The position numbers and the translations under genes are program-made. Shown here in pieces: positions 1 to 64,000 of a stretch of 64,000 nucleotides of DNA. This DNA is from Cloacibacillus sp. An23. GTDB lineage: Bacteria; Synergistota; Synergistia; Synergistales; Synergistaceae. A model generated the notes under the pieces. That model worked only from the letters and a program-made list of their open reading frames with translations. It was not told where the DNA came from and ran no database searches. The stretch lies in contig NZ_NFJQ01000002.1 in assembly GCF_002159945.1 (NCBI RefSeq), forward strand, positions 62,001 through 126,000, written 5' to 3'. Position 1 is the first letter of the stretch. Each line of letters opens with the position of its first letter.

Positions 1-363
1 GTCACCTTCAGCCATCAGCTTCTCGGCATATACACATCTAGCGAGGCCGTCATAGCCGTCGGCGAAGAAAGAATAAGGATAATAATCCTTACCTACGCCC
101 TCTGCGGACTGATGGAAGTCATGGGCGGCGTCATGCGCGGCATAGGCTACTCCGTGCTTCCGACCGCCGTCACTCTGCTCGGCGTCTGCGTGTTCCGCGT
201 GATATGGGTCACGGGGCTGCTCTCCATACCGGCCTTCCACTCGGTCATAACCGTCTATCTGTCGTATCCGGCCTCGTGGGCTCTGACCTTCGGCGCGCAC
301 CTCGCCTGCTTCCTCTGGGTCAAGAAGCACGTCCTGTCAAAATACCGCCGCGCCGCTGCATAG
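1..363 (+). CDS. MATE-family efflux transporter, C-terminal part (5' end outside window)
   Basis: The open frame enters from the left edge in frame 1 and ends at a TAG at 361-363, so only the last 120 residues are visible. They contain hydrophobic membrane segments and the pattern LLGIYTSSEAVI followed by a GLMEVMGGVMRGIGYS-like stretch, which resembles the sixth-to-eighth helix region of multidrug and toxin extrusion (MATE) exporters. These are inner-membrane proteins that export drugs or metabolites in exchange for Na+ or H+. The tail ends in a basic cluster (KYRRAAA), typical of a cytoplasmic C-terminus. Substrate and full length cannot be judged. Family call fairly confident; a related polysaccharide flippase is the alternative. 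Confidence 0.75.
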   Translation, partial: VTFSHQLLGIYTSSEAVIAVGEERIRIIILTYALCGLMEVMGGVMRGIGYSVLPTAVTLLGVCVFRVIWVTGLLSIPAFHSVITVYLSYPASWALTFGAHLACFLWVKKHVLSKYRRAAA

Positions 364-412
364 CCGCGCGTTGAAAATGCCGCCGTGTCCCATATGCGCG
401 GACGCGGCGCTG

Positions 413-630
413 TCATCTGCGGAATAACTCTTCTGCCGCTTTGACGAATTTCCCGCCGGAGGACGCGCCGTGCATGAGCCTGCCGCCGTATTCGATATTC
501 CAAATGACGTTCGCCAGCGCGCGTTACGAAGGCCTGGGGGCGGCAGGCCGCGGAAAGAGGCGTATAGCGCCGCGCCGGCGATAAGAAGCGCCGCCGTTTT
601 GACGGATGCCGTCATCGTCCTCTTTTTCAT
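413..630 (-). pseudogene. Degraded small membrane or secreted protein gene
   Basis: An ATG at 630 overlaps the stop of the upstream remnant (ATGA) and opens a peptide whose start, MKKRTMTASVKTAALLIAGA, looks like a signal peptide or anchor. After about 30 residues the frame runs into nonsense-like sequence. A plausible continuation in another frame (ALANVIWNIEYGGRL, then GGKFVKAAEELFRR) ends at a TGA at 413-415. At least one frameshift is needed, located near the C-rich stretch at about 515-545. No family recognised. Either a decaying gene or a sequencing error; the neighbouring remnant has the same problem, which favours decay. Confidence 0.4.
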
Positions 631-1039
631 TCTGTTGCGTCCTGCTGCTGCCGTTCTTTGAAGAATATTTCCTCTATCACGTTTACGAAAAGTTTTTTGC
701 GCCTAAGCGCGCGCGTGCGACCGTTGTATTGTACGCTCGAAAGTCCGGCTCTCAGCGAAATTTTTTCTCCGCCGCGCGTTACGAAAGTCACCGCAATGTG
801 CGGCGCTTCTTCCCGCGGTACGGCGAACGGCGCATAGCGCAGAAGCTCTGCGGCTTTGCGCACGGGTTCGATGTCTTTTGCGTTCGTAGCGCATTTTGAT
901 AGGCCGTCGCCGGTGCGCGTTATTTCGACGCGCGCCGCCTCTTCCGCGTCGGGCAGTCCCGAAAGCGGAAATCCGCAGAAATCACGTAAGGCGCGGCGGC
1001 GGGCATGAGGACAGCCGCCGCCTTTACAATGAAGCGCAT
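627..1039 (-). pseudogene. Frameshifted small gene of unknown function
   Basis: A signal-peptide-like start (MRFIVKAAAVLMPAAAPYVI, ATG at 1037-1039) soon loses its frame. A convincing downstream frame contains GLPDAEEAARVEITRTGDGL and then a stretch with LRYAPFAVP, HIAVTFVTRGGEKISL and VQYNGRTRALRRKKLFVNVI, ending in a TGA at 627-629. Joining them needs one frameshift near 985-995. The intact product would have been about 135 residues. The periodic VTFVTRGGEKISLRAG segment suggests beta structure. No Shine-Dalgarno sequence precedes the ATG. No family recognised. The following remnant overlaps it by ATGA, so the two were probably cotranscribed. Confidence 0.4.
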
Positions 1040-1092
1040 AATCTGTATTTTTGTACTTTCGCGGCTCCGCCGCGCCGCGCGCTATAATTTCC

Positions 1093-2526
1093 CTATCTGT
1101 CGCCCCAGTCTACGATTTTTCCCGGATTCAGGATGTTCTGCGGGTCGAAGGCGAGCTTCACTCGCTTTATCAGCTCCAGCTGTGCTTCGTCGATGAAATA
1201 CTTCATGTAGCCGCGCCGTTTGTAGCCTATGCCGTGCTCGCCGGAGAGCGTACCGCCCATCTTCAGCAGCTTCTCGTATATTTCGACCTGCGCTTTGTGG
1301 AGCCGCTCGTGCCAGTCGGCGCAGTCGGGCGAGATTATCGTGCAGTGCATGTTGCCGTCGCCCGCGTGTCCGTAGACGATGGCTTCGAGGCCGTCCGCCT
1401 CCGCCGTGCCGTTGAGCAGTTCGAGAAGCTGCGGAACGTTCGCCGTCGGTACGACGAGGTCTTCCTTAGTATAGCGTTTGTAGGCCGACGCCACGGCCTC
1501 GGGGACGTTCTTGCGGGCCTGCCAGACGCGCTCTTTCGTGCTGCGGGTGTCGGCGACGTAGACTTCGGAAGCTCCGTGCTTCTGCGACAGTTTTCCTATC
1601 TCTTCGTACTGGCGTTCGATAGCGTCCTGCTCGTTGTCCTCGAGCTGGATGATGAGCGCCGCGCCGGCGTCGCCCGCGGGGACTTCGGTGCTGAGGTAGC
1701 GCGCGACGACTTGCAGCGCCTTTTTATCTATGAACTCTATCGAGGCGGGGATGAGCCCGCCCTCTTTTATTATCTGCGGGACGAAGTCTATCGCCGTCTT
1801 CGCGTCGGGGAACGCCGCCAGCAGGTCTACGGCGAAGCGAGGCATTGGCATGAGCTTGAGCACCGCCTTCGTGACGACGGCGAGGACGCCCTCGGAGCCG
1901 CATAGCAGATGTACGAAGTCGAGCCCGGTCACGTCCTTGCGTCTTTTGCCGCCGAAGCGCGTCACGGAGCCGTCCGCGAGGACGCATTCGAGCGCGAGCA
2001 CCTGCGCTCCCGTCGCGCCGTATTTGATTACTTTGTTGCCCCCGGCGTTCTCCGCGATGTTGCCGCCGATGAACGAAGCGTCGCCGCTGCACGGGTCGCC
2101 CGCGTAGAGCAGTCCGCGCGCAGCCGCGGCGCGGCTTATCTCCGCAGTGACGACGCCGGGCTCGGTCGTGACCGTGAGGTTCGCTTCGTCTATTTCGAGG
2201 ATTCTGTTCATCTTCTCGAAGCTCATTACGATGCCGCCGTGTACCGGCAGCGCGCCGCCCGACAGCCCCGTGCCGGCTCCGCGCGGCGTCACCGGGATGC
2301 GTTCGCGCGAGGCCGTCTTCATTATTTCCGATACGTGTTCAGTGCTTTCGGGAAAGACGAGCAGCGCGGCGCGGTACTCGCGCTCGTATGAGTTCGCGGG
2401 GACCTCGTCGTGCGAGTAGCTCTCGAGCTTTTCCGCGTCGGCGCTGACGTTGTGCGCGCCTATTTTATGTTCGAGTTCGGATATTATTTCTGGCGTGATT
2501 TTTCCGTAAGAAAAGATGTCGGTCAT
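1093..2526 (-). CDS. FAD-binding oxidoreductase, GlcD / D-lactate dehydrogenase type
   Basis: A 477-residue VAO-type flavoprotein. Residues 81-91 ([11 protein letters not shown]) form the FAD pyrophosphate-binding loop of the N-terminal FAD_binding_4 domain. The C-terminal FAD oxidase domain carries [10 protein letters not shown] at 385-394 and SGEHGIG near 428, the usual hydroxy-acid and flavin contacts in this family. Such enzymes oxidise glycolate, D-lactate or another 2-hydroxy acid in the cytoplasm or at the inner membrane face. I chose the ATG at 2524-2526 because GGAGG (2534-2538, complement) sits 7 bases upstream; an in-frame ATG nine codons earlier lacks a good site. No electron-transfer partner or lactate permease is adjacent, so the substrate is unresolved. 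Confidence 0.88.
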
Positions 2527-2588
2527 CTTTCCGCCTCCCATCTTCAATATCACGTTATAATAGCATAAACGAAGATGGAGGCGATGTT

Positions 2589-4499
2589 ATGAGAGAGATA
2601 ATATACGGGCCTTCGCTGGCCACCGGCAACGATATTTATCTTTTCCGCGAAGGAACGCACCGCCGCATTTACACATTCCTCGGCGCGCACGTCGCGGAAC
2701 ACGGCGGGGAGGCGGGCACTCTTTTCGCCGTGTGGGCCCCCTGCGCGAAGGGAGTATCCGTAATCGGAAATTTTAATTCGTGGAATAAAGAATGCCATAA
2801 GCTTGCGCCGCGCTGGGATTCATCCGGAATATGGGAGGGCTTCGTCCCCGGCGTCGGGGCGGGCGAGATATATAAATACGCGATAACTGCGGAGAGCGGC
2901 GCGGTGCTCGAAAAGAGCGACCCGCTGGCTTTCTTCTGCGAAACGCCTCCTGCGACCGCTTCGGTGGTCTGCGGCGCGCCCTCTTACGAATGGGGCGACT
3001 CGGAGTGGATGGCGGGCCGTGCGGCGAAGAACGCGCCGGACGCGCCGCAGTCGATATACGAGCTGCACGCAGGCTCGTGGCGGCGCGGCGACGGAAACAC
3101 TATGCTCGGCTGGCGCGGCCTCGCCGCTGAGCTTCCGCGCTATCTTAAGGACGAGGGATTCACGCACGTGGAATTCATGCCCGTCATGGAGCATCCTTTC
3201 TACGGCTCGTGGGGCTATCAGACGACGGGATATTACGCCCCGACTTCGCGCTACGGATCGCCCGAGGATTTTATGTCGCTCGTCGACGCCCTGCACCGCG
3301 AGGGCATAGGCGTGATACTCGACTGGGTCCCGTCGCATTTCCCGATGGACGCGCACGGACTCGCGCGCTTCGACGGCACGGCTCTTTACGAGCACGCCGA
3401 CCCGCGCCAGGGCTTCCACCCGGACTGGAAGAGCGCGATATTCAACTACGGGCGCAACGAGGTGCGCAGCTTCCTCGTCTCGTCCGCGAACTTCTGGCTT
3501 GAACGGTATCACGCCGACGGCATCCGCGTGGACGCCGTGGCGTCGATGCTTTATCTCGACTATTCGCGCCGCGACGGCGAATGGGTGCCGAACAAATACG
3601 GCGGCAAGGAAAACTGCGACGCCATAGATTTCATTAAGGAGCTGAACTGCGCGCTCTACGAAGAGCATCCCGGCATAATGACGACGGCGGAGGAGTCCAC
3701 CTCGTGGCCGATGGTGACGAAGCCGACGTGGCTCGGAGGCCTCGGCTTCGGCTATAAATGGAACATGGGCTGGATGAACGACTTCCTATCGTATATGTCG
3801 AAGGACCCGATCTTCCGCAAATACTGCCACGACAAGCTGACCTTCGGCATGTGGTACGCCTACTCCGAGAATTTCGTGCTGCCCTTCTCGCACGACGAGG
3901 TCGTCTACGGCAAACGCTCGCTGCTTGAAAAAATGCCCGGCGACGCCTGGCAGAAGGCGGCCAATCTGCGCCTCGCCTTCGGCTGGATGTTCTGCCATCC
4001 AGGCAAGAAGCTCGTGTTCATGGGAGGGGAGTTCGGACAGAGCCGCGAGTGGAACCACGACCAGAGCCTCGACTGGCATGAGCTCAAGGACCCGCGCCAC
4101 GCGGGCATCGCGCGCTGGTTCGCGGATGTCTGCCGCTTCTACCGTGAGAGCCCGGAGCTCTGGGAGCTCGACAATTCGCCGAAGGGCTTCGAATGGATAG
4201 ATTGTTCTGACAGGGATTCTAGCGTCGTCTCATTCATAAGGCGCGACGGCGAAGGACATACGCTCGCGCTCGCCGCGAACTTCACGCCGGTCGTGCGCAG
4301 CGGCTACCGCGTGGGACTGCCGTGCGGCGGCGCGTGGCTCGAAGTCCTCAACAGCGACGCGGAAGTTTACGGCGGCTCCGGCGTCGGCAACATGGGGCGC
4401 GTCGAGACCGAGGAAAAGGAATTCCACGGACGCCCGTACTCGGCGGAGCTGACGATCCCGCCGCTCGGCTGCGTGGTGCTGAAGCCGGAGGATGAATAG
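2589..4499 (+). CDS. glgB: 1,4-alpha-glucan branching enzyme
   Basis: A 636-residue GH13 enzyme that makes alpha-1,6 branches in glycogen. The N-terminal CBM48 part ([20 protein letters not shown], about residues 48-67) is followed by the (beta/alpha)8 domain with the four conserved regions: DWVPSHF (I), [11 protein letters not shown] (II, nucleophile Asp), TAEEST (III, acid/base Glu) and SHDEV (IV). A C-terminal beta domain closes the protein. Start ATG at 2589 follows GGAGGCG at a normal distance. The gene is divergent from the flavoprotein with about 60 bases between the starts, and malQ follows after a terminator. Together they indicate glycogen or alpha-glucan metabolism; no glgA or glgC is in the window. 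Confidence 0.96.
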
Positions 4500-4553
4500 A
4501 ACAGGCGCAGGATACGCGGCTCGCAGGCGGTATTTGTTTTTTTCAGAATTTTC

Positions 4554-4581
4554 AAAGCGCGGGCGCATTGTCCGCGCTTTT
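4554..4581 (+). terminator. Rho-independent terminator after glgB
   Basis: A 9-bp perfect stem (AAAGCGCGG at 4554-4562 with CCGCGCTTT at 4572-4580) closes a 9-base loop and ends in a short T run. A TATAAT at 4586-4591 directly after it could be the -10 element for malQ, but no good -35 is visible at the right spacing. Confidence 0.7.
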
Positions 4582-4631
4582 GCCTTATAATATAGCGGCT
4601 TTGGAATATTTGCGCTCGGAGGCGTTGCGAT

Positions 4632-6161
4632 TTGTCTACAGGTAGAAGAAGCGGAGTTTTGCTGCACGTCACATCCCTGCCAGGCCCGTACGGCGCGGGA
4701 GATTTCGGGACTTGCGCCGTGAGATTCGCGGAGTTCCTGAAAGAAGGCGGTTTCTCTCTATGGCAGATGCTTCCGCTCACGCCTGTGCTTCCTGTCTTTG
4801 GAAATTCGCCGTACAGCAGCCCTTCGGCCTTCGCCGGGAACCCGTCGCTCGTCAGCCCGGAGCTGCTCTTCGAGGACGGTCTTCTGACGCGCGCCGAAAT
4901 TGAAGCGCACGCCGTCCATTCAGGGCGCGCCGCGGATTTCACCGCAGCGTCGGATATTCGCGCGCGGCTCGTCGCGCTCGCGTGGGAGCGATTTCGCGGC
5001 GGCGTATGTCATCAGATGTCGGATGACTTTGAAAAGTTCAGGACGGAAGAAAAATACTGGCTTCGCGATTACGCGCTCTATTCCCTACTGAAGGAGAAGA
5101 ACGGCGGACGCTGCTGGGCCGAGTGGGCCACGGAGTTCGCGGCGCACGACGAAGCTGCGCTCGCTCGTTTCGAGACGGAGCATTCGGACGGGCTTTCTCT
5201 CATAGAATTTACGCAGTTTATATTTTTCCGCCAGCTCGGCGCGCTTTCGGCGCGCTGCGCGGAGCTCGGCGTCGAACTGATGTGCGACGCTCCGATATAC
5301 GTCGCGTGGGACGGCGCGGACGTCTGGGCCGCGCGATGGCTTTTCGATCTGGAGCCGGACGGCAGGCCGCGCTGCGTCGCTGGAGTGCCGCCGGACTATT
5401 TCAGCGAGACTGGACAGCGCTGGGGAAACCCGCTCTATAAATGGGAGGAGATGCGCCGCGACGGCTTCTCCTGGTGGCGCTCGCGGCTGCGCCATATGCT
5501 GAAATACTGTTCTCTCGTTAGGATAGATCATTTCCGCGGACTCTCGGCCTTCTGGGAGATTCCTGCTTCGTGCGAGACGGCTAAGGAAGGATGCTGGCGT
5601 CCCGCGCTCGGCGGAGAGATGCTCGAAGCGTTCCGCCGCGAGGATTGCGGCGGAGGGGAGCTGCCGCTCGTCGCGGAGGATCTCGGCATAATAACCGACG
5701 ACGTGCGCGAGCTTATGGCGCGCTTCGGCCTGCCCGGCATGAAGGTGCTGATGTTCGCCTTCGGAGGGCGCGTAGCGGAAAATCCATACGCGCCGCACAA
5801 CATAACGCCGCGCAGCGCCGTCTACACCGGCACGCACGACAACGACACGGCGGCTGGGTGGTGGGCCGAAAGCGCGACAGATGAAGAGCGCGGTAATTTC
5901 TCGCTCTACTGCTGGCGCGGCGTGGACGCGCGAAACGCAGCGGAGATAATGACGCGCATGGCTCTTTCGTCGTCCGCGGAGCTTGCCGTGATCCCGGCGC
6001 AGGACCTCCTCGGCCTCGGCTCGGAATGCCGCATGAACCGCCCGTCAGTGCCGAAAGGCAACTGGGGTTGGCGGCTTACGTATGACGAGGCCGCGCGTCT
6101 TATGGACGGCGCGCCGCGGCTGCGCGCCCTTAACGATATTTACGGAAGGCTGCCGCGGTGA
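4632..6161 (+). CDS. malQ: 4-alpha-glucanotransferase (amylomaltase)
   Basis: A 509-residue GH77 enzyme that transfers alpha-1,4-glucan segments between malto-oligosaccharides. Typical blocks are RRSGVLLHVTSLPGPYGAGD at the N-terminus, the GNSPYSSPSAFAGNP substrate loop, LVRIDHFRGL carrying the nucleophile Asp, VAEDLGIITDDV carrying the acid/base Glu, and YTGTHDNDT with the third acidic residue. The start is a TTG at 4632 preceded by GGAGG at the proper distance; no ATG fits. The stop overlaps the next start (GTGA), so it is translationally coupled to the phosphoglycerol-transferase-like gene. With glgB it forms an alpha-glucan remodelling pair. Confidence 0.95.
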   Translation: MSTGRRSGVLLHVTSLPGPYGAGDFGTCAVRFAEFLKEGGFSLWQMLPLTPVLPVFGNSPYSSPSAFAGNPSLVSPELLFEDGLLTRAEIEAHAVHSGRAADFTAASDIRARLVALAWERFRGGVCHQMSDDFEKFRTEEKYWLRDYALYSLLKEKNGGRCWAEWATEFAAHDEAALARFETEHSDGLSLIEFTQFIFFRQLGALSARCAELGVELMCDAPIYVAWDGADVWAARWLFDLEPDGRPRCVAGVPPDYFSETGQRWGNPLYKWEEMRRDGFSWWRSRLRHMLKYCSLVRIDHFRGLSAFWEIPASCETAKEGCWRPALGGEMLEAFRREDCGGGELPLVAEDLGIITDDVRELMARFGLPGMKVLMFAFGGRVAENPYAPHNITPRSAVYTGTHDNDTAAGWWAESATDEERGNFSLYCWRGVDARNAAEIMTRMALSSSAELAVIPAQDLLGLGSECRMNRPSVPKGNWGWRLTYDEAARLMDGAPRLRALNDIYGRLPR

Positions 6162-8074
6162 ATTATTTAGGCAATTCGATTTCAGGCTATAGAGCCGCCG
6201 GAGACGGCCGCCGCGAGCTGATATTCTTCTGTCTCTGGGCGCTCGCCGTCTACGCGAAATTCTTCGGCCTCGAATGCGAGGTTTGGGGCCGTCTGCCGCG
6301 TGCGCCGCTCGCTTACGCTCTGTCCGCGGCGCTGTGCGCGGCATTCGCCGCGGCGCTTTCGCTGCTTCCGCGCCGCGTCCGTTTCGCCTGCGCGCTCGCG
6401 CTCGATTTGGCTTTTTCGGCGCTCATAGTTACCGACCTGCTGCATATGAGGTTCTACTCCGACCTGTTCACACTGCACAATCTCGGCCTTTCCGGACAGG
6501 TTGACGACGTTTCCGACTCCGTCCTCGCGCTGCTCTCTCCGCGTGACATCCTTTATTTCTGCGATATTCCGCTGCTTCTGGTATATCGCAGGTTCGCGGC
6601 ACGGGCGCGCGCCGCGAACCTGTTCGGCGCTCTGACGCCGCGCCGCGCCGCCGTCTCGTGCGCCGCGCTCGCCGCGTCGCTGGGCCTGTTTTTGTTTCTG
6701 ATCGACGGCTACGACCGCCGGATGCCGAACGCTCTGTCCGCGATGTGGGACCGCCCGGCGGTCTGCTGCAACGTCGGCGCCATGGCCTACCACGCCGCTG
6801 ACGCGCGCAACGTTCTGCGCGCGAGCTTCGGGCGGCGCGCCCTCAGCGCCGCAGAGCGCGAGGCCGCCGCCGAAGAATTTGCGGCGTTCCGCGCGTCGCT
6901 CAGGCCTCCATATCCCGAGGCCTTCGGAGCCGCCAAAGGCAAGAACCTCATAATGATACAGGCCGAGTCGCTCCAGAGCTTCGTAATCGGCCTTCGTGTT
7001 AACGGGCGCGAGGTGACGCCGAATCTCAACCGCTTCGCGCGCGAGGCGTCGTTTGCAGGAGACCTCTATGTCCAGACCGGCCTCGGCAACAGCGCTGACG
7101 CTGAGTTCCTAGCCAACGCCGGGATGTACCCGGCGCGCTCCGGCGTCGCGTACATCCGTTTCGCAGACAGAAGCTACGACGCCCTGCCGCGTGTGCTGCG
7201 CGCCCACGGATATGCGGCGCTCGCGATGCACGGCGACCGCGCAGGATTCTGGAACCGCGCGCACATGTATCCGTCGCTCGGCTTCGAGCGGTTCGTCAGC
7301 AAAAAAGATTACGAGGTTGACGAAGCCGTAGGGCTCGGCCTCAGCGACGCGAGCTTCTTCCGTCAGTCGCTCGCTATGCTCGAGACGGAGAAGCGTCCCT
7401 TCTACGCCTTCCTCGTCTCGCTTTCCAGCCATTATCCGTTCGGCTTCCCTGAACTGCTGAAGCTCGCGGACTTCGACCAGGGGAGTGAGGCCGAAGGCAC
7501 GATACTCCGCAGCTATCTTGCGGCTATTCATTACTTCGACCGCGAATTCGGCCGTTTTATCGGCGGACTGAAAGAAAACGGGCTTTACGACGAAAGCGTC
7601 GTGATAATATATGGCGACCACTCGGCCATACCGAAGTGGGACTCCGCCTCTTTGGGGAAACTTCTCGGGAAAAATCTGGATAACGAATGGGAATGGCGCG
7701 CCGCCAACATGGTGCCGATGATGGTCCGCGTCCCAGGCGGCGCGAAGCTGCCGTACGTCTGCGGGCGCGCGCTAGGGCAGATAGATATTCCGGCCTCCGC
7801 CGCGTCGCTGCTCGGCGTCGAATTTTCGTCCGGACTCGGAAGGAACATCTTCGCCCCCGAGCCGGCCTCCGCGCCGGTGATTTTCAGAAGCGGCGGCTAC
7901 GTCTGCGGCGGAACGCTCGTCGAGCCGGCCTCGAAAAACGCCGTGGACATAAGGACTGGCGAGGAAGAAGAATACGGCGCCCCGTTTGCAGAAATGAGCG
8001 CCTTCTGCGCGCGCATACTCGGCCTCAGCGACAAAATCCTCGAATACGGACTGCGTCTTAACTCGGCTCGGTAA
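6158..8074 (+). CDS. LtaS/MdoB-type phosphoglycerol transferase (sulfatase fold), membrane protein
   Basis: A 638-residue protein with about five hydrophobic segments in the first 200 residues and a C-terminal periplasmic sulfatase-fold domain. Metal and catalytic positions of lipoteichoic-acid synthases are recognisable: Glu270 in IMIQAES, Thr307 in VQTGLGNSADAEF (nucleophile), FWNRAHMYPSLGF (LtaS-like Trp/Arg pair), and Asp487-His488 in IIYGDHSA. Such enzymes move glycerol phosphate from phosphatidylglycerol to a polymer or glucan. The start is GTG at 6158, overlapping the malQ stop. In a diderm, decoration of a periplasmic glucan (MdoB/OpgB role) is more likely than lipoteichoic acid; this is inference from context. 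Confidence 0.85.
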   Translation: MNYLGNSISGYRAAGDGRRELIFFCLWALAVYAKFFGLECEVWGRLPRAPLAYALSAALCAAFAAALSLLPRRVRFACALALDLAFSALIVTDLLHMRFYSDLFTLHNLGLSGQVDDVSDSVLALLSPRDILYFCDIPLLLVYRRFAARARAANLFGALTPRRAAVSCAALAASLGLFLFLIDGYDRRMPNALSAMWDRPAVCCNVGAMAYHAADARNVLRASFGRRALSAAEREAAAEEFAAFRASLRPPYPEAFGAAKGKNLIMIQAESLQSFVIGLRVNGREVTPNLNRFAREASFAGDLYVQTGLGNSADAEFLANAGMYPARSGVAYIRFADRSYDALPRVLRAHGYAALAMHGDRAGFWNRAHMYPSLGFERFVSKKDYEVDEAVGLGLSDASFFRQSLAMLETEKRPFYAFLVSLSSHYPFGFPELLKLADFDQGSEAEGTILRSYLAAIHYFDREFGRFIGGLKENGLYDESVVIIYGDHSAIPKWDSASLGKLLGKNLDNEWEWRAANMVPMMVRVPGGAKLPYVCGRALGQIDIPASAASLLGVEFSSGLGRNIFAPEPASAPVIFRSGGYVCGGTLVEPASKNAVDIRTGEEEEYGAPFAEMSAFCARILGLSDKILEYGLRLNSAR

Positions 8075-8226
8075 ACGGCGCGGGCGGATACTGAGCGGAG
8101 CGAGCCGCAGCGCGTTCGACCGGCTGCGTTTGCGCGCAGATGGCATAGCGCTGGGGCTGCGCCGATATTTCGCGTTTTTTATAGTTTTGCGATTGATACG
8201 TAAATTTATGAAAAGGTAATAAAAAA

Positions 8227-8319
8227 TGGCGGAGGAAGTGGGATTTGAACCCACGTAGCGGCTCAGCACCGCTAAGACGATTTCGAGTCGCCCGCCTTCG
8301 ACCGCTCGGCCACCCCTCC
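8227..8319 (-). tRNA. tRNA-Ser (anticodon CGA)
   Basis: Read on the minus strand, the sequence starts GGAGGGGTGGCCGAGCGG and has an anticodon loop with CGA, a long class II variable arm (TAGCGGTGCTGAGCCGCTA-type hairpin), the T arm GTGGGTTCAAATCCCAC, and an acceptor 3' strand TTCCTCCG followed by an encoded CCA. The acceptor stem has two G-U pairs at its inner end. A T run follows the gene and serves as terminator. It decodes UCG serine codons. Confidence 0.95.
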
Positions 8320-8342
8320 GCGTCTCCTAAAAGACGCAGAAT

Positions 8343-8370
8343 ATTATAGCCGATTTCCGCGACTTTGCAA
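8343..8370 (-). promoter_or_regulatory. Promoter of tRNA-Ser
   Basis: On the minus strand TTGCAA (8365-8370) is followed after 16 bases by a perfect TATAAT (8343-8348), about 24 bases before the mature tRNA 5' end. A sigma-70-type housekeeping promoter. Confidence 0.7.
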
Positions 8371-8413
8371 GCTCTTTGAAAAACGATTTTATAGATAATC
8401 CCGCTTACATATA

Positions 8414-8442
8414 TTGTTGAGCAGGCAGGATTGTACTATACT
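8414..8442 (+). promoter_or_regulatory. Promoter of the yhdT-panF unit
   Basis: TTGTTG (8414-8419), a 17-base spacer and TATACT (8437-8442) form a sigma-70-type promoter about 50 bases ahead of the proposed yhdT TTG start. Confidence 0.55.
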
Positions 8443-8492
8443 TGTCTGCCGTAGTAACTGCAGACCGCACAAATGTAAACGGAGGGGTCGCT

Positions 8493-8777
8493 TTGGCTTC
8501 AAAAGATTTTCTGCGCTCGACGAGACGCGAGACGATAGTCATCGTCGCTCTCTATATCCTCTTCTTCGCGTGGTGGTACGTGACCGCCTACGGTTTCGGG
8601 GACGACCCGTCGGCCTATGATTATATCCTCGGGTTCCCCGAATGGTTCTTTTACAGCTGTATCGCCGGCTACGTAGGCATCTCGCTGATACTCTGGGCGG
8701 CCGTCAGAGTATTCTTCAAGGACCTGCCGCTCGACGACGGCGGGGATTCCAAGGCGGAGGAATCGCGCAATGGTTAA
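8493..8777 (+). CDS. yhdT: YhdT-family small membrane protein (PanF partner)
   Basis: A 94-residue protein with two strong transmembrane segments (IVIVALYILFFAWWYVTAYGF and WFFYSCIAGYVGISLILWAAV). This matches the DUF997/YhdT family, which is regularly encoded just before the sodium/pantothenate symporter PanF, as here; the last codons overlap panF by 8 bases. The function of YhdT is unknown; an accessory role for PanF is inferred from the constant pairing. I prefer the TTG at 8493 because GGAGGGG lies at 8481-8487. A frame starting at ATG 8442 would begin in the promoter -10 region. Confidence 0.8.
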   Translation: MASKDFLRSTRRETIVIVALYILFFAWWYVTAYGFGDDPSAYDYILGFPEWFFYSCIAGYVGISLILWAAVRVFFKDLPLDDGGDSKAEESRNG

Positions 8778-10248
8778 TCACGCGGCTATGATACTGCCGC
8801 TCGTGCTGTACTTCGTCCTCATTATGGGGATAGCGTGGCTCGGCAACCGCTCCGCCGCGCGGCGCTCGGACACGGCGGGATTCCTGGAGGAATATTTTAT
8901 CGGCAGCCGCTCGATGGGCGGCTTCGTGCTCGCGATGGCGGTCATAACTACCTATACGAGCGCCAGCAGCTTCGTCGGCGGACCAGGCATAGCCTATAAC
9001 CTGGGCCTCGGCTGGATACTTCTTTCGATGATACAGGTGCCTACGGCGTTTCTGACTCTCGGCGTGCTGGGCAAACGCTTCGCCCTCATAGCCCGGCGCA
9101 CCAACGCAGTGACGATAACCGACTTCATACGCGCGCGCTACGACAGCGACGCAGTCGTCATACTGTCGTCCGCCGCGCTGCTTGTCTTCTTCATGGCCTC
9201 GATGCTCGCCCAGTTCATCGGCGGCGCCCGCCTCTTTGAATCGGTAACGGGTTACTCTTATCAGACGGGGCTTATAATATTCGGCCTCACCGTCGTCATT
9301 TACACGACGGTCGGCGGCTTCCGCGCCGTCGTCCTGACGGATACCATTCAGGGAGTGATGATGCTCGCCGCGTCGCTCGCTATCCTCTTCGCCGTCGTCA
9401 CTGCCGGCGGCGGCGTCAGCAACATCATGCAGACTCTTTACGAGATCGACCCTAAGCTTCTGACTCCGACCGGCGCCAACGACGCCATTCCGAAGCCGTT
9501 CATACTGTCTTTCTGGGTTCTCGTCGGCATAGGCGTGCTCGGGCTGCCGCAGACTACACAGAAGTGCCTCGGCTATAAGGACTCGCGCTCAATGCACAGC
9601 GCGATGATAATCGGCACCTTCACCGTCGGCTTCATACTGCTTGCGATGCATCTCGTCGGAGCGATGGGGCGCGCCGTCATTCCGAACATTGAGATAGGCG
9701 ACCTTGCCGTGCCTACTCTGACTGTGCGCCTGATGTCTCCCTTCTGGGCCGGCATATTCATCGCCGGGCCGCTCGCAGCGATAATGTCCACCGTCGACTC
9801 GATGCTTATAATGTGCTCAGCCGCGATAGTCAAGGATTTGTATTTTCACTACGTTCTTAAAAACGACGAAAAACGGCTGCCGCCGAAGCTCGTCAAGCGC
9901 ATGAGCCTCACAGTCACGGGAGTCGTCGGCGTCATCGTCTTCATAGCCGCGCTCAAGCCGCCGTCGCTGCTCGTGTGGATAAACCTCTTCGCCTTCGGCG
10001 GTCTCGAGGCTGTGTTCTTCTGCCCGACTCTGTTCGGACTCTACTGGAAACGCGCGAATTCGACAGGCGCTCTGCTCTCGATGGCCGGCGGGGCCGCGGC
10101 ATATTTCTTCTTCACGCTGACGAAGGTCAGCGTATGCGGCACGACCTCCATCGTTCCGACGCTCGCCGTCTCGACGGCGCTCTTCATAGCGGGGAGCGTA
10201 TTCGGGCGCGCCGAGTCGGCGGAGAAGCTTAGAGCATTCGAGATATAA
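8770..10248 (+). CDS. panF: Sodium/pantothenate symporter
   Basis: A 492-residue member of the sodium:solute symporter (SSS) family with about 13 membrane helices. The first helix region, the [29 protein letters not shown] segment (residues about 43-70), and [15 protein letters not shown] are hallmark SSS segments. The YhdT partner directly upstream points to PanF, which imports pantothenate, the coenzyme A precursor, with Na+. It is the last gene of its unit; rpsB has its own promoter downstream. Another SSS substrate cannot be excluded by sequence alone. Confidence 0.88.
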
Positions 10249-10262
10249 CGGCGCGCCGCGGC

Positions 10263-10291
10263 TTGTCCGCCGCAGGGCTCTGTGATATACT
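10263..10291 (+). promoter_or_regulatory. Promoter of rpsB-tsf
   Basis: TTGTCC (10263-10268), a 17-base spacer and TATACT (10286-10291) give a strong sigma-70-type promoter. It leaves a leader of about 100 bases before rpsB, long enough for autogenous control of the kind known for ribosomal protein S2 in other bacteria; I see no proven S2 motif. Confidence 0.75.
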
Positions 10292-10400
10292 TAGGAACGG
10301 TGTACAGCACACACAGCCGCTGACGCAAAAGAGGTTCCCGTCGGTAACGGGCTCTTCGGCGGAGGAGGCGGCTGGAGGAAAAAAACAGGAGGGATTACTC

Positions 10401-11234
10401 ATGGGTGTAGTAAGCATGAAGCAGCTTCTTGAATGCGGCGTCCACTTCGGACACCAGACGAGACGCTGGAATCCGAAGATGAAGCCGTTCATCTTCACGG
10501 AGCGCAACGGAATCTATATCATCGACCTTCAGAAGACGGTCAAAGGGCTTGAGAAGGCCTACGACTTCGTCCGCGAGATAGCGAAGTCGGGCGGGAGCGT
10601 CCTCTTCGTCGGGACGAAGCGCCAGGCGCAGGACCCGATACGCGACGAGGCGACCAAGGCCGGGCAGTTCTACATCAACCAGCGCTGGCTCGGAGGGCTC
10701 CTCACCAACTTCACGACCATCCGCCGCCGCGTCATGCGTATGAGCGAGCTTGAGCAGATGGAAGAGGACGGAAGCATCAACAAGTATCCGAAGAAGGAAG
10801 TCATCCAGCTCCGCAAGGAACGCGAGAAGCTTGAGAAGTACCTCTCCGGAATCAAAGATATGCGCGACGTTCCGGACGCGCTTTTCGTCATCGACCCGCG
10901 CCGTGAGACCATAGCCGTCCTTGAGGCTCGTAAGCTCGGCATCCCCGTCATAGCTATCGTAGATACGAACTGCGACCCCGACATGATAGATTACCCGATA
11001 CCGGGCAACGACGACGCCATCCGCGCGATAGAGCTCATAGTCGGCCTCATGGCCAACGCCTACATCGAAGGCCGCCAGGGACAGGACGCCCGCTCCGGCG
11101 AAGCCGCCGAGGAGGCCGCTCCTGAAGCTGCGGACGAGGCGCCCGTTATAGACGAAGACGAGACGGTTGCGGACGAGGTAAAAGTCCGCGTTAAAGAGAT
11201 GGCCGACCAGAAAGGCTGGAAGGAGACTAACTAA
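10401..11234 (+). CDS. rpsB: 30S ribosomal protein S2
   Basis: A 277-residue S2 protein, beginning [20 protein letters not shown] with the family's diagnostic GVHFGHQ motif, followed by [10 protein letters not shown] and the [11 protein letters not shown] block. The C-terminal 45 residues are an acidic, Glu/Ala-rich extension absent from E. coli S2. The start ATG at 10401 follows AGGAGGG. S2 assembles late on the small subunit head. tsf follows after one base, the near-universal rpsB-tsf pair. Isoleucine is encoded largely by ATC, unlike most genes here, consistent with high expression. Confidence 0.98.
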
Positions 11235-11235
11235 A

Positions 11236-11832
11236 ATGGCGAATATCACTGCTGCAATGGTGTCGGAGCTTCGCGCCCGCACCTCTGTCGGGATGATGGA
11301 CTGCAAAAAAGCGCTCGTCGAATGCGACGGCGACATGGATAAGGCCTGCGACTACCTCCGCGAGAAGGGGCTCGCCAAGGCTGCCAAGAAGGCGGAGCGC
11401 AACGCGGCGCAGGGACGTATGTTCACCTACGTCCACAACAACGCGAAGCTCGGCGTCCTTCTTGAACTGGACTGCGAGACGGACTTCGTCGCCCGCACCG
11501 ACGAATTCAAGACGCTGGGGCACGAGATAGCGATGCACATCGCCGCCGCCAACCCGACTTACATCAAGCCGGAAGACGTTCCCGCCGACGTGCTTGAGCA
11601 TGAGAAGGCCGTCATAATGGCGCAGGCCCGCGAAGAGGGCAAGCCCGAGAAGATGCTCGAGAAAATAGCGGAAGGCCGCATCAACAAATTCTACGAGGAC
11701 AACTGCCTCCTCGAGCAGAAATACATCCGCGACCAGAACGTCAAGATAAAGGATCTCATCATCGAGAACATAGCGAAGATCGGCGAGAACATCGTCGTCC
11801 GCCGTTACGCCCGTTTCGCCATTGAAGCCTAA
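11236..11832 (+). CDS. tsf: Translation elongation factor Ts
   Basis: A 198-residue EF-Ts, the nucleotide exchange factor of EF-Tu. The N-terminal UBA-like domain contains VSELRARTSVGMMDCKKALV, and the core has the TDFVAR motif (CETDFVARTDEFK) that inserts near the EF-Tu nucleotide site. The protein is shorter than E. coli EF-Ts (283 residues) because only one core subdomain is present, the common short form of many phyla. It follows rpsB and is closed by a strong terminator. Confidence 0.97.
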   Translation: MANITAAMVSELRARTSVGMMDCKKALVECDGDMDKACDYLREKGLAKAAKKAERNAAQGRMFTYVHNNAKLGVLLELDCETDFVARTDEFKTLGHEIAMHIAAANPTYIKPEDVPADVLEHEKAVIMAQAREEGKPEKMLEKIAEGRINKFYEDNCLLEQKYIRDQNVKIKDLIIENIAKIGENIVVRRYARFAIEA

Positions 11833-11848
11833 CGGCCTGTAAGCACGC

Positions 11849-11883
11849 AAGGCGAGGGATTATTCTTAATCCCTCGCCTTTTT
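11849..11883 (+). terminator. Rho-independent terminator after tsf
   Basis: A perfect 14-bp stem (11849-11862 with 11867-11880) around the tetraloop TTCT, ending in five T residues (11879-11883). It separates rpsB-tsf from pyrH-frr. Confidence 0.92.
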
Positions 11884-11919
11884 AATAACTGAAGCACATC
11901 GTCCCGAAAGGAGATTCTC

Positions 11920-12630
11920 ATGAACCGCAAATACAACAAAATCCTGTTGAAGCTGTCCGGCGAAATTCTGGCTGGAGGCGGGCACTTCGGCCTCGATTAC
12001 GACGCCATACGCGGAATATGCGAGGAGATCGCCGAGGTCGCGAAGGAGGGCATAATGGTCTCGATGGTCGTCGGCGGCGGCAACATAATCCGCGGCGCGC
12101 AGACGAAGTACATCGAGCGGGCCCAAGCCGACTACATGGGAATGCTCGGGACAGTGATAAACGCGCTCGCCCTGCAGGACGCGCTTGAAAGCCTAGGCCA
12201 GCCGACGCGCGTTCAGTCTGCCATAGAAATGCGCCAGATAGCGGAGACCGTCATACGCCGCCGCGCGATACGCCATCTCGAAAAGGGGCGCATCGTCATA
12301 TTCGCTGCCGGCACAGGCTCGCCGTACTTCTCGACCGACACGACCGCAGCGCTGCGAGCCTCTGAGATAGGAGCCGACTGCGTCATCAAGGCGACGAAGG
12401 TCGACGGCATATACGACAAAGACCCGGAAAAATATCCGGACGCGGTGAAGCTTCCGCACATCACATATATGGACGCTCTCAGCATGCAGCTCAAGGTCAT
12501 GGACGCAGCGGCCTTTTCCCTCTGCCAGGACAACGACATTCCGATAATCGTCTTCGACGTGCTCAAGAAGGGCAATCTGCGCAGATTGCTGATAGACGGC
12601 GAAAATATAGGCTCTATCGTCTCGAGATAA
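11920..12630 (+). CDS. pyrH: UMP kinase
   Basis: A 236-residue amino-acid-kinase-fold enzyme that phosphorylates UMP to UDP and is feedback controlled in bacteria. Visible marks are the N-terminal [13 protein letters not shown] phosphate loop, [19 protein letters not shown]-equivalent [16 protein letters not shown], and the [16 protein letters not shown] segment. Start ATG follows AAAGGAG. It lies between tsf and frr in the classical rpsB-tsf-pyrH-frr order but behind a terminator, so transcription with frr is likely from a separate promoter. Confidence 0.97.
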
Positions 12631-12673
12631 GGTATAATCTATAAAACATCACAAGCTGTAAGGAGTGACCCGC

Positions 12674-13231
12674 ATGCCTCAGAATGTACTGAAAGAACTT
12701 ACCACACGCTGTGAGAAAAGCATCGAGCACCTGAAGGGCGCAATGCTCGGAGTCCGCACGGGAAGAGCGCATCCCGCGCTTGTCGAGGACATAAAGGTGG
12801 ACTACTTCGGAACGCCGACTCCGATAAAGAACATGGGCAGCGTCAACGTCCCGGAGGCACGCCAGATAGTCATCACTCCGTGGGACAAAACGGCGATGAA
12901 GGCCATCGAAAAGGCCATCCAGAGTTCGAGCCTGGGCATCACGCCGCAGAACGACGGAGAATCAATCCGCCTCAATCTGCCCGAGCTCACCCAGCAGCGC
13001 CGCGTCGAGCTTAAGAAAATGGTAAACAAAATGGCGGAGGACGGGCGCGTCTCCGTGCGCAACATCCGCCGCGACGCGATCGACGCTTTGAAGAAAATGG
13101 AAAAGGAAAGCAAGATAACCGAGGACGACCTCAAGAAATATCAGAAGGAAGCGCAGGATAAGACCGACGCCTTCATAAAGAAGATAGACGCCGCCCTCGC
13201 CGAAAAAGAGAAAGAGATAATGGATAAATAG
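12674..13231 (+). CDS. frr: Ribosome recycling factor
   Basis: A 185-residue RRF, which with EF-G splits post-termination ribosomes. The N-terminal helix carries LKGAMLGVRTGRAHPALVED, followed by the domain II motif IVITPWDKTAMKAIEKAIQ and the C-terminal helix with VSVRNIRRDAIDALKK. The ATG at 12674 was chosen because AAGGAG ends ten bases before it; a GTG three codons upstream overlaps that site. A TATAAT at 12633-12638 just after pyrH may provide an additional promoter but lacks a clear -35. Confidence 0.97.
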   Translation: MPQNVLKELTTRCEKSIEHLKGAMLGVRTGRAHPALVEDIKVDYFGTPTPIKNMGSVNVPEARQIVITPWDKTAMKAIEKAIQSSSLGITPQNDGESIRLNLPELTQQRRVELKKMVNKMAEDGRVSVRNIRRDAIDALKKMEKESKITEDDLKKYQKEAQDKTDAFIKKIDAALAEKEKEIMDK

Positions 13232-13263
13232 GCCGTAACTTTTACGATACGGCGGAATTCCGA

Positions 13264-13309
13264 TGCGTTTCGCCTCCGCGTCCGGCGCGGGGACGGAACG
13301 CAGTTTTTT
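13264..13309 (+). terminator. Probable Rho-independent terminator after frr
   Basis: An imperfect GC-rich hairpin (13264-13285 with 13289-13302, one side bulge) is followed by six T residues at 13304-13309, shortly before the next start codon. Confidence 0.55.
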
Positions 13310-13329
13310 ATACCGGGACGGCGGAACGC

Positions 13330-14559
13330 ATGAACGAGAGCGATTTTTTCAAAAAAATACGGGAGGCGGGGGGCCGCGGATATATCGCAGGCGGAGCGGT
13401 GCGCGACAAAATAATGGGACGCGCTGCGCACGACAGGGATTACCTCGTCTGCGGCATGATGCCGGATGAATTTACGGCGCTGTTCCCGGATGCGCGGCGC
13501 GCAGGAAAATCCTTCCCCGTCTTCCTGCTCGAAATCGGAGAAAGCGTCTGCGAGGTCGCCTTCGCTCGAATCGAGCGCAAAACCGGACGCGGCTACACCG
13601 GCTTCGAAGCCGTGTGCGGAAAGGATATAACGGTCGAGCAGGATTTGGCGCGCCGCGACACGACGGTAAACAGCATGGCGATGGACGAATATGAGCGGAT
13701 AATCGACCCTTACGGCGGAGCGGAAGACGTGCGGCGGAAAATCATCCGCGCGACTTCGGTGCGGCATTTTGCTGAGGATCCCGTGCGCGCCCTGCGCGCC
13801 GCGCGGCAGGCGGCGCAGTTCGGGTTTTCCATAGATCCTGCGACGCTCTCGCTAATGGGACGCTGCGCCGAAGAACTTCGAAGCGAGCCGGCGGAGCGTA
13901 AATTCGCCGAGCTCTGCAAGGCGCTCGCCGCTCCGCGCCCGTCCCGGTATTTCCGCGCGCTCTTGGCGGCCGGGCTGCTCGCGCAGGAATTTCCATACAT
14001 ACACGCTCTTATAGGGAAGAGCCAGCCGCCGGAATACCATCCCGAGGGCGACGCCTTCGAGCACACCATGGCGGTCGCGGACTGCGCAGCGGCGCGCGGC
14101 GCTTCGACGGAGGCCGTCTTCGCAGCCTTGCTGCACGACGCGGGGAAGGGGACTACGCCGGAAAATATGCTCCCGCACCACTACGGCCATGAGGAGCGGG
14201 GGCTTGCGCTCCTTCCCGAAATCGCCGCCGGACTCAAAATTCCGAAGCGCTGGCGCAAATGCGCGGAGTTCGTCATAAAAGAACACATGCGCGCCTCGCT
14301 CGTCAAAACTCCCTCCAAGATACGCGACCTGGTGCGCGCACTTGAACGCGGCCCTATTTCGCGGCGCGATTTTGAAATCGTCGTCGCGGCGGACAACGGT
14401 GGGAAAATCCCCGATTGGCTTTCCCGTTACGACGAATATCTCGCCGTCCTGAAATCCGCTGCGGACGCGCCGGTTCCTGAACGGCTCCGTGGAGCGCGGG
14501 TAGGCGAGTACCTCCGCAGCCTGGAGATTCAGGCCTTAAGAGATTACTTGACCCGCTGA
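13330..14559 (+). CDS. cca: CCA-adding tRNA nucleotidyltransferase with HD domain
   Basis: A 409-residue class II nucleotidyltransferase. The head has YIAGGAVRDKIMG and the catalytic Asp pair in HDRDYLV; RRDTTVNSMAMDEYERIIDPYGG is the motif B/C region and EDPVRALRAARQAAQFGF the nucleobase-recognition block. A C-terminal HD domain shows EHTMAVADCA and LLHDAGKG, as in the E. coli-type enzyme with added phosphohydrolase activity. It adds or repairs the tRNA 3' CCA; both tRNAs in this window already encode CCA, so repair is the likely role. Specialisation for A- or CC-addition cannot be told from one gene. Confidence 0.9.
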   Translation: MNESDFFKKIREAGGRGYIAGGAVRDKIMGRAAHDRDYLVCGMMPDEFTALFPDARRAGKSFPVFLLEIGESVCEVAFARIERKTGRGYTGFEAVCGKDITVEQDLARRDTTVNSMAMDEYERIIDPYGGAEDVRRKIIRATSVRHFAEDPVRALRAARQAAQFGFSIDPATLSLMGRCAEELRSEPAERKFAELCKALAAPRPSRYFRALLAAGLLAQEFPYIHALIGKSQPPEYHPEGDAFEHTMAVADCAAARGASTEAVFAALLHDAGKGTTPENMLPHHYGHEERGLALLPEIAAGLKIPKRWRKCAEFVIKEHMRASLVKTPSKIRDLVRALERGPISRRDFEIVVAADNGGKIPDWLSRYDEYLAVLKSAADAPVPERLRGARVGEYLRSLEIQALRDYLTR

Positions 14560-14594
14560 GGCGTTCAGCGGAGAAACGGAAAGGACGGAACCCA

Positions 14595-15206
14595 GTGGAA
14601 CAAAAGCGCAGTAATTATATGCCGGTGCGCGTCGTGGACTACGACCCCAAATGGCCGGAGATGTTCGACGCAGAGGCCGCAGTTTTGCGTGAAATTATAG
14701 GTGACAATCTGATAGCGATCTTCCATATCGGCAGTACGTCTGTGCCGGGGCTGAAAGCGAAGCCAATTATCGACATGCTGCCTGTCGTGCGGGATGCGGC
14801 GGCGCTTGACGCGCTCGGCGATAAATTTGCGGAGGCCGGCTACGAGGCGATGGGCGAGTTCGGCATACCCGGCCGCCGCTACTTCCGGAAAGGCGGCGAA
14901 AAACGTACCCACCAGGCGCACGCTTTCCAATACGACGACGTTTATTCTATATTGCGCCACGTCGCCTTTCGCGACTATATGCGCGAACACGCGGGGGCCC
15001 GCGCGGCCTACGGCGCGCTCAAGGCGGAGCTGGCGGCGCGTTTCCCCAACGACTTAGGCTCATACTGCGACGGCAAAGACGAGTTCGTCAAAGAATACGA
15101 GAAGCGAGCTCTCATATGGCGCTGGCGCAGGCTCGCGGCGCACGCCGCTATTGACTTAGAGTCCGCTCGAAGCTATAGAATCTCTCAAAATTTGTGTGGA
15201 CGGTGA
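14595..15206 (+). CDS. GrpB-family (UPF0157) nucleotidyltransferase-fold protein
   Basis: A 203-residue protein with the family signature near its start: VVDYDPKWPEMFDAEA, then IFHIGSTSVPGLKAKPIIDML, in which GSTSV and the downstream Asp resemble nucleotidyltransferase active sites. The family includes Enterococcus GrpB and the extra domain fused to some dephospho-CoA kinases; the substrate is unknown. The start is GTG at 14595. It sits 36 bases after cca and 7 bases before the aldo/keto reductase, so the three may be cotranscribed without an evident functional link. Confidence 0.85.
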   Translation: MEQKRSNYMPVRVVDYDPKWPEMFDAEAAVLREIIGDNLIAIFHIGSTSVPGLKAKPIIDMLPVVRDAAALDALGDKFAEAGYEAMGEFGIPGRRYFRKGGEKRTHQAHAFQYDDVYSILRHVAFRDYMREHAGARAAYGALKAELAARFPNDLGSYCDGKDEFVKEYEKRALIWRWRRLAAHAAIDLESARSYRISQNLCGR

Positions 15207-15212
15207 ATTTTT

Positions 15213-16360
15213 ATGAAGTACAGAGAACTGGGGAGGACGGGGCTCAAGGTCGGCGAAATAGGCATGGGCTGCGAAGGTTTCGTTGATCACGACGGCAGAT
15301 ATACGGCCGCGCTCTTCGACCGCGCCGAGGCGGCCGGGGTAAACTGCGTAGACCTTTACTCACCTTCGCCGGAAGTGCGCTCGCTGGTCGGGGCGGCGCT
15401 CAAGGGGAGGCGCGACAAATTCGTACTGCAGGCGCATCTCTGCACCGCGTGGAAAAACGGACAGTACGAACGCACGCGAAACATCGATGAGGTGCGCGCG
15501 AGCTTCGGCGACCTGCTTTCGCGGCTCGGCACCGACCGCGTCGAAGTCGGCATGATACATTACGTAGACTCGCTGGACGACTGGAACGCCGTGGAGAACG
15601 GCCCCGTAATGGAATACGCCGTTAAGCTCAGGGAACAAGGCCGGTACTCTCCGTAGGTATGAGCAGTCACAACCCCGAGACAGCCATGGCCGCGGCGAAA
15701 AGCGGCCTGGTCGACGTGATAATGTTCAGCGTCAACCCATGCTACGATCTCCAGCCTGCGAGCGAGGACTGCGAGGCCCTCTGGAGCGACGAAAGCTACG
15801 AGGGCTGCCTCGTCAACATGGACCCTGAGCGCGAGGCCCTCTACGAATACTGCCAGAGCGCGGGGGTCGCAATAACAGTGATGAAAGCATTCGGAGGCGG
15901 AGATCTTTTGGACGCAAGCCTGTCCCCGGCCGGCAGGGCTCTTACCGTGAATCAGTGCCTGCATTACGCCCTCACGCGCCCAGCCGTGGCCGCCGTGTTC
16001 GCTGGTGCGCACACCGTCGAGGAGCTGGAACGCTCCATAGCCTACGAGGACGCTTCCGAGGCCGAGCGCGACTACGCAGAGGCGCTCGCCTCTTTCCCGA
16101 AGATCAGTTGGCGCGGGCGCTGCATGTACTGCGGACACTGCGCGCCGTGCCCGAGAGGGATAGACGTCGCCTCCGTCACGAAATTCCTGAACTTAGCGAA
16201 GGCGCAGAGCTCCGTGCCGGAGACGGTGCGCGGACACTACGCGGCGCTCGCCCATAAAGCCGGTGAATGCGTCGAATGCCGCGCCTGCGAGAAGCGCTGC
16301 CCATTCGGCGTCGAAGTCGCTGCGAATATGCGCGAGGCGAAACAAATCTTTGGAGCCTGA
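15213..16360 (+). pseudogene. Aldo/keto reductase with C-terminal 4Fe-4S domain, broken by one frameshift
   Basis: Two adjacent frames make one protein. The first (15213-15656) is the N-terminal half of an aldo/keto reductase: YRELGRTGLKVGEIGMGCEGF, then DLYSPSPEVRSLVG, FVLQAHL and VGMIHYVDSLDDW, with Asp, Tyr, Lys and His of the tetrad recognisable. It stops at TAG 15654-15656. The second (start ATG 15659) continues with MSSHNPETAMAAAKSGLVDV, the usual next block, and ends in a ferredoxin-like domain: CMYCGHCAPCPRGID and CVECRACEKRCPFGVEV. Loss of one base near 15640 explains the break. No slippery heptamer is present, so recoding is unlikely. Decay or a sequencing error remain; codon use in both halves is still normal, so any decay is recent. 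Confidence 0.85.
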
Positions 16361-16408
16361 CGCGCGGCGCGGAATCAAAGTAAACGCCTCGATACGAAAA
16401 GCACCGTA

Positions 16409-16440
16409 AACGCCGCCGTTTATCAGAAAACGGCGGCGTT
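16409..16440. terminator. Hairpin terminator between convergent genes
   Basis: A perfect 13-bp stem (16409-16421 with 16428-16440) closes a six-base loop. It lies downstream of the aldo/keto reductase and downstream of the convergent radical SAM gene. T runs are weak on both sides, so efficiency is uncertain. The rest of the 16361-16567 gap shows nothing recognisable. Confidence 0.55.
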
Positions 16441-16567
16441 CATTATACTTTCCTGTGCGTCGAGCCTACGCGCGCCTGCCTGCATCCGAAGGCTCCGCGC
16501 TCCCGCGCGCTTATCCCGCCCGGCGTCGCGGGCTGTAGCGCGGCATGACGCAGCAGCTTCTGGCGCC

Positions 16568-17431
16568 TCAGGCCACGGCGAAAACCTGAGGTTTTTTCCT
16601 CTGCGCCGTTATGGCTGCGTCGAGCTTGCGCAGCATAGATTCTTTTTCCGAAGGGAGATCGCCTCTCAGACGGAAGGGGACGAAGTCGTGAATGCCGTCG
16701 TAGGCCGCCGGTACTTCAAGGCGTTCTATCAGAGCGCGCTCTTCTTCCAGGTTCTCAAGTTCGTCGGCCGGAGAAAATTCGCCGCGCCGTACCATGTCGT
16801 ACAGCGGCGTTTCTTTGTGTATGAACAGCGAAAAATTTGTGATGCGCCCCGGCCTGGTTTTGTTGTAAAATTCCGCCAGAGCTCCTGCGTTTTCCGTTCC
16901 GCGGCCCCTTCCTGCGACGCCGGTCATCATGTGCGCGTCGTATGTGATGCCGGCTCTTTGGAGAGCTTCTGCGGCTTCGTAGGCCTGTTTCTGCGTGTGG
17001 CACTTGTTCATCAGCGTCAGCACGTCGTCCAGCCCCGTTTCGATGCCGAGGTACAGGCGGCGCACGCCGTTTTCGGAGAGCGCCCGCAGTTCGTCCGGCG
17101 TTTTGCTCAATATGCTCGGCACCGTCGCGTCCATGTTCACGGAGCGGCAGGATGGAAAATATTTATGAATCATCGCGAGTATGCGCGTCAGGCGCTCGGA
17201 CGAGAGGTTGAATGCGCTGCCGTCTCCGAGAAACACGGTCTTTGGGTCGGCTCCCATGCCGCTGACCCTCCGAAGCTCCGCCTCGACCTGTTCAAGCGGC
17301 AGCTCTCTGTACCGCAGATGCTTGAAGAGGTCGCAGAAATAGCACCGGTTATAGCAGCACCCCACCGTAACCGGCAGAGAAAAGGAGCCTCGCTCCATCG
17401 GGCTTCTGCATATCTGTCCTTCGTATTCCAT
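16568..17431 (-). CDS. Radical SAM protein of unknown substrate
   Basis: A 287-residue Elp3/MiaB-fold radical SAM enzyme. The cluster motif is CCYNRCYFC (a CX3CX2C arrangement with an additional preceding Cys), followed by VFLGDGSAFNL, where the SAM-binding GGE is replaced by GDG, and by RRLYLGIETGLDDVLTLMNK, a common block in oxygen-independent coproporphyrinogen oxidase-like and Elp3-like proteins. No auxiliary cluster domain is seen. The ATG at 17429-17431 was chosen because AAAGGAGGGCG precedes it, trimming 35 residues of unlikely basic leader. It stands alone on its strand between two terminators, so context gives no clue. Confidence 0.8.
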   Translation of the reverse strand: MEYEGQICRSPMERGSFSLPVTVGCCYNRCYFCDLFKHLRYRELPLEQVEAELRRVSGMGADPKTVFLGDGSAFNLSSERLTRILAMIHKYFPSCRSVNMDATVPSILSKTPDELRALSENGVRRLYLGIETGLDDVLTLMNKCHTQKQAYEAAEALQRAGITYDAHMMTGVAGRGRGTENAGALAEFYNKTRPGRITNFSLFIHKETPLYDMVRRGEFSPADELENLEEERALIERLEVPAAYDGIHDFVPFRLRGDLPSEKESMLRKLDAAITAQRKKPQVFAVA

Positions 17432-17640
17432 CTTACGCCCTCCTTTTAGGCCGGCCGCGCCTGTTTGTCTTTTGAGCCGTTTCGCCGCGTGTCGTTGTGT
17501 TTTCTTTAATTCTACAGAATATCTATATAAAAGCAACTTTTGCGCCGGGGCGCTGACGCCGTCGAAGGCGGAAAACTCTGCGTATATGCGCTGCGGCGCG
17601 GCCAGCGGCGAGACTGCGCCGCGCGCCCAGGAGCGCGGGG

Positions 17641-17680
17641 AAAAATAACGCGGCCCGTCCGTCTGCCGGGCGAGCCGCGC
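17641..17680 (-). terminator. Rho-independent terminator after the NSS transporter
   Basis: On the minus strand a GC-rich hairpin (17668-17680 with 17647-17657, small bulge) is followed by five T residues (17641-17645). The remaining sequence up to 17431 is an AT-rich leader for the radical SAM gene. Confidence 0.65.
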
Positions 17681-17695
17681 TTTTGCAACCTTATC

Positions 17696-19033
17696 CTACC
17701 ATTTTAGGCCTGTTGCGAAGATGCAGAGAATCGCCGCAGGGGCGATGACCTTCATCATAATTTTCCAGAAGCCGTAGGTGGGGAAGTTTATCGTCCCGTT
17801 GTTAGTCAGTTCGGCTTTCAGCTTTTCGTCCTTGAGGCTCCAGCCGGCGAAGATGCAGCAGAGCATCGAGGCGAGAGGCATCATGATGCTGTCCGTGAGG
17901 TAGCCCGCCGCGTCGATGAAGCTGCGGCTGCCGACGTTGAGCCCTCCGGCGAGCGACACAGCTGACGGGATGCCGACGAGAAATATCAGCACGGTCATGA
18001 TGAGCGTCGCGTGCGTGCGTTTCATGCCGTGGTCGATGAGGTATCCCGTCGGAGCTTCAAGCAGAGATATGGACGAGGTGAGCGCCGCAAGGAAAAAGAG
18101 CAGGAAGAATATCGCGGAAAAAATCATTCCTCCGGGCATCTGAGCGAAAAGCCCCGGGAGCGTTATAAAGGTCAGTCCCGGCCCGGCCTCTGGCGGCGCG
18201 TTGAAGGCGAAGACTGCCGGGAACACCATCAGCCCCGCGAGAAACGCGACCGAAGTGTCGATAAGGCATATCTGCCGCACGGATTTTATGATGTTAGCCG
18301 TCTTCGGCAGGTAACTTCCGTAGATGAGTATCGCGCCCGCGCCGAGCGAGAGCGAGAAGAAGCCCTGTCCGAGCGCGGCGAGCACGGTCTGCGGCGTTAC
18401 CTTTGAGAAATTCGGGTAGAGATAGAACTTTATCCCTTCCATAGCGCCCGGCAGCGTCACTGCGCGGACGATGAGGATGAGCATGGCGGCGAAGAGCATC
18501 GGCATCATTATCTTGCAGCTCTTTTCGATGCCGTTCTTTACGCCCATGAGTACGAGCGCCGCCGTTATCGCCATGAATATCGCCTGATAAAATATAACTT
18601 CTCCGCTGTTTGATACGAAAACGCTGAACACCTCGGCGCTTTTGCCCTGAGCGGCAAGCTCGATGAGCCCCGTGAAGGAGTGGAGCATGTAGCGGATTAT
18701 CCAGCCGCCGATGACGGCGTAGTAAGATAGGATGACGAAAGCGCATGCGATGCCGGACCAGCCGACGGGCTTCCAGCGTTTGCCGCCGAGCTTCTCGAAC
18801 GAGTCCGCTGCGTTGAGGCCGCCCATGCGTCCTACGACGACCTCGCACATCATCGCCGTCACGCCTATGCAGAGGATGATGACGATGTATATGAAGAGGA
18901 AGGCCGCGCCGCCGTTCATCCCCGCGAGGTACGGGAATTTCCAGAGGTTGCCGAGGCCGACTGCGGAGCCGGCGGCGGCGATGACGAAGCCTATACGGCT
19001 TCCGAATGATTCTCGCGTCTGTTTGTCAGTCAT
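17696..19033 (-). CDS. Sodium-dependent transporter, NSS (SNF) family
   Basis: A 445-residue LeuT-fold transporter with about 11-12 membrane helices. Helix 1 is the family hallmark: SRIGFVIAAAGSAVGLGNLW with KFPYLAGMNGGAAF after it, containing the unwound Na+/substrate site. Such proteins import amino acids or related amines with Na+; many bacterial ones carry tyrosine, tryptophan or alanine, but the substrate is not readable here. Start ATG at 19031-19033. It lies 30 bases downstream of gltX on the same strand and is probably cotranscribed with it. Confidence 0.9.
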   Translation of the reverse strand: MTDKQTRESFGSRIGFVIAAAGSAVGLGNLWKFPYLAGMNGGAAFLFIYIVIILCIGVTAMMCEVVVGRMGGLNAADSFEKLGGKRWKPVGWSGIACAFVILSYYAVIGGWIIRYMLHSFTGLIELAAQGKSAEVFSVFVSNSGEVIFYQAIFMAITAALVLMGVKNGIEKSCKIMMPMLFAAMLILIVRAVTLPGAMEGIKFYLYPNFSKVTPQTVLAALGQGFFSLSLGAGAILIYGSYLPKTANIIKSVRQICLIDTSVAFLAGLMVFPAVFAFNAPPEAGPGLTFITLPGLFAQMPGGMIFSAIFFLLFFLAALTSSISLLEAPTGYLIDHGMKRTHATLIMTVLIFLVGIPSAVSLAGGLNVGSRSFIDAAGYLTDSIMMPLASMLCCIFAGWSLKDEKLKAELTNNGTINFPTYGFWKIMMKVIAPAAILCIFATGLKW

Positions 19034-19063
19034 GATATTTCCCGCCGGCCCTGTCTTCAGCCG

Positions 19064-20404
19064 TTATACCAGGTCGTAGTATTCGAGCCTGCGGCGGCAT
19101 TCGTCGCGTCCGAGCTGCTCCGCGACCTCGAACACTCCTGGGCTTACCTTGCGCCCGGTGAGAGCCCAGCGCAGCGGCAGACAGACCTCTTTCATCGAAC
19201 TGTCGTTCGCCGCTATCCATTCTTTCGTGAACTCTTCCATTTTATCGGCTTTCCACTCCGCGCACTCGGAGAGCAGCGCGTTGTAGAACTTTTTGACTAC
19301 GGCGCGTGTTTCTTCTTTTATTTCGGAAGCGTCGTAGCGCGCCTTGACTACGTCGAAAGTCACGAAGTAGTCGCTGTATTCCGCGAGCTGCTTCGTCGTC
19401 TGCCCGCGTCCGCCCATCGTGTGGAGCGCCGAGGCGAGGTACTCGTCGCTGAGTCCGGAGAGGTCGAATCCCATTTCAATCCAGAAGGGACGGATGACCG
19501 CAAGCAGCTTCATCGGGTCCATTATCTTCATCTGTTCCTGGTTGATGTGGTTGAGCTTGTCCATGTCGAGGACTGCCGCCTTGCGCGTGACGGCCGATAT
19601 GTCGAACATTTCGACGGCCTCTTCGCGCGAGAAAATCTCCTGTCCGTTCTTCGGCGACCAGCCGAGCAGCGCGAGGAAATTGAACACGCCGTCCGGCAGG
19701 TAGCCCATGTCGTTGTATTCGAAAACGCTCGTCGCGCCCTGGCGCTTCGAGAGCTTTTTCTTGTCTTTGCCGAGGATCATCGGAAGGTGGGCGAAGCCCG
19801 GCGCTTCGAAGCCGAGCGCGTCGTATATGAGAAGCTGCTTCGGCGTGTTGATGATGTGGTCCTCGCCGCGGATGACCATATTGATGCCCATAGTATAGTC
19901 GTCGATGACGACGGCGTAGTTGTAGGTCGGCATGCCGTCGCGCTTCATTATGACGATGTCCTTTATCGTGCCGTCATGATTGACCGAGGCGTTCTCGCTC
20001 TTGAAGTCGAGGTTGCCGTAGACTTCGTCGCGGAAGCGCAGCTCCTTGCCCGGCACGACCTTGAAGAACACCGCGCCGTCTTTCTCGTACGCCTTGCCCT
20101 CGTCGAGAAGCTGCTTCGCGTACTTGCGGTAGAGGTCCATGCGCTCCGACTGGCGGTACGGGCCGAAGTCGCCGCCCTTGTCCGGGCCCTCGTCCCAGTC
20201 GAGCCCCATCCAGCGCATACCGTCGAGGATGCTCTGCTCATATTCTTTCGTAGAGCGCTCCATGTCCGTGTCTTCTATGCGCAGGATGAAGGAGCCTCCG
20301 TTTCTGCGGGCGTAGAGCCAGTTGAAGAGGGCCGTGTGGGCGCCGCCGATGTGCAGCGAGCCCGTGGGGCTCGGCGCGAATCTTACTCTTGCTTTGCCGG
20401 TCAT
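19064..20404 (-). CDS. gltX: Glutamyl-tRNA synthetase
   Basis: A 446-residue class I aminoacyl-tRNA synthetase. It has RFAPSPTGSLHIGGAHTALFNW with the HIGH-type HIGG motif, FILRIEDTDMERS, the VIRGEDHIINTPKQLLIYDALG block, and the KLSKR loop (KKKLSKRQGATSV). The usual Cys-zinc insert is absent. The anticodon-binding domain is rather short for the family (usually 460-490). Start ATG follows CTGGAGG. The gene is divergent from polA. Whether it charges only tRNA-Glu or also tRNA-Gln (indirect pathway) is not clear from this window, although tRNA-Gln(TTG) is present at 45329. Confidence 0.96.
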   Translation of the reverse strand: MTGKARVRFAPSPTGSLHIGGAHTALFNWLYARRNGGSFILRIEDTDMERSTKEYEQSILDGMRWMGLDWDEGPDKGGDFGPYRQSERMDLYRKYAKQLLDEGKAYEKDGAVFFKVVPGKELRFRDEVYGNLDFKSENASVNHDGTIKDIVIMKRDGMPTYNYAVVIDDYTMGINMVIRGEDHIINTPKQLLIYDALGFEAPGFAHLPMILGKDKKKLSKRQGATSVFEYNDMGYLPDGVFNFLALLGWSPKNGQEIFSREEAVEMFDISAVTRKAAVLDMDKLNHINQEQMKIMDPMKLLAVIRPFWIEMGFDLSGLSDEYLASALHTMGGRGQTTKQLAEYSDYFVTFDVVKARYDASEIKEETRAVVKKFYNALLSECAEWKADKMEEFTKEWIAANDSSMKEVCLPLRWALTGRKVSPGVFEVAEQLGRDECRRRLEYYDLV

Positions 20405-20561
20405 TGTCTTTTCCTCCAGTTTTTGATTTACTCTTCTCAGTGCGGCGGTTACGGAATTTCCTTAAAGGCGGACTTTGGAGTATCATAAACCAAAGGCCGG
20501 AGGGCGCTCAGCGCCGCGCCGCAATAAGCAATTATATCCTAATAGCGTAAGGATGTGTAAA

Positions 20562-23114
20562 ATGAAAAAAGATCTGCTTCTCATAGACGGGCACGGCCTC
20601 GCGTTCAGAGCCTTCTACGCGCTGCCGCAGGAGCTCTCCGCGCCGGACGGCACGCCGACGAACGCGATACTCGGATTTTTCAACATGATGCTGAAGGTGC
20701 TCGACGAATGGCCCGTCGAAGGGCTCGGCATATTCTTCGACCCGAAGGGGCCGACGCGGAGGCACGAGCTCTTCGCCGAGTACAAGCAGACGCGCAAGCC
20801 GACGCCCGAGAGCTTCAAGGCACAGATGCCGCTCATTATAGATTTATGCCGCGCGATGGGATTTCCCGTATTTTCGCGCGACGGCGTCGAGGCCGACGAC
20901 TATATAGTGTCTACCGCGAAAGCCTGCGCCGCGTCGGGCTGGGACGTGAAAATACTCTCTGCCGACAAAGATCTGTTTCAGGCGATAGGAAGCGGCGTAT
21001 CCGTTATCCGGCCGTCGCGCGGCGTGACGGACTTCGGCCTCTACGACGAAGAGAGCTTCCGTGAAAAATACGGCTTCGAGCCCCCTCTGATGGCGGACTA
21101 CCTTGCGCTGGTCGGCGACACCGCGGACAACATCCCCGGCGTGTCCGGCATAGGCGAGAAGACGGCCCTCGACCTCGTAGGAAAATTCGGGCGGCTCGAA
21201 AATATTTATGAAAATCTGGAAAGCGTTCCGAAGGCGCGGCGCGGCAAGCTGGAGGCGGGACGCGACGCGGCGTTTATGAGCCGCGTCCTCGTCGTCCCGC
21301 AGGAGACCGAACCGGCCTCAGAGGACGAGCTTATCCCGAAGGGGCCCGAGATGAACGAGCTCTTTGCTCTGTGCTCGCGCCTCGGATTGAAAAAGATATT
21401 TTCGCGCTTCGGCGATGAGCCGGAGACGCCCAAGACCGAGGCCGCGGCCGCTCCGTCCGCCGGAGCGCAGGAGGAAGCCGAGCTCGCGTCTCTGCTTGAG
21501 GCCGGCGAACTCGCTGTGACGCCGGCGGGGCCGGATGGAGGAAGCCTGTTCTTCGCGGCGGCGGCCGACGGGCGATTGGCGCGTTTAGATTTAAACGCCG
21601 AAAGCGACCGCGCCGTGTTCGAGGAATGGACGAAGCGCGGCAGACTGCTGCTATGCGGCCTCCGAGAGACGCTCAGCGCATATCCCGGCTTTCCGCTGCC
21701 CGAGCGCGGAAAGATATACGACGTCGAGGCGGCTCATTATCTGCTGCACCCGGACCGCGCCGGCGCGGCTGGCATGGCGCGCACCTTCGGCGAGCCTGAG
21801 CTGTCCGGAGCGCGGCTGGCGCCGCGGCTATTCGCCTACAGGGACGCACTCGGGCCCGGAATCGAAAAGTACGGGCTCGCCAAGGTGATGGAAGAGATAG
21901 ACATGCCGCTGGCTCCGGTGCTAGCGAAAATGCACCTTGCCGGGATACGCGCAGACACGAAAATGCTCGAAGACCTCGGCGGGAAGCTCTCCGCGAGCAT
22001 CGAAGAGACGGAGGCCGCGATAAAGGATTACGTTGGCGCGGAAATCAACCTCTCCTCCCCGAAACAGGTGAGCGAGCTCCTCTTCGGCAAGCTTATGCTC
22101 CCGCCGCTGAAAACCACGAAAAGCGGCGGGGCGTATTCGACGAGCATAGTCGTGCTTGAGGAGCTTGCGCGCCTGCCGGAGCCGATGTGCGCCGTACCCA
22201 AAATGCTCATCAAACTTAGGGAAGAATCAAAAATATACACCGCCTTCGTCCAGCCCTTCATCAAATACTCGCGCGACGGCGGCGGGGTGATACATTCCAC
22301 CTTCGACCATCTCGCTACCGGGACGGGACGGCTCGCGAGCCGCGACCCAAATGTTCAGAACATGCCGGTCTTTCACGAGTGGGCCGACAAATTCCGTTCA
22401 TGCTTCAAGCCCCGCCGCGACGACGGAGTATTCGTCGCCGCCGACTATTCGCAGATAGAGCTGCGCGTCCTTGCGGAGCTTGCCGGAGAGGAGAAACTGA
22501 TACAGGCGTTCAGCGATGGCCGCGACATCCACCTTGAAACCGCTTCTTGGGTCTTCGGACTCCCAGCCGGCGAAATAACCGGGGAACAGCGGCGTTTCGC
22601 AAAGGTGGTAAACTTCGGGCTCCTCTACGGCATGAGCGCCTTCGGGCTGGCGCAGCGCCTCGGCGTGCCGCGTCCGACTGCGCAGCAGATAGTGGACAGA
22701 TACTTCAGCGTCCTTCCGCGCGTGAAGGGCTATATAACCGAAAGCGTCGCCGAGGCGAAAGAGCGAGGCTACACGCGGTCGCTCTTCGGCCGCATCCGCC
22801 CGCTCGCCGAAGTGTCTACTGCGGAAGGGCGCGGCAGCAGCGCGCTGAACCGTATAGCGGTGAATACTCCTATACAAAGCGCCGCGGCCGACATAGCGAA
22901 GATAGCGCTATTCCGCTTCGACGCGGCGCTCGCGGAAAAATTCCCGGACGCGCGCATTGTGCTCCAAGTCCACGACTCCATAGTCTGCGAGTGCGCGGAA
23001 AGGGACAAAGAGGCAGTGAAGGAGCTGCTCGTCGGCACAATGGAGGGCGTCAGGGCGATGAGCGTTCCGCTCAAAGCCGAGCCGAAGATAGGAAAGTCTC
23101 TCAGCGAACTGTAA
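20562..23114 (+). CDS. polA: DNA polymerase I
   Basis: An 850-residue family A polymerase. Residues 1-290 form the 5' nuclease (LLLIDGHGLAFRAFYALP; VEADDYI; DKDLFQ; GDTADNIPGVSGIGEKTA). The polymerase domain has motif A DYSQIELRVLAELAGEE, motif B RRFAKVVNFGLLYGMSAFGL and motif C LQVHDSIVCE. The middle domain lacks the DTE and YAAEDAD exonuclease motifs, so 3'-5' proofreading appears lost. I chose the ATG at 20562, with AAGGA upstream, over an ATG three codons earlier. It works in Okazaki fragment maturation and repair. It stands alone, divergent from gltX. Confidence 0.96.
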   Translation: MKKDLLLIDGHGLAFRAFYALPQELSAPDGTPTNAILGFFNMMLKVLDEWPVEGLGIFFDPKGPTRRHELFAEYKQTRKPTPESFKAQMPLIIDLCRAMGFPVFSRDGVEADDYIVSTAKACAASGWDVKILSADKDLFQAIGSGVSVIRPSRGVTDFGLYDEESFREKYGFEPPLMADYLALVGDTADNIPGVSGIGEKTALDLVGKFGRLENIYENLESVPKARRGKLEAGRDAAFMSRVLVVPQETEPASEDELIPKGPEMNELFALCSRLGLKKIFSRFGDEPETPKTEAAAAPSAGAQEEAELASLLEAGELAVTPAGPDGGSLFFAAAADGRLARLDLNAESDRAVFEEWTKRGRLLLCGLRETLSAYPGFPLPERGKIYDVEAAHYLLHPDRAGAAGMARTFGEPELSGARLAPRLFAYRDALGPGIEKYGLAKVMEEIDMPLAPVLAKMHLAGIRADTKMLEDLGGKLSASIEETEAAIKDYVGAEINLSSPKQVSELLFGKLMLPPLKTTKSGGAYSTSIVVLEELARLPEPMCAVPKMLIKLREESKIYTAFVQPFIKYSRDGGGVIHSTFDHLATGTGRLASRDPNVQNMPVFHEWADKFRSCFKPRRDDGVFVAADYSQIELRVLAELAGEEKLIQAFSDGRDIHLETASWVFGLPAGEITGEQRRFAKVVNFGLLYGMSAFGLAQRLGVPRPTAQQIVDRYFSVLPRVKGYITESVAEAKERGYTRSLFGRIRPLAEVSTAEGRGSSALNRIAVNTPIQSAAADIAKIALFRFDAALAEKFPDARIVLQVHDSIVCECAERDKEAVKELLVGTMEGVRAMSVPLKAEPKIGKSLSEL

Positions 23115-23177
23115 GCCTGGCCGCGAAACTGAAAAAACGCCGCGGAGCCGCCGGCCCTGCAAAACGAACGGCGGAGC

Positions 23178-23206
23178 TTGCGCTGGCGGTGAAACTGGCA
23201 TATAAT
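23178..23206 (+). promoter_or_regulatory. Promoter of rpmE
   Basis: TTGCGC (23178-23183), a 17-base spacer and a perfect TATAAT (23201-23206) lie about 47 bases before the TTG start of rpmE. Confidence 0.7.
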
Positions 23207-23252
23207 ACGTTGCTGTATGTTAGACGTACTAGTACATCTGGAGGTGCGACAG

Positions 23253-23489
23253 TTGAAAAAGGGTATCCATCCGAAATACGAAGTCTGCAAGGTGACTTGC
23301 GCTTGCGGAAATACATTTGAAACAAGGTCTACGGTGGGAGACATGAGGGTTTCCGTATGCAGCGCCTGCCACCCCTTCTACACCGGCAAGAAGGGCCGCG
23401 TGATCGAAGCGGGCCGCCTTGAGAAGTTCCGTCAGAAGTACGCCGGCGTGAACTACGGTCAGAAGAGCGCCAAAGAAACCGCTGAATAG
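23253..23489 (+). CDS. rpmE: 50S ribosomal protein L31 (zinc-binding type)
   Basis: A 78-residue L31. It starts KKGIHPKYEVCKVTCACGNTF and has the four zinc-ligand Cys of the C+ form: C16 and C18 (CAC) and C36 and C39 (CSAC). The HPFYTGKK motif follows. I chose the TTG at 23253 because GGAGG lies about nine bases upstream; an earlier in-frame ATG at 23217 would add 12 unlikely residues. The C+ type is the zinc-replete form; no C- paralogue is in the window. Confidence 0.96.
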   Translation: MKKGIHPKYEVCKVTCACGNTFETRSTVGDMRVSVCSACHPFYTGKKGRVIEAGRLEKFRQKYAGVNYGQKSAKETAE

Positions 23490-23502
23490 CTTTTTATCAG
23501 AG

Positions 23503-23537
23503 AAGGGGGGGAGCGCGCTTGCCGTCTCCCCTCTTTT
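23503..23537 (+). terminator. Terminator after rpmE
   Basis: A purine-rich arm (23503-23513) pairs with CTCCCCTCTT (23526-23535) with two G-T pairs, followed by a T-rich tail. It separates rpmE from thyX. Confidence 0.6.
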
Positions 23538-23573
23538 CTTATCTTTTCATCTTGATATAAAGGAGCGAAGCCC

Positions 23574-24266
23574 ATGTCCGTATATGTGAAGCTCATAGCG
23601 TCTACGCCGGAGGCGGACAAGATAGTCGCCGCGGCGGCGAAGATATGCTACAGCCCGTCCGGAGCGGCGGAGATACTTGACGGCCTCGACGCTGGAAAGG
23701 CGGCGTCGTTCCTCGCCATGCTGCGGAGGGCCGGACATTTCTCTCCATTCGAGCACGCGTCGTTTACGTTCGCCGTGGAGGGGCTGAGCCGCGTCGCGAC
23801 GCATCAGCTGGTGCGCCACAGGGTCGCCAGCTATTCGCAGCAGAGCCAGCGCTACGTCGAGATGAAGGGAAACGGCTGCATAACGCCGCCGTCGGTTGCG
23901 GAAAACGCCGAAGCTCTAGCTCTTTTCAACGAACAGTCCGAAGCGGCGTTCGAAACTTACCGTAAGCTCGTGGCTCTGGGGATACCGCGCGAGGACGCGC
24001 GCTTCATACTGCCGCACGGTTTTGAGACGCGGCTCGTCGTCACGATGAACGCGCGCGAACTGCACCACTTCTTCGCGCTGAGGCTCTGCCGCCGCGCGCA
24101 GTGGGAGATACGCGAGACCGCCATCGGGATGCTGCGCGAGGCCAGGGCCGCCGCCCCGCAGCTCTTCAGCCTTGCCGGGCCGTCATGCGTGACTGAGGGA
24201 AAATGCTCCGAGGCGCACCCGTGCGGGAATCCATACAAGGATATGGAGCAGATGCTTTCAGAATGA
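23574..24266 (+). CDS. thyX: FAD-dependent thymidylate synthase
   Basis: A 230-residue ThyX, which makes dTMP from dUMP with methylene-tetrahydrofolate and FAD. The signature RHRVASYSQQSQRYVEMKG fits RHRxxSxxxxSxR, and NARELHHFFALRLCRRAQWEIR is the conserved C-terminal block. Start ATG follows AAAGGAG. Its stop overlaps the next ATG (ATGA), so it is coupled to yqhQ. ThyX, rather than ThyA, is common in anaerobes and avoids dihydrofolate formation. Confidence 0.97.
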   Translation: MSVYVKLIASTPEADKIVAAAAKICYSPSGAAEILDGLDAGKAASFLAMLRRAGHFSPFEHASFTFAVEGLSRVATHQLVRHRVASYSQQSQRYVEMKGNGCITPPSVAENAEALALFNEQSEAAFETYRKLVALGIPREDARFILPHGFETRLVVTMNARELHHFFALRLCRRAQWEIRETAIGMLREARAAAPQLFSLAGPSCVTEGKCSEAHPCGNPYKDMEQMLSE

Positions 24267-25219
24267 TTTTCGCCGCGCGCGCCGTCCGCCTTATGGCCTC
24301 GCTTTTCGCCGGGGCTGCGCCGGAAAAGCTGCCGGTCGGAGGACAAGCCGTCATAGAAGGTGTCCTCATGAAAGGGCCGGAACGCTGGGGACTCGCTGTG
24401 CGTGAGCCGGGAGGGGGCATCATGCTTAAAACTTGGCCCGGCTCAGAATGGCTGAAGAAGGGGCTGTGGAAGTTCCCCGTCGTGCGCGGCTTTGCGACGA
24501 TGGTCGAGATGATGCGCGTCGGCATGCGCGCGCTCTCGATGTCCGCAGATATAAGCCTCGGCGAGGAAGAGAAAATAACGCCGCTTGAGACGGCGCTTTC
24601 CGTCGGCGCCGCGCTTCTCGGAGTCGCCGGTATATTCGTTGCGCTTCCGATGTTCGCCTCCGAATTTCTTACGGAACGCTTCGGATTTACGCATTTTGAA
24701 AAAAATATAGCGGAAGGCGTGATCCGCGGGATCATATTCATCGGTTACGTCGCGCTGATCTCTTTATGGAAAGATATTGCGCGCGTCTTCGAATATCACG
24801 GCGCGGAGCACAAGACGATAAACGCCTACGAAAGCGGGGCTGAGCTCACGCCGGAGAACGCGGCCCGGTATCCGCGCATCCACCGCAGATGCGGCACGTC
24901 GTTCCTTATAATCGTGATACTGGTCAGCATAATAGTCTTCTCCGCGATAGGAGACGGCGGGGCGCTGTGGCGCGTCGGCAGCCGCATCGTACTTCTGCCG
25001 CTCGTGATCGGCGTCTCCTACGAATTTATAAGGGCCGCCTCAAACTCGGACACTTGGGGGGCGTGGAGCATAAAACCCGCCCTTCTTCTTCAATATATAA
25101 CGACGAGAGAGCCGTCGTCCGATCAGCTCGAGGTCGCCATGGCGGCTCTCGGGGCGGCTCTCGCTCCGTCAAATGATATTACTACGGCAGGTGGTGCTGA
25201 AAATGGAACTGATAGATAA
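24263..25219 (+). CDS. yqhQ: DUF1385 membrane protein (YqhQ family)
   Basis: A 318-residue membrane protein with about four hydrophobic helices. Family hallmarks are the N-terminal [20 protein letters not shown], the [16 protein letters not shown] segment with HGAEHK, and [17 protein letters not shown]. The biochemical function is unknown; the conserved His/Glu cluster suggests a metal site. The ATG at 24263, overlapping the thyX stop, was chosen. Its end overlaps prfA by 17 bases. The yqhQ-prfA-prmC arrangement is frequent in Firmicutes-like genomes, so a link with translation or the envelope is only suggested by context. Confidence 0.88.
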
Positions 25220-26276
25220 ATTAAAGGAAATAGAGGCCAGCTACAGAGAGCTTGAAAAGAAAATGGCCGACCCCGAAATCGTCAACGACCCGCACGAGAT
25301 GCAGCAGCTCGGCAAAAAGCATGTCGAACTCACTCCGATAGTAGACGCATTCTCCGAATACGAGAAGGTGCTGAAGGGCATAGAAGAGGCGAAGGAGATG
25401 GCCGGGGGCGACGACGATGAAATGCGCGAACTCGCTAAAGAAGAGCTCGCGGCGCTCGAAGCTCGCGTGCCGGAGCTTGAGCGTGAGATACGTATCCTGC
25501 TGCTGCCGAAAGACATGAACGACGAAAAAAGCGTCATCATAGAGATACGCGGCGGAGCCGGCGGCGACGAGGCCGCGCTCTTCTCGGCGGATCTGTTCCG
25601 CATGTACACGCGTTTCGCCGAGCGCCAGCGCTGGAAAACTGAGATAATCTCGATGAGCGAGACCGGCATCGGCGGTTTCAAGGAAGTCATATTCCGCGTA
25701 GACGGAACGGCGGCGTTCAGTATGCTCAAGTTCGAGAGCGGCGTCCATCGCGTCCAGCGTGTGCCGGAGACCGAGGCGAGCGGACGCATCCACACCTCGA
25801 CCGCGACGGTAGCGGTTCTGCCGGAAGCTGCGGAGGTAGACGTCGAGATACGTCCAGAGGATTTGAAGATAGACACCTATCGCTCGAGCGGCGCTGGCGG
25901 ACAGCACGTCAACATGACCGACTCGGCTGTGCGCATCACGCACCTCCCGACCGGGATAGTCGTAACGTGCCAGGACGAGCGCTCGCAGATAAAAAACAGG
26001 GCGAAGGCGATGCAGTTCCTTCGCACCAAGCTCTACGACGCCGAGCTCCAGCGCCAGAACGCCGAGCTCGCCGCCGAGCGTAAGGGGCAGGTCGGCACAG
26101 GAGACCGCGCTGAACGCATACGCACATACAACTTCCCGCAGAACCGCCTGACCGACCACAGGATAAACCTCACGCTCTACAAACTCGACCAGATACTCGA
26201 CGGCGACCTCTACGAACTCATTCGTATGCTGACGGAGGCCGACCAGGCCGAAAAGCTAAAGGCTCTCTCGGTCTAG
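25203..26276 (+). CDS. prfA: Peptide chain release factor 1
   Basis: A 357-residue class I release factor for UAA and UAG. It has an acidic-rich helical domain 1, the codon-recognition segment [23 protein letters not shown] (PET in place of the usual PAT/PVT), and the catalytic GGQ in [20 protein letters not shown]. The RF1 assignment rests on the PxT-type motif rather than the RF2 SPF. Start ATG at 25203, 17 bases inside the yqhQ end, indicating coupling. PrmC, its methyltransferase, is encoded directly downstream. Confidence 0.96.
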
Positions 26277-26279
26277 CCG

Positions 26280-27128
26280 GTGCGCCTTCAGGAGCTGCGC
26301 CGCCGCAGCCGAAGCCGGTTAGTCGAGTCCGGCACGGCACGCCCGGAATATTCCGCTGATCTGATACTTTCCGCTGCGCTCGGGATTCCGCGCGCGGCTT
26401 TGCTGTGGAACGACGGCGAGGTGACGGATGACGAGCTCGTGAGGGCCGAGTCCGCGCTGCGCCGCCGCGCCTCGGGCGTTCCTCTTTCATACGTCCTGCA
26501 CGAGGCGGAATTTTACGGCTACAAGTTCAAGGTCGGACGCGGCGTGCTCATTCCTCGCCCCGAGACTGAGCTGCTCGTCGAGGAGGCGCTGCGCCTCTTC
26601 CCGAAGGGGACGCCGGCGCGCTTCGCCGACTGGTGCACCGGGAGCGGATGCATAGCAATTGCTCTGCTGTTGGAGAATCCATCGCTTATCGCCGTGGGGG
26701 TGGACAAGAGCCGCAGCGCGCTGAAATGGGCCGCGATAAACAGGAAGCTGCACGGCCTTGAGAAGCGCTTAGATCTGCTGCGCAACGCGGAGCCTTCCCT
26801 TGCGCCCATAGGAGACGAATCGCTCGACTTCATCATCGCCAATCCTCCGTACATACCAAGCGGCGAGCTCGCCGGCCTCATGAGCGAGGTCAGGGACTAC
26901 GAGCCGCACGAGGCGCTCGACGGCGGAGAGGAGGGGACGGAGCTCTTTGCGAAATTTTTCAAGGCTTTCCCCAGGATGCTGAAACCGGGCGGCCTTTTCT
27001 TAGCGGAGACGGCGGGGAACGCGCAGGTTTGTTCGCTTGATATTATGGCCTCGCGCGAGTTTGTGCTAGTGAATAAAGTCTTGGATTATAACGGAATATT
27101 CCGCCACGTAATATGGCGCAAACGATAA
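26280..27128 (+). CDS. prmC: Release factor glutamine methyltransferase
   Basis: A 282-residue SAM-dependent enzyme that methylates the Gln of the GGQ motif in RF1/RF2. The C-terminal Rossmann domain has FADWCTGSGCIAIALLLENP (SAM-binding loop) and IIANPPYIP, the NPPY motif that holds the glutamine. The N-terminal helical part includes RGVLIPRPETELLVEEAL. The start is GTG at 26280, three bases after prfA, so the enzyme and its substrate are cotranslated from one unit. Confidence 0.96.
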   Translation: MRLQELRRRSRSRLVESGTARPEYSADLILSAALGIPRAALLWNDGEVTDDELVRAESALRRRASGVPLSYVLHEAEFYGYKFKVGRGVLIPRPETELLVEEALRLFPKGTPARFADWCTGSGCIAIALLLENPSLIAVGVDKSRSALKWAAINRKLHGLEKRLDLLRNAEPSLAPIGDESLDFIIANPPYIPSGELAGLMSEVRDYEPHEALDGGEEGTELFAKFFKAFPRMLKPGGLFLAETAGNAQVCSLDIMASREFVLVNKVLDYNGIFRHVIWRKR

Positions 27129-27205
27129 AATTTTATATAATTAATCTATGTGAAGAAATTCGTAAGCACACGAGCTAGATTAAAACAAGAGAGGATGTTT
27201 TTGAC

Positions 27206-28399
27206 ATGGAAAAGAGAGAACTTGTAATACTCGGCGCAGGCCCGGCGGGGCTCGCCGCCGCCGTCTACGGACGCCGTGCCGACCTTGACACGCTTATCCT
27301 TGAGAAAGGCACGCCCGGAGGCCAGATCAACATCACCGACGAAATCGAAAACTGGCCCGGCACGATCCACTCGACCGGCGCCGAACTCGGCGAGACCTTC
27401 CGCAAGCACGCCGAGCACTTCAAGGCCGAGTTCAGAAGCTGCACCGTGCAGAACATCGAGATCCGCAACGGACACAAGATAGTCGTCACCGACAAGGGCG
27501 AGATAGAGGCCGAGGCCATCATCATCGCCACCGGCGCCAGCTTCCGCAAGCTCGGCTGCCCCGGCGAAGCCGAATTCACCGGCGCGGGCGTCAGCTACTG
27601 CGCGGTCTGCGACGCGGCCTTCTTTGAGGGCGAGACGGTCGCGGTCGTCGGCGGCGGCAACGTCGCCGTCGAAGAGGCCGGATACCTCACCCGCTTTGCG
27701 GACAAGGTCTATATCGTACACCGCCGCGACGAGTGGAGAGCCGACCGTCACGCCATCGACCAGGCGCTCGCCAACCCGAAGATCGTCCCGGTATGGAACT
27801 CCGTAGTCCAGTCCATCGAGGGCGAGGGCGTCGTCGAGAAGCTCGTGCTGAAGAACGTCAAGACCGGCGAGATCTCCGACCTTCCCGTGGCGGGATGCTT
27901 CGTCTTCGTCGGCACCGAGCCGAACGTCTCCTACCTCAAGGAAAACGAGCTCGTGAAGCAGTCCAAGGGCGGATGGATCGTCACCAACGATAAGATGGAG
28001 ACCTCCGTCGAGGGCATCTTCGCCGCGGGCGACGTCCGCGACAAGTTCCTCCGTCAGGTTGTCACCGCCGCCGGCGACGGCGCCGTAGCTGCCATGTCCG
28101 CTTACGCCTACATCTCAGAGCAGCTCCACCTCAACTCTGTGCTCATCGAGCCCGAAGAGGTCATAGCCCTTCTTACCTCGAGCATCGACCAGGATCAGGT
28201 CAAGCTCCAGGTCGAGGCCGAGAACTTCGCCAAGGAGAGCGGCAAGAAGATAGCCTTCATCGACGGCTACAGAAACGGCAAGATGGTCGAGAAGCTCGGC
28301 ATCGCCGAACTCCCCGCGATCATCGAGATGAAGAAGGGCACGATGGTCCGTTCCGCGAAGCCCGCGTCGATCGAGGACATAAAGAACTTCGTAGCGTAA
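27206..28399 (+). CDS. trxB: Thioredoxin reductase-like flavoprotein with C-terminal thioredoxin-like domain
   Basis: A 397-residue protein. Residues 1-311 are a thioredoxin reductase: FAD loop LGAGPAGLAAAVYGR (9-23), TPGGQI, redox-active CAVC (132-135), NAD(P)H loop VGGGNVAVEEA (148-158), HRRDEWRADR (172-181) typical of NADPH use, and the second FAD motif IFAAGDVRD. Residues about 312-397 are an extra domain with a thioredoxin-like pattern (IAFID, then LGIAELPAIIEMKKGT with a cis-Pro-like LPA) but no Cys at all. Isoleucine is mostly ATC, as in highly expressed genes. No thioredoxin gene is adjacent. The gene stands alone between prmC and a terminator. Confidence 0.9.
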   Translation: MEKRELVILGAGPAGLAAAVYGRRADLDTLILEKGTPGGQINITDEIENWPGTIHSTGAELGETFRKHAEHFKAEFRSCTVQNIEIRNGHKIVVTDKGEIEAEAIIIATGASFRKLGCPGEAEFTGAGVSYCAVCDAAFFEGETVAVVGGGNVAVEEAGYLTRFADKVYIVHRRDEWRADRHAIDQALANPKIVPVWNSVVQSIEGEGVVEKLVLKNVKTGEISDLPVAGCFVFVGTEPNVSYLKENELVKQSKGGWIVTNDKMETSVEGIFAAGDVRDKFLRQVVTAAGDGAVAAMSAYAYISEQLHLNSVLIEPEEVIALLTSSIDQDQVKLQVEAENFAKESGKKIAFIDGYRNGKMVEKLGIAELPAIIEMKKGTMVRSAKPASIEDIKNFVA

Positions 28400-28425
28400 C
28401 ACCATCGGATACGCAAGAGACTATA

Positions 28426-28469
28426 AAGCGGCGGGAGGCGTCAGTGCGGCGCGCTCCCGCCGCTTATTT
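28426..28469 (+). terminator. Rho-independent terminator after trxB
   Basis: A perfect 12-bp stem (28426-28437 with 28454-28465), 16-base loop and ATTTT tail. A TATAAT at 28476-28481 right after it may start transcription of the M48 protease gene; no clear -35 is seen. Confidence 0.8.
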
Positions 28470-28536
28470 TATGTGTATAATATAAAAGCGGGAGAATCGC
28501 GGCGCGCCCGCGTCCCGGAATAAGGAGCGTGACTGT

Positions 28537-29646
28537 ATGGCGAAAAAAATTCTTATTCTGACGCTTACGCTCGCGCTGATGGCCGCTGCGGGGGCCGCCC
28601 ACGCGGCGGCGTCGCCCGAGCCGAGCGACAAGACGATAAAGCGTGAAATAAGGATAGGGCGCAAGAGCGCCGAGGAGATAGAGAAGCACGTGCCGCGCGT
28701 CCTTAACCCGTCCGTTGAGGCAAAGCTGTCGATGATAGCCTCGCGGCTCGTTCCGTACATGCAGCGCGACCTCGACTATGAGGTCCGCATACTGGAGATG
28801 AAGCAGCCCAACGCTTTCTCTCTGCCCGGCGGTATGACATATATAACGACCGGAATGCTCGACTTCCTGAAAAGCGAGGACGAGATAGCCGCGGTGCTCT
28901 GCCACGAATTCGTACACGCCGACCGCGCTCACGGCATAGTGCAGGCGCGGCGCAACAGCAGGCTGAATCTTCTGACGCTGGCCGGGCTCATCGCCGCGAC
29001 GCAGGCCGGAGAGGGCGGCGCCGGCATAGCGGCGATGGCGGGCGGCATACAGACCGCTATGATGAACAGCTACAGCATAGATCTGGAAAAAGAGGCCGAC
29101 GCTATGGGCATAGACGTGCTTTACCGCGCCGGCTACAATCCCGCGGCGATGCTCACGATGATGGAGCGCATGAACGTCGAGCGCCTGAAACGCGCACAGT
29201 ACGAGCTGGGCATCTTCCAGACGCACCCGGAAGCCGACGAACGCGTTGAAGCAGCGCTCAAATATCTGCGCGAAAAGGGTATAGACATACAGCGCAAGGA
29301 CGTCGTGAAAATGCTCAAGGTCACGGTCGCCGACGAGAAGGGGCGAACGCGGCTCCTTATCGACGGGCGCGAGCTTTTCTCCGCGCCCTCCGGCGACGGC
29401 GCGCGGAAGCTGTTTGAAGGCGTGGCGAAAAGGCTCGACGAGAATCTGGAGCTTGAACTCGCGCCGTACGACATCCGCGTTGGCGGAGAGCCGGGCTCCC
29501 AGAGCCTGATCATCGGCCGCAGCATAATCCTCCGTGAGGACGAGCTTCTGCCGGGAATGCCTGGCCTTTCCGAAATAAGGGACGGCGTAATGGAGGCCGT
29601 CAACAGAGCCAGACGCGGCAACATTTTGACTGACTACTACGAATAA
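28537..29646 (+). CDS. Secreted M48-family metalloprotease
   Basis: A 369-residue periplasmic protein. Residues 1 to about 26 are a signal peptide (KKILILTLTLALMAAAGA, then AHA before the cut). The zinc protease motif HExxH appears as CHEFVHADRAHG, with the third ligand Glu in the SIDLEKEADAMGIDVLYRAGY block. This is the BepA/LoiP-like subgroup of M48, acting in outer-membrane protein quality control in other diderms. C-terminal residues about 260-369 form an extra domain without a TPR pattern. Nearly all isoleucines are ATA. It sits 53 bases before dnaX and no partner gene is evident. Confidence 0.9.
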   Translation: MAKKILILTLTLALMAAAGAAHAAASPEPSDKTIKREIRIGRKSAEEIEKHVPRVLNPSVEAKLSMIASRLVPYMQRDLDYEVRILEMKQPNAFSLPGGMTYITTGMLDFLKSEDEIAAVLCHEFVHADRAHGIVQARRNSRLNLLTLAGLIAATQAGEGGAGIAAMAGGIQTAMMNSYSIDLEKEADAMGIDVLYRAGYNPAAMLTMMERMNVERLKRAQYELGIFQTHPEADERVEAALKYLREKGIDIQRKDVVKMLKVTVADEKGRTRLLIDGRELFSAPSGDGARKLFEGVAKRLDENLELELAPYDIRVGGEPGSQSLIIGRSIILREDELLPGMPGLSEIRDGVMEAVNRARRGNILTDYYE

Positions 29647-29699
29647 CGGCGCCGGCTAATTTTTGCGCTGCGTACTGACAGCCGGCGAGGAGGAATCAT

Positions 29700-31466
29700 A
29701 TGTATATATCTTTATACCGCAGATACAGGCCGCAGACCTTTTCGGACATGGTGGGGCAGAGCGCGGCCGTCGGCGTGCTCATGGAATCGCTGCGCGAGGG
29801 CTCGCTCGGCCATGCATATTTGTTCTCTGGGCCGCGCGGCTGCGGCAAGACCTCGGCTGCGCGCCTCGTCGCGAAGTCCCTCGACTGTCTCAACAGGGGT
29901 GAAGACTGCGAGCCGTGCGGCGTCTGCGAAAACTGCCGCGCGATAGCCGCAGGCGAGCATCTAGACGTGATAGAGATAGACGGCGCGTCGAACCGCGGCA
30001 TAGGCGAGATACGCGACCTCAAGAGCCATGTCAACCTGAAGCCGCTGTCGGCGGCCTACAAGGTCTATATCATAGACGAAGTCCACATGCTTACGGAGCA
30101 GGCCTTCAACGCCCTGCTCAAGACGCTTGAGGAGCCGCCGTCCAACGTAGTCTTTCTTCTTGCGACTACGGAGCCGCACAAGGTGCCCGTGACGATACGC
30201 TCGCGCTGTCAGCATATTCCGTTTCACAGGATAACGATAGCCGATACCGTATCGCGGCTGAAATACGTCTGCGCGCAGGAGGACATCGAGGCCGACGACG
30301 AGGCGGTCTGGGAGATCGCGCGTCAGGCCGACGGCGCTCTGCGCGACGCGCTGTCGCTTACGGAGCAGGCTGTGGCGCTCGGCCGCGGCAAGCTCTCGCT
30401 GGAAAGCGTCCGCGACCTCACCGGCGGAAGCAGCCGTACGGATCTTGAAAAGTGGGTGGCTCAGATGCGCACGTCGCCGCGCGAAGCCGCGGCCGCGCTG
30501 CACTCGATAATGGCGCGCGGCATCTCGCCGGAGCGTCTCTGCGAATCGCTTTTCGCCCTTTTTAGGGACCTGTGGCTCTATTCTCTGTGGGGCGAGCAGG
30601 CATTCGGCGCGCTAGAAACTTCGTCGGCGGAGCGCGAATATCTGGAGTCTGAGGCCGTCCACTGGGATCCGCGTAAGCTGAAGGCGGCCTGCGAGCTTTG
30701 CAACAGCCTGCTGCCGCGCGCCCACTACGGCATGAAGGGCGACATATTCAGCGGCGTCGTTTTTATGGAATTGCGGGATATAATAGAGGGCGCTCTGCGC
30801 GACGGATCAGAACGGCGCACGGCTCACGCCGCGTGCGCGGAAGAAACGACGTCGCGTGCTGCCTCGTGGCGCGCCGGCGCTCCTGCCGCTCAGCAGCGCG
30901 CAGAGACGATTTCACAAAGGCCGCCACACGAGGAGATAGGCGGGAGCGGCGAGAGCGCCGCCGCGCCGTCAGAAGCGCCGCGAAAGCGGGACGCCGCTGA
31001 GAACGCCGCGCGCGGCGCACGCCTGGCCGGAGGAATAGAGCTTTTTGAAAAGCTGACGTCGCTTATAGACGCCGCCGACAGGCTGCCGGTTTCAGCCGCG
31101 CTGCTGAACGCCGCACTTGTACGCGGAGACGGGGGAGTCTCTATAGAATTTGAGCGGGAGATGCCGGCGAAGGCGTTTCTTTCAATAGCGCGGAACAGAA
31201 AGGCCGTCTGCTCGGCGGCATCGCGGCTGTGGAACATAGAGGCCCGGGCCGCGGAGCAGCCTTCCGCGGCGAACGAAGCCCCGGAGCAGGGGGCGCCGCT
31301 CCCGGCGCAAGCGGAGGAACCGCGTCCGCCGCGCCGGGAGGAACAGCGCGCGAACCAGCCCCACTACGGAGGACGGCTGTCGCACATACTGCGTAAGGCC
31401 GGCGCTGAACTGCTCTACGTCCGCAGCGCGGACATGAACGACGAAGAAACAGAGGGAAATGAATAG
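29700..31466 (+). CDS. dnaX: DNA polymerase III subunit gamma/tau
   Basis: A 588-residue clamp-loader ATPase. Walker A is GPRGCGKTSAAR, the zinc module has four Cys in the segment CLNRGEDCEPCGVCENC, Walker B is VYIIDEVHML, and the sensor-1 region is FLLATTEPHKVP. Domain III runs to about residue 360, followed by an Ala/Glu/Arg-rich disordered linker and a tau-type C-terminal part. Start ATG follows GAGGAGG. I see no convincing A-run for programmed frameshifting to gamma. It precedes dnaE by three bases, a coupling of clamp loader and polymerase. Confidence 0.95.
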   Translation: MYISLYRRYRPQTFSDMVGQSAAVGVLMESLREGSLGHAYLFSGPRGCGKTSAARLVAKSLDCLNRGEDCEPCGVCENCRAIAAGEHLDVIEIDGASNRGIGEIRDLKSHVNLKPLSAAYKVYIIDEVHMLTEQAFNALLKTLEEPPSNVVFLLATTEPHKVPVTIRSRCQHIPFHRITIADTVSRLKYVCAQEDIEADDEAVWEIARQADGALRDALSLTEQAVALGRGKLSLESVRDLTGGSSRTDLEKWVAQMRTSPREAAAALHSIMARGISPERLCESLFALFRDLWLYSLWGEQAFGALETSSAEREYLESEAVHWDPRKLKAACELCNSLLPRAHYGMKGDIFSGVVFMELRDIIEGALRDGSERRTAHAACAEETTSRAASWRAGAPAAQQRAETISQRPPHEEIGGSGESAAAPSEAPRKRDAAENAARGARLAGGIELFEKLTSLIDAADRLPVSAALLNAALVRGDGGVSIEFEREMPAKAFLSIARNRKAVCSAASRLWNIEARAAEQPSAANEAPEQGAPLPAQAEEPRPPRREEQRANQPHYGGRLSHILRKAGAELLYVRSADMNDEETEGNE

Positions 31467-31469
31467 CTG

Positions 31470-34400
31470 ATGTCTGACAAACCTTTCGTACACCTTCACG
31501 TACATACAGAATACAGCCTTCTCGACGGAGCGAACAAATGCTCCGCTCTCGCAGAGACCACGCGCGAGATGGGGATGGACTCGGTAGCGATAACGGACCA
31601 CGGCGTCATGTTCGGCTGCGTGGAATTCTACAACGCCTGCAACGCGGCCGGAGTCAAGCCGATCATCGGATGCGAAGTCTATGTCGATCCCAACGGCCAT
31701 ACCTGCCGCGAGGGCAAAGGACAGAATCATCTGATACTGCTTGCCGAAAACGAAGAAGGCTATTACAACCTGACGAAGCTCGTCTCGATAGCGAACACAG
31801 ACGGCTTTTATTACAAACCGCGCATAGACCACGACCTGCTCGCGCGCTACAGCAAGGGGCTGATATGCTCGTCGGCCTGTCTCGGCGGCGAGATACCGCA
31901 GCTCATAATGAGCGGCGACATAGAAGGAGCGGAGCGGCGCGCCGGCTTATACAGCGACATAATGGGCAAGGGCAACTTCTTCCTCGAGGTCCAGTCGAAC
32001 ACTCTGCCGGAGCAGGCGCTCGTCAACAAGACGCTCGTCGAGATGTCGAAAAAGCTCGACCTTCCTCTTATCGCGACGAACGACTCACACTACATGAAAA
32101 GAAGCGACGCCGAGTGGCACGACGTACTGCTCTGCGTTCAGACCGGCAGCCTCGTCTCCGACGAGAAACGCTACCGCTTCAAGGGCGACGACTACTATTT
32201 CCGTTCGCCTGAGGAGATGTGGGCGATCTTCGGCAACGACCTCCCCGAGTCCCTGATAAACACGCAGCGTATAGCCGACCGCTGCAACGTGAAGCTCAAG
32301 ACCGGCCATTATTATCTGCCGGAGTTTCCGCTGCCGGAGGGCGAGACGCTCACGACGCACCTGCGCAAAATGGCGGCGGACGGCCTAAAGCGCAGGCTCA
32401 AGACGGACAATCCGCCGCAGAATTACGTCGAGCGTCTCGAATATGAGCTCGACATAATAGAGCAGATGGACTTCCCGGGATATTTCTGCATAGTCTCCGA
32501 CATCATCGTAGCGGCGAAGTCGAAACACATACCGATAGGGCCGGGGCGCGGCTCGGCGGCGGGCTCGCTCGTCGCCTACTCTCTCGGCATAACGGACCTC
32601 GACCCGATACGCTATAATCTGCTCTTCGAACGATTCCTCAACCCGGAACGCATAAGCATGCCGGATATCGACACCGACGTCTCCGATAAGGGGCGCGACG
32701 AGCTGATAGCCTACATAGTAGAGAAATACGGCTCTGACAAAGTGTCGCAGATAGTCACCTTCGGACGAATGAAGAGCCGCGGCGCGATAAAGGACGTAGG
32801 ACGCGCGCTCGGAGTGCCGATCCCGGAGGTCAACGCGATAACGAAGCTCATCCCCGCGATGCCGACCTCGGACATCAAGGACATAAAGGGCGCGCTAGCC
32901 GGCGTGCCCGACCTTAAGGCCGCCTATGACTCCAAGCCCGAGATAAAGAAGCTCATAGACACCGCTATGCACATCGAAGGGCTCGCGCGCCACTGTTCGC
33001 AGCACGCGGCCGGCGTCGTCATCACGCCGAAGCCGACCAACGACATGGTGCCGGTGCGCAAATTCGGCGAGAACCAGATAGCGACGCAGTACTCCATGGA
33101 ATATGTGGAGAAGCTCGGCCTCGTCAAGATGGACTTCCTCGGGCTGCGCACGCTCTCGGTCCTCGACGGCGCCGTGCGCAACATCGAGGGGAACGGCAAG
33201 GGACACATCGACCTCAACGAGATACCTATGGACGACGCCAAGACCTACGACATGCTGCAGCGCGGCGACACTCTCGGCGTCTTCCAGCTTGAATCGTCCG
33301 GCATGACTGCGCTCGTGCGCCGGCTGCGTCCCGACTGCTTCGAAGACATGATAGCGCTCGTCGCGCTCTACCGCCCGGGGCCGCTTGAAAGCGGAATGGT
33401 CGATACGTACGTGAAATGCAAGCACGGCGAGGAACAGGTACACTATCTGCATCCGAAGCTCGAGCCCTACATGAAGGACACCTACGGAGTCATACTCTAC
33501 CAGGAGCAGGTCATGCAGAGCGCGCGCGAGCTTGCGGGCTACACGCTCGGCGAAGCGGACCTTCTGCGCCGCGCGATGGGAAAAAAGAAAAAAGAGGTCA
33601 TGGAGAAGGAACGCGCGAAATTCGTCGAAGGCGCCGTGAAGAACGGCGTCGACGCGAAACAGGCGGGCGACATCTTCGACATCATAGAGAAGTTCGCGGG
33701 CTACGGTTTCAACAAGTCGCACAGCGCCGCCTACGGCCTCATAGCGTACTGGACGGCGTGGCTCAAAGCCAACTACGGAGCGGAATACCTCGCGTCGTAC
33801 CTTTCAAGTCTTATAGGCTCGAAGATGGAGACGCTAGGGCAGTACATACGCGCCGTCAGGGATGCGGGATACGAGGTCCTTCCGCCGGATATAAACGAAT
33901 CTAAGGAAGATTTCACCGTCGTCGGCGACGTCATAAGACTCGGGCTATCCGCAATAGGCAAGGTCGGAGACGCGGCGGTAGCGAGCATCATCGAAAACAG
34001 GACGAAGGGCGGAAGATATACGTCGCTGTGGGATTTCCTCACGCGCGTGGACACGCGGCAGGTCAACCGCGGCGTAGTAGAAAACCTCATAAAGTCAGGC
34101 GCGTTCGACAGCCTCGACGCGAACAGGGCGAAGCTCCTCAACGCGCTGCCGCAGCTTATAGACCTCGCCTCGCGCAAAGCGCAGAACACGAACCAGGCGT
34201 CGCTCTTCGGAGACGACGACGAGGACTTCTTCACGCCCGAGATGGAAGAAGTGGCGGACTTCAGCGAAAGGCAGAAGCTTGACCTAGAGAAAGAAAGCAT
34301 GGGGCTCTACATATCAGGACATCCGTTCGACCAGTACGAGCCGGCGGTCGAACCCTACATCACCTGCCCCGTGAGCGACCTGCCGAACTGGCGCTCGCAC

Positions 34401-34886
34401 CAGCCGGCTGTGACGGCGGGACTGCTTACAAACTTCACGGAGAAATTCAGCAAGGCGGGCAACGCTTTCGGCACGGCTGTCATAGAGGACAACAGGGGCA
34501 CCGTCGATATGCTAATATTCGGCAAGCGCTGGCCTCTGTACAAGCACACGCTTCAGAAGGGGGCGCTCTATTTCGTGAAAGGCCAGCCGAAGGACGACCG
34601 CGGCGTGTCGCTTATGGTGGACGACATATATTCCGAGGAAGAGTACAAAGAAAAGCTCGAACGCCGCGCGGTGATAACCGTCGAAAGCGACGGCTGCACC
34701 GACGAGGATTACGACAGGATATTCAAGGTGCTCGCGAAGCATCCGGGCAAGAGCGAGATTATATTCAAGCTGCACGGCTCCGGCGAAACCTCCGTTTCCC
34801 TGATTAAGAGCATGAAGATCAGCGTTACGGACGAGCTGAGGCGGGAGCTTGAGAACGATTCGAAAGGACTGGCGCGCTGCCTGTAG
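31470..34886 (+). CDS. dnaE: DNA polymerase III subunit alpha
   Basis: An 1138-residue replicative polymerase of the DnaE1 type. The N-terminal PHP domain starts HLHVHTEYSLLDGANKC; the palm contains GPGRGSAAGSLVAYSLGITDLDP and the catalytic PDIDTDVSD; later blocks are FQLESSGMTALVRRLRPD and FNKSHSAAYGLIAYWTAWLK. A C-terminal OB fold and tau-binding region follow. No separate epsilon proofreading gene is in the window; the PHP domain keeps several His/Asp ligands, so it may be active. mtrB follows 16 bases after the stop. Confidence 0.97.
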   Translation: MSDKPFVHLHVHTEYSLLDGANKCSALAETTREMGMDSVAITDHGVMFGCVEFYNACNAAGVKPIIGCEVYVDPNGHTCREGKGQNHLILLAENEEGYYNLTKLVSIANTDGFYYKPRIDHDLLARYSKGLICSSACLGGEIPQLIMSGDIEGAERRAGLYSDIMGKGNFFLEVQSNTLPEQALVNKTLVEMSKKLDLPLIATNDSHYMKRSDAEWHDVLLCVQTGSLVSDEKRYRFKGDDYYFRSPEEMWAIFGNDLPESLINTQRIADRCNVKLKTGHYYLPEFPLPEGETLTTHLRKMAADGLKRRLKTDNPPQNYVERLEYELDIIEQMDFPGYFCIVSDIIVAAKSKHIPIGPGRGSAAGSLVAYSLGITDLDPIRYNLLFERFLNPERISMPDIDTDVSDKGRDELIAYIVEKYGSDKVSQIVTFGRMKSRGAIKDVGRALGVPIPEVNAITKLIPAMPTSDIKDIKGALAGVPDLKAAYDSKPEIKKLIDTAMHIEGLARHCSQHAAGVVITPKPTNDMVPVRKFGENQIATQYSMEYVEKLGLVKMDFLGLRTLSVLDGAVRNIEGNGKGHIDLNEIPMDDAKTYDMLQRGDTLGVFQLESSGMTALVRRLRPDCFEDMIALVALYRPGPLESGMVDTYVKCKHGEEQVHYLHPKLEPYMKDTYGVILYQEQVMQSARELAGYTLGEADLLRRAMGKKKKEVMEKERAKFVEGAVKNGVDAKQAGDIFDIIEKFAGYGFNKSHSAAYGLIAYWTAWLKANYGAEYLASYLSSLIGSKMETLGQYIRAVRDAGYEVLPPDINESKEDFTVVGDVIRLGLSAIGKVGDAAVASIIENRTKGGRYTSLWDFLTRVDTRQVNRGVVENLIKSGAFDSLDANRAKLLNALPQLIDLASRKAQNTNQASLFGDDDEDFFTPEMEEVADFSERQKLDLEKESMGLYISGHPFDQYEPAVEPYITCPVSDLPNWRSHQPAVTAGLLTNFTEKFSKAGNAFGTAVIEDNRGTVDMLIFGKRWPLYKHTLQKGALYFVKGQPKDDRGVSLMVDDIYSEEEYKEKLERRAVITVESDGCTDEDYDRIFKVLAKHPGKSEIIFKLHGSGETSVSLIKSMKISVTDELRRELENDSKGLARCL

Positions 34887-34902
34887 CGAAAAGGAGAGTA
34901 GT

Positions 34903-35145
34903 ATGAACGGAAAACCGGACGAAGGAGTCGCGGACTACATAGCGGTCAAGGCGCTCGAAAACGGCGTAACGGTAACCGGCGTAACGCGCGGTGCAGAAAA
35001 CAGATTCCTCCACACCGAGAAACTGGAGGAGGGAGAGGTGTGGATAGCGCAGTTTACCGAGCACATATCCGCGATGAAGATACGCGGCCGCGCGAAGGTG
35101 CTGACGGCCTACGGGGAAATAGAGAGCGGAAAATCAGAAAAGTAA
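34903..35145 (+). CDS. mtrB: trp RNA-binding attenuation protein (TRAP)
   Basis: An 80-residue protein that aligns without gaps over residues 11-75 with Bacillus TRAP: DYIAVKALENGVTVTGVTRG, then FLHTEKLEEGEVWIAQFTEH and SAMKIRGRAKVLTAYGE. The RNA-contacting Lys37, Lys56 and Arg58 of B. subtilis correspond to Lys40, Lys59 and Arg61 here, and Thr25 to Thr28. TRAP forms an 11-mer ring that binds tryptophan and GAG/UAG repeats to control trp genes. No trp gene lies in the window. Start ATG follows AAAGGAGAG. It lies between dnaE and pyk in a tight unit, an unexpected place. Folate gene mtrA (folE), its Bacillus partner, is absent here. Confidence 0.93.
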   Translation: MNGKPDEGVADYIAVKALENGVTVTGVTRGAENRFLHTEKLEEGEVWIAQFTEHISAMKIRGRAKVLTAYGEIESGKSEK

Positions 35146-35169
35146 GAAAAACATGGGAGATATGAGACG

Positions 35170-36930
35170 ATGATGGAAAGAATCAAACGCAACGTAAAGA
35201 TAGTATGCACGATAGGGCCGTCCTGCTGGGACTACGACAAGCTGTTTGCGCTCGCGAAAGCCGGCATGAACGTCGCGCGGCTCAATTTCAGCCACGGCGA
35301 CTATGAATCGCACATGCGGACGCTCAGGAACGTCCGCGCGGTCGAACAGGAGCTGCAGACGCCGATAGCGGTGCTGCTGGACACGAAGGGGCCGGAGATA
35401 AGGACCGGCGAGCTGCCGGGCCACGGCAAGGTCATGGTGAAGGCCGACAGCGAGTTTACGCTTTTCTTTGAAAAGAAGGAAGGCGACGAACACGGAGTGT
35501 ACGTGGATTACCCGAAGCTCGCTTCCGAGGTCAAGAAAGGGCAGAACATATTCATAGACGACGGCGTAATACACCTGGAAGTCGTGAAGACGTCTCCGCA
35601 GGGGATAAATTGCCGCGTGATAGTCGGCGGCGAGCTCGGCGAGCACAAAGGCGTCAACGTACCGGGAGCCGACCTCTCAGTGCCGACGCTTACGGAAAAG
35701 GATATCGCCGACCTCAAGTGGGGCGCGGATAACAACGTGGACTACGTCGCGATCTCATTCGTGCGCTGCAAGGAAGACGTCATCGAGGTTCGCCGCGTGC
35801 TCGAGGCCGCCGGAGCTTCCGCGAAGGTCATCGCGAAGATGGAGACGCGCCAGTCCGTGGACAACCTCGACGCGATACTCGAGGTCGTGGACGGCATGAT
35901 GGTCGCGCGCGGCGACCTGGGCGTCGAGATGCGCACCGAGGACGTGCCTATGATACAGAAGGAGATAATCGAGCGCTGCCGCAAGCAGGGCAAGCCAGTC
36001 ATCGTAGCGACGCAGATGCTCGACTCGATGATACGCAACCCGCGCCCGACGCGCGCTGAGTCGAGCGACGTGGCGAACGCGGTCATCGACGGAGCCGACG
36101 CGGTCATGCTCTCCGGCGAGACCGCCGGAGGCAAGTATCCGGTCGAGTCCGTGGAGACGATGGACAGGATAATCGTCAGGACCGAGCAGGACATGGCGCT
36201 CTGGTGCCGCAAGCCGCGTTCGCTTCCGGCGGTGTGCGAGACTGCGGACGCCGTGAGCCACGCCGCGCGCGACGTAGCGAAGGAGGTCGCGGCGGCGGCC
36301 ATAGTGCCGCTGACGTCGAGCGGCAATACGGCGCGCATGGTCAGCAAGTACCGTCCGACCTGCCCGATTATAGCCATGACTCCGTCGCTCTCGACGTGGC
36401 GGCAGCTCTCGCTCGTCTGGGGCGTCATGCCGTGCATCTGCCCTATCACGCACCAGCTCGAGGAATCGCTTAAGAACGCCATATCGCTGATAAAGAGGGA
36501 GTCGCTCGTCGCCAACGGCGACAACGTCGTGATAATGTCTGGAATGCCGCTGGGCGAACCAGGCAGCACGAACATGCTGAACGTCATACGCATCGCGAAC
36601 GTCATTGCGCGCGGCCTTTCGCTGGTCCGCCGCCGCGTCACCGGGACCGCCCGCAAGGCGTCGTCGCCGCAGGAGGCGCTTAAGAAAATATCCGAGGGCG
36701 ACATACTCGTCATCAAAAAAAGCGAGAAAGAGTACGTCCCGGCTTTCGAGAAGGCCGCTGCCGTAATCACAGAGGAAGGCGGCCTGACGTCGCACGCCGG
36801 CGTCATATCGCTTGACCGCGGCATTCCCTGCATCACCGACGCGGCGGGGGCGATGGAGAATATCAAGGACGGCATGACCATCACGATAGACGGAGTGCAC
36901 GGGGTCGTCTACGCGGGAAGCACTAACTGA
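35170..36930 (+). CDS. pyk: Pyruvate kinase with C-terminal PEP-utilising domain
   Basis: A 586-residue enzyme for the last step of glycolysis (PEP + ADP to pyruvate + ATP). N-terminal blocks are VCTIGPSCWDYDKL and MNVARLNFSHGDYESH; VIAKMETRQSVDNLDAILEV holds the catalytic Lys and metal-binding Glu, and MVARGDLGVEMRTEDV follows. Residues about 480-586 are an extra PEP-utilising mobile-domain-like module ending with GGLTSHAGVI (His542), as in Bacillus-type enzymes. Two ATG codons (35170 and 35173) are possible. The PPDK gene at the end of the window catalyses the reverse direction with PPi. Confidence 0.96.
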   Translation: MMERIKRNVKIVCTIGPSCWDYDKLFALAKAGMNVARLNFSHGDYESHMRTLRNVRAVEQELQTPIAVLLDTKGPEIRTGELPGHGKVMVKADSEFTLFFEKKEGDEHGVYVDYPKLASEVKKGQNIFIDDGVIHLEVVKTSPQGINCRVIVGGELGEHKGVNVPGADLSVPTLTEKDIADLKWGADNNVDYVAISFVRCKEDVIEVRRVLEAAGASAKVIAKMETRQSVDNLDAILEVVDGMMVARGDLGVEMRTEDVPMIQKEIIERCRKQGKPVIVATQMLDSMIRNPRPTRAESSDVANAVIDGADAVMLSGETAGGKYPVESVETMDRIIVRTEQDMALWCRKPRSLPAVCETADAVSHAARDVAKEVAAAAIVPLTSSGNTARMVSKYRPTCPIIAMTPSLSTWRQLSLVWGVMPCICPITHQLEESLKNAISLIKRESLVANGDNVVIMSGMPLGEPGSTNMLNVIRIANVIARGLSLVRRRVTGTARKASSPQEALKKISEGDILVIKKSEKEYVPAFEKAAAVITEEGGLTSHAGVISLDRGIPCITDAAGAMENIKDGMTITIDGVHGVVYAGSTN

Positions 36931-37775
36931 TGGCGCTGATCGGCGCTCACATGTCCGTCGCGGGCGGGCTGGACAAGGCCTTCGAACGCGCGGACGCGCT
37001 CGGCTGCGAGTCGATGCAGATATTCACGCGCAGCCAGCGCCAGTGGCAGACGCGCCCCGTCTCCCTCCAGGAGGCGGAGGCTTTCTACCGGGCTTGGCAG
37101 CGCTCGAACGTCGGCCCCGTCGTTTCGCACGCCTCATATCTCATCAACATAGCCTCGCCGGACGCGGCCGTGCGCGCCAAAAGCGCCGCCGCGCTGCGCG
37201 AGGAGGTCGAACGATGCCGCCAACTGAATATTGACGACATCGTGCTGCACCCGGGCTTCGCTATGGACGGAGGCATAGAGGCGGCGGCCGCGAACATCGC
37301 CGAGACGCTGCTGCGCATCTTCGACGATACGCAGGAATATAAGACGCGCGTCCTGCTTGAGACCATGGCTGGTCAGGGGAGCTGCGTCGGCGGTGATCTC
37401 GCGCATTTTACGGAAATTCTCGACAAGGCGAACTGGCACCCGAGAATCGGTCTCTGCATAGACACATGTCACGTGTTCGCCGCCGGATACGATCTTCGCT
37501 CTTCGGACGCCTACGAGCGCCTCGTCGCGGCGGCGGACAAACACGTCGGGCTTTCGCGCGTGCGCTGCTGGCATCTCAACGACAGCAAGGCCGCGAAAGG
37601 GACGCATCTCGACCGCCACGCTCATCTCGGCGAGGGCGAGATAGGGCTTCATCCGTTCGCGCTGCTTATGAACGACGAGCGCTTCGCGGACATTCCGACG
37701 ATACTTGAGACGCCGAAAGAGGGCGTCGGCGACGAAGGCAATCTTTCCTTCTTAAGAAAGGTGCGCGGGCAATAG
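36930..37775 (+). CDS. nfo: Endonuclease IV (AP endonuclease)
   Basis: A 281-residue TIM-barrel enzyme that cuts DNA at abasic sites. Family blocks are LIGAHMSVAGGLDKAFERA at the start, VVSHASYLINIASPD (zinc ligand His), DIVLHPG, LLETMAGQG (Glu ligand), GLCIDTCHVFAAGYD and HLNDSKAAKGTHLDRHAHLGEGEIG. The ATG shares its first base with the pyk stop, so it is coupled to pyk and is the last gene of the dnaX-dnaE-mtrB-pyk-nfo unit. Confidence 0.96.
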   Translation: MALIGAHMSVAGGLDKAFERADALGCESMQIFTRSQRQWQTRPVSLQEAEAFYRAWQRSNVGPVVSHASYLINIASPDAAVRAKSAAALREEVERCRQLNIDDIVLHPGFAMDGGIEAAAANIAETLLRIFDDTQEYKTRVLLETMAGQGSCVGGDLAHFTEILDKANWHPRIGLCIDTCHVFAAGYDLRSSDAYERLVAAADKHVGLSRVRCWHLNDSKAAKGTHLDRHAHLGEGEIGLHPFALLMNDERFADIPTILETPKEGVGDEGNLSFLRKVRGQ

Positions 37776-37863
37776 CGCGCCCGCGCGCCGCCGCTTTCGG
37801 CTGTTCCGCCTGAGGCTCCAGTTGCGCTATAATACCTAAAAGAAACGGGAGAGGGGTGCGCCG

Positions 37864-38691
37864 TTGGCTTTCTTCAACCTGCGCTGGCAGGATTTCCTTG
37901 ATATACTCATAGTCGCTTTTCTCATATACAGGATATTGCTTCTGCTCGTCGGCACGCGCGCGATGCAGCTTATCCGCGGGCTTATGATAATAGGTCTGAT
38001 CGGCGCGGCTGCGAACCTGCTCGACCTGCGCAGCCTCTCCAACATCATGGGACGCATGATCGGCGCACTCATAATCATCATACCGATATTGTTCCAGCCC
38101 GAGCTGCGCCGTATGCTTGAAGAGCTCGGCAAAGGGCATCTCTGGAAGGTCGGCAGCAGCGCGCAGGAGATCGACCAGCGGGCCGAGCAGCTCACTAAGG
38201 CTCTGCTTTACTGCCAGTCGCAGCGTATCGGCGCGCTTGTGGTGCTGCAGCGCGACACGAGCCTGAAGGACGTCTGGCGCACAGCCGTGCTGCTCAACGC
38301 CGACATTACGGAAGAACTTCTTATTTCGATATTCTGGCCCGGTACGCCGCTTCACGACGGCGCCGTCGTTATAGACCAGGGCGGCATAGTCGCGGCGGGC
38401 TGCTATCTTCCGCTCACTGAAAAGACCGATATATCGAGATGGTACGGCACGCGCCACCGCGCGGCGCTCGGAGTCTCGGAGATGTCCGACTCGATAGCCA
38501 TCGTCGTATCCGAGGAGCGAGGCGAGATAAAAGCAGCGGTCGCCGGACATTTCTCAAGGCCGCTCAGCGAGGCTCAGGTGCGCAAGCTGTGCAGCCATTA
38601 CTTCAGCCACGAGGCCAAGGAGACGAACTTCATGGAGCGCCTGCGCGGCGAGCTGAAGCAGCAGTGGTCGGGAGGCGACAAAAATGCCTAA
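37864..38691 (+). CDS. cdaA: Diadenylate cyclase (c-di-AMP synthase)
   Basis: A 275-residue membrane enzyme with three N-terminal helices and a DisA_N domain. The catalytic DGA (165-167, in LHDGAVVIDQGG) and RHR (197-199, in GTRHRAALGVSE) motifs are both intact. It makes c-di-AMP from two ATP. The start is TTG at 37864 after GGGAGAGGGG. A TATAAT at 37828-37833 may be its -10 element. It is followed by cdaR and glmM, the conserved arrangement known from Firmicutes where the partners modulate the cyclase. Confidence 0.96.
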   Translation: MAFFNLRWQDFLDILIVAFLIYRILLLLVGTRAMQLIRGLMIIGLIGAAANLLDLRSLSNIMGRMIGALIIIIPILFQPELRRMLEELGKGHLWKVGSSAQEIDQRAEQLTKALLYCQSQRIGALVVLQRDTSLKDVWRTAVLLNADITEELLISIFWPGTPLHDGAVVIDQGGIVAAGCYLPLTEKTDISRWYGTRHRAALGVSEMSDSIAIVVSEERGEIKAAVAGHFSRPLSEAQVRKLCSHYFSHEAKETNFMERLRGELKQQWSGGDKNA

Positions 38692-39997
38692 GGAATGGAA
38701 AGACTTCATAGCCGCGAGGCTCGTCAATGCGCACAAGAGCGCCGTCAAGCTGCTGGCGAGATTCAACTACAAGGGCGGGAATTTCCTCCAGTCCAAGATG
38801 TTTCTCGGCGGCGTCTCGCTCTGCATATCCATTCTGCTCTGGTCGCTCGTCGCGCTCGACAGCAACGCCGAGTCGGCGCGCACCATGCGGGACACTATAG
38901 AATACGTCAACCTCGGGGCGGGGCTCTCCGTAAACGCTCCTGTCAAAGAGGTTGAAATCAAGCTTGAAGGCAAAATCAACGAGCTCTCCGGCATAGAGCC
39001 GTCGGACATCGTCTCCGAGGTGGACCTGGCTAATCTCAGAACGGGACGCTACACGCTGCCGGTACGCTTCGAGGCGCCGACCTTCGCGCGCGTCAGGAGC
39101 TGGCAGCCGGCCCTCGTCGAAGTGGAAATCTACCGCAACGTGGAGCGCCGGTTCGAGGTGACGCCGCAGGTGAGCGGCGACGCTCCGGACGGCAAGGTGG
39201 TCTCTTCGGTCGTGCTGAGCCCCGACCACGCGGTCGTCAGAGGGCCTGAGACCGACGTCCTGTCGGTGCAGGGGCTCGATGCGTTCGTGAACCTCGACCA
39301 CTTAGGCGCGAACGGCAGCATAAAGGTTCCGGTCATGGTGAAGGACGCGCAGGAGTCGGGCGACACCGCGTCGCGTCACGGGCGCGTCTCCGTCTCGCCG
39401 CGCGAGGTCGAGGCCTCCGTGACCTTCGAGGACGAAATAGTGGGCGACAGGATACCGGTCAAAGTTTCAGTCGTCGGCGAGCCTCACGAGGGGCTTCAGG
39501 TAGAATCCGTCAAGGTCATCCCCGACAGCGTCTCGATACGCGGCAGCAGCAAGACGGTCAAGAGCATACAGTCGCTCGACCTTCCGCCGGTAGACATCAC
39601 CGGCCTTGAACAGGATATCCAGCTTATGATACCTATGGAGCCGACGCAGCTTCCGCCCGGAGTCGAAATAACCGGGACGGACAGGGCGCGCGTCGAGATA
39701 CATCTATCGAAGAAGATGAGCGTGACGACCTTCTCGAACGTTCCGCTGATGCTCTCCGGCAGCCCGGCGTCTAAGGAATGGCGCTTCTCTCCGCCGTCGG
39801 TCAGCGTCACCATCGAGGGCCCGGAGACGGCTATAGAAGGGCTCGAGGGAAACGGCCCGCCGTGCGAGCTCTACATCGACGTGTCGAACATCGTCTCGCA
39901 GCACACGGAGCTTCCGGTGCTCGTGCGCGGCCTGAGGCCCGGTTTCCATGTCGTCAGGACGGAGCCCGAGGAGGTTTCCGTAACTGCGGTAGAATAA
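38684..39997 (+). CDS. cdaR: YbbR-domain protein, CdaA regulator
   Basis: A 437-residue protein with one N-terminal membrane helix (FLGGVSLCISILLWSLVALDS, about residues 45-65) and an extracytoplasmic part made of about four YbbR repeats, visible as recurrent PDSVSIRG / PDHAVVRG / PPSVSVTIEGPE segments. CdaR binds and regulates CdaA in Firmicutes. The ATG at 38684 overlaps the cdaA end by 8 bases, and glmM follows after 43 bases. Here the domain would face the periplasm. Confidence 0.92.
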   Translation: MPKEWKDFIAARLVNAHKSAVKLLARFNYKGGNFLQSKMFLGGVSLCISILLWSLVALDSNAESARTMRDTIEYVNLGAGLSVNAPVKEVEIKLEGKINELSGIEPSDIVSEVDLANLRTGRYTLPVRFEAPTFARVRSWQPALVEVEIYRNVERRFEVTPQVSGDAPDGKVVSSVVLSPDHAVVRGPETDVLSVQGLDAFVNLDHLGANGSIKVPVMVKDAQESGDTASRHGRVSVSPREVEASVTFEDEIVGDRIPVKVSVVGEPHEGLQVESVKVIPDSVSIRGSSKTVKSIQSLDLPPVDITGLEQDIQLMIPMEPTQLPPGVEITGTDRARVEIHLSKKMSVTTFSNVPLMLSGSPASKEWRFSPPSVSVTIEGPETAIEGLEGNGPPCELYIDVSNIVSQHTELPVLVRGLRPGFHVVRTEPEEVSVTAVE

Positions 39998-40040
39998 AAG
40001 CGCAGCTTAATATAAAAATTTGCTTTGCGAGGTGGCCTTC

Positions 40041-41411
40041 TTGAACGAAGCGAAAGGGAAGAAAAGACAATTTTTCGGCACCGACGGCGTGCGCGACATA
40101 GCGAACCGAGGCATGATGACGCCGGACGCAGCGATGAAGCTCGGCGCGGCATACGCGGTCTTTCTCGCCGAACGCGGGGCAGAGCGTCCGAAAATAGCCG
40201 TCGGCCGCGATACCAGGCTTTCCGGCGAAATGCTCCAGTCCGCGCTTATGGCCGGCATCGCGTCTTCAGGCGGAGACGCTGTGGACCTCGGCGTCATTCC
40301 GACGCCGGGCGTGAGCTGCGCCGCCATGCGCGGGCCGTTCAGCGGCGGCGCGGTGGTCAGCGCTTCGCACAATCCCGCGGAATACAACGGGATAAAATTC
40401 CTCGACGGCGAAGGCTTCAAGCTCACCGACGGCGACGAGGCGGAGATAGAGGAAATATTCCTCGACGACGCGCGCCGCAGACGCGCCGAGCCGGAACGCA
40501 TCGGCACCGTCCGCTGCGGCGAAGAATACCGCGCCGGATACCTCGAATCGCTGGGCAGGCTCTTCCGCGGCATCGAGGACAAATCCTACCCGATAGTGAT
40601 AGACGCGGCGAACGGCGCGGCTTCGGACTTCGTCGGCCCGCTATTCTCCGAATGGGGCGGAGGCGTCACCTTCATGGGCGACGTTCCGGACGGCACGAAC
40701 ATAAACAAGAACGTCGGCGTTACCCATATAGAGGCGCTTGCGGCGAAAGTCTGCGAAAAGGGCGCGTCGCTCGGCATCGCATACGACGGCGACACCGACC
40801 GCGTGCTCATGTGCGACGGACGCGGGCGCGTCCTCGACGGCGACGTCATGCTGTGGGTCATAGGACGCTGGCTCGCCTCGCGCGGGACGCTCGGCGCGGG
40901 CGTTACGGCCACAGTCATGTCCAACATGGCGCTCGAAGACCTCCTTGCGAAGGAAAACATAAAGGTTTTCCGGTGCCAGGTCGGCGACCGTTACGTTCTC
41001 GATACGATGAAGCGTGAGGGCGCGCGCATAGGCGGCGAACAGTCCGGTCACATCATAGCGCTCGACTACGCGAACACTGGAGACGGACTTTGCTCCGGCC
41101 TGCTCTTCCTCAAGGCCGTCGCCGACCTCGGCGAGGACGTTTCGACGCTCGCGGACCGCTTCGAACGCTATCCGCAGGTGCTTCGCAACATGAAGGTCGC
41201 GGACAAGAACGCCGTCATGTCGAGCCCGCTCGTGGAAGCCGCCGCCAAGGAGGCGGAGCGGCTGCTCGCGGGCAAAGGGCGCATGCTGCTGCGTCCGTCG
41301 GGCACGGAGCCGCTCGTCAGGATATTCGCGGAATCACGCGACGCTGAGCTGATGAACAGGGCCGCGGACATAATGGAAGAGGCGATAGGAAAGGCGGTAG
41401 AAGGGCGATGA
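40041..41411 (+). CDS. glmM: Phosphoglucosamine mutase
   Basis: A 456-residue alpha-D-phosphohexomutase that converts glucosamine-6-P to glucosamine-1-P. It begins RQFFGTDGVRDIANRGMMTP; the phosphoserine loop is VVSASHNPAEYNG, the metal loop is AYDGDTDRVLM, the sugar-binding loop is GGEQSGHII, and LLRPSGTEPLVRIFAE is the phosphate-binding end. I chose the TTG at 40041 with GAGG upstream over an ATG at 40020, which would add seven unlikely residues. GlmM also interacts with CdaA in other bacteria. It overlaps galU by ATGA. Confidence 0.97.
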   Translation: MNEAKGKKRQFFGTDGVRDIANRGMMTPDAAMKLGAAYAVFLAERGAERPKIAVGRDTRLSGEMLQSALMAGIASSGGDAVDLGVIPTPGVSCAAMRGPFSGGAVVSASHNPAEYNGIKFLDGEGFKLTDGDEAEIEEIFLDDARRRRAEPERIGTVRCGEEYRAGYLESLGRLFRGIEDKSYPIVIDAANGAASDFVGPLFSEWGGGVTFMGDVPDGTNINKNVGVTHIEALAAKVCEKGASLGIAYDGDTDRVLMCDGRGRVLDGDVMLWVIGRWLASRGTLGAGVTATVMSNMALEDLLAKENIKVFRCQVGDRYVLDTMKREGARIGGEQSGHIIALDYANTGDGLCSGLLFLKAVADLGEDVSTLADRFERYPQVLRNMKVADKNAVMSSPLVEAAAKEAERLLAGKGRMLLRPSGTEPLVRIFAESRDAELMNRAADIMEEAIGKAVEGR

Positions 41412-42316
41412 ACTCCAACGCGGAATACAGAAGGGTCAGAACGGCTGTGTTTCCCGTCGCCGGGCTGGGGACTCGCTTCCTCCCCGCGACGAAAGACATC
41501 CCGAAGGAGATGATGCCGCTCATAGACAGGCCGCTCATCCACCACGGCGTAGACGAGGCGGTAGCCTCCGGCTGCACGCGCGTCGTCTTTGTGACGGGGC
41601 AGGGCAAGGAGAGCATCTGCCGCTACTTCGAGCCGTCGTTCGAACTCTCGGCGCTGCTGCGCGAGCGCGGCAAGGGAGAACTCGCCGACGTGGTCGATTC
41701 CATATACAAGCTCGCTGAGTTCCACTACGCCTACCAGGCGAAGCCGCTCGGCCTTGGACACGCCGTGCTCTGCGCCGAGGAATTCTGCCGCGATGAATAC
41801 TTCGGCCTGCTTCTCCCAGACGACGTTATGACAGCCGAGCCGACGGCGCTGGCGCAGCTTGAGGCCGTGCGCGAAAAATACGAAGGCTCCGTGCTCTGTC
41901 TCGAAGAGGTCTCGCCGGAGGACGTCTCGCGCTACGGAATAGTAGACGCCGAAGAGATCGAGCCAGGCGTATATCGAATAAAAGGACTCGTCGAAAAGCC
42001 GAAGCCGGAAGAAGCGCCCTCGCGCCTCGCGATAATGGGCCGCTACCTGCTCTCGCCGAAAATATTCAAACATCTGAAAAACCTAAAACGCGGCGCCGGC
42101 GGCGAATACCAGCTCACCGACGCCATAGCTTCGCTGCTCGAGGAAGAGCCGGTCTACGCGACGGTGTACAAAGGACAGCGCCTAGACTGCGGCATAAAAG
42201 AAGGCTGGATACAGGCGACCGTCGTGAAGGCGCTCGAGGACGAAAAGCTGCGCGATATAGTTCTCGCGGCCGTAGCTGAATATGAAGCGTCCGCAAATGG
42301 CGAAAAAACAAAATAG
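41408..42316 (+). CDS. galU: UTP-glucose-1-phosphate uridylyltransferase
   Basis: A 302-residue nucleotidyltransferase making UDP-glucose for lipopolysaccharide, glycolipid or periplasmic glucan synthesis. Visible blocks: AVFPVAGLGTRFLPATKDIP (nucleotide loop), KEMMPLIDRPLIHHGVDEAV, LGHAVLCAEEF and LLPDDVM with the metal Asp pair, and GGEYQLTDAIASLL. Start ATG overlaps the glmM stop. It ends the cdaA-cdaR-glmM-galU unit before a strong terminator. Confidence 0.96.
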   Translation: MNSNAEYRRVRTAVFPVAGLGTRFLPATKDIPKEMMPLIDRPLIHHGVDEAVASGCTRVVFVTGQGKESICRYFEPSFELSALLRERGKGELADVVDSIYKLAEFHYAYQAKPLGLGHAVLCAEEFCRDEYFGLLLPDDVMTAEPTALAQLEAVREKYEGSVLCLEEVSPEDVSRYGIVDAEEIEPGVYRIKGLVEKPKPEEAPSRLAIMGRYLLSPKIFKHLKNLKRGAGGEYQLTDAIASLLEEEPVYATVYKGQRLDCGIKEGWIQATVVKALEDEKLRDIVLAAVAEYEASANGEKTK

Positions 42317-42327
42317 GATATAACGAA

Positions 42328-42364
42328 AAGCCGCCCGCGCAGATTTCTGCGGGGCGGCCTTTTT
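42328..42364 (+). terminator. Rho-independent terminator after galU
   Basis: AAGCCGCCCGCGCAG (42328-42342) pairs with CTGCGGGGCGGCCTT (42347-42361) with a single imperfect pair, then a T5 tail. Confidence 0.9.
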
Positions 42365-42366
42365 TA

Positions 42367-42653
42367 TTCGGCGCGGCTTCTTATTTATCGTTGAGAACAC
42401 TGTCGCGATATTTCTTCCACGAAGCGAAGGAGCCTGCGTGGCGGCGGGCTATATAGTGCTTTAACTTTTACATAAAAACACCGTCGTTCCGCGAATCTTC
42501 TGCGCGGAACATCAGTCCTAAGCACCGAGGCTAGAGCAAAAACGATATAGCCGCAATATGAAATTACGTAGTACGCGGCAGAGGGTCCGCAGAGTCTGCC
42601 ACGCTTCATCGGGCACATAGGCGTTGGGGGACGGCATAGTTTTTAATGAAAAG
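42367..42653. other. Intergenic stretch without recognisable gene
   Basis: Between the galU terminator and the end of the convergent small gene there are about 290 bases of lower G+C. Short open frames exist on the minus strand but lack ribosome sites and family-like sequence. One perfect 8-bp hairpin (42486-42493 with 42503-42510, loop of nine) is visible without a T run. It could hold part of the 3' untranslated region of the perR unit; I see nothing else. Confidence 0.5.
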
Positions 42654-42998
42654 TTAAACAACTATAAACTCTCCGGTGCTGCAGTCTATAAGCCGAGCGT
42701 TCAATGCGTCCGATAAAGCCGCGAAGGCTTCGCATGGAGTCTCCCCGCCTCTGACATGCAGCATTATGGATTCGGCTTCCGTCTCCGCCCCAACGTTGAA
42801 TTCTATCGACCATCTGCCGCAGCCGAGATGCTGATATGACAAATCGTTGCAGTCGCAAGATACGCCGAGCTCTGCGGCGATATTCTTTACCGCCTCGGCT
42901 ATCTCCGTCTGTGCGAAAGGAACTATGTTTTCGCCGGCTATATTTTTCAGCGCTTCGTTGTTCGTCTTGGTCCTTACCATCACAACGTCCCAGCTCAT
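42654..42998 (-). CDS. Small soluble protein of unknown function
   Basis: A 114-residue protein, acidic, with no signal peptide or membrane helix. It starts MSWDVVMVRTKTN and has three Cys-containing stretches (VSCDCND, LGCGRWS, IDCSTG) but no classic CxxC pair. The GGRWSIEF-like segment (GCGRWSIEFNVGAE) and the even alternation of charged helices and strands suggest a small alpha/beta fold. GGGAG precedes the ATG at 42996-42998 at a good distance, which supports translation. It is the last gene of a minus-strand unit beginning with perR, 45 bases after the secreted protein gene. No family recognised. Confidence 0.7.
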   Translation of the reverse strand: MSWDVVMVRTKTNNEALKNIAGENIVPFAQTEIAEAVKNIAAELGVSCDCNDLSYQHLGCGRWSIEFNVGAETEAESIMLHVRGGETPCEAFAALSDALNARLIDCSTGEFIVV

Positions 42999-43043
42999 TC
43001 AAAAATCTCCCGCCGTCCGCGTAGGGTGCCAAAAAGCGTGCGC

Positions 43044-44141
43044 TCAGCGCCCGCCCTGAATCTCCTCTGTGAACGGATAATATATGCGCAGCTCCGTGAT
43101 TTCCCTCAGCGCATTGTCGTTTCTGCCCGCTGCTTCATGCAGACGTTCCCAGCCGCCGTTCGCGTAGCGAGCCAGGACGAGGGACTTGCGCCCGTATGAC
43201 GACCAGACGTCCCACAGCTTCTCGCCGCCCGCTGGGCCGGAGACGAGGCCGTGCTTGAAGAGCGGCGGCGTGCCGCCCATCTTCGATACTCCGTCGGCTG
43301 GGCCGATCACTAGCCACTGCGTCATGCTCCATACGCCCTGCATCTCCTTCGATGAGAGCGCGTGATCCCACGGCACTATCTGAAAGCCGCCGGTAGTGCC
43401 GCGCGGCGTAGTGCTGACGTCTATGACGCCGCTGTGGTTTGCCCGTATCGCTCCGACGCGCTGGAAGAGCGTGCCTTCGAAGCGTCCGGTTCCGCCGAGA
43501 GGAACGAGGACGCGTCCGAGAATTTTATATCCTGTCGAGTACCACGCGACGACGCGCCCGCCGGGGCGGTTTTCTATGTCTACCATATATGGCAGAGACG
43601 GGTCTTCGAATACTTCGATGACGAGCGTGTCGCCCTCCTTCGGCAGATTGTCCGCCGCCAGCGGCGCGGCGGTCCCGTCAGCCTTCCGTACCGTAACGCG
43701 CGAGCCGACGGCCGGCGCCCATGCGCCGAAGACGCTTTCTCCGGCCTTCGCGTCGAGCACTATCGATGCGCCCGGCCCGGCTGCGGGGGCTATGGTCTCT
43801 TTGGGGATCACGCTCAGAGTGCGCCCCTTGCCCTTTTCGACTGAGACCAGCATATGCACCGCGTTCACCGCCGACGCGCAGACGGAGCCGGGCTCGCCCC
43901 ACGCGCTCGCAGTGTAGCTCGGCCAGCGCGTCTTCGTAGGCAGCGCAGTTACACTTGCTATATTGAAGCTTTCGCCGCCGGCCGTCGTCACAGACACCTC
44001 GGCGCCTACTTGCATCGGAATGTCGATTTCAAAAATTTTCTTCGCCTCAGCCTCCGCCGCGTGCGCCGGAAGAAGCGCCGTACATACCAGAAGCGACGCC
44101 AAAGCGATAACAAGCGAATTTTTTAACTTCGGGAGATTCAT
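43044..44141 (-). CDS. Secreted protein of unknown function
   Basis: A 365-residue protein with a clear signal peptide (KLKNSLVIALASLLVCTALL, then PAHA before cleavage near residue 29). The mature part is rich in Gly, Val and Thr and looks all-beta. Repeated phrases such as VGAEVSVTTAGGESF, VGSRVTVRKADGT and EGDTLVIEVFED suggest beta-sandwich or SH3-like modules in residues 30-190. The C-terminal half has several Trp (GVWSMTQWLVIGP, KLWDVWSSYGR). There is no C-terminal sorting tail, lipobox or transmembrane segment, so it is probably periplasmic. AAGAAGG precedes the ATG. It follows the CPBP protease gene by 27 bases. No family recognised. Confidence 0.8.
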   Translation of the reverse strand: MNLPKLKNSLVIALASLLVCTALLPAHAAEAEAKKIFEIDIPMQVGAEVSVTTAGGESFNIASVTALPTKTRWPSYTASAWGEPGSVCASAVNAVHMLVSVEKGKGRTLSVIPKETIAPAAGPGASIVLDAKAGESVFGAWAPAVGSRVTVRKADGTAAPLAADNLPKEGDTLVIEVFEDPSLPYMVDIENRPGGRVVAWYSTGYKILGRVLVPLGGTGRFEGTLFQRVGAIRANHSGVIDVSTTPRGTTGGFQIVPWDHALSSKEMQGVWSMTQWLVIGPADGVSKMGGTPPLFKHGLVSGPAGGEKLWDVWSSYGRKSLVLARYANGGWERLHEAAGRNDNALREITELRIYYPFTEEIQGGR

Positions 44142-44168
44142 CGAAACCGCCTTCTTTAGATTGGATTA

Positions 44169-44702
44169 TTAGAATCTCACGGGCGACGGGAAAAACCATA
44201 TCGCCCAGATATTGCCGATAAAATGAAAGAGCGCCGGGGGAAGCAGGCTGCCGTAGCGGTACTTCAGCCATCCCATGACCAGCCCCGGGAAAAATGTGCA
44301 AAGCGATATCCAGTAGGGCGAGACGATGAGATGTACCGGCGCGAACACGAGGTTCGCCGCCGCTATCGCTGCGTAGGGGCCGAACCGCCTTTCGAGCACC
44401 GGCTGAAGCCAGCCGCGGAAAAAAGTTTCTTCTATTACCGCCGCCGCGAGACCCGAAGCCGCGAGTTCGAGAACGCTGCGCAGCCCGCGCCTTCTCGGCA
44501 GCTCCTCCCACGGCCACGCGAGCGCGGCCGCCGTGAGCACGGCGAGCACCACGGCGGCGACGGCGAGCGTCTCCGCGACGGCCCGCCTGTCCGCGCTCCA
44601 TCTGAGGCCATAAATTTCGGGGTCTTCCTTCCTGTACCAACACCAGAGATAAGGCCAGTACAGCAGAAAGACCCCGCTGCAAAAGGCTGCGAGAGAGCCC
44701 AT
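44169..44702 (-). CDS. CPBP-family glutamic intramembrane protease
   Basis: A 177-residue membrane protein with about five helices. Family motif 1 is EETFFRGWLQ (Glu91, Glu92, Arg96), motif 2 is the FAPVH segment (His124), and motif 3 is FHFIGN (His160, Asn164). These proteases (Rce1/CAAX type) cut near or in membranes. Small members without the usual extra helices serve as protein-sorting enzymes in several phyla, and a dedicated one (MrtS) is described for the Synergistota C-terminal sorting system; assignment to MrtS is only a guess. The gene begins 11 bases after perR and precedes the secreted protein gene. The ribosome site is weak, suggesting coupling to perR. Confidence 0.8.
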   Translation of the reverse strand: MGSLAAFCSGVFLLYWPYLWCWYRKEDPEIYGLRWSADRRAVAETLAVAAVVLAVLTAAALAWPWEELPRRRGLRSVLELAASGLAAAVIEETFFRGWLQPVLERRFGPYAAIAAANLVFAPVHLIVSPYWISLCTFFPGLVMGWLKYRYGSLLPPALFHFIGNIWAIWFFPSPVRF

Positions 44703-44713
44703 GCGTTATGAGG

Positions 44714-45139
44714 TTATATCTTCAGACAGTCGGAGCAGAGTCCGTAGAAAAATATTTCCGTGTGTTCTATCTGGGCTATGTTGTCGCGCACCGTCGAAGC
44801 CGAGCGGAAAATCTCGTCTTCGTTGACCGGAATGTCGAACAGCTTCCCGCACTTGCGGCAAAGAAAATGCCCGTGTGTCTCAGTTGCCGGGTCGAAATAA
44901 ACCCTTTTGTCGTCGATGCTGAGTATTTTTATGAGCCCGGCCTCAGCGAGCAGCTGCGCAGTGCTGTAAAGCGTCGCCACAGACATAGTTGAATACTCGG
45001 AGGAAAGCTCCTTGTACAGCGTCTCCGCGGAAGGATGGTCTTTGCGGCCCTCCAGCTTCTGAAGTATGGCTATGCGCTGGGCCGTTATTTTCGCGCCCCG
45101 CTCCCTTAATACCGAAATACCGTCATCTACAGTCCACAT
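44714..45139 (-). CDS. perR: Peroxide-responsive repressor PerR (Fur family)
   Basis: A 141-residue Fur-family regulator. The winged helix has TAQRIAILQKLE and TMSVATLYSTAQLL. The regulatory metal residues of B. subtilis PerR (His37, Asp85, His91, His93, Asp104) all have counterparts, shifted by two: His35, Asp83, His89, His91 and Asp102. The structural zinc Cys pairs are C94/C97 (CRKC) and C135/C138 (CSDC). PerR proteins sense H2O2 by iron-catalysed His oxidation. A perfect PerR box lies 32-46 bases upstream, pointing to autorepression. It heads a four-gene minus-strand unit with a CPBP protease, a secreted protein and a small protein. Confidence 0.88.
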   Translation of the reverse strand: MWTVDDGISVLRERGAKITAQRIAILQKLEGRKDHPSAETLYKELSSEYSTMSVATLYSTAQLLAEAGLIKILSIDDKRVYFDPATETHGHFLCRKCGKLFDIPVNEDEIFRSASTVRDNIAQIEHTEIFFYGLCSDCLKI

Positions 45140-45170
45140 CGTAAAACTCCCCCATAAGACTTTAAATGAT

Positions 45171-45185
45171 TATAATTATTATAAA
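45171..45185. promoter_or_regulatory. PerR box (operator of the perR unit)
   Basis: TTATAATTATTATAA is an exact 7-1-7 inverted repeat identical to the consensus TTATAATnATTATAA of PerR operators. It lies 32-46 bases upstream of the perR start codon on the same regulatory side, within an AT-rich segment probably including the promoter. Confidence 0.88.
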
Positions 45186-45283
45186 TCAATGCGGCGAGTT
45201 TGTCTTTACCGTCAAAGATAAAAATGTATTTTCTTTAACTCGCCGGTCAGAGATGCGGCCGCGGCGCAATAAGTTTTTCATAC

Positions 45284-45313
45284 TTGCGGATTTACTCGAT
45301 TTAACGTTATAAT
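45284..45313 (+). promoter_or_regulatory. Promoter of tRNA-Gln (and probably glmU)
   Basis: TTGCGG (45284-45289), an 18-base spacer and a perfect TATAAT (45308-45313) lie 15 bases before the mature tRNA 5' end. Confidence 0.65.
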
Positions 45314-45328
45314 GTCCGTTGCACATAA

Positions 45329-45404
45329 TGGGGTGTAGCCAAGCGGCCTAAGGCAGCGGACTTTGACTCCGCCATCGATGGTTCGAGTCCATCCACCCCA
45401 GCCA
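45329..45404 (+). tRNA. tRNA-Gln (anticodon TTG)
   Basis: TGGGGTG (45329-45335) pairs perfectly with CACCCCA in the 3' acceptor strand; the D arm is TAGCCAAGCGGCCTAAGGCA, the anticodon loop is CTTTGAC with anticodon TTG, the T arm contains GGTTCGAGTCC, and discriminator G is followed by an encoded CCA. The U1-A72 pair is the known identity mark of bacterial tRNA-Gln. The glmU start lies only 48 bases downstream, with a six-T run between. Confidence 0.96.
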
Positions 45405-45452
45405 TTTTTTGAAGCCGCATCATCTGAGGCGTCTCTGAAAGGGGCAGGAATC

Positions 45453-46859
45453 GTGAATCAGCCGGAAAAATTATTTGGAGTGCTGGTGCTGGCCGCGGGG
45501 AAGGGTACCCGTATGCGCAGCCGGACTCCCAAGGTCCTTCATCTGATGTTGGAGGAGCCGATTCTCTATTATCCCCTGAAGGCGGCGCGCGACGCCGGCT
45601 TCGGCGACGTGGCGGCGGTTGTCGGCTGCAGCGGAGAGGCCGTCGAAAGCTGGCTCAAGGACAATTTTCCGGACGCAGCCGTGATATGGCAGCACGAGCA
45701 GCGGGGTACGGGGCACGCAGCCAAGCTCGCCCAGCAGTGGTGGAGCGGGTACGGCAACGTAGTCGTGCTTGCGGGAGACGCCCCTCTCATCACCCCGGAG
45801 ACGCTGAAACGATTCGCTCAGAAGCATATAGAAGACGGCAACGACTGCAGCTTCCTCAGCTTCATGCTCGACGACCCCACCGGATACGGCAGGGTCATAC
45901 GAGAGAAGGGCGGCGTCCGGGTAGTCGAACAGAAGGACGCCGGCGAGGAAGAGCTGAAGGTGCGCGAGGTCAACAGCGGCATGTATATCTTCCGCACGGA
46001 TGCGCTGGCCGCCGTGATAGACGATTTGTCGTGCTCCAACGCACAGGGCGAGTACTACCTGCCTGACGCGCTGGCGCTGATCGCGGCGCATGGCGGACGC
46101 GTCGCCGCGGTGCTCGCTGAGGATCCGCGCGAATTTTTGGGTATAAACGACCAGATACAACTCGCCGAAGCGTCGCGTGTGATGCGCGACAGGATAGTCC
46201 TCTCCTTCATGAAGAATGCGGGGCTTCACTGCATGGATCCATCAAGCGTATGGATAGGCCCGAAGGTGAAAATAGGCGGCGACGTCACCATCCATCCTTC
46301 CGTCCAGCTCTGGGGCGAGACCGTCGTCGAGGACGGAGCCTTCATCGGAAGCTTCACGGTTCTGAGAAACGCAATAATCAAAGAAAACGCCAATATAAAG
46401 GGTTCGGTGCGCCTCAACGACTCCACAGTGGGGCCGCGCGCCTCCGCCGGTCCGTTCGCATTCATGCGCGAGCACGCCGAGCTTCTTGAGAACGCCCACA
46501 TGGGGCGCTTCGTAGAGATAAAAAAGAGCCTCGTCGGCAAGGACTCTAAGGTTCCACATCTGTCGTATATCGGCGACACCGAGATAGGCGAGGATACCAA
46601 CATAGGCGCGGGGACTATAACCTGCAACTACGACGGCGTTAAGAAGAACAAGACGAAGATAGGCAGCCGCTGCTTTATCGGCAGCGACACCATGTTCGTG
46701 GCCCCGGTTGAGGTCGGCGACGACGTTTCGACGGCCGCCGGGTCTGTCATCACAAGCCGCGTTCCCGACGGCGCACTTGGAGTTGGGCGCGCAAAGCAGA
46801 CCAATATAGAGGGCTGGAGCGCCAGACGGAGAAAGAAGCCGTCCGAAGGAAAGGCCTAG
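45453..46859 (+). CDS. glmU: Bifunctional GlmU: acetyltransferase and UDP-GlcNAc pyrophosphorylase
   Basis: A 468-residue enzyme giving UDP-GlcNAc from GlcN-1-P, acetyl-CoA and UTP. Residues 1-230 are the uridyltransferase (GVLVLAAGKGTRMRSRTPKV; EQRGTGHA; VVLAGDAPLI). Residues about 250-455 are a left-handed beta helix with hexapeptide repeats ending in FIGSDTMFVAPVEVGDDV and AAGSVIT. I chose the GTG at 45453 with AGGGGCAGGA upstream; an earlier in-frame start would lie inside the tRNA. Its substrate-producing partner glmM is at 40041. prs follows 52 bases downstream. Confidence 0.96.
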   Translation: MNQPEKLFGVLVLAAGKGTRMRSRTPKVLHLMLEEPILYYPLKAARDAGFGDVAAVVGCSGEAVESWLKDNFPDAAVIWQHEQRGTGHAAKLAQQWWSGYGNVVVLAGDAPLITPETLKRFAQKHIEDGNDCSFLSFMLDDPTGYGRVIREKGGVRVVEQKDAGEEELKVREVNSGMYIFRTDALAAVIDDLSCSNAQGEYYLPDALALIAAHGGRVAAVLAEDPREFLGINDQIQLAEASRVMRDRIVLSFMKNAGLHCMDPSSVWIGPKVKIGGDVTIHPSVQLWGETVVEDGAFIGSFTVLRNAIIKENANIKGSVRLNDSTVGPRASAGPFAFMREHAELLENAHMGRFVEIKKSLVGKDSKVPHLSYIGDTEIGEDTNIGAGTITCNYDGVKKNKTKIGSRCFIGSDTMFVAPVEVGDDVSTAAGSVITSRVPDGALGVGRAKQTNIEGWSARRRKKPSEGKA

Positions 46860-46863
46860 CGGC

Positions 46864-46893
46864 CTGACGGCGGCGGGGCTTTGTTCTTATAAT
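46864..46893 (+). promoter_or_regulatory. Possible promoter of prs
   Basis: CTGACG (46864-46869), 18 bases and a perfect TATAAT (46888-46893), followed by the AAGGAGG ribosome site of prs. The -35 matches four of six consensus positions. Confidence 0.4.
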
Positions 46894-46911
46894 CTTAAGG
46901 AGGATAAAAAA

Positions 46912-47883
46912 ATGTCCGCAGGATTGAGAGAGGTAAAAATTTTTTCTGGCAGCGCTGACCCGCAGTTTGCGGAAAACATCTGCATGAATCTCGGCGTGCC
47001 GCTTTCGGCGTCTAAACTCTTCCGTTTCTCCGACGGCGAGATAGGCGTCTCTATCGAGGAAAGCGTGCGCGGTGCGGACGTATATGTCGTTCAGCCGACG
47101 TGCGAACCGGCGAACGAGCACCTCTTCGAGCTTCTCATAATAGTGGACGCGCTCAAGCGCGCTTCCGCCTACCACGTCAACCTAGTCATGCCTTATTTCG
47201 GATACGCGCGTCAGGACAGAAAGACGCGCTCACGCGAGCCGATCACGGCGAAGCTCGTCGCCAACCTTCTTGAGAAGGCCGGCGCGGACCGCGTGATATC
47301 GGCCGACCTCCACGCCGGACAGATACAGGGCTTCTTCGACATTCCCGTAGACCACCTTACCGGCATCCCGCTTCTCGCATCATATTTCCGCCGGACTCTC
47401 GTCAAAGAGATGGAAAGCGGCCTCGTTACGGTAGTCTCGCCCGACATCGGCGGCGTCGTCCGCGCAAGGAAGTTCGCCGGACAGATGAACAACGCCGAGC
47501 TTGCGATCGTCGATAAGCGCCGCTCGCACGAGGTGGCCAACCAGTGCGAAGTAATGGAGATAATAGGAAACATTGAGGGCAAGACGTGCGTCCTCGTCGA
47601 CGACATCATCGACACCGCAGGCACGATAGTCAAAGCCGCCGAGGCTCTCAAGGAAAGGGGCGCGAAGGAGGTCTACGCCTGCGCGACGCACGGCGTGCTT
47701 TCCGGCCCCGCCATCGACAGGCTCAAGGATTCTGTGATAAAGGAAGTCGTGCTCACCGACACGATCCCGCTTAAAGAGCACAAGAGGATAGACAAGATCC
47801 GCCAGCTCCCGATAGCGCCGCTGTTCGCCGAGGCGCTGCGGAGAATACACTCGGAGCATTCGGTAAGCATTTTGTTCCGTTAA
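46912..47883 (+). CDS. prs: Ribose-phosphate pyrophosphokinase
   Basis: A 323-residue PRPP synthetase, making PRPP from ribose-5-P and ATP for purine, pyrimidine, His, Trp and NAD synthesis. Key segments are FSGSADPQFAENI (start of fold), FSDGEIGVSIEESVRGADVY, MPYFGYARQDRKTRSREPI (catalytic flexible loop), DLHAGQIQGFFDIPVDHL and the PRPP loop VLVDDIIDTAGTI. Start ATG follows AAGGAGG. The glmU-prs-rplY-pth order is widespread. Confidence 0.97.
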   Translation: MSAGLREVKIFSGSADPQFAENICMNLGVPLSASKLFRFSDGEIGVSIEESVRGADVYVVQPTCEPANEHLFELLIIVDALKRASAYHVNLVMPYFGYARQDRKTRSREPITAKLVANLLEKAGADRVISADLHAGQIQGFFDIPVDHLTGIPLLASYFRRTLVKEMESGLVTVVSPDIGGVVRARKFAGQMNNAELAIVDKRRSHEVANQCEVMEIIGNIEGKTCVLVDDIIDTAGTIVKAAEALKERGAKEVYACATHGVLSGPAIDRLKDSVIKEVVLTDTIPLKEHKRIDKIRQLPIAPLFAEALRRIHSEHSVSILFR

Positions 47884-47938
47884 GCCACGGAAGAAATATT
47901 TTTATAAAAGTTTTAATACCATTGAGGAGGAAACATCC

Positions 47939-48604
47939 ATGGCATCTAAGCATCAGACTGTAAAACTTGAATTCACGAAGAGGGAAGGCACAGGCAAGGG
48001 CACCTGCCGCAAACTCCGCTGCAAGGATCAGCTTCCCGTCGTACTTTACGGTCCCGAATACAAGCACGGCCTCGCCGGAACCGTCTCCGCCAGGGCCGTA
48101 ACGCCCGTCGCGAACAGCTCCCACAGGGAGACGACGCTCATCGAGCTCGACTTCGCCGACGGCGGCTCCGCTTCCGCTCTCATCCGCGACGTACAGCGCC
48201 ACCCGCTCACGCGCCGCATCCTCCACGTCGACTTCTATCAGGTCCTCAAAGGCCACAAGATCAAGGTCGAAGTTCCTATCCGCGTCGTCAACGAAGAACT
48301 CTGCAAGGGCATCAAGGACGACGGCGGCGTGCTTGTGTTCGGCGAGCGCTTCATCCTCGTCGAGGTCCAGCCGAGCGACATCCCCGAGGAAATCGTGGTA
48401 GACGCGCAGAACCTCAACGTCGGCGACGAAATCTTCGTCAAGGATCTCGCTCTTCCCGAAGGCGTCGCTGCCGTGACGGAGGCCGACCTCCTCGTGCTCC
48501 ACGTCGAGCAGCCGAAGGAAGAGGCCGAAGAGGCCCCCGCGGCCGATGCCGAGACCGCCGAGGTCGAAGTCGTGGCGAAGGGGAAGGCCGCGAAGGAAGA
48601 GTAA
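47939..48604 (+). CDS. rplY: 50S ribosomal protein L25 (Ctc type)
   Basis: A 221-residue two-domain L25, the long TL5/Ctc form. The N-terminal 5S rRNA-binding beta barrel includes GTGKGTCRKLRCKDQLPVVLYG and LIRDVQRHPLTRRILHVDF; the C-terminal beta domain includes PSDIPEEIVVDAQNLNVGD. An acidic tail follows. Start ATG follows GAGGAGG. Isoleucine is encoded almost only by ATC, as expected for a highly expressed ribosomal protein. Confidence 0.95.
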   Translation: MASKHQTVKLEFTKREGTGKGTCRKLRCKDQLPVVLYGPEYKHGLAGTVSARAVTPVANSSHRETTLIELDFADGGSASALIRDVQRHPLTRRILHVDFYQVLKGHKIKVEVPIRVVNEELCKGIKDDGGVLVFGERFILVEVQPSDIPEEIVVDAQNLNVGDEIFVKDLALPEGVAAVTEADLLVLHVEQPKEEAEEAPAADAETAEVEVVAKGKAAKEE

Positions 48605-48642
48605 CCTACTGTTCACAGTTCAGGCTGTTTTTGCGGCTTGGC

Positions 48643-48746
48643 GCGGCCCGTCCGGCGCGGCGAGGTCTTGTCGAGGGAGCCTTATCCCGCGGCGGGGCGT
48701 CTGCCTGCGTCTGTCGTCTCGACGGGCGGACGCCGGGCCGCTTTTT
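48643..48746 (+). terminator. Structured terminator region between rplY and pth
   Basis: GCGGCCCG (48643-48650) pairs with CGGGCCGC (48734-48741), followed by five T residues (48742-48746). Inside, GCGTCTGCC (48697-48705) pairs with GGCGGACGC (48725-48733), and GGGA/TCCC forms a further small hairpin near 48674-48688. The whole folds as a branched, about 100-base GC-rich structure ending in a T run: a terminator, or the 3' part of a small RNA. Confidence 0.55.
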
Positions 48747-48800
48747 ATGTGCGTCGGCTTTTCGGCGCTTGTGTTGACGCGGAGAGATTGGTAGTAAATT

Positions 48801-49385
48801 ATGAAATTGATAGTCGGCCTGGGCAATCCGGGCTATCAGTATGTGTGGACGAGGCACAACTCAGGGTGGATCATCGTAGACTCGTTCGTAGCGCGCCTCG
48901 GGCTCGGCGAGCCGCAGATAAAGTTCCGCGGCGCGTACTGGGGGCCGGCGCTCTGCTGCGGTGAGCGAGTCGCTTTCCTTGAGCCTCATACCTTTATGAA
49001 CCTCAGCGGGCTTTCCGTCGGGGAGGCTGCGCGCTATCAGAACCTCGAGCCGTCCGACATTCTCGTCGTGTCCGACGACGTCGCGCTCCCGTTCGGGCGC
49101 ATACGCATGCGCAAGAGCGGCTCCGCCGGCGGGCAGAACGGCCTTAAATCTGTACTCGGCGCCCTCGGTACTCTCGACGTTCCGAGGCTGCGCATCGGCG
49201 TCGGCTCTCCGGCGCCCGGACGCGACCTGGCGGACTGGGTGCTTGCTAAGATACCGCAGGAGCAGCGCCGCGACTGGGGCAAGCTGGAAGACGCCGCTTG
49301 GGAGGCGCTGAACCTCTGGCTCACGGATGGGATAGAGGCCGCCATGTCGAAGGCCAACGGTTTCAGGCTTAATGCCGGAGAATAA
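48801..49385 (+). CDS. pth: Peptidyl-tRNA hydrolase
   Basis: A 194-residue enzyme freeing tRNAs from prematurely released peptidyl-tRNA. It begins MKLIVGLGNPGYQYVWTRHN, with Asn10 and the catalytic His19; LEPHTFMNLSG and VVSDDVALPFGRIRMRKSGS (Asp of the catalytic group) follow, then GGQNGLKS. The stop overlaps the mfd start by 14 bases. The pth-mfd pair is conserved in Firmicutes-like genomes. Confidence 0.97.
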   Translation: MKLIVGLGNPGYQYVWTRHNSGWIIVDSFVARLGLGEPQIKFRGAYWGPALCCGERVAFLEPHTFMNLSGLSVGEAARYQNLEPSDILVVSDDVALPFGRIRMRKSGSAGGQNGLKSVLGALGTLDVPRLRIGVGSPAPGRDLADWVLAKIPQEQRRDWGKLEDAAWEALNLWLTDGIEAAMSKANGFRLNAGE

Positions 49386-52300
49386 ATCACCCGTCACGGG
49401 CAGTTCTCTCGCAGCTCTCGACGATGACGTCTGGCGCAGGAACAGAGGCGTGCACCTCGCCTCCAAAGGCGCGATGCGCCCCTGGGTATGCCGAGACGCG
49501 GCCTTCCCGCTGCTCGCGCTTCTTCCCGACGCGCGGCAGGTGCGCGATTTCGCGGCGGACGCGCAGGAGCTCGGAGTTCTAGGCGGAGTGAAGGTGCTGC
49601 CTGAGCTGCCGCTGTCGGAAGACGAAACGCGGAGCGACGCGCAGGAAATGGCGCGCGGCGACGTTCTCGAGGACTTTAAGTATCACGGCGGGGTGCTAGC
49701 CGCGACGCCGGCTTCGCTTATGTCCCCCTTCTCGACCGGCGGAGACTTCAGGGAGATAGAGGTCGGCAGGGAGGTCGGACGCGACCGCCTCGCAGACTGG
49801 CTCGCGCAGAAGGGCTACGAGCGCGGCGACCTCGTCTGGACGCCGGGGCAGTTCGCCGTGCGCGGCAGCATCGTGGATATATTCAGCCCCTCCGACATGT
49901 ATCCGCTGCGCATAGAGTTCTTCGACGACGAGGTCGAGGACATACGCTGGTACGTTCCCGACACGCAGAAAAGCCTCAAAAGCGTCAGAAAATGCTCTAT
50001 ACAGAGCCTCGTCTCAAAGAGCGGCAACGTCCTTGAAAATTATTTCCCGAAGGATATGCGCGCGATATTTTTCGACCCTCACGGGCTGGACATGACGGCG
50101 GAAAACTCCGTCTGGCTTTGGAACAACCTTGACAGGGAGAAAAAAGGCGCCGTCCCGTGGGAGAAATGGGAGAAGATATGCGTTTCGCTCTCGTCATATC
50201 CGAGGCTGAGGATACTCGGCGACGTGAAAAACTGCGCCGCGCGCATGTCCGTCGCGCAGTTCCCGAACTTCCGCGGAAAGCTCCGGGAGGTCGAGGACTG
50301 CTGCCGTTCGCTGATAAGCGAAGGCTATAACATCAAAATTTACTCCGAGACGGAGCGTAACCTGCAATGGGCGCGGCTCAACGGCTTCGACGCGCGCGAG
50401 GGCGTGCTGAGCGAGGGCTTCATAGACTCCGCGTCGCGCGTCGCCGTGATAACCGACCTCGAGCTTTCCGGCATAACGGTGGCTCGCCGCCGTATCGAAA
50501 ACCACGCGCCTGCGGACTGGGGCGCGGGGCTCATGCCTGGACAGTGGATCGTCCACGACGACTACGGAGTCGCGCGCTATCTCGGCGCGGAGCAGGTGAA
50601 GACGTCTGACGGCGAACAGGAATATCTCGTGCTGCAATTCGCCGAGGAGCGGCGGCTTTTGATTCCCGTCATGCAGTTCCACAAGATTTCGCCGTGGTCT
50701 CCGCTGCCGGGACAGGAGCCGTCCGCTGACAGGCTTAAAGGCTCGCTCTGGAAAAAATCGGCGGCGAAGGCGCGCGAGGCGGCCGAGAAGGCCGCAGCCG
50801 AGCTGATAAAGATCTACGCAGAGCGTGAGGTGAGCAAAGGCTTCGCATTCCCGGAGAACCGTGAGCTGATGCGCGAGCTGGAAGAAAGCTTTCCGTACAA
50901 GGAGACCGCAGACCAGCTTCGAGCCATTGAGGATGTCGAGGCCGACATGGAGCGCCCAGTGCCTATGGACAGGCTCGTCGTCGGGGACGTCGGCTTCGGC
51001 AAGACCGAGGTCGCGATCCGCGCCGCCGGCAAGGCGGCCTTCGCCGGCAAACAGACGGCCATCATGGTGCCTACGACGCTGCTCGCGAATCAGCACTACG
51101 AGACCTTCTCGGCGCGCTTCGCCGACACCGGCGTGCGGGTGGAGACTATTTCGCGATTTGTGCCTCCGTCGCGTCAGAAAAAAATACTCGCGGACCTCGC
51201 CGCCGGCAAGGTGGATATAATCGTCGGCACCCACAGGCTGCTGACCGAAGACGTTAAATTCAAGGATCTCGGCCTCGTCATCGTCGACGAGGAACACCGC
51301 TTCGGAGTCATGCACAAGGACCATCTGAAAAAGCTCTTCCCCGGAGTAGACACGCTCATGCTCTCCGCGACGCCTATACCGCGCTCGCTCTCTCTTTCCA
51401 TGAGCGGCCTGCGCGGCATGTCCGTGCTCCAGACGCCGCCGCAGCGCAGGCTCCCGGTCATAACCGTCGTCCGTCCGTTCTCCGAAGAGCTTCTGAAGAA
51501 CGCGGTGCTGCGCGAGAAAAACCGCGGCGGGCAGATATTTTTCGTACACAACAGGATAGGCGACATACAGGATCGCGCCGTCATGCTCAAGCGTCTTTTC
51601 CCAAAGCTTAAAATAGCCGTGGCGCACAGCAGGACGCCCGAGGCCGGCCTTGAGAAGATAATGTCCGAGTTCGCCGCGGGACAGACGGACATACTCGTAT
51701 GCACGACGATAGTAGAAAGCGGCCTCGACATTCCCGCCGCCAACACGCTCATCGTGGACGACGCGCACGAGCTCGGCCTCGCGCAGATGTACCAGCTCCG
51801 AGGGCGCGTCGGGCGGCGCGAGGACCAGGCCTACGCGTTCCTCTTCTACCCGAGCGACGCGCGCATCTCGGTAGAGTCGAGCGAACGACTCGAGGCTATA
51901 GCCGAGCTCGACGAACTCGGCGCGGGCTACCAGCTCGCGCAGCGCGACCTTCAGATACGCGGCGGCGGCGACCTCGTCGGAATATCGCAGCACGGCAACT
52001 CGACCAAGATAGGCTATCAGCGCTACTGCGACCTGCTCGCCGAGGAGATAGCGAGGATAAAGGGCACGTACAGGCCGCAGATAGAGCTAGAGGTCGGCTT
52101 CCCGGTATCGATACCGGCGAGCTACCTGCCGCAGGAGAATCTGCGCGTCACGCTCTACCGCCGCATGCTCAAGGCCGACTCTGCGGATGAAGTGTTCGCC
52201 CTGCGCGGCGAGACCGCCGACAGGTTCGGCAAACTGCCGCCCGAGGTCGAATTTCTCTTCGACGCCGCCGTGGTCAGAAATCTGGCGTACGATTTCGGCA

Positions 52301-52485
52301 TAACGAAACTTCTCGCCGGACGCTACGAACTTGTGCTTTTCTGCACGCCAGACGAAAAATGGGAAAATCTGCGGCTGCCTCCGCTGTGGCGTAAGCGCTC
52401 CGACGGGCTGATAGGCCCCGGCGGTTTCGCCGGAATGCGCGAAATCGCGCGATTGCTGAGCGGACGGGCCGCATCCGGCGAATAG
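49372..52485 (+). CDS. mfd: Transcription-repair coupling factor
   Basis: A 1037-residue SF2 translocase that removes stalled RNA polymerase and recruits UvrAB. The N-terminal UvrB-like part (about 1-300) is compact compared with the usual 1150-residue protein. The RNA polymerase interaction domain starts near DWGAGLMPGQWIVHDDYGVARYLG; the translocase has Walker A VGDVGFGKTEVAIRAA, DEEHRFGV, SATPIPRSL and QLRGRVGRREDQAY. A TRCF C-terminal domain closes it. The ATG overlaps the pth end. Confidence 0.96.
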   Translation: MPENKSPVTGSSLAALDDDVWRRNRGVHLASKGAMRPWVCRDAAFPLLALLPDARQVRDFAADAQELGVLGGVKVLPELPLSEDETRSDAQEMARGDVLEDFKYHGGVLAATPASLMSPFSTGGDFREIEVGREVGRDRLADWLAQKGYERGDLVWTPGQFAVRGSIVDIFSPSDMYPLRIEFFDDEVEDIRWYVPDTQKSLKSVRKCSIQSLVSKSGNVLENYFPKDMRAIFFDPHGLDMTAENSVWLWNNLDREKKGAVPWEKWEKICVSLSSYPRLRILGDVKNCAARMSVAQFPNFRGKLREVEDCCRSLISEGYNIKIYSETERNLQWARLNGFDAREGVLSEGFIDSASRVAVITDLELSGITVARRRIENHAPADWGAGLMPGQWIVHDDYGVARYLGAEQVKTSDGEQEYLVLQFAEERRLLIPVMQFHKISPWSPLPGQEPSADRLKGSLWKKSAAKAREAAEKAAAELIKIYAEREVSKGFAFPENRELMRELEESFPYKETADQLRAIEDVEADMERPVPMDRLVVGDVGFGKTEVAIRAAGKAAFAGKQTAIMVPTTLLANQHYETFSARFADTGVRVETISRFVPPSRQKKILADLAAGKVDIIVGTHRLLTEDVKFKDLGLVIVDEEHRFGVMHKDHLKKLFPGVDTLMLSATPIPRSLSLSMSGLRGMSVLQTPPQRRLPVITVVRPFSEELLKNAVLREKNRGGQIFFVHNRIGDIQDRAVMLKRLFPKLKIAVAHSRTPEAGLEKIMSEFAAGQTDILVCTTIVESGLDIPAANTLIVDDAHELGLAQMYQLRGRVGRREDQAYAFLFYPSDARISVESSERLEAIAELDELGAGYQLAQRDLQIRGGGDLVGISQHGNSTKIGYQRYCDLLAEEIARIKGTYRPQIELEVGFPVSIPASYLPQENLRVTLYRRMLKADSADEVFALRGETADRFGKLPPEVEFLFDAAVVRNLAYDFGITKLLAGRYELVLFCTPDEKWENLRLPPLWRKRSDGLIGPGGFAGMREIARLLSGRAASGE

Positions 52486-52519
52486 AATGATAAAATATAG
52501 CGGAACGGGAGGAATGTTC

Positions 52520-53326
52520 GTGACGCAGAACGAGACCGCGACGGCGGAAAAGTTTGTAAAGCTGGTAAACGTTATGAAGAAGCTCCGCGAGCCCGACGGC
52601 TGTCCGTGGGACAGGGAGCAGACCTATATGTCGCTGCGGCGCTATATAGTAGAGGAGGGCTACGAGCTTATCCAGGCGATAGAGGACGGCGACGTTCCCA
52701 ATATGTGCGAGGAGTGCGGAGACCTTCTGCTTCAGGTCGTATTTATCTCGTGCATGGCGGAGGAGCGCGGGGACTTCACCATCCGCGACGTTCTCGACGG
52801 CCTGACCGACAAGCTCATACGCCGCCATCCTCACGTATTCGGCGACGTCAGTGTGGACGGCTCGGAAGAAGTGCTCAAGAACTGGGAGCAGATAAAATCC
52901 GCCGAGCGCAAGGGCAAGTCGGAGGATTCGTCCTACATGGCTGGGATCCCGCGCGGAATGCCGGCACTGCTGCGCGCATACAGGATACAGGAGCGCGCCG
53001 CGAAGCCGGGCTTCGACTGGCCGAAGGGGGACTGCGCCCCGGTGATGGCTAAGGTCGAAGAGGAAATGGCTGAGCTTAGGGAAGCCGCCGCCTCGGCGGA
53101 CGAGGCTAAAATCGATGAAGAGCTCGGCGACCTTCTCTTCGCGTCGGTCAACCTTGCGCGCCACCTCGGAGCCGACCCCGAGATCACGCTCCACCGCGCC
53201 TGCGAGAAGTTCGCGGCGCGCTTCAGAAAAGTCGAAAAGTCAGTTGAAGAATCGGGCCGCGCGTGGAAGGACTTCACGCTCGACGAGCTCGAGGAATTCT
53301 GGCAGAAAGCGAAAAACAATAAATAA
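52520..53326 (+). CDS. mazG: Nucleoside triphosphate pyrophosphohydrolase
   Basis: A 268-residue MazG with two tandem domains. The first has LREPDGCPWDREQTYMSLRR and EEGYEL plus EECGDLLLQ, the ExxE and ExxD metal sites; the second has EEEMAELREA and EELGDLLFASVNLAR. MazG cleans the NTP pool, including dUTP and modified nucleotides, and lowers (p)ppGpp in E. coli. I chose the GTG at 52520 with GGGAGG seven bases upstream. ATG codons at 52487 and 52514 in the same frame are less well placed. Confidence 0.94.
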   Translation: MTQNETATAEKFVKLVNVMKKLREPDGCPWDREQTYMSLRRYIVEEGYELIQAIEDGDVPNMCEECGDLLLQVVFISCMAEERGDFTIRDVLDGLTDKLIRRHPHVFGDVSVDGSEEVLKNWEQIKSAERKGKSEDSSYMAGIPRGMPALLRAYRIQERAAKPGFDWPKGDCAPVMAKVEEEMAELREAAASADEAKIDEELGDLLFASVNLARHLGADPEITLHRACEKFAARFRKVEKSVEESGRAWKDFTLDELEEFWQKAKNNK

Positions 53327-53341
53327 TTAGGAGGAACGGCA

Positions 53342-53575
53342 ATGACCACAGAAGAAAAAATCAAAGACGTACTCACCAACAAGGTTTCCCCCGCGCTTCA
53401 GATGCACGGCGGAGACTGCTCATTCGTTAAATACGACGAGCCGACGGGGACTCTTTACGTCGCCATGCAGGGAGCCTGCGGCACCTGCCCCTTCGCGCTC
53501 GAGACGCTCCGCATGACCGTCGAGCAGGCCGTCATAGCAGAGGTGCCGGAAGTCAAGGCCGTGGAAAGGGCGTAG
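53342..53575 (+). CDS. NifU-like iron-sulfur scaffold protein
   Basis: A 77-residue NifU C-terminal domain protein with KVSPALQMHGGDCSFVKYD and the cluster-binding CGTCPFALETLR (CxxC). Such small Nfu proteins carry and pass on 4Fe-4S clusters. RBS GGAGG at normal spacing. It lies between mazG and phoH and no isc or suf gene is nearby. Confidence 0.93.
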   Translation: MTTEEKIKDVLTNKVSPALQMHGGDCSFVKYDEPTGTLYVAMQGACGTCPFALETLRMTVEQAVIAEVPEVKAVERA

Positions 53576-53589
53576 GCCGCACGAAAGTA

Positions 53590-54597
53590 ATGAAAGAGGC
53601 AGGCCAGGAACCGGAGACGCTCCTTTCCGCAACGGACGCCTCCGTCGTCCGGCTGCTCGCCGAGCATGAGGAGATACTGCGCCTCGTCGAACAGATCTTT
53701 CCCGTAAAGGTCTACGCGAGGGGCAGTTCCCTTTCGATAAAGGGCGACGACGAGCGGCTGGTTCAGAAAATCGAAAATCTGCTCGTGCAGTACGCTGAGC
53801 TTTCGCTCTCCGGCCACAAGTTCAACAGCGCGGAGATACGCTACGGGCTGCACAGCATAGAGCGCGGCGAGACGGTCAACCTGCGCTCGCTTTACAACGA
53901 CGTCGTCTGCATAAGCAACAGGGGCAAGGCGATAAGGCCCTATACCAACGGGCAGAAGGACTACATCCGCGCGATAAGGGAAAACGACATCACCTTCGGC
54001 ATAGGCCCCGCCGGCACCGGCAAGACCTACCTAGCCGCCGCGCAGGCCGTCGCCTGCCTTAAATCGGCGAAGGTGAGCCGCATCATACTCGTGCGCCCCG
54101 TAGTCGAGGCCGGAGAGCGCCTGGGCTACCTTCCGGGGGACATGAACGACAAGGTCGCGCCTTACCTGCGGCCGCTCTACGACGCTTTTTACGAGCTGCT
54201 CCCGGCGGAGAAGTTCGACCGTTATTTTGAGAAGGGAGTCATCGAGCTCGCTCCGCTCGCCTATATGCGCGGGCGCACGCTCAACGACAGCTTCATCATT
54301 CTCGACGAGGCGCAGAACACCACGCCGGAGCAGATGAAGATGTTTCTGACGCGCCTCGGCTTCGGCTCGAAGGCGGTCGTCACAGGCGACATAACTCAGG
54401 TGGACCTGCCCGGCACGAAAGAGTCGGGGCTCAAGGTCGTGCGCGACATTCTGAAAGACATCCCGGGAGTCGCCTTCGTCAACCTTAACGACGGGGACGT
54501 CGTGCGTCACGAAATAGTCCAGAGAATAGTGAGGGCGTACGAAGATTATGACAGACGGAGAAGAGAAGAAAAGCAGCCTGCTGCCGGACGCCCTTAG
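53590..54597 (+). CDS. phoH: PhoH-family ATPase
   Basis: A 335-residue protein with a C-terminal P-loop ATPase: GIGPAGTGKTYLAAAQAV (Walker A), ILVRPVVEAGERLGYLPGDM, and FIILDEAQNTTPEQMKMFLTR (Walker B). An N-terminal KH-like part covers residues about 15-100. PhoH is thought to act in RNA processing with YbeY, which is encoded two genes downstream. The start of pgpH overlaps its end by 50 bases, indicating tight coupling. Confidence 0.93.
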   Translation: MKEAGQEPETLLSATDASVVRLLAEHEEILRLVEQIFPVKVYARGSSLSIKGDDERLVQKIENLLVQYAELSLSGHKFNSAEIRYGLHSIERGETVNLRSLYNDVVCISNRGKAIRPYTNGQKDYIRAIRENDITFGIGPAGTGKTYLAAAQAVACLKSAKVSRIILVRPVVEAGERLGYLPGDMNDKVAPYLRPLYDAFYELLPAEKFDRYFEKGVIELAPLAYMRGRTLNDSFIILDEAQNTTPEQMKMFLTRLGFGSKAVVTGDITQVDLPGTKESGLKVVRDILKDIPGVAFVNLNDGDVVRHEIVQRIVRAYEDYDRRRREEKQPAAGRP

Positions 54598-56668
54598 GGA
54601 TATCCTCGGCAGGTTTTCGTACAAGCCCGAGAACAGGCAGTATATCATATTCCGGGCTATACTCCTTTGCGTAGCCGCGCTTCTCGTCGGCTTCAACTGG
54701 TATCTGTTCGAACGCAAGGAGAACTATCAGATAGGGCTCCCCGCCCAGAAGACGTACTTCGCGCTCACATCGTCGCGCTACGAGGACAAGGCCGCGACGC
54801 TCGAGCTGCGACAGCGCGCCACCTCGCGCATAATCGCCGTCATGGTGCAGGACGAGAAAATAGCCTCTGAGGTGACGCGCCGCCTCTCGCTCATGAAGGA
54901 AGGAAAGATGAGCGAGCTCTTCAACGCGCCGCTGCTCAACATCTACAACAAGCAGAGCGCCGCGTCGCAGAAGGCTATAAGCGAGGCGGTCTCATCCATT
55001 GGGCCGAAGCTGCTGAACGAGTCCATCGACCGCGACCAGCAGACGTCGCTGATTTGGAAATATCTCAAACAGACGTCGCTGACTCAGTCGGAGCGCAACG
55101 TGGCGTTTCAGATGCTTGACGTTATCATGAACCCGTCGCTGCAGCCCGACAACGAGATGCTGATGAAGCTCAAGGACGACGTCGCGGCGCAGATCCCGGC
55201 GGTAATAAAGGAGATACGTCCCGGCTCCGTGCTCGTGCAGAAAGGCGAAGTCGTCACGCCGTCGGCGGCGAGGCTGCTGGCCTCGCAGGGCTACCCCGAC
55301 GCGGCGTTCCCGTGGCGTCATCTGATATTCGTGCTCGGCGCGATAGTCGTGTGGAGCTTCTGGCCAGTCTGGATAGAGGGCGGCCTCAAAGAAAAGCTCT
55401 CGATGCGCGAATGGATATACGTCGCAGTGGTGCTCTCGGTCGTATGGACGCTTGAGGTCGCTTTCGCGCGCCTCGGCGGCTACTCTATGGCGGTGCTCGG
55501 CCTCACAGGCTGGCTCTGTCTGACCATGCCGGTATCCCTCTCGTTCCACGTGATATTCGGCGGCGGAGTCATCAGCGTTATCCTCGCGTACGGAACGAAC
55601 CCAGGCATCGTGTGCCTCGGCTGCATACTTTCGGCTTTCGCCGGCGGCGTGGGGCGCATAATGTTTCTCAACCCGCCCAACCACCGCATCACGATATGGC
55701 GCAACCTCTTCCTGCTCGGCATAGCGCTCGGCGTGGTCTCCGTATGCGTCTACTGGGGGCTCGACCTCTACGTGGACAGGAACCTCGCCTTCGGGACGGC
55801 TCTTTACAGCGCCGTATGGGCCACGATCGTAGTGGCTCTGCTTCCGCTTTGGGAGAACATCTTCGACGTAATCTCGCCGCTGCGGCTTCTCGAGCTCAGT
55901 CATCCCTCGCAGCCGCTTATCAAGCGGCTGCAGATGGAGGCTCCAGGCACATACAACCACGTGCTGATGGTCGGCACGCTTGCCGAGGCCGCTGCGGACA
56001 AGCTGCATATGAACGGCCTATACGTAAAGGCCGGAGCCTACTATCACGACATCGGCAAGCTTAAGAACCCGCAGTATTTCGTCGAGAACCAGCGTCCAGG
56101 CAAAAACATCCACGACAGCCTGCCGCCCGAGCTCTCCGCGAAGGTGCTCATATCGCACGTGAAGGACGGCCTCGACATAGCGGCGCAGACGAATCTGCCG
56201 AAAGCGCTGCGCCCGTTCATACGCGAGCACCACGGCACGACGATACAGAAATATTTCTACGAAAAGGCGAAGGCCTTGGGCGAGGATGTGAAGGAAGAGG
56301 ATTTCCGCTATCCCGGGCCGCGTCCGCAGACTCGCGAAACGGCTCTCGTCATGCTCGCCGACTCCGTAGAGGCCGCCGTCAAGGCGCGCAACAAACCGTT
56401 TGAGGACGACGCCGAGCTCGTCAAGTTCATCAAGCAGGTCATACAGAGCAAGATAGACGGCGGGCAGATGGACGACGCGGACTTCACGTTGCGGGAGATC
56501 GCCATCATCGAAGGCGCGTTCCTCGACGTGTTCCGTTCGACCTACCACTCTAGGGAGGTCAAGGACATAAACCAGATAATAAAAGAAGCGAGGCTGAAAC
56601 GCGGCGACGCCGCCCCGGCCGGGGAGAAGGAGGACAAAAAAGGTGAAAACGACGATACACTGCGGTGA
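54548..56668 (+). CDS. pgpH: 7TM-HD phosphohydrolase, c-di-AMP phosphodiesterase type
   Basis: A 706-residue membrane protein: one N-terminal helix (residues about 33-52), an extracytoplasmic 7TMR-HDED domain (about 55-255), about seven helices (255-455), and a cytoplasmic HD domain with APGTYNHVLMVGTLAEAAAD, AYYHDIGKLKNPQYF and IREHHGTT. In Listeria PgpH degrades c-di-AMP to pApA. CdaA at 37864 provides the synthesis side. The start overlaps phoH; ybeY overlaps its end by 26 bases. Confidence 0.93.
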   Translation: MTDGEEKKSSLLPDALRDILGRFSYKPENRQYIIFRAILLCVAALLVGFNWYLFERKENYQIGLPAQKTYFALTSSRYEDKAATLELRQRATSRIIAVMVQDEKIASEVTRRLSLMKEGKMSELFNAPLLNIYNKQSAASQKAISEAVSSIGPKLLNESIDRDQQTSLIWKYLKQTSLTQSERNVAFQMLDVIMNPSLQPDNEMLMKLKDDVAAQIPAVIKEIRPGSVLVQKGEVVTPSAARLLASQGYPDAAFPWRHLIFVLGAIVVWSFWPVWIEGGLKEKLSMREWIYVAVVLSVVWTLEVAFARLGGYSMAVLGLTGWLCLTMPVSLSFHVIFGGGVISVILAYGTNPGIVCLGCILSAFAGGVGRIMFLNPPNHRITIWRNLFLLGIALGVVSVCVYWGLDLYVDRNLAFGTALYSAVWATIVVALLPLWENIFDVISPLRLLELSHPSQPLIKRLQMEAPGTYNHVLMVGTLAEAAADKLHMNGLYVKAGAYYHDIGKLKNPQYFVENQRPGKNIHDSLPPELSAKVLISHVKDGLDIAAQTNLPKALRPFIREHHGTTIQKYFYEKAKALGEDVKEEDFRYPGPRPQTRETALVMLADSVEAAVKARNKPFEDDAELVKFIKQVIQSKIDGGQMDDADFTLREIAIIEGAFLDVFRSTYHSREVKDINQIIKEARLKRGDAAPAGEKEDKKGENDDTLR

Positions 56669-57134
56669 TCTGCAGGAGGCGGCCTGTAATTTCTGGAACG
56701 CCGGAACCGCCGAACGCATCGAGAAAGTCATATCTGATTACATCGAAGCGGAGAAGCCGCTGCCCGAGGCCGTAGCCGAGTGCGAGATATCCCTGACCTT
56801 CGCAGGGACGGACCGGATGGCGGAAATCAACAAAAAATACCGCGACGCAGAAGGGCCGACCGACGTGCTATCGTTCGCGATGTGGGAGAACGACGAGGGA
56901 AACTTCGAGCCTCCGTCGGACTGGGAGAACCTTCCGCTTGGAGACATCGTCGTATGCCCTGAAGTAGTGGCCAAAAACGCCGCGGAAAACGGCAAAAGCG
57001 TCGAAAGCGAGACCGCGCTCGTCATATTCCACGGATTCCTCCACCTTATAGGCTTCGACCACGCCGAAGAGGAAGAGAAGCTCCGTATGTGGGAGAAGCA
57101 GGAGCGAATGGTGAAGGACTTCTTCGAGGAATAG
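56643..57134 (+). CDS. ybeY: Endoribonuclease YbeY (rRNA maturation)
   Basis: A 163-residue metalloprotein with the zinc motif HGFLHLIGFDH (HGxLHLxGxDH). The middle block is INKKYRDAEGPTDVLSF. It acts in 16S rRNA 3' processing and ribosome quality control. The start is GTG at 56643, overlapping the pgpH end. It belongs to the phoH-pgpH-ybeY-cdd-era-recO unit. Confidence 0.96.
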   Translation: MKTTIHCGDLQEAACNFWNAGTAERIEKVISDYIEAEKPLPEAVAECEISLTFAGTDRMAEINKKYRDAEGPTDVLSFAMWENDEGNFEPPSDWENLPLGDIVVCPEVVAKNAAENGKSVESETALVIFHGFLHLIGFDHAEEEEKLRMWEKQERMVKDFFEE

Positions 57135-57138
57135 CGCC

Positions 57139-57552
57139 ATGAACGGCTCGAACCCGCTTTCGTCAGATACTGCCGAGGCCCTCATGGCGGCCGCCGAAGA
57201 GGCGCGCGGCCGCGCATACGCGCCATACTCCGGCTTTTCCGTCGGCGCGGCCATACTGTTCGGCGACGGCCGCGTCGTCACGGGCTGCAACGTAGAGAAC
57301 GCCAGCTACAGCCTCTCGATATGCGCGGAACGCAATGCGATGTCCACTGCCGTCGCGATGGGGCTGACCCGCCCCGTCGCAATCGCAGTGGCGGGGCCGG
57401 ATGGCGTATTCTGTCCGCCGTGCGGCGCGTGCCGTCAGTTCCTCGCCGAGTTCAGCGGCGGTATGCCGGTCATAATCAAGGGTGAAGGCGGCATTACGTC
57501 GATAGCGCTGAACGAGCTGCTCCCGTCTGGATTTTCTCTGAAAGGCGAGTGA
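57139..57552 (+). CDS. cdd: Cytidine deaminase
   Basis: A 137-residue tetrameric-type deaminase converting cytidine and deoxycytidine to uridines. YAPYSGFSVGAAILFGDG is followed by GCNVENASYSLSICAERNAM, with the zinc Cys and catalytic Glu, and PCGACRQFLAEF with the other two zinc Cys. It lies 4 bases after ybeY. The dgkA gene that often stands before cdd in Firmicutes is missing. Confidence 0.96.
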   Translation: MNGSNPLSSDTAEALMAAAEEARGRAYAPYSGFSVGAAILFGDGRVVTGCNVENASYSLSICAERNAMSTAVAMGLTRPVAIAVAGPDGVFCPPCGACRQFLAEFSGGMPVIIKGEGGITSIALNELLPSGFSLKGE

Positions 57553-57558
57553 AACACA

Positions 57559-58476
57559 ATGAGCTCCGAAAAAACTTATAAGAGCGGATTCGTGGCGCTG
57601 CTCGGACGTCCGAACGTCGGCAAGTCGTCGATTATAAACGCGCTGCTCGGAGAGAAGGTCGCGGCCGTCTCTCCGAAGCCGCAGACTACGCGCAACGCCG
57701 TCCGCTGCATATACACCACGGAAAACGAGCAGATAGTATTCGTCGATACTCCAGGCATCCACACGCCGAAGCACGCGCTGGGCGACTTTATGATGAAGGA
57801 GGCCGAGGAGGCGCTGATGCAGGTCGATGCGATATGCTACGTAGTCGAGGCGCAGGACAGGGCCGTGAGCGAGAAAGACCGCACGATACTCGCGGCGCTC
57901 GCCGGGACGAAGCTACCGATAGTCCTCGCAGTGAACAAGACCGACAAGCTCGCTAACGCGGAAGACTACAGAAAGAGCGCCGAGGTCTACGCAAAACACC
58001 TGGACATCACAAAAGCCGTTCCCGTGTCGGCGGCGAAGGGCCGCGGCCTTGATGAGCTGGCGTCGGCGATAAGCGCCGTGCTCCCAGAGCAGCCAGCGAT
58101 ATACCCGGAGGATATGCTCATGGACTCGACCGAGAGATTCCTCGCCTCCGAGGTCATACGCGAGAAGATTTTCCGCAACACGGACGAGGAGGTGCCGCAC
58201 GGCGTAGCCGTCGTAATCGACGAGTTCAAGAGCCCCGACGAATATCCCGACAGGAAGGTCTGCACGATACGCGCGACCATAGTTGTAGACCGTCCCGGGC
58301 AGAAGGGTATAATCATCGGCAAAAACGGCGCGAAGCTGAAACAGATCGGCAGCGAGGCGCGCGCGGAGCTTGAAGAAAAGTTCGGCTACAAGGTCTTTCT
58401 TCAGCTCTGGGTCAAGGTGCGTCCCGGGTGGCGCAAGTCGCCCGAGGAGCTCAGGCGGCTGGGGTACGGCGCTTGA
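57559..58476 (+). CDS. era: GTPase Era
   Basis: A 305-residue ribosome-assembly GTPase. G1 is GRPNVGKSS, G2 includes KPQTTRNAV, G3 is DTPGIHTPKH, G4 is NKTD and G5 is SAAKGRG. The C-terminal KH domain has IIGKNGAKLKQIGSEARAEL. Era binds the 16S rRNA 3' end, linking with YbeY upstream. Its stop overlaps the recO start (TTGA). Confidence 0.97.
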   Translation: MSSEKTYKSGFVALLGRPNVGKSSIINALLGEKVAAVSPKPQTTRNAVRCIYTTENEQIVFVDTPGIHTPKHALGDFMMKEAEEALMQVDAICYVVEAQDRAVSEKDRTILAALAGTKLPIVLAVNKTDKLANAEDYRKSAEVYAKHLDITKAVPVSAAKGRGLDELASAISAVLPEQPAIYPEDMLMDSTERFLASEVIREKIFRNTDEEVPHGVAVVIDEFKSPDEYPDRKVCTIRATIVVDRPGQKGIIIGKNGAKLKQIGSEARAELEEKFGYKVFLQLWVKVRPGWRKSPEELRRLGYGA

Positions 58477-59189
58477 TCTCCGACGATCTCAGCCAGGGCT
58501 ACTACAAAGAGAGCGGGACCGTACTCCTTAGGAAAGAGGATTCCAAGGGGGGGCGGTCCCTTCTGTTATTCCTGCGCGGCTTCGGCCCTAGGTGGGCCTC
58601 AGCGCCGTCGTCCGGCGGGAAGAACCGCTTCGGCGGCGCGGCGGAGCCGATGGTGTGGGGGTGCTTCTCGCTCTATCAGAGTCCGGCGCGTCTCTATCTC
58701 CAGTCGGCGGACATAAAAGAAGACTTCCTCGCGCTGCGTTCGTCTCCGGCTGCTCTGAGCTGCGCGGCGCGCCTTTACAGGCTTACGGCGAACGAAGCTC
58801 CGTCCGGCTGTTCCAACGACGGCCTGCTCCGCGCTTTGTGGAACGCGATGCTCGAGCTGCGCGGCGGGGCTAAGCCGGCGGCTGTCGAATTCCGCTACAT
58901 GTGGCGGCTGCTCGCCGTCATGGGCACGGCTCCGTCGCTTTCGATCTGCGCCGGCTGCGGCGGAGAGCTCGCCGTCGGAGCGCTCTTCACCGGCGAAGGG
59001 CTGCTATGCGAAAACTGCGCGCGCGGCGCGAAGGGGACGCCCGTTTCCGAACGCGAGCTCTCCGTACTGCGCGCGGCGGCGGGGCTGCCGCACGATAAAT
59101 TTGTGGAATGGGCCGCTAAGTGCGACGCTAAAGAAATTTATGCGGCGAATATAAAAAAATTGTCGTCTTATTTTAGAAATTTGCGCTAA
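58473..59189 (+). CDS. recO: DNA repair protein RecO
   Basis: A 238-residue RecO-like protein: N-terminal OB fold (ESGTVLLRKEDSKGGRSLLLF), helical middle and a C-terminal zinc module with CAGCGG and CENCAR. RecO loads RecA with RecR in gap repair. The sequence is divergent but position after era is typical. I chose the TTG at 58473, overlapping the era stop; an earlier in-frame start would run through the era end. Confidence 0.85.
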   Translation: MISDDLSQGYYKESGTVLLRKEDSKGGRSLLLFLRGFGPRWASAPSSGGKNRFGGAAEPMVWGCFSLYQSPARLYLQSADIKEDFLALRSSPAALSCAARLYRLTANEAPSGCSNDGLLRALWNAMLELRGGAKPAAVEFRYMWRLLAVMGTAPSLSICAGCGGELAVGALFTGEGLLCENCARGAKGTPVSERELSVLRAAAGLPHDKFVEWAAKCDAKEIYAANIKKLSSYFRNLR

Positions 59190-59233
59190 AATGTAGCGGT
59201 AATTATTGCGTATCATAAAGGAGGTAAGAGAAG

Positions 59234-60133
59234 GTGAACTTTCAGGATCTAATTATGCGCCTGGAACATTTTTGGGCTTCTCAGGGCTGCGTAATACAGC
59301 AGCCGTACGATTTGGAGGTCGGCGCCGGTACCATGAACCCTGCGACGACGCTGAGAGTCCTTGGACCCGAGCCGTGGCGCGTCGCCTACGTCGAGCCGTC
59401 GAGAAGACCGACCGACGGACGCTACGGCGAGAACCCGAACCGCCTTCAGCATTATTATCAGTATCAGGTCATCATCCAGCCTGCTCCCGACAACATTCAG
59501 GAGCTTTACATCGAGAGCCTGAAATGCCTCGGAATAGACCCCGCCGAGCACGACATACGCTTCGTCGAGGACGACTGGGAGAACCCGACCACGGGGGCCT
59601 GGGGCCTCGGCTGGGAGGTATGGCTCGACGGTATGGAGATAACGCAGTTTACGTACTTCCAGCAGATGGGCGCGGTCGACATGGACGTGGTTCCGGCGGA
59701 GCTGACATACGGGCTCGAGAGAATCACGATGTTCGTCCAGAAGGTCAACAACGTCTACGACCTGCAGTGGGTCGACGACATCACCTACGGCGACGTGCAT
59801 CACAAGGGCGAGGTAGAGCACTCGACCTATAACTTCGAGATCGCAGACACCGACATGCTCTTCGAGCTGTTCAATAAATACGAGGCCGAGTCCAGAAGGG
59901 TCCTCGAGGCCGGTCTTGTGCTTCCCGCATACGATTACGTGCTAAAGTGCTCGCATTCTTTCAACCTGCTCGACGCGCGCAACGCGATAAGCGTCACGGA
60001 ACGCACGAGCTACATAGGCCGCGTCCGCGCTCTGGCGAGCGCCTGCTGCCACGCCTACCTCAGGCAGCGCGAGGAAATGGGCTACCCGCTCATGCATAAA
60101 TTCGATAAATTTATAAAAGGAGGCGAGCGGTAA
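59234..60133 (+). CDS. glyQ: Glycyl-tRNA synthetase alpha chain
   Basis: A 299-residue catalytic subunit of the bacterial heterotetrameric GlyRS. It opens [20 protein letters not shown] and has the glycine-site region [41 protein letters not shown] and YQYQVIIQP. The start is GTG at 59234 behind AAAGGAGGT. glyS starts in its stop (TAATG). Confidence 0.97.
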
Positions 60134-62187
60134 TGACCGACCTTCTCTTTGAAATAGGGACGGAAGAAATCCCCGCGAGGTTTATGCCGAAGGCCCTCGC
60201 CGACCTGGCGCAGTACGCCGCCGAGGAGCTCGACGGCGCTCACATAGCGCACGGCGATATAAAGACCGAATGCACGCCGCGCCGCCTCGTGCTTAAAGTC
60301 GCGGACGTCGCCGAACGTCAGGACGACGCCGTAGAAGTCTCGAAAGGCCCGCTCAAAGCTCAGGCTTTCGGCGCCGACGGCAGCCCGACCAAGGCAGCTC
60401 AAGGCTTCGCACGCAGCCGCGGAGTGGAAGTCTCCGAGCTGAAGGTCGAGACTATAGGAAACGCCGAATACGTCGTCGCGGAGAAGCGTACCGCGGGACA
60501 GCCCTCCGCCGTGGTGCTGCCGCAGCTTCTCGAGAAGATAATGCACCGTCTCTCCTTCCCCAAGAGCATGTACTGGGCGGAGAAGACTGTCCGCTTCGCG
60601 CGCCCCGTCCGCTGGCTCGTCGCTCTCTACGGCGACAAGCCGCTCGACGTCGCTTTCGGAGGCGTAAAGAGCGGCACGACTTCCCGCGGCCACCGCTTCA
60701 TGGGCAAGGAAGCGGTCGAAATCAAAGACGCCGATTCCTACGACGCCGCAATGCGCGAAAACTTCGTAATAACAGACCCCGAGGAACGCAAGGCAATGAT
60801 CCTCGCCGGAGTCGCCGAGATAGAGAAAGAGCTTGGCGCGAAGGTTACGGTAGACCCCGCGCTGCTTGAGGAGAACGTACACCTCAACGAGTACCCGATA
60901 CCCTTCTACGGCAGCTTCGAAAAGGAATTCCTAGACATCCCAGCCGAAGTGCTCATTCTATCGATGGCGAAGAACCAGCGTTACTTCCCGGTTCACGGCG
61001 CGGACGGCAGGCTTATGCCGAACTTTATCGGCGTCAGCAACAACCGCGCGAAGGACATGGCCGTCGTACGCGAGGGCAACGAGCGCGTCCTGCGCGCGCG
61101 CCTCTACGACGCCGCCTTCTTCTGGAAGGAAGACCAGAAAAAGTCGCTCGACGCCCACGCTGAGGAGCTTAAGAACGTAACGTATCAGGAAAAACTCGGC
61201 ACGGTCTACGACAAAGTGCAGAGAATAAAGAAGCTGACGCTGTGGCTCGCCGAGGTCCTCAAGGCAGACGTGGACATGTCCAACCTCGCCCGCGCCTGCG
61301 ATCTCGCGAAGGCCGACCTCGTCACGAGCATGGTCTACGAGTTCTCGGATGTGCAGGGCATCATGGGCCGCGAGTACGCTCGCAAGGCAGGCGAGCCCGA
61401 AGAGGTAGCGCTCGCCATATATGAGCAGTATCTGCCGCGCTTCGCTGGGGACGAGCTCCCCTCGCATGTCGACGGAGCGCTGCTCGGCATCGGCGAAAGG
61501 CTAGACACGCTTTCCGCTATTTATAAGATAGGAATGGAGCCGACGTCTTCGCAGGATCCCTACGGGCTTCGCCGCGCGGCGAGGACTATAAACGAGCTCA
61601 TCTGGGGGCTGTCGCTCGACGTCGATCTCGACGCGGCTCTTGAAATGGCGGCCGGACTTCTTGAAATGCCGGCCGAACGCCTTGAAAAGCTCAAATCCTT
61701 CATCGCGCAGCGCCAGCAGGTCCAGCTACGCGAAAAGGGCTTCAATCACGAGGCCGTAGCGCTCGCGATCCAGGCAGCGCCGTCGCGTCCGCTTCAGATT
61801 TACCGTCTCGCGGAAGTCCTGACGAAGGCGGCCGGCGAACCGTGGTTCGACGAACTCGTGACCGCCGCCGTGCGCGTCAAGAACCTTCTCGCAAAGGCGG
61901 AAGGCGAGCCAGGCAAGGTGGACCCGTCGAAATTCGGATCCGACTCCGAGCGCAAGCTCTACGAGGAGCTTGAAAAGCTCACGGGCAAGGCGCGCGAGGC
62001 TGTGGAGAAGTGCGACTGGGAGACGCTGGCGGCCGTCATGGCCGAGCTCGCGCCGGTCATCGCGCAGTTCTTCAACGACGTCTTAGTCATGGACAAGGAT
62101 CCTGAGATCCGCGCCAACCGCATAGCGCTCCTTAACGAGTGCCAGAAATTCTTCATGCAGATAGGTGATTTCAGCATACTGAAATAG
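60133..62187 (+). CDS. glyS: Glycyl-tRNA synthetase beta chain
   Basis: A 684-residue tRNA-binding subunit. N-terminal FEIGTEEIPARFMPKALADL and TPRRLVLKVADVAERQ are family marks, and the HD-like central part has SMVYEFSDVQGIMGREYARK. The C-terminal anticodon-binding domain contains ALLNECQKFFMQIGDFSILK. It is cotranslated with glyQ and ends the unit before ppdK, which has its own 80-base leader. Confidence 0.97.
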   Translation: MTDLLFEIGTEEIPARFMPKALADLAQYAAEELDGAHIAHGDIKTECTPRRLVLKVADVAERQDDAVEVSKGPLKAQAFGADGSPTKAAQGFARSRGVEVSELKVETIGNAEYVVAEKRTAGQPSAVVLPQLLEKIMHRLSFPKSMYWAEKTVRFARPVRWLVALYGDKPLDVAFGGVKSGTTSRGHRFMGKEAVEIKDADSYDAAMRENFVITDPEERKAMILAGVAEIEKELGAKVTVDPALLEENVHLNEYPIPFYGSFEKEFLDIPAEVLILSMAKNQRYFPVHGADGRLMPNFIGVSNNRAKDMAVVREGNERVLRARLYDAAFFWKEDQKKSLDAHAEELKNVTYQEKLGTVYDKVQRIKKLTLWLAEVLKADVDMSNLARACDLAKADLVTSMVYEFSDVQGIMGREYARKAGEPEEVALAIYEQYLPRFAGDELPSHVDGALLGIGERLDTLSAIYKIGMEPTSSQDPYGLRRAARTINELIWGLSLDVDLDAALEMAAGLLEMPAERLEKLKSFIAQRQQVQLREKGFNHEAVALAIQAAPSRPLQIYRLAEVLTKAAGEPWFDELVTAAVRVKNLLAKAEGEPGKVDPSKFGSDSERKLYEELEKLTGKAREAVEKCDWETLAAVMAELAPVIAQFFNDVLVMDKDPEIRANRIALLNECQKFFMQIGDFSILK

Positions 62188-62268
62188 CCGTTTGTATGAT
62201 ATAAAATAGTTTTTGCGAAGTGGTTTAATCTGCCGCTTAAATCATAACGAAACATGGGAGGTAACGTA

Positions 62269-64000
62269 ATGTCGTCAACTAAGTACATCTACGATTTCAG
62301 CGAGGGCAGCGCCGATATGCGCATGCTTCTCGGCGGCAAGGGCGCGAATCTCGCGCAGATGTGGAAGATCGGGCTTCCGGTGCCGCCGGGCTTTATCATC
62401 ACCACAGAGGCCTGCCATCAGTACTGGAAAGAGAACGACTTCATCTCCGGCATATGGAGCGACGTCGAGGCCGCGGTAGGCCGCGTCGAGAAGCTCACGG
62501 GGAAGAACTTCGGCTCGTCCGAAAATCCGCTGCTCGTATCCGTGCGTTCCGGAGCGCCGGTGTCGATGCCCGGAATGATGGACACCATACTGAACCTCGG
62601 GCTCAACGACGACACGGTGACGGCTCTCGCTAAATCGTCCGGCAACGAAAGATTCGCCTACGACAGCTACCGCCGCTTCATCCAGATGTTCTCCGACGTC
62701 GTCCTCGGCGTCGACCTCGACAAGTTTGAAAAGCGCCTCGAGCAGGCGAGGGAAGCCGCCGGCGTCAAGGAAGACTACAAGATTCCCGCCGAAGAGCTCA
62801 AGAAGCTCGTTGAAGACTACAAGAAGATAGTCGAAGAGGCCGGTCACACCTTCCCGACCGACCCGTGGACGCAGCTCCGCCTCGCCATCGACGCCGTATT
62901 CCGCAGCTGGAACACGCCGCGCGCCATCACCTACCGCAAGATCAACAACATCCCCGAGGACTACGGCACGGCGGTCAACGTCGTCACAATGGTCTTCGGA
63001 AACCTCGGAGACGACTGCGGCACCGGCGTCTGCTTCACGAGAAGCCCCTCGACCGGTGAAAACAAGCTCTTCGGCGAATACCTCATCAACGCCCAGGGCG
63101 AAGACGTCGTCGCCGGTATCCGCACGCCTATGCCCATCGCCTCGCTCGGCGAGACCATGCCCGAAGTCTACAAGCAGTTCTGCGACATCGCGAAACTCCT
63201 TGAGAACCACTACCGCGACGCTCAGGACATCGAGTTCACGGTAGAAAAGGGCAAACTCTACATCCTCCAGACGAGAAACGGCAAGCGCACCGCCGCCGCC
63301 GCCGTCAGAATCGCTATGGACATGCTCCACGAGGGCCTCATCGACGCCAAGACCGCAGTCTCGCGCGTAGCCCCCGAGCAGGTCGAACAGCTTCTCCACC
63401 CGCAGCTCGACCCGAAGGCGAAGCGCGACGTCCTCGTCAAGGGACTTCCCGCCTCTCCGGGCGCTGCCGTCGGTAAAGTCGTATTCGACGCCGACGAAGC
63501 GGCCGAGCGCGGCGGAAAAGGCGAGAAGATCATCCTCGTCCGTCCCGAGACCACCCCTGACGACATCCACGGCCTCTTCGCGGCCCAGGGCGTCCTCACG
63601 AGCCACGGCGGAATGACGAGCCACGCCGCCGTCGTAGCCCGCGGACTCGGCAAGCCCTGCGTCTCCGGCGCGGAAAGCGTCAAGATAGACCTCGCCGGCG
63701 AGACCTTCACGGTTAACGGCGTAACGGTCAAGAAGGACGACTACCTCACGCTCGACGGCAGCACCGGCGACGTGATAGTGGGCAAGATAGACCTCATCGA
63801 CCCGCAGTTCGACGACAACTTCCGCGAACTCCTCGACGACGCCGACAAGATCGCCCACCTCCAGGTCTGGGCCAACGCCGACACTCCGGAAGACGCGCGC
63901 CGCGCCCGCGCCTTCGGAGCCAAAGGCGTAGGCCTCTGCCGCACCGAGCACATGTTCATGGACGCCGACCGCCTGCCGGTAATGCAGGAAATGGTCGTTT
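62269..64000 (+). CDS. ppdK: Pyruvate, phosphate dikinase, N-terminal 577 residues (runs off window)
   Basis: The frame starts with an ATG at 62269 behind GGGAGG and stays open to the end. It converts pyruvate, ATP and Pi to PEP, AMP and PPi, reversibly. N-terminal ATP-grasp blocks are LLGGKGANLAQMWKIGLPVP and VSVRSGAPVSMPGMMDTILN; the central swivelling domain has the phosphorylated His452 in GGMTSHAAVVARG; the start of the PEP-binding barrel is visible as GVGLCRTEHMF. In anaerobes it can run in the glycolytic direction beside pyruvate kinase. Isoleucines are largely ATC. About 300 residues are missing. Confidence 0.96.
   Translation, partial: MSSTKYIYDFSEGSADMRMLLGGKGANLAQMWKIGLPVPPGFIITTEACHQYWKENDFISGIWSDVEAAVGRVEKLTGKNFGSSENPLLVSVRSGAPVSMPGMMDTILNLGLNDDTVTALAKSSGNERFAYDSYRRFIQMFSDVVLGVDLDKFEKRLEQAREAAGVKEDYKIPAEELKKLVEDYKKIVEEAGHTFPTDPWTQLRLAIDAVFRSWNTPRAITYRKINNIPEDYGTAVNVVTMVFGNLGDDCGTGVCFTRSPSTGENKLFGEYLINAQGEDVVAGIRTPMPIASLGETMPEVYKQFCDIAKLLENHYRDAQDIEFTVEKGKLYILQTRNGKRTAAAAVRIAMDMLHEGLIDAKTAVSRVAPEQVEQLLHPQLDPKAKRDVLVKGLPASPGAAVGKVVFDADEAAERGGKGEKIILVRPETTPDDIHGLFAAQGVLTSHGGMTSHAAVVARGLGKPCVSGAESVKIDLAGETFTVNGVTVKKDDYLTLDGSTGDVIVGKIDLIDPQFDDNFRELLDDADKIAHLQVWANADTPEDARRARAFGAKGVGLCRTEHMFMDADRLPVMQEMVV

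Follow-up and report, generated by a model that had tools for sequence, protein, structure and literature searches.

A putatively self-regulated perR gene, an MrtS family protease gene, and a gene for a conserved exported protein probably share one site by independent descent in Cloacibacillus sp. An23

RESULTS AND DISCUSSION

General features of the locus. The locus of Cloacibacillus sp. An23 (Synergistaceae) described here is best explained as three independently descended genes at one site, namely, a perR gene that would regulate itself, mrtS, encoding a predicted sorting protease, and a gene encoding a separate exported protein, X365, and we give this reading a probability of about 0.7. 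The anatomy of the locus, the family membership of its products, and their co-occurrence and synteny across genomes are direct observations. The feature is real, and it is mostly a known protease beside a PerR that appears to be autoregulated; the genes around it are grouped loosely and in shuffled combinations, and do not look like a system dedicated to the peroxide response. The window, i.e., the whole stretch of DNA that was analyzed, comprises 64,000 nucleotides (GCF_002159945.1, NZ_NFJQ01000002.1, positions 62,001 to 126,000) and contains the following features:

45178-45206, minus strand: perR promoter, sigma-70-like, AAGACA-17-TATAAT, 10 of 12 consensus positions, a pattern match only
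45170-45184, minus strand: PerR box TTATAATNATTATAA / TTATAATAATTATAA, exact consensus match
45161-45175, minus strand: second PerR box, overlapping the first in part, 2 mismatches
44714-45139, minus strand: perR, 141 amino acids, Fur family, predicted peroxide sensor (Pfam FUR, 9.8e-24)
44169-44702, minus strand: mrtS, 177 amino acids, predicted Synerg-CTERM system glutamic intramembrane protease (NF040589)
43044-44141, minus strand: X365, 365 amino acids, secreted, signal peptide at about residues 1-28
42654-42998, minus strand: Y114, 114 amino acids, orphan open reading frame (ORF), genus restricted

The four ORFs lie on the same strand in the order perR, mrtS, X365, and Y114, with gaps of 11, 27, and 45 bases, exactly as an earlier note on this DNA had described. 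A tRNA-Gln (TTG) gene is located at 45329-45404, between perR and glmU. The first start codon of glmU (45363) falls inside this tRNA gene, and glmU must therefore start further downstream.

PerR and its box. The metal ligands H35, D83, H89, H91, and D102 are all present in PerR, in agreement with the earlier note (numbering of the window protein), and across 21 aligned loci none of them falls below 90% conservation; a structural Zn site is formed by C94/C97/C135/C138. The closest solved structure is that of Bacillus subtilis PerR (2FE3; PDB search, E value of 8e-24). The top NCBIfam match is the PerR model NF052545, with 118 bits against a cutoff of 180, a shortfall that weighs little because the NCBIfam PerR models look lineage specific. 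The protein resembles B. subtilis PerR in its metal ligands, its Zn cysteines, the box consensus, and the position of the box over its own promoter. Unlike in B. subtilis, the downstream gene here encodes a sorting protease and not katA, ahp, or rubrerythrin. The rbr1-perR-rbo operon of Clostridioides difficile is comparable in that perR is part of a regulated cluster of an anaerobe, but its partners there are detoxification enzymes, unlike those at this locus. A search of one literature library retrieved no work on PerR in Synergistota or on Synerg-CTERM.

With the PerR box consensus taken from reference PMC3953959, the perfect box ahead of perR was confirmed, one base away from the position first given for it (45170-45184 instead of 45171-45185), and it is the sole exact PerR box in the 2.9-Mb genome. 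Sites with up to 3 mismatches number 7 in the window versus 0.38 expected by chance, 3 of the 7 being overlapping registers at the perR box. The −10 element of the predicted perR promoter sits inside the box, and PerR would repress its own promoter through this overlap. PerR self-regulation is established (PMC8546684), and since PerR is known to control its own gene, a box ahead of perR is to be expected and gives no support to the envelope operon of which it had been taken as the mark. In related Synergistaceae, the box lies at −44 to −69 ahead of perR.

Elsewhere in the genome, there are three PerR boxes with 1 mismatch. One of them (L004:1501-1515) precedes a desulfoferrodoxin/superoxide reductase gene (1761-2150) by about 245 bp, which suggests that a canonical PerR regulon may exist in this genome. 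No obvious oxidative-stress gene is near the two remaining boxes, and the boxes close to rubrerythrins have 3 to 4 mismatches.

MrtS and its predicted substrates. The protein described earlier as a CPBP glutamic protease of 177 residues fits that description, and its sequence places it in a family that the earlier note had not named, the myxosortase-type MrtS proteins (NF040589). It matches this model over its full length, with residues 6-173 aligned to positions 2-169 of 170, and scores 240.5 bits against a cutoff of 130, i.e., 110 bits above it; the family belongs to the same phylum, and no difference from it was found. In an alignment of 69 sequences, the residues of the EExxxR and HxxxN motifs and H124 are near invariant (E91, E92, R96, H124, H160, and N164).

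The genome encodes 14 Synerg-CTERM proteins (TIGR04564) scoring over the cutoff, all outside the window, and the search gave no match on the contig that carries the window. Their tails have a Cys-transmembrane (TM)-basic layout, e.g., GGGGGGCSAGFGALALFALIPLVLRKKK, with the signal GGGGGGC-SAGFG-hydrophobic-RRKK and an invariant Cys. Ten tagged proteins, nine of the 14 and one scoring below the cutoff (L061), were scanned for domains, and nine of the ten contain recognizable ones, including Big_2, GLUG, subtilase, papain plus lectin-like, and chitobiase-C-type domains. The presence of MrtS and that of Synerg-CTERM are tightly coupled in 188 Synergistota genomes, of which 123 have both, 3 and 16 have one of the two, and 46 have neither (Fisher P of 2e-26, uncorrected for phylogeny and genome incompleteness).

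In Myxococcus, a MYXO-CTERM protein has been shown to lose its tail through cleavage by MrtX, for which the invariant Cys is required, and MrtX is necessary for normal surface localization (PMC11980579). The system of Myxococcus xanthus and that of the window have in common a CPBP protease with the EExxxR and HxxxN motifs and a target tail consisting of a Cys motif, a TM helix, and a basic end. They differ in protease subfamily and tag, and cleavage has been demonstrated for MrtX whereas it is proposed for MrtS by analogy. By this analogy, MrtS would cut the C-terminal membrane anchor off Synerg-CTERM proteins at or near the invariant Cys, and the anchor-free proteins could then reach the cell surface. 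Its substrates would be the approximately 14 large Big_2-, GLUG-, subtilase-, and papain-type proteins encoded elsewhere. A speculative peroxide-envelope system is thereby replaced by a testable picture, that of a sorting protease with listable predicted substrates, the 14 tagged surface proteins.

The gap between perR and mrtS is about 12 to 17 bp in the closest relatives of the window and about 250 to 715 bp in two other families. A gap of 11 to 17 bases makes co-transcription of the two genes likely in the genus and its close relatives, so mrtS is probably read there from the PerR-autoregulated promoter. No obvious ribosome-binding site precedes mrtS, which is consistent with translational coupling to perR, short of proof. 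Autoregulation of perR with read-through into mrtS is the most likely arrangement, and in one clade the transcription of mrtS may be linked to PerR.

The X365 family. X365, the signal-peptide protein of the earlier note, belongs to a family present in 160 of the 188 Synergistota genomes, and it has no sequence match in Pfam, NCBIfam, PHROGs, or PDB. All of the best 80 X365 loci from the collection of named genomes belong to Synergistota, 112 further loci were confirmed beyond those, and a search of plasmids gave no homologue. An alignment of 50 members, which share 43 to 74% identity with the window protein, contains 46 invariant columns, and the invariant polar residues include N93, H96, R220, Q227, R233, H236, Q254, H260, and E266. 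The AlphaFold2 model (pLDDT of 90.9 and pTM of 0.87) consists of a signal helix followed by a mostly beta structure. A Foldseek search with it against PDB and BFVD gave no match at an E value of ≤0.001, and the modeled fold is possibly new, as judged against these two databases alone. This conserved family, with no known relative or PDB/BFVD fold, is the novel element of the locus and the part worth pursuing. By eye, the two halves of the protein (residues 28-165 and 166-365) resemble each other, and an internal duplication was considered and rejected (HHalign P of 0.016, probability of 2.8%, and reversed control of 0.039). Some genomes encode three to four X365 paralogues (G124 and G173-G175), and G173-G175 are without MrtS.

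The earlier note had the protease act on its secreted neighbor, and X365 was accordingly considered as an MrtS substrate and rejected. The C terminus of X365 (...LRIYYPFTEEIQGGR) has no Cys motif, TM helix, or basic tail, and 32 genomes contain X365 with neither MrtS over the cutoff nor a Synerg-CTERM match. X365 might instead be a working part of Synerg-CTERM sorting, e.g., in the periplasm, where it would modify the invariant Cys, bring substrates to MrtS, or pass cleaved proteins on to the outer membrane. The two proteins are positively associated in presence (both in 119 genomes; Fisher P of 9e-7), their genes are adjacent at most MrtS loci, also in genomes without PerR, and the numerous invariant polar residues from N93 to E266 would suit such a role. 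However, the same 32 genomes, 7 genomes with MrtS and no X365, the separation of the two genes in one genus, and the lack of an acyltransferase-like membrane part in X365 make such a role unlikely. A broader reading is, as a whole, rather unlikely too, namely, that X365 represents a hitherto undescribed and nearly phylum-wide family of exported proteins with a new fold and an undescribed active site, that it has a core function in the Synergistota envelope, and that in most lineages it acts together with MrtS in maturing surface proteins. Most likely, X365 does a separate job in the envelope, as an exported and mostly beta protein that would act independently of MrtS.

Neighborhood across Synergistota. 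The order that looks ancestral is prs-glmU (divergent), perR, mrtS, and X365, followed by convergent galU-glmM (and glmS in some genomes), with perR and mrtS coming and going at the glmU/galU site. Every partial combination of PerR, MrtS, and X365 was seen at this one site. Of 67 distinct MrtS loci, 52 have X365 downstream and 20 have PerR upstream; some of the others stop at a contig boundary. The best 80 X365 loci include 17 with PerR and not MrtS, 35 with MrtS and not PerR, 13 with both, 6 with neither, and 9 cut by a contig end. In 10 loci, PerR, X365, glmU, and galU are all present with no MrtS between them, and in 28 loci, MrtS-X365 occurs without PerR and without the flanking genes. In one genus, X365 follows PerR and mrtS is elsewhere in the genome. 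These counts do not support a conserved system of four genes, and the pattern fits three conserved genes of independent descent that would have come to share one site near glmU and galU-glmM. As a counterpoint, X365 directly follows MrtS in more loci (52 of 67) than would be expected for wholly unrelated genes, an adjacency that may reflect inherited synteny or, less probably, a functional link.

The fourth ORF, Y114, was found in 2 of the 188 Synergistota genomes, both of this genus. In its only relative, the match covers the first 60 residues, after which the frame is lost, a truncation by frameshift according to the DNA alignment. A place for Y114, an orphan, in a conserved unit was rejected.

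These comparisons bear on the proposal of the earlier note that derepression of PerR raises the protease, the secreted protein, and the small protein together in a peroxide-induced envelope response. The perfect box, the tight spacing on one strand, and the 1-mismatch box ahead of the superoxide reductase gene are in its favor. It is nevertheless improbable, since most sampled MrtS-X365 loci have no PerR upstream, Y114 is an orphan, and boxes with up to 2 mismatches ahead of perR are restricted to part of Synergistaceae, with none in the two other families examined. The order of the genes is variable across Synergistota and the box is not conserved, which is largely the outcome that the earlier note itself had named as speaking against such a unit. 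What is supported of that proposal is PerR, its box, the likely co-transcription of perR with the protease gene in the genus and its near relatives, and a role of the protease in the envelope or in protein localization; the envelope operon, the conserved system, the substrate link, and the small protein as part of the unit are not.

At some loci without mrtS, a small predicted membrane protein of 92 to 117 amino acids is encoded in its place beside X365, in genomes with no MrtS at the site:

L132:5637-5942: small predicted membrane protein beside X365
L138:5541-5894: small predicted membrane protein beside X365
L190:7419-7697: small predicted membrane protein beside X365
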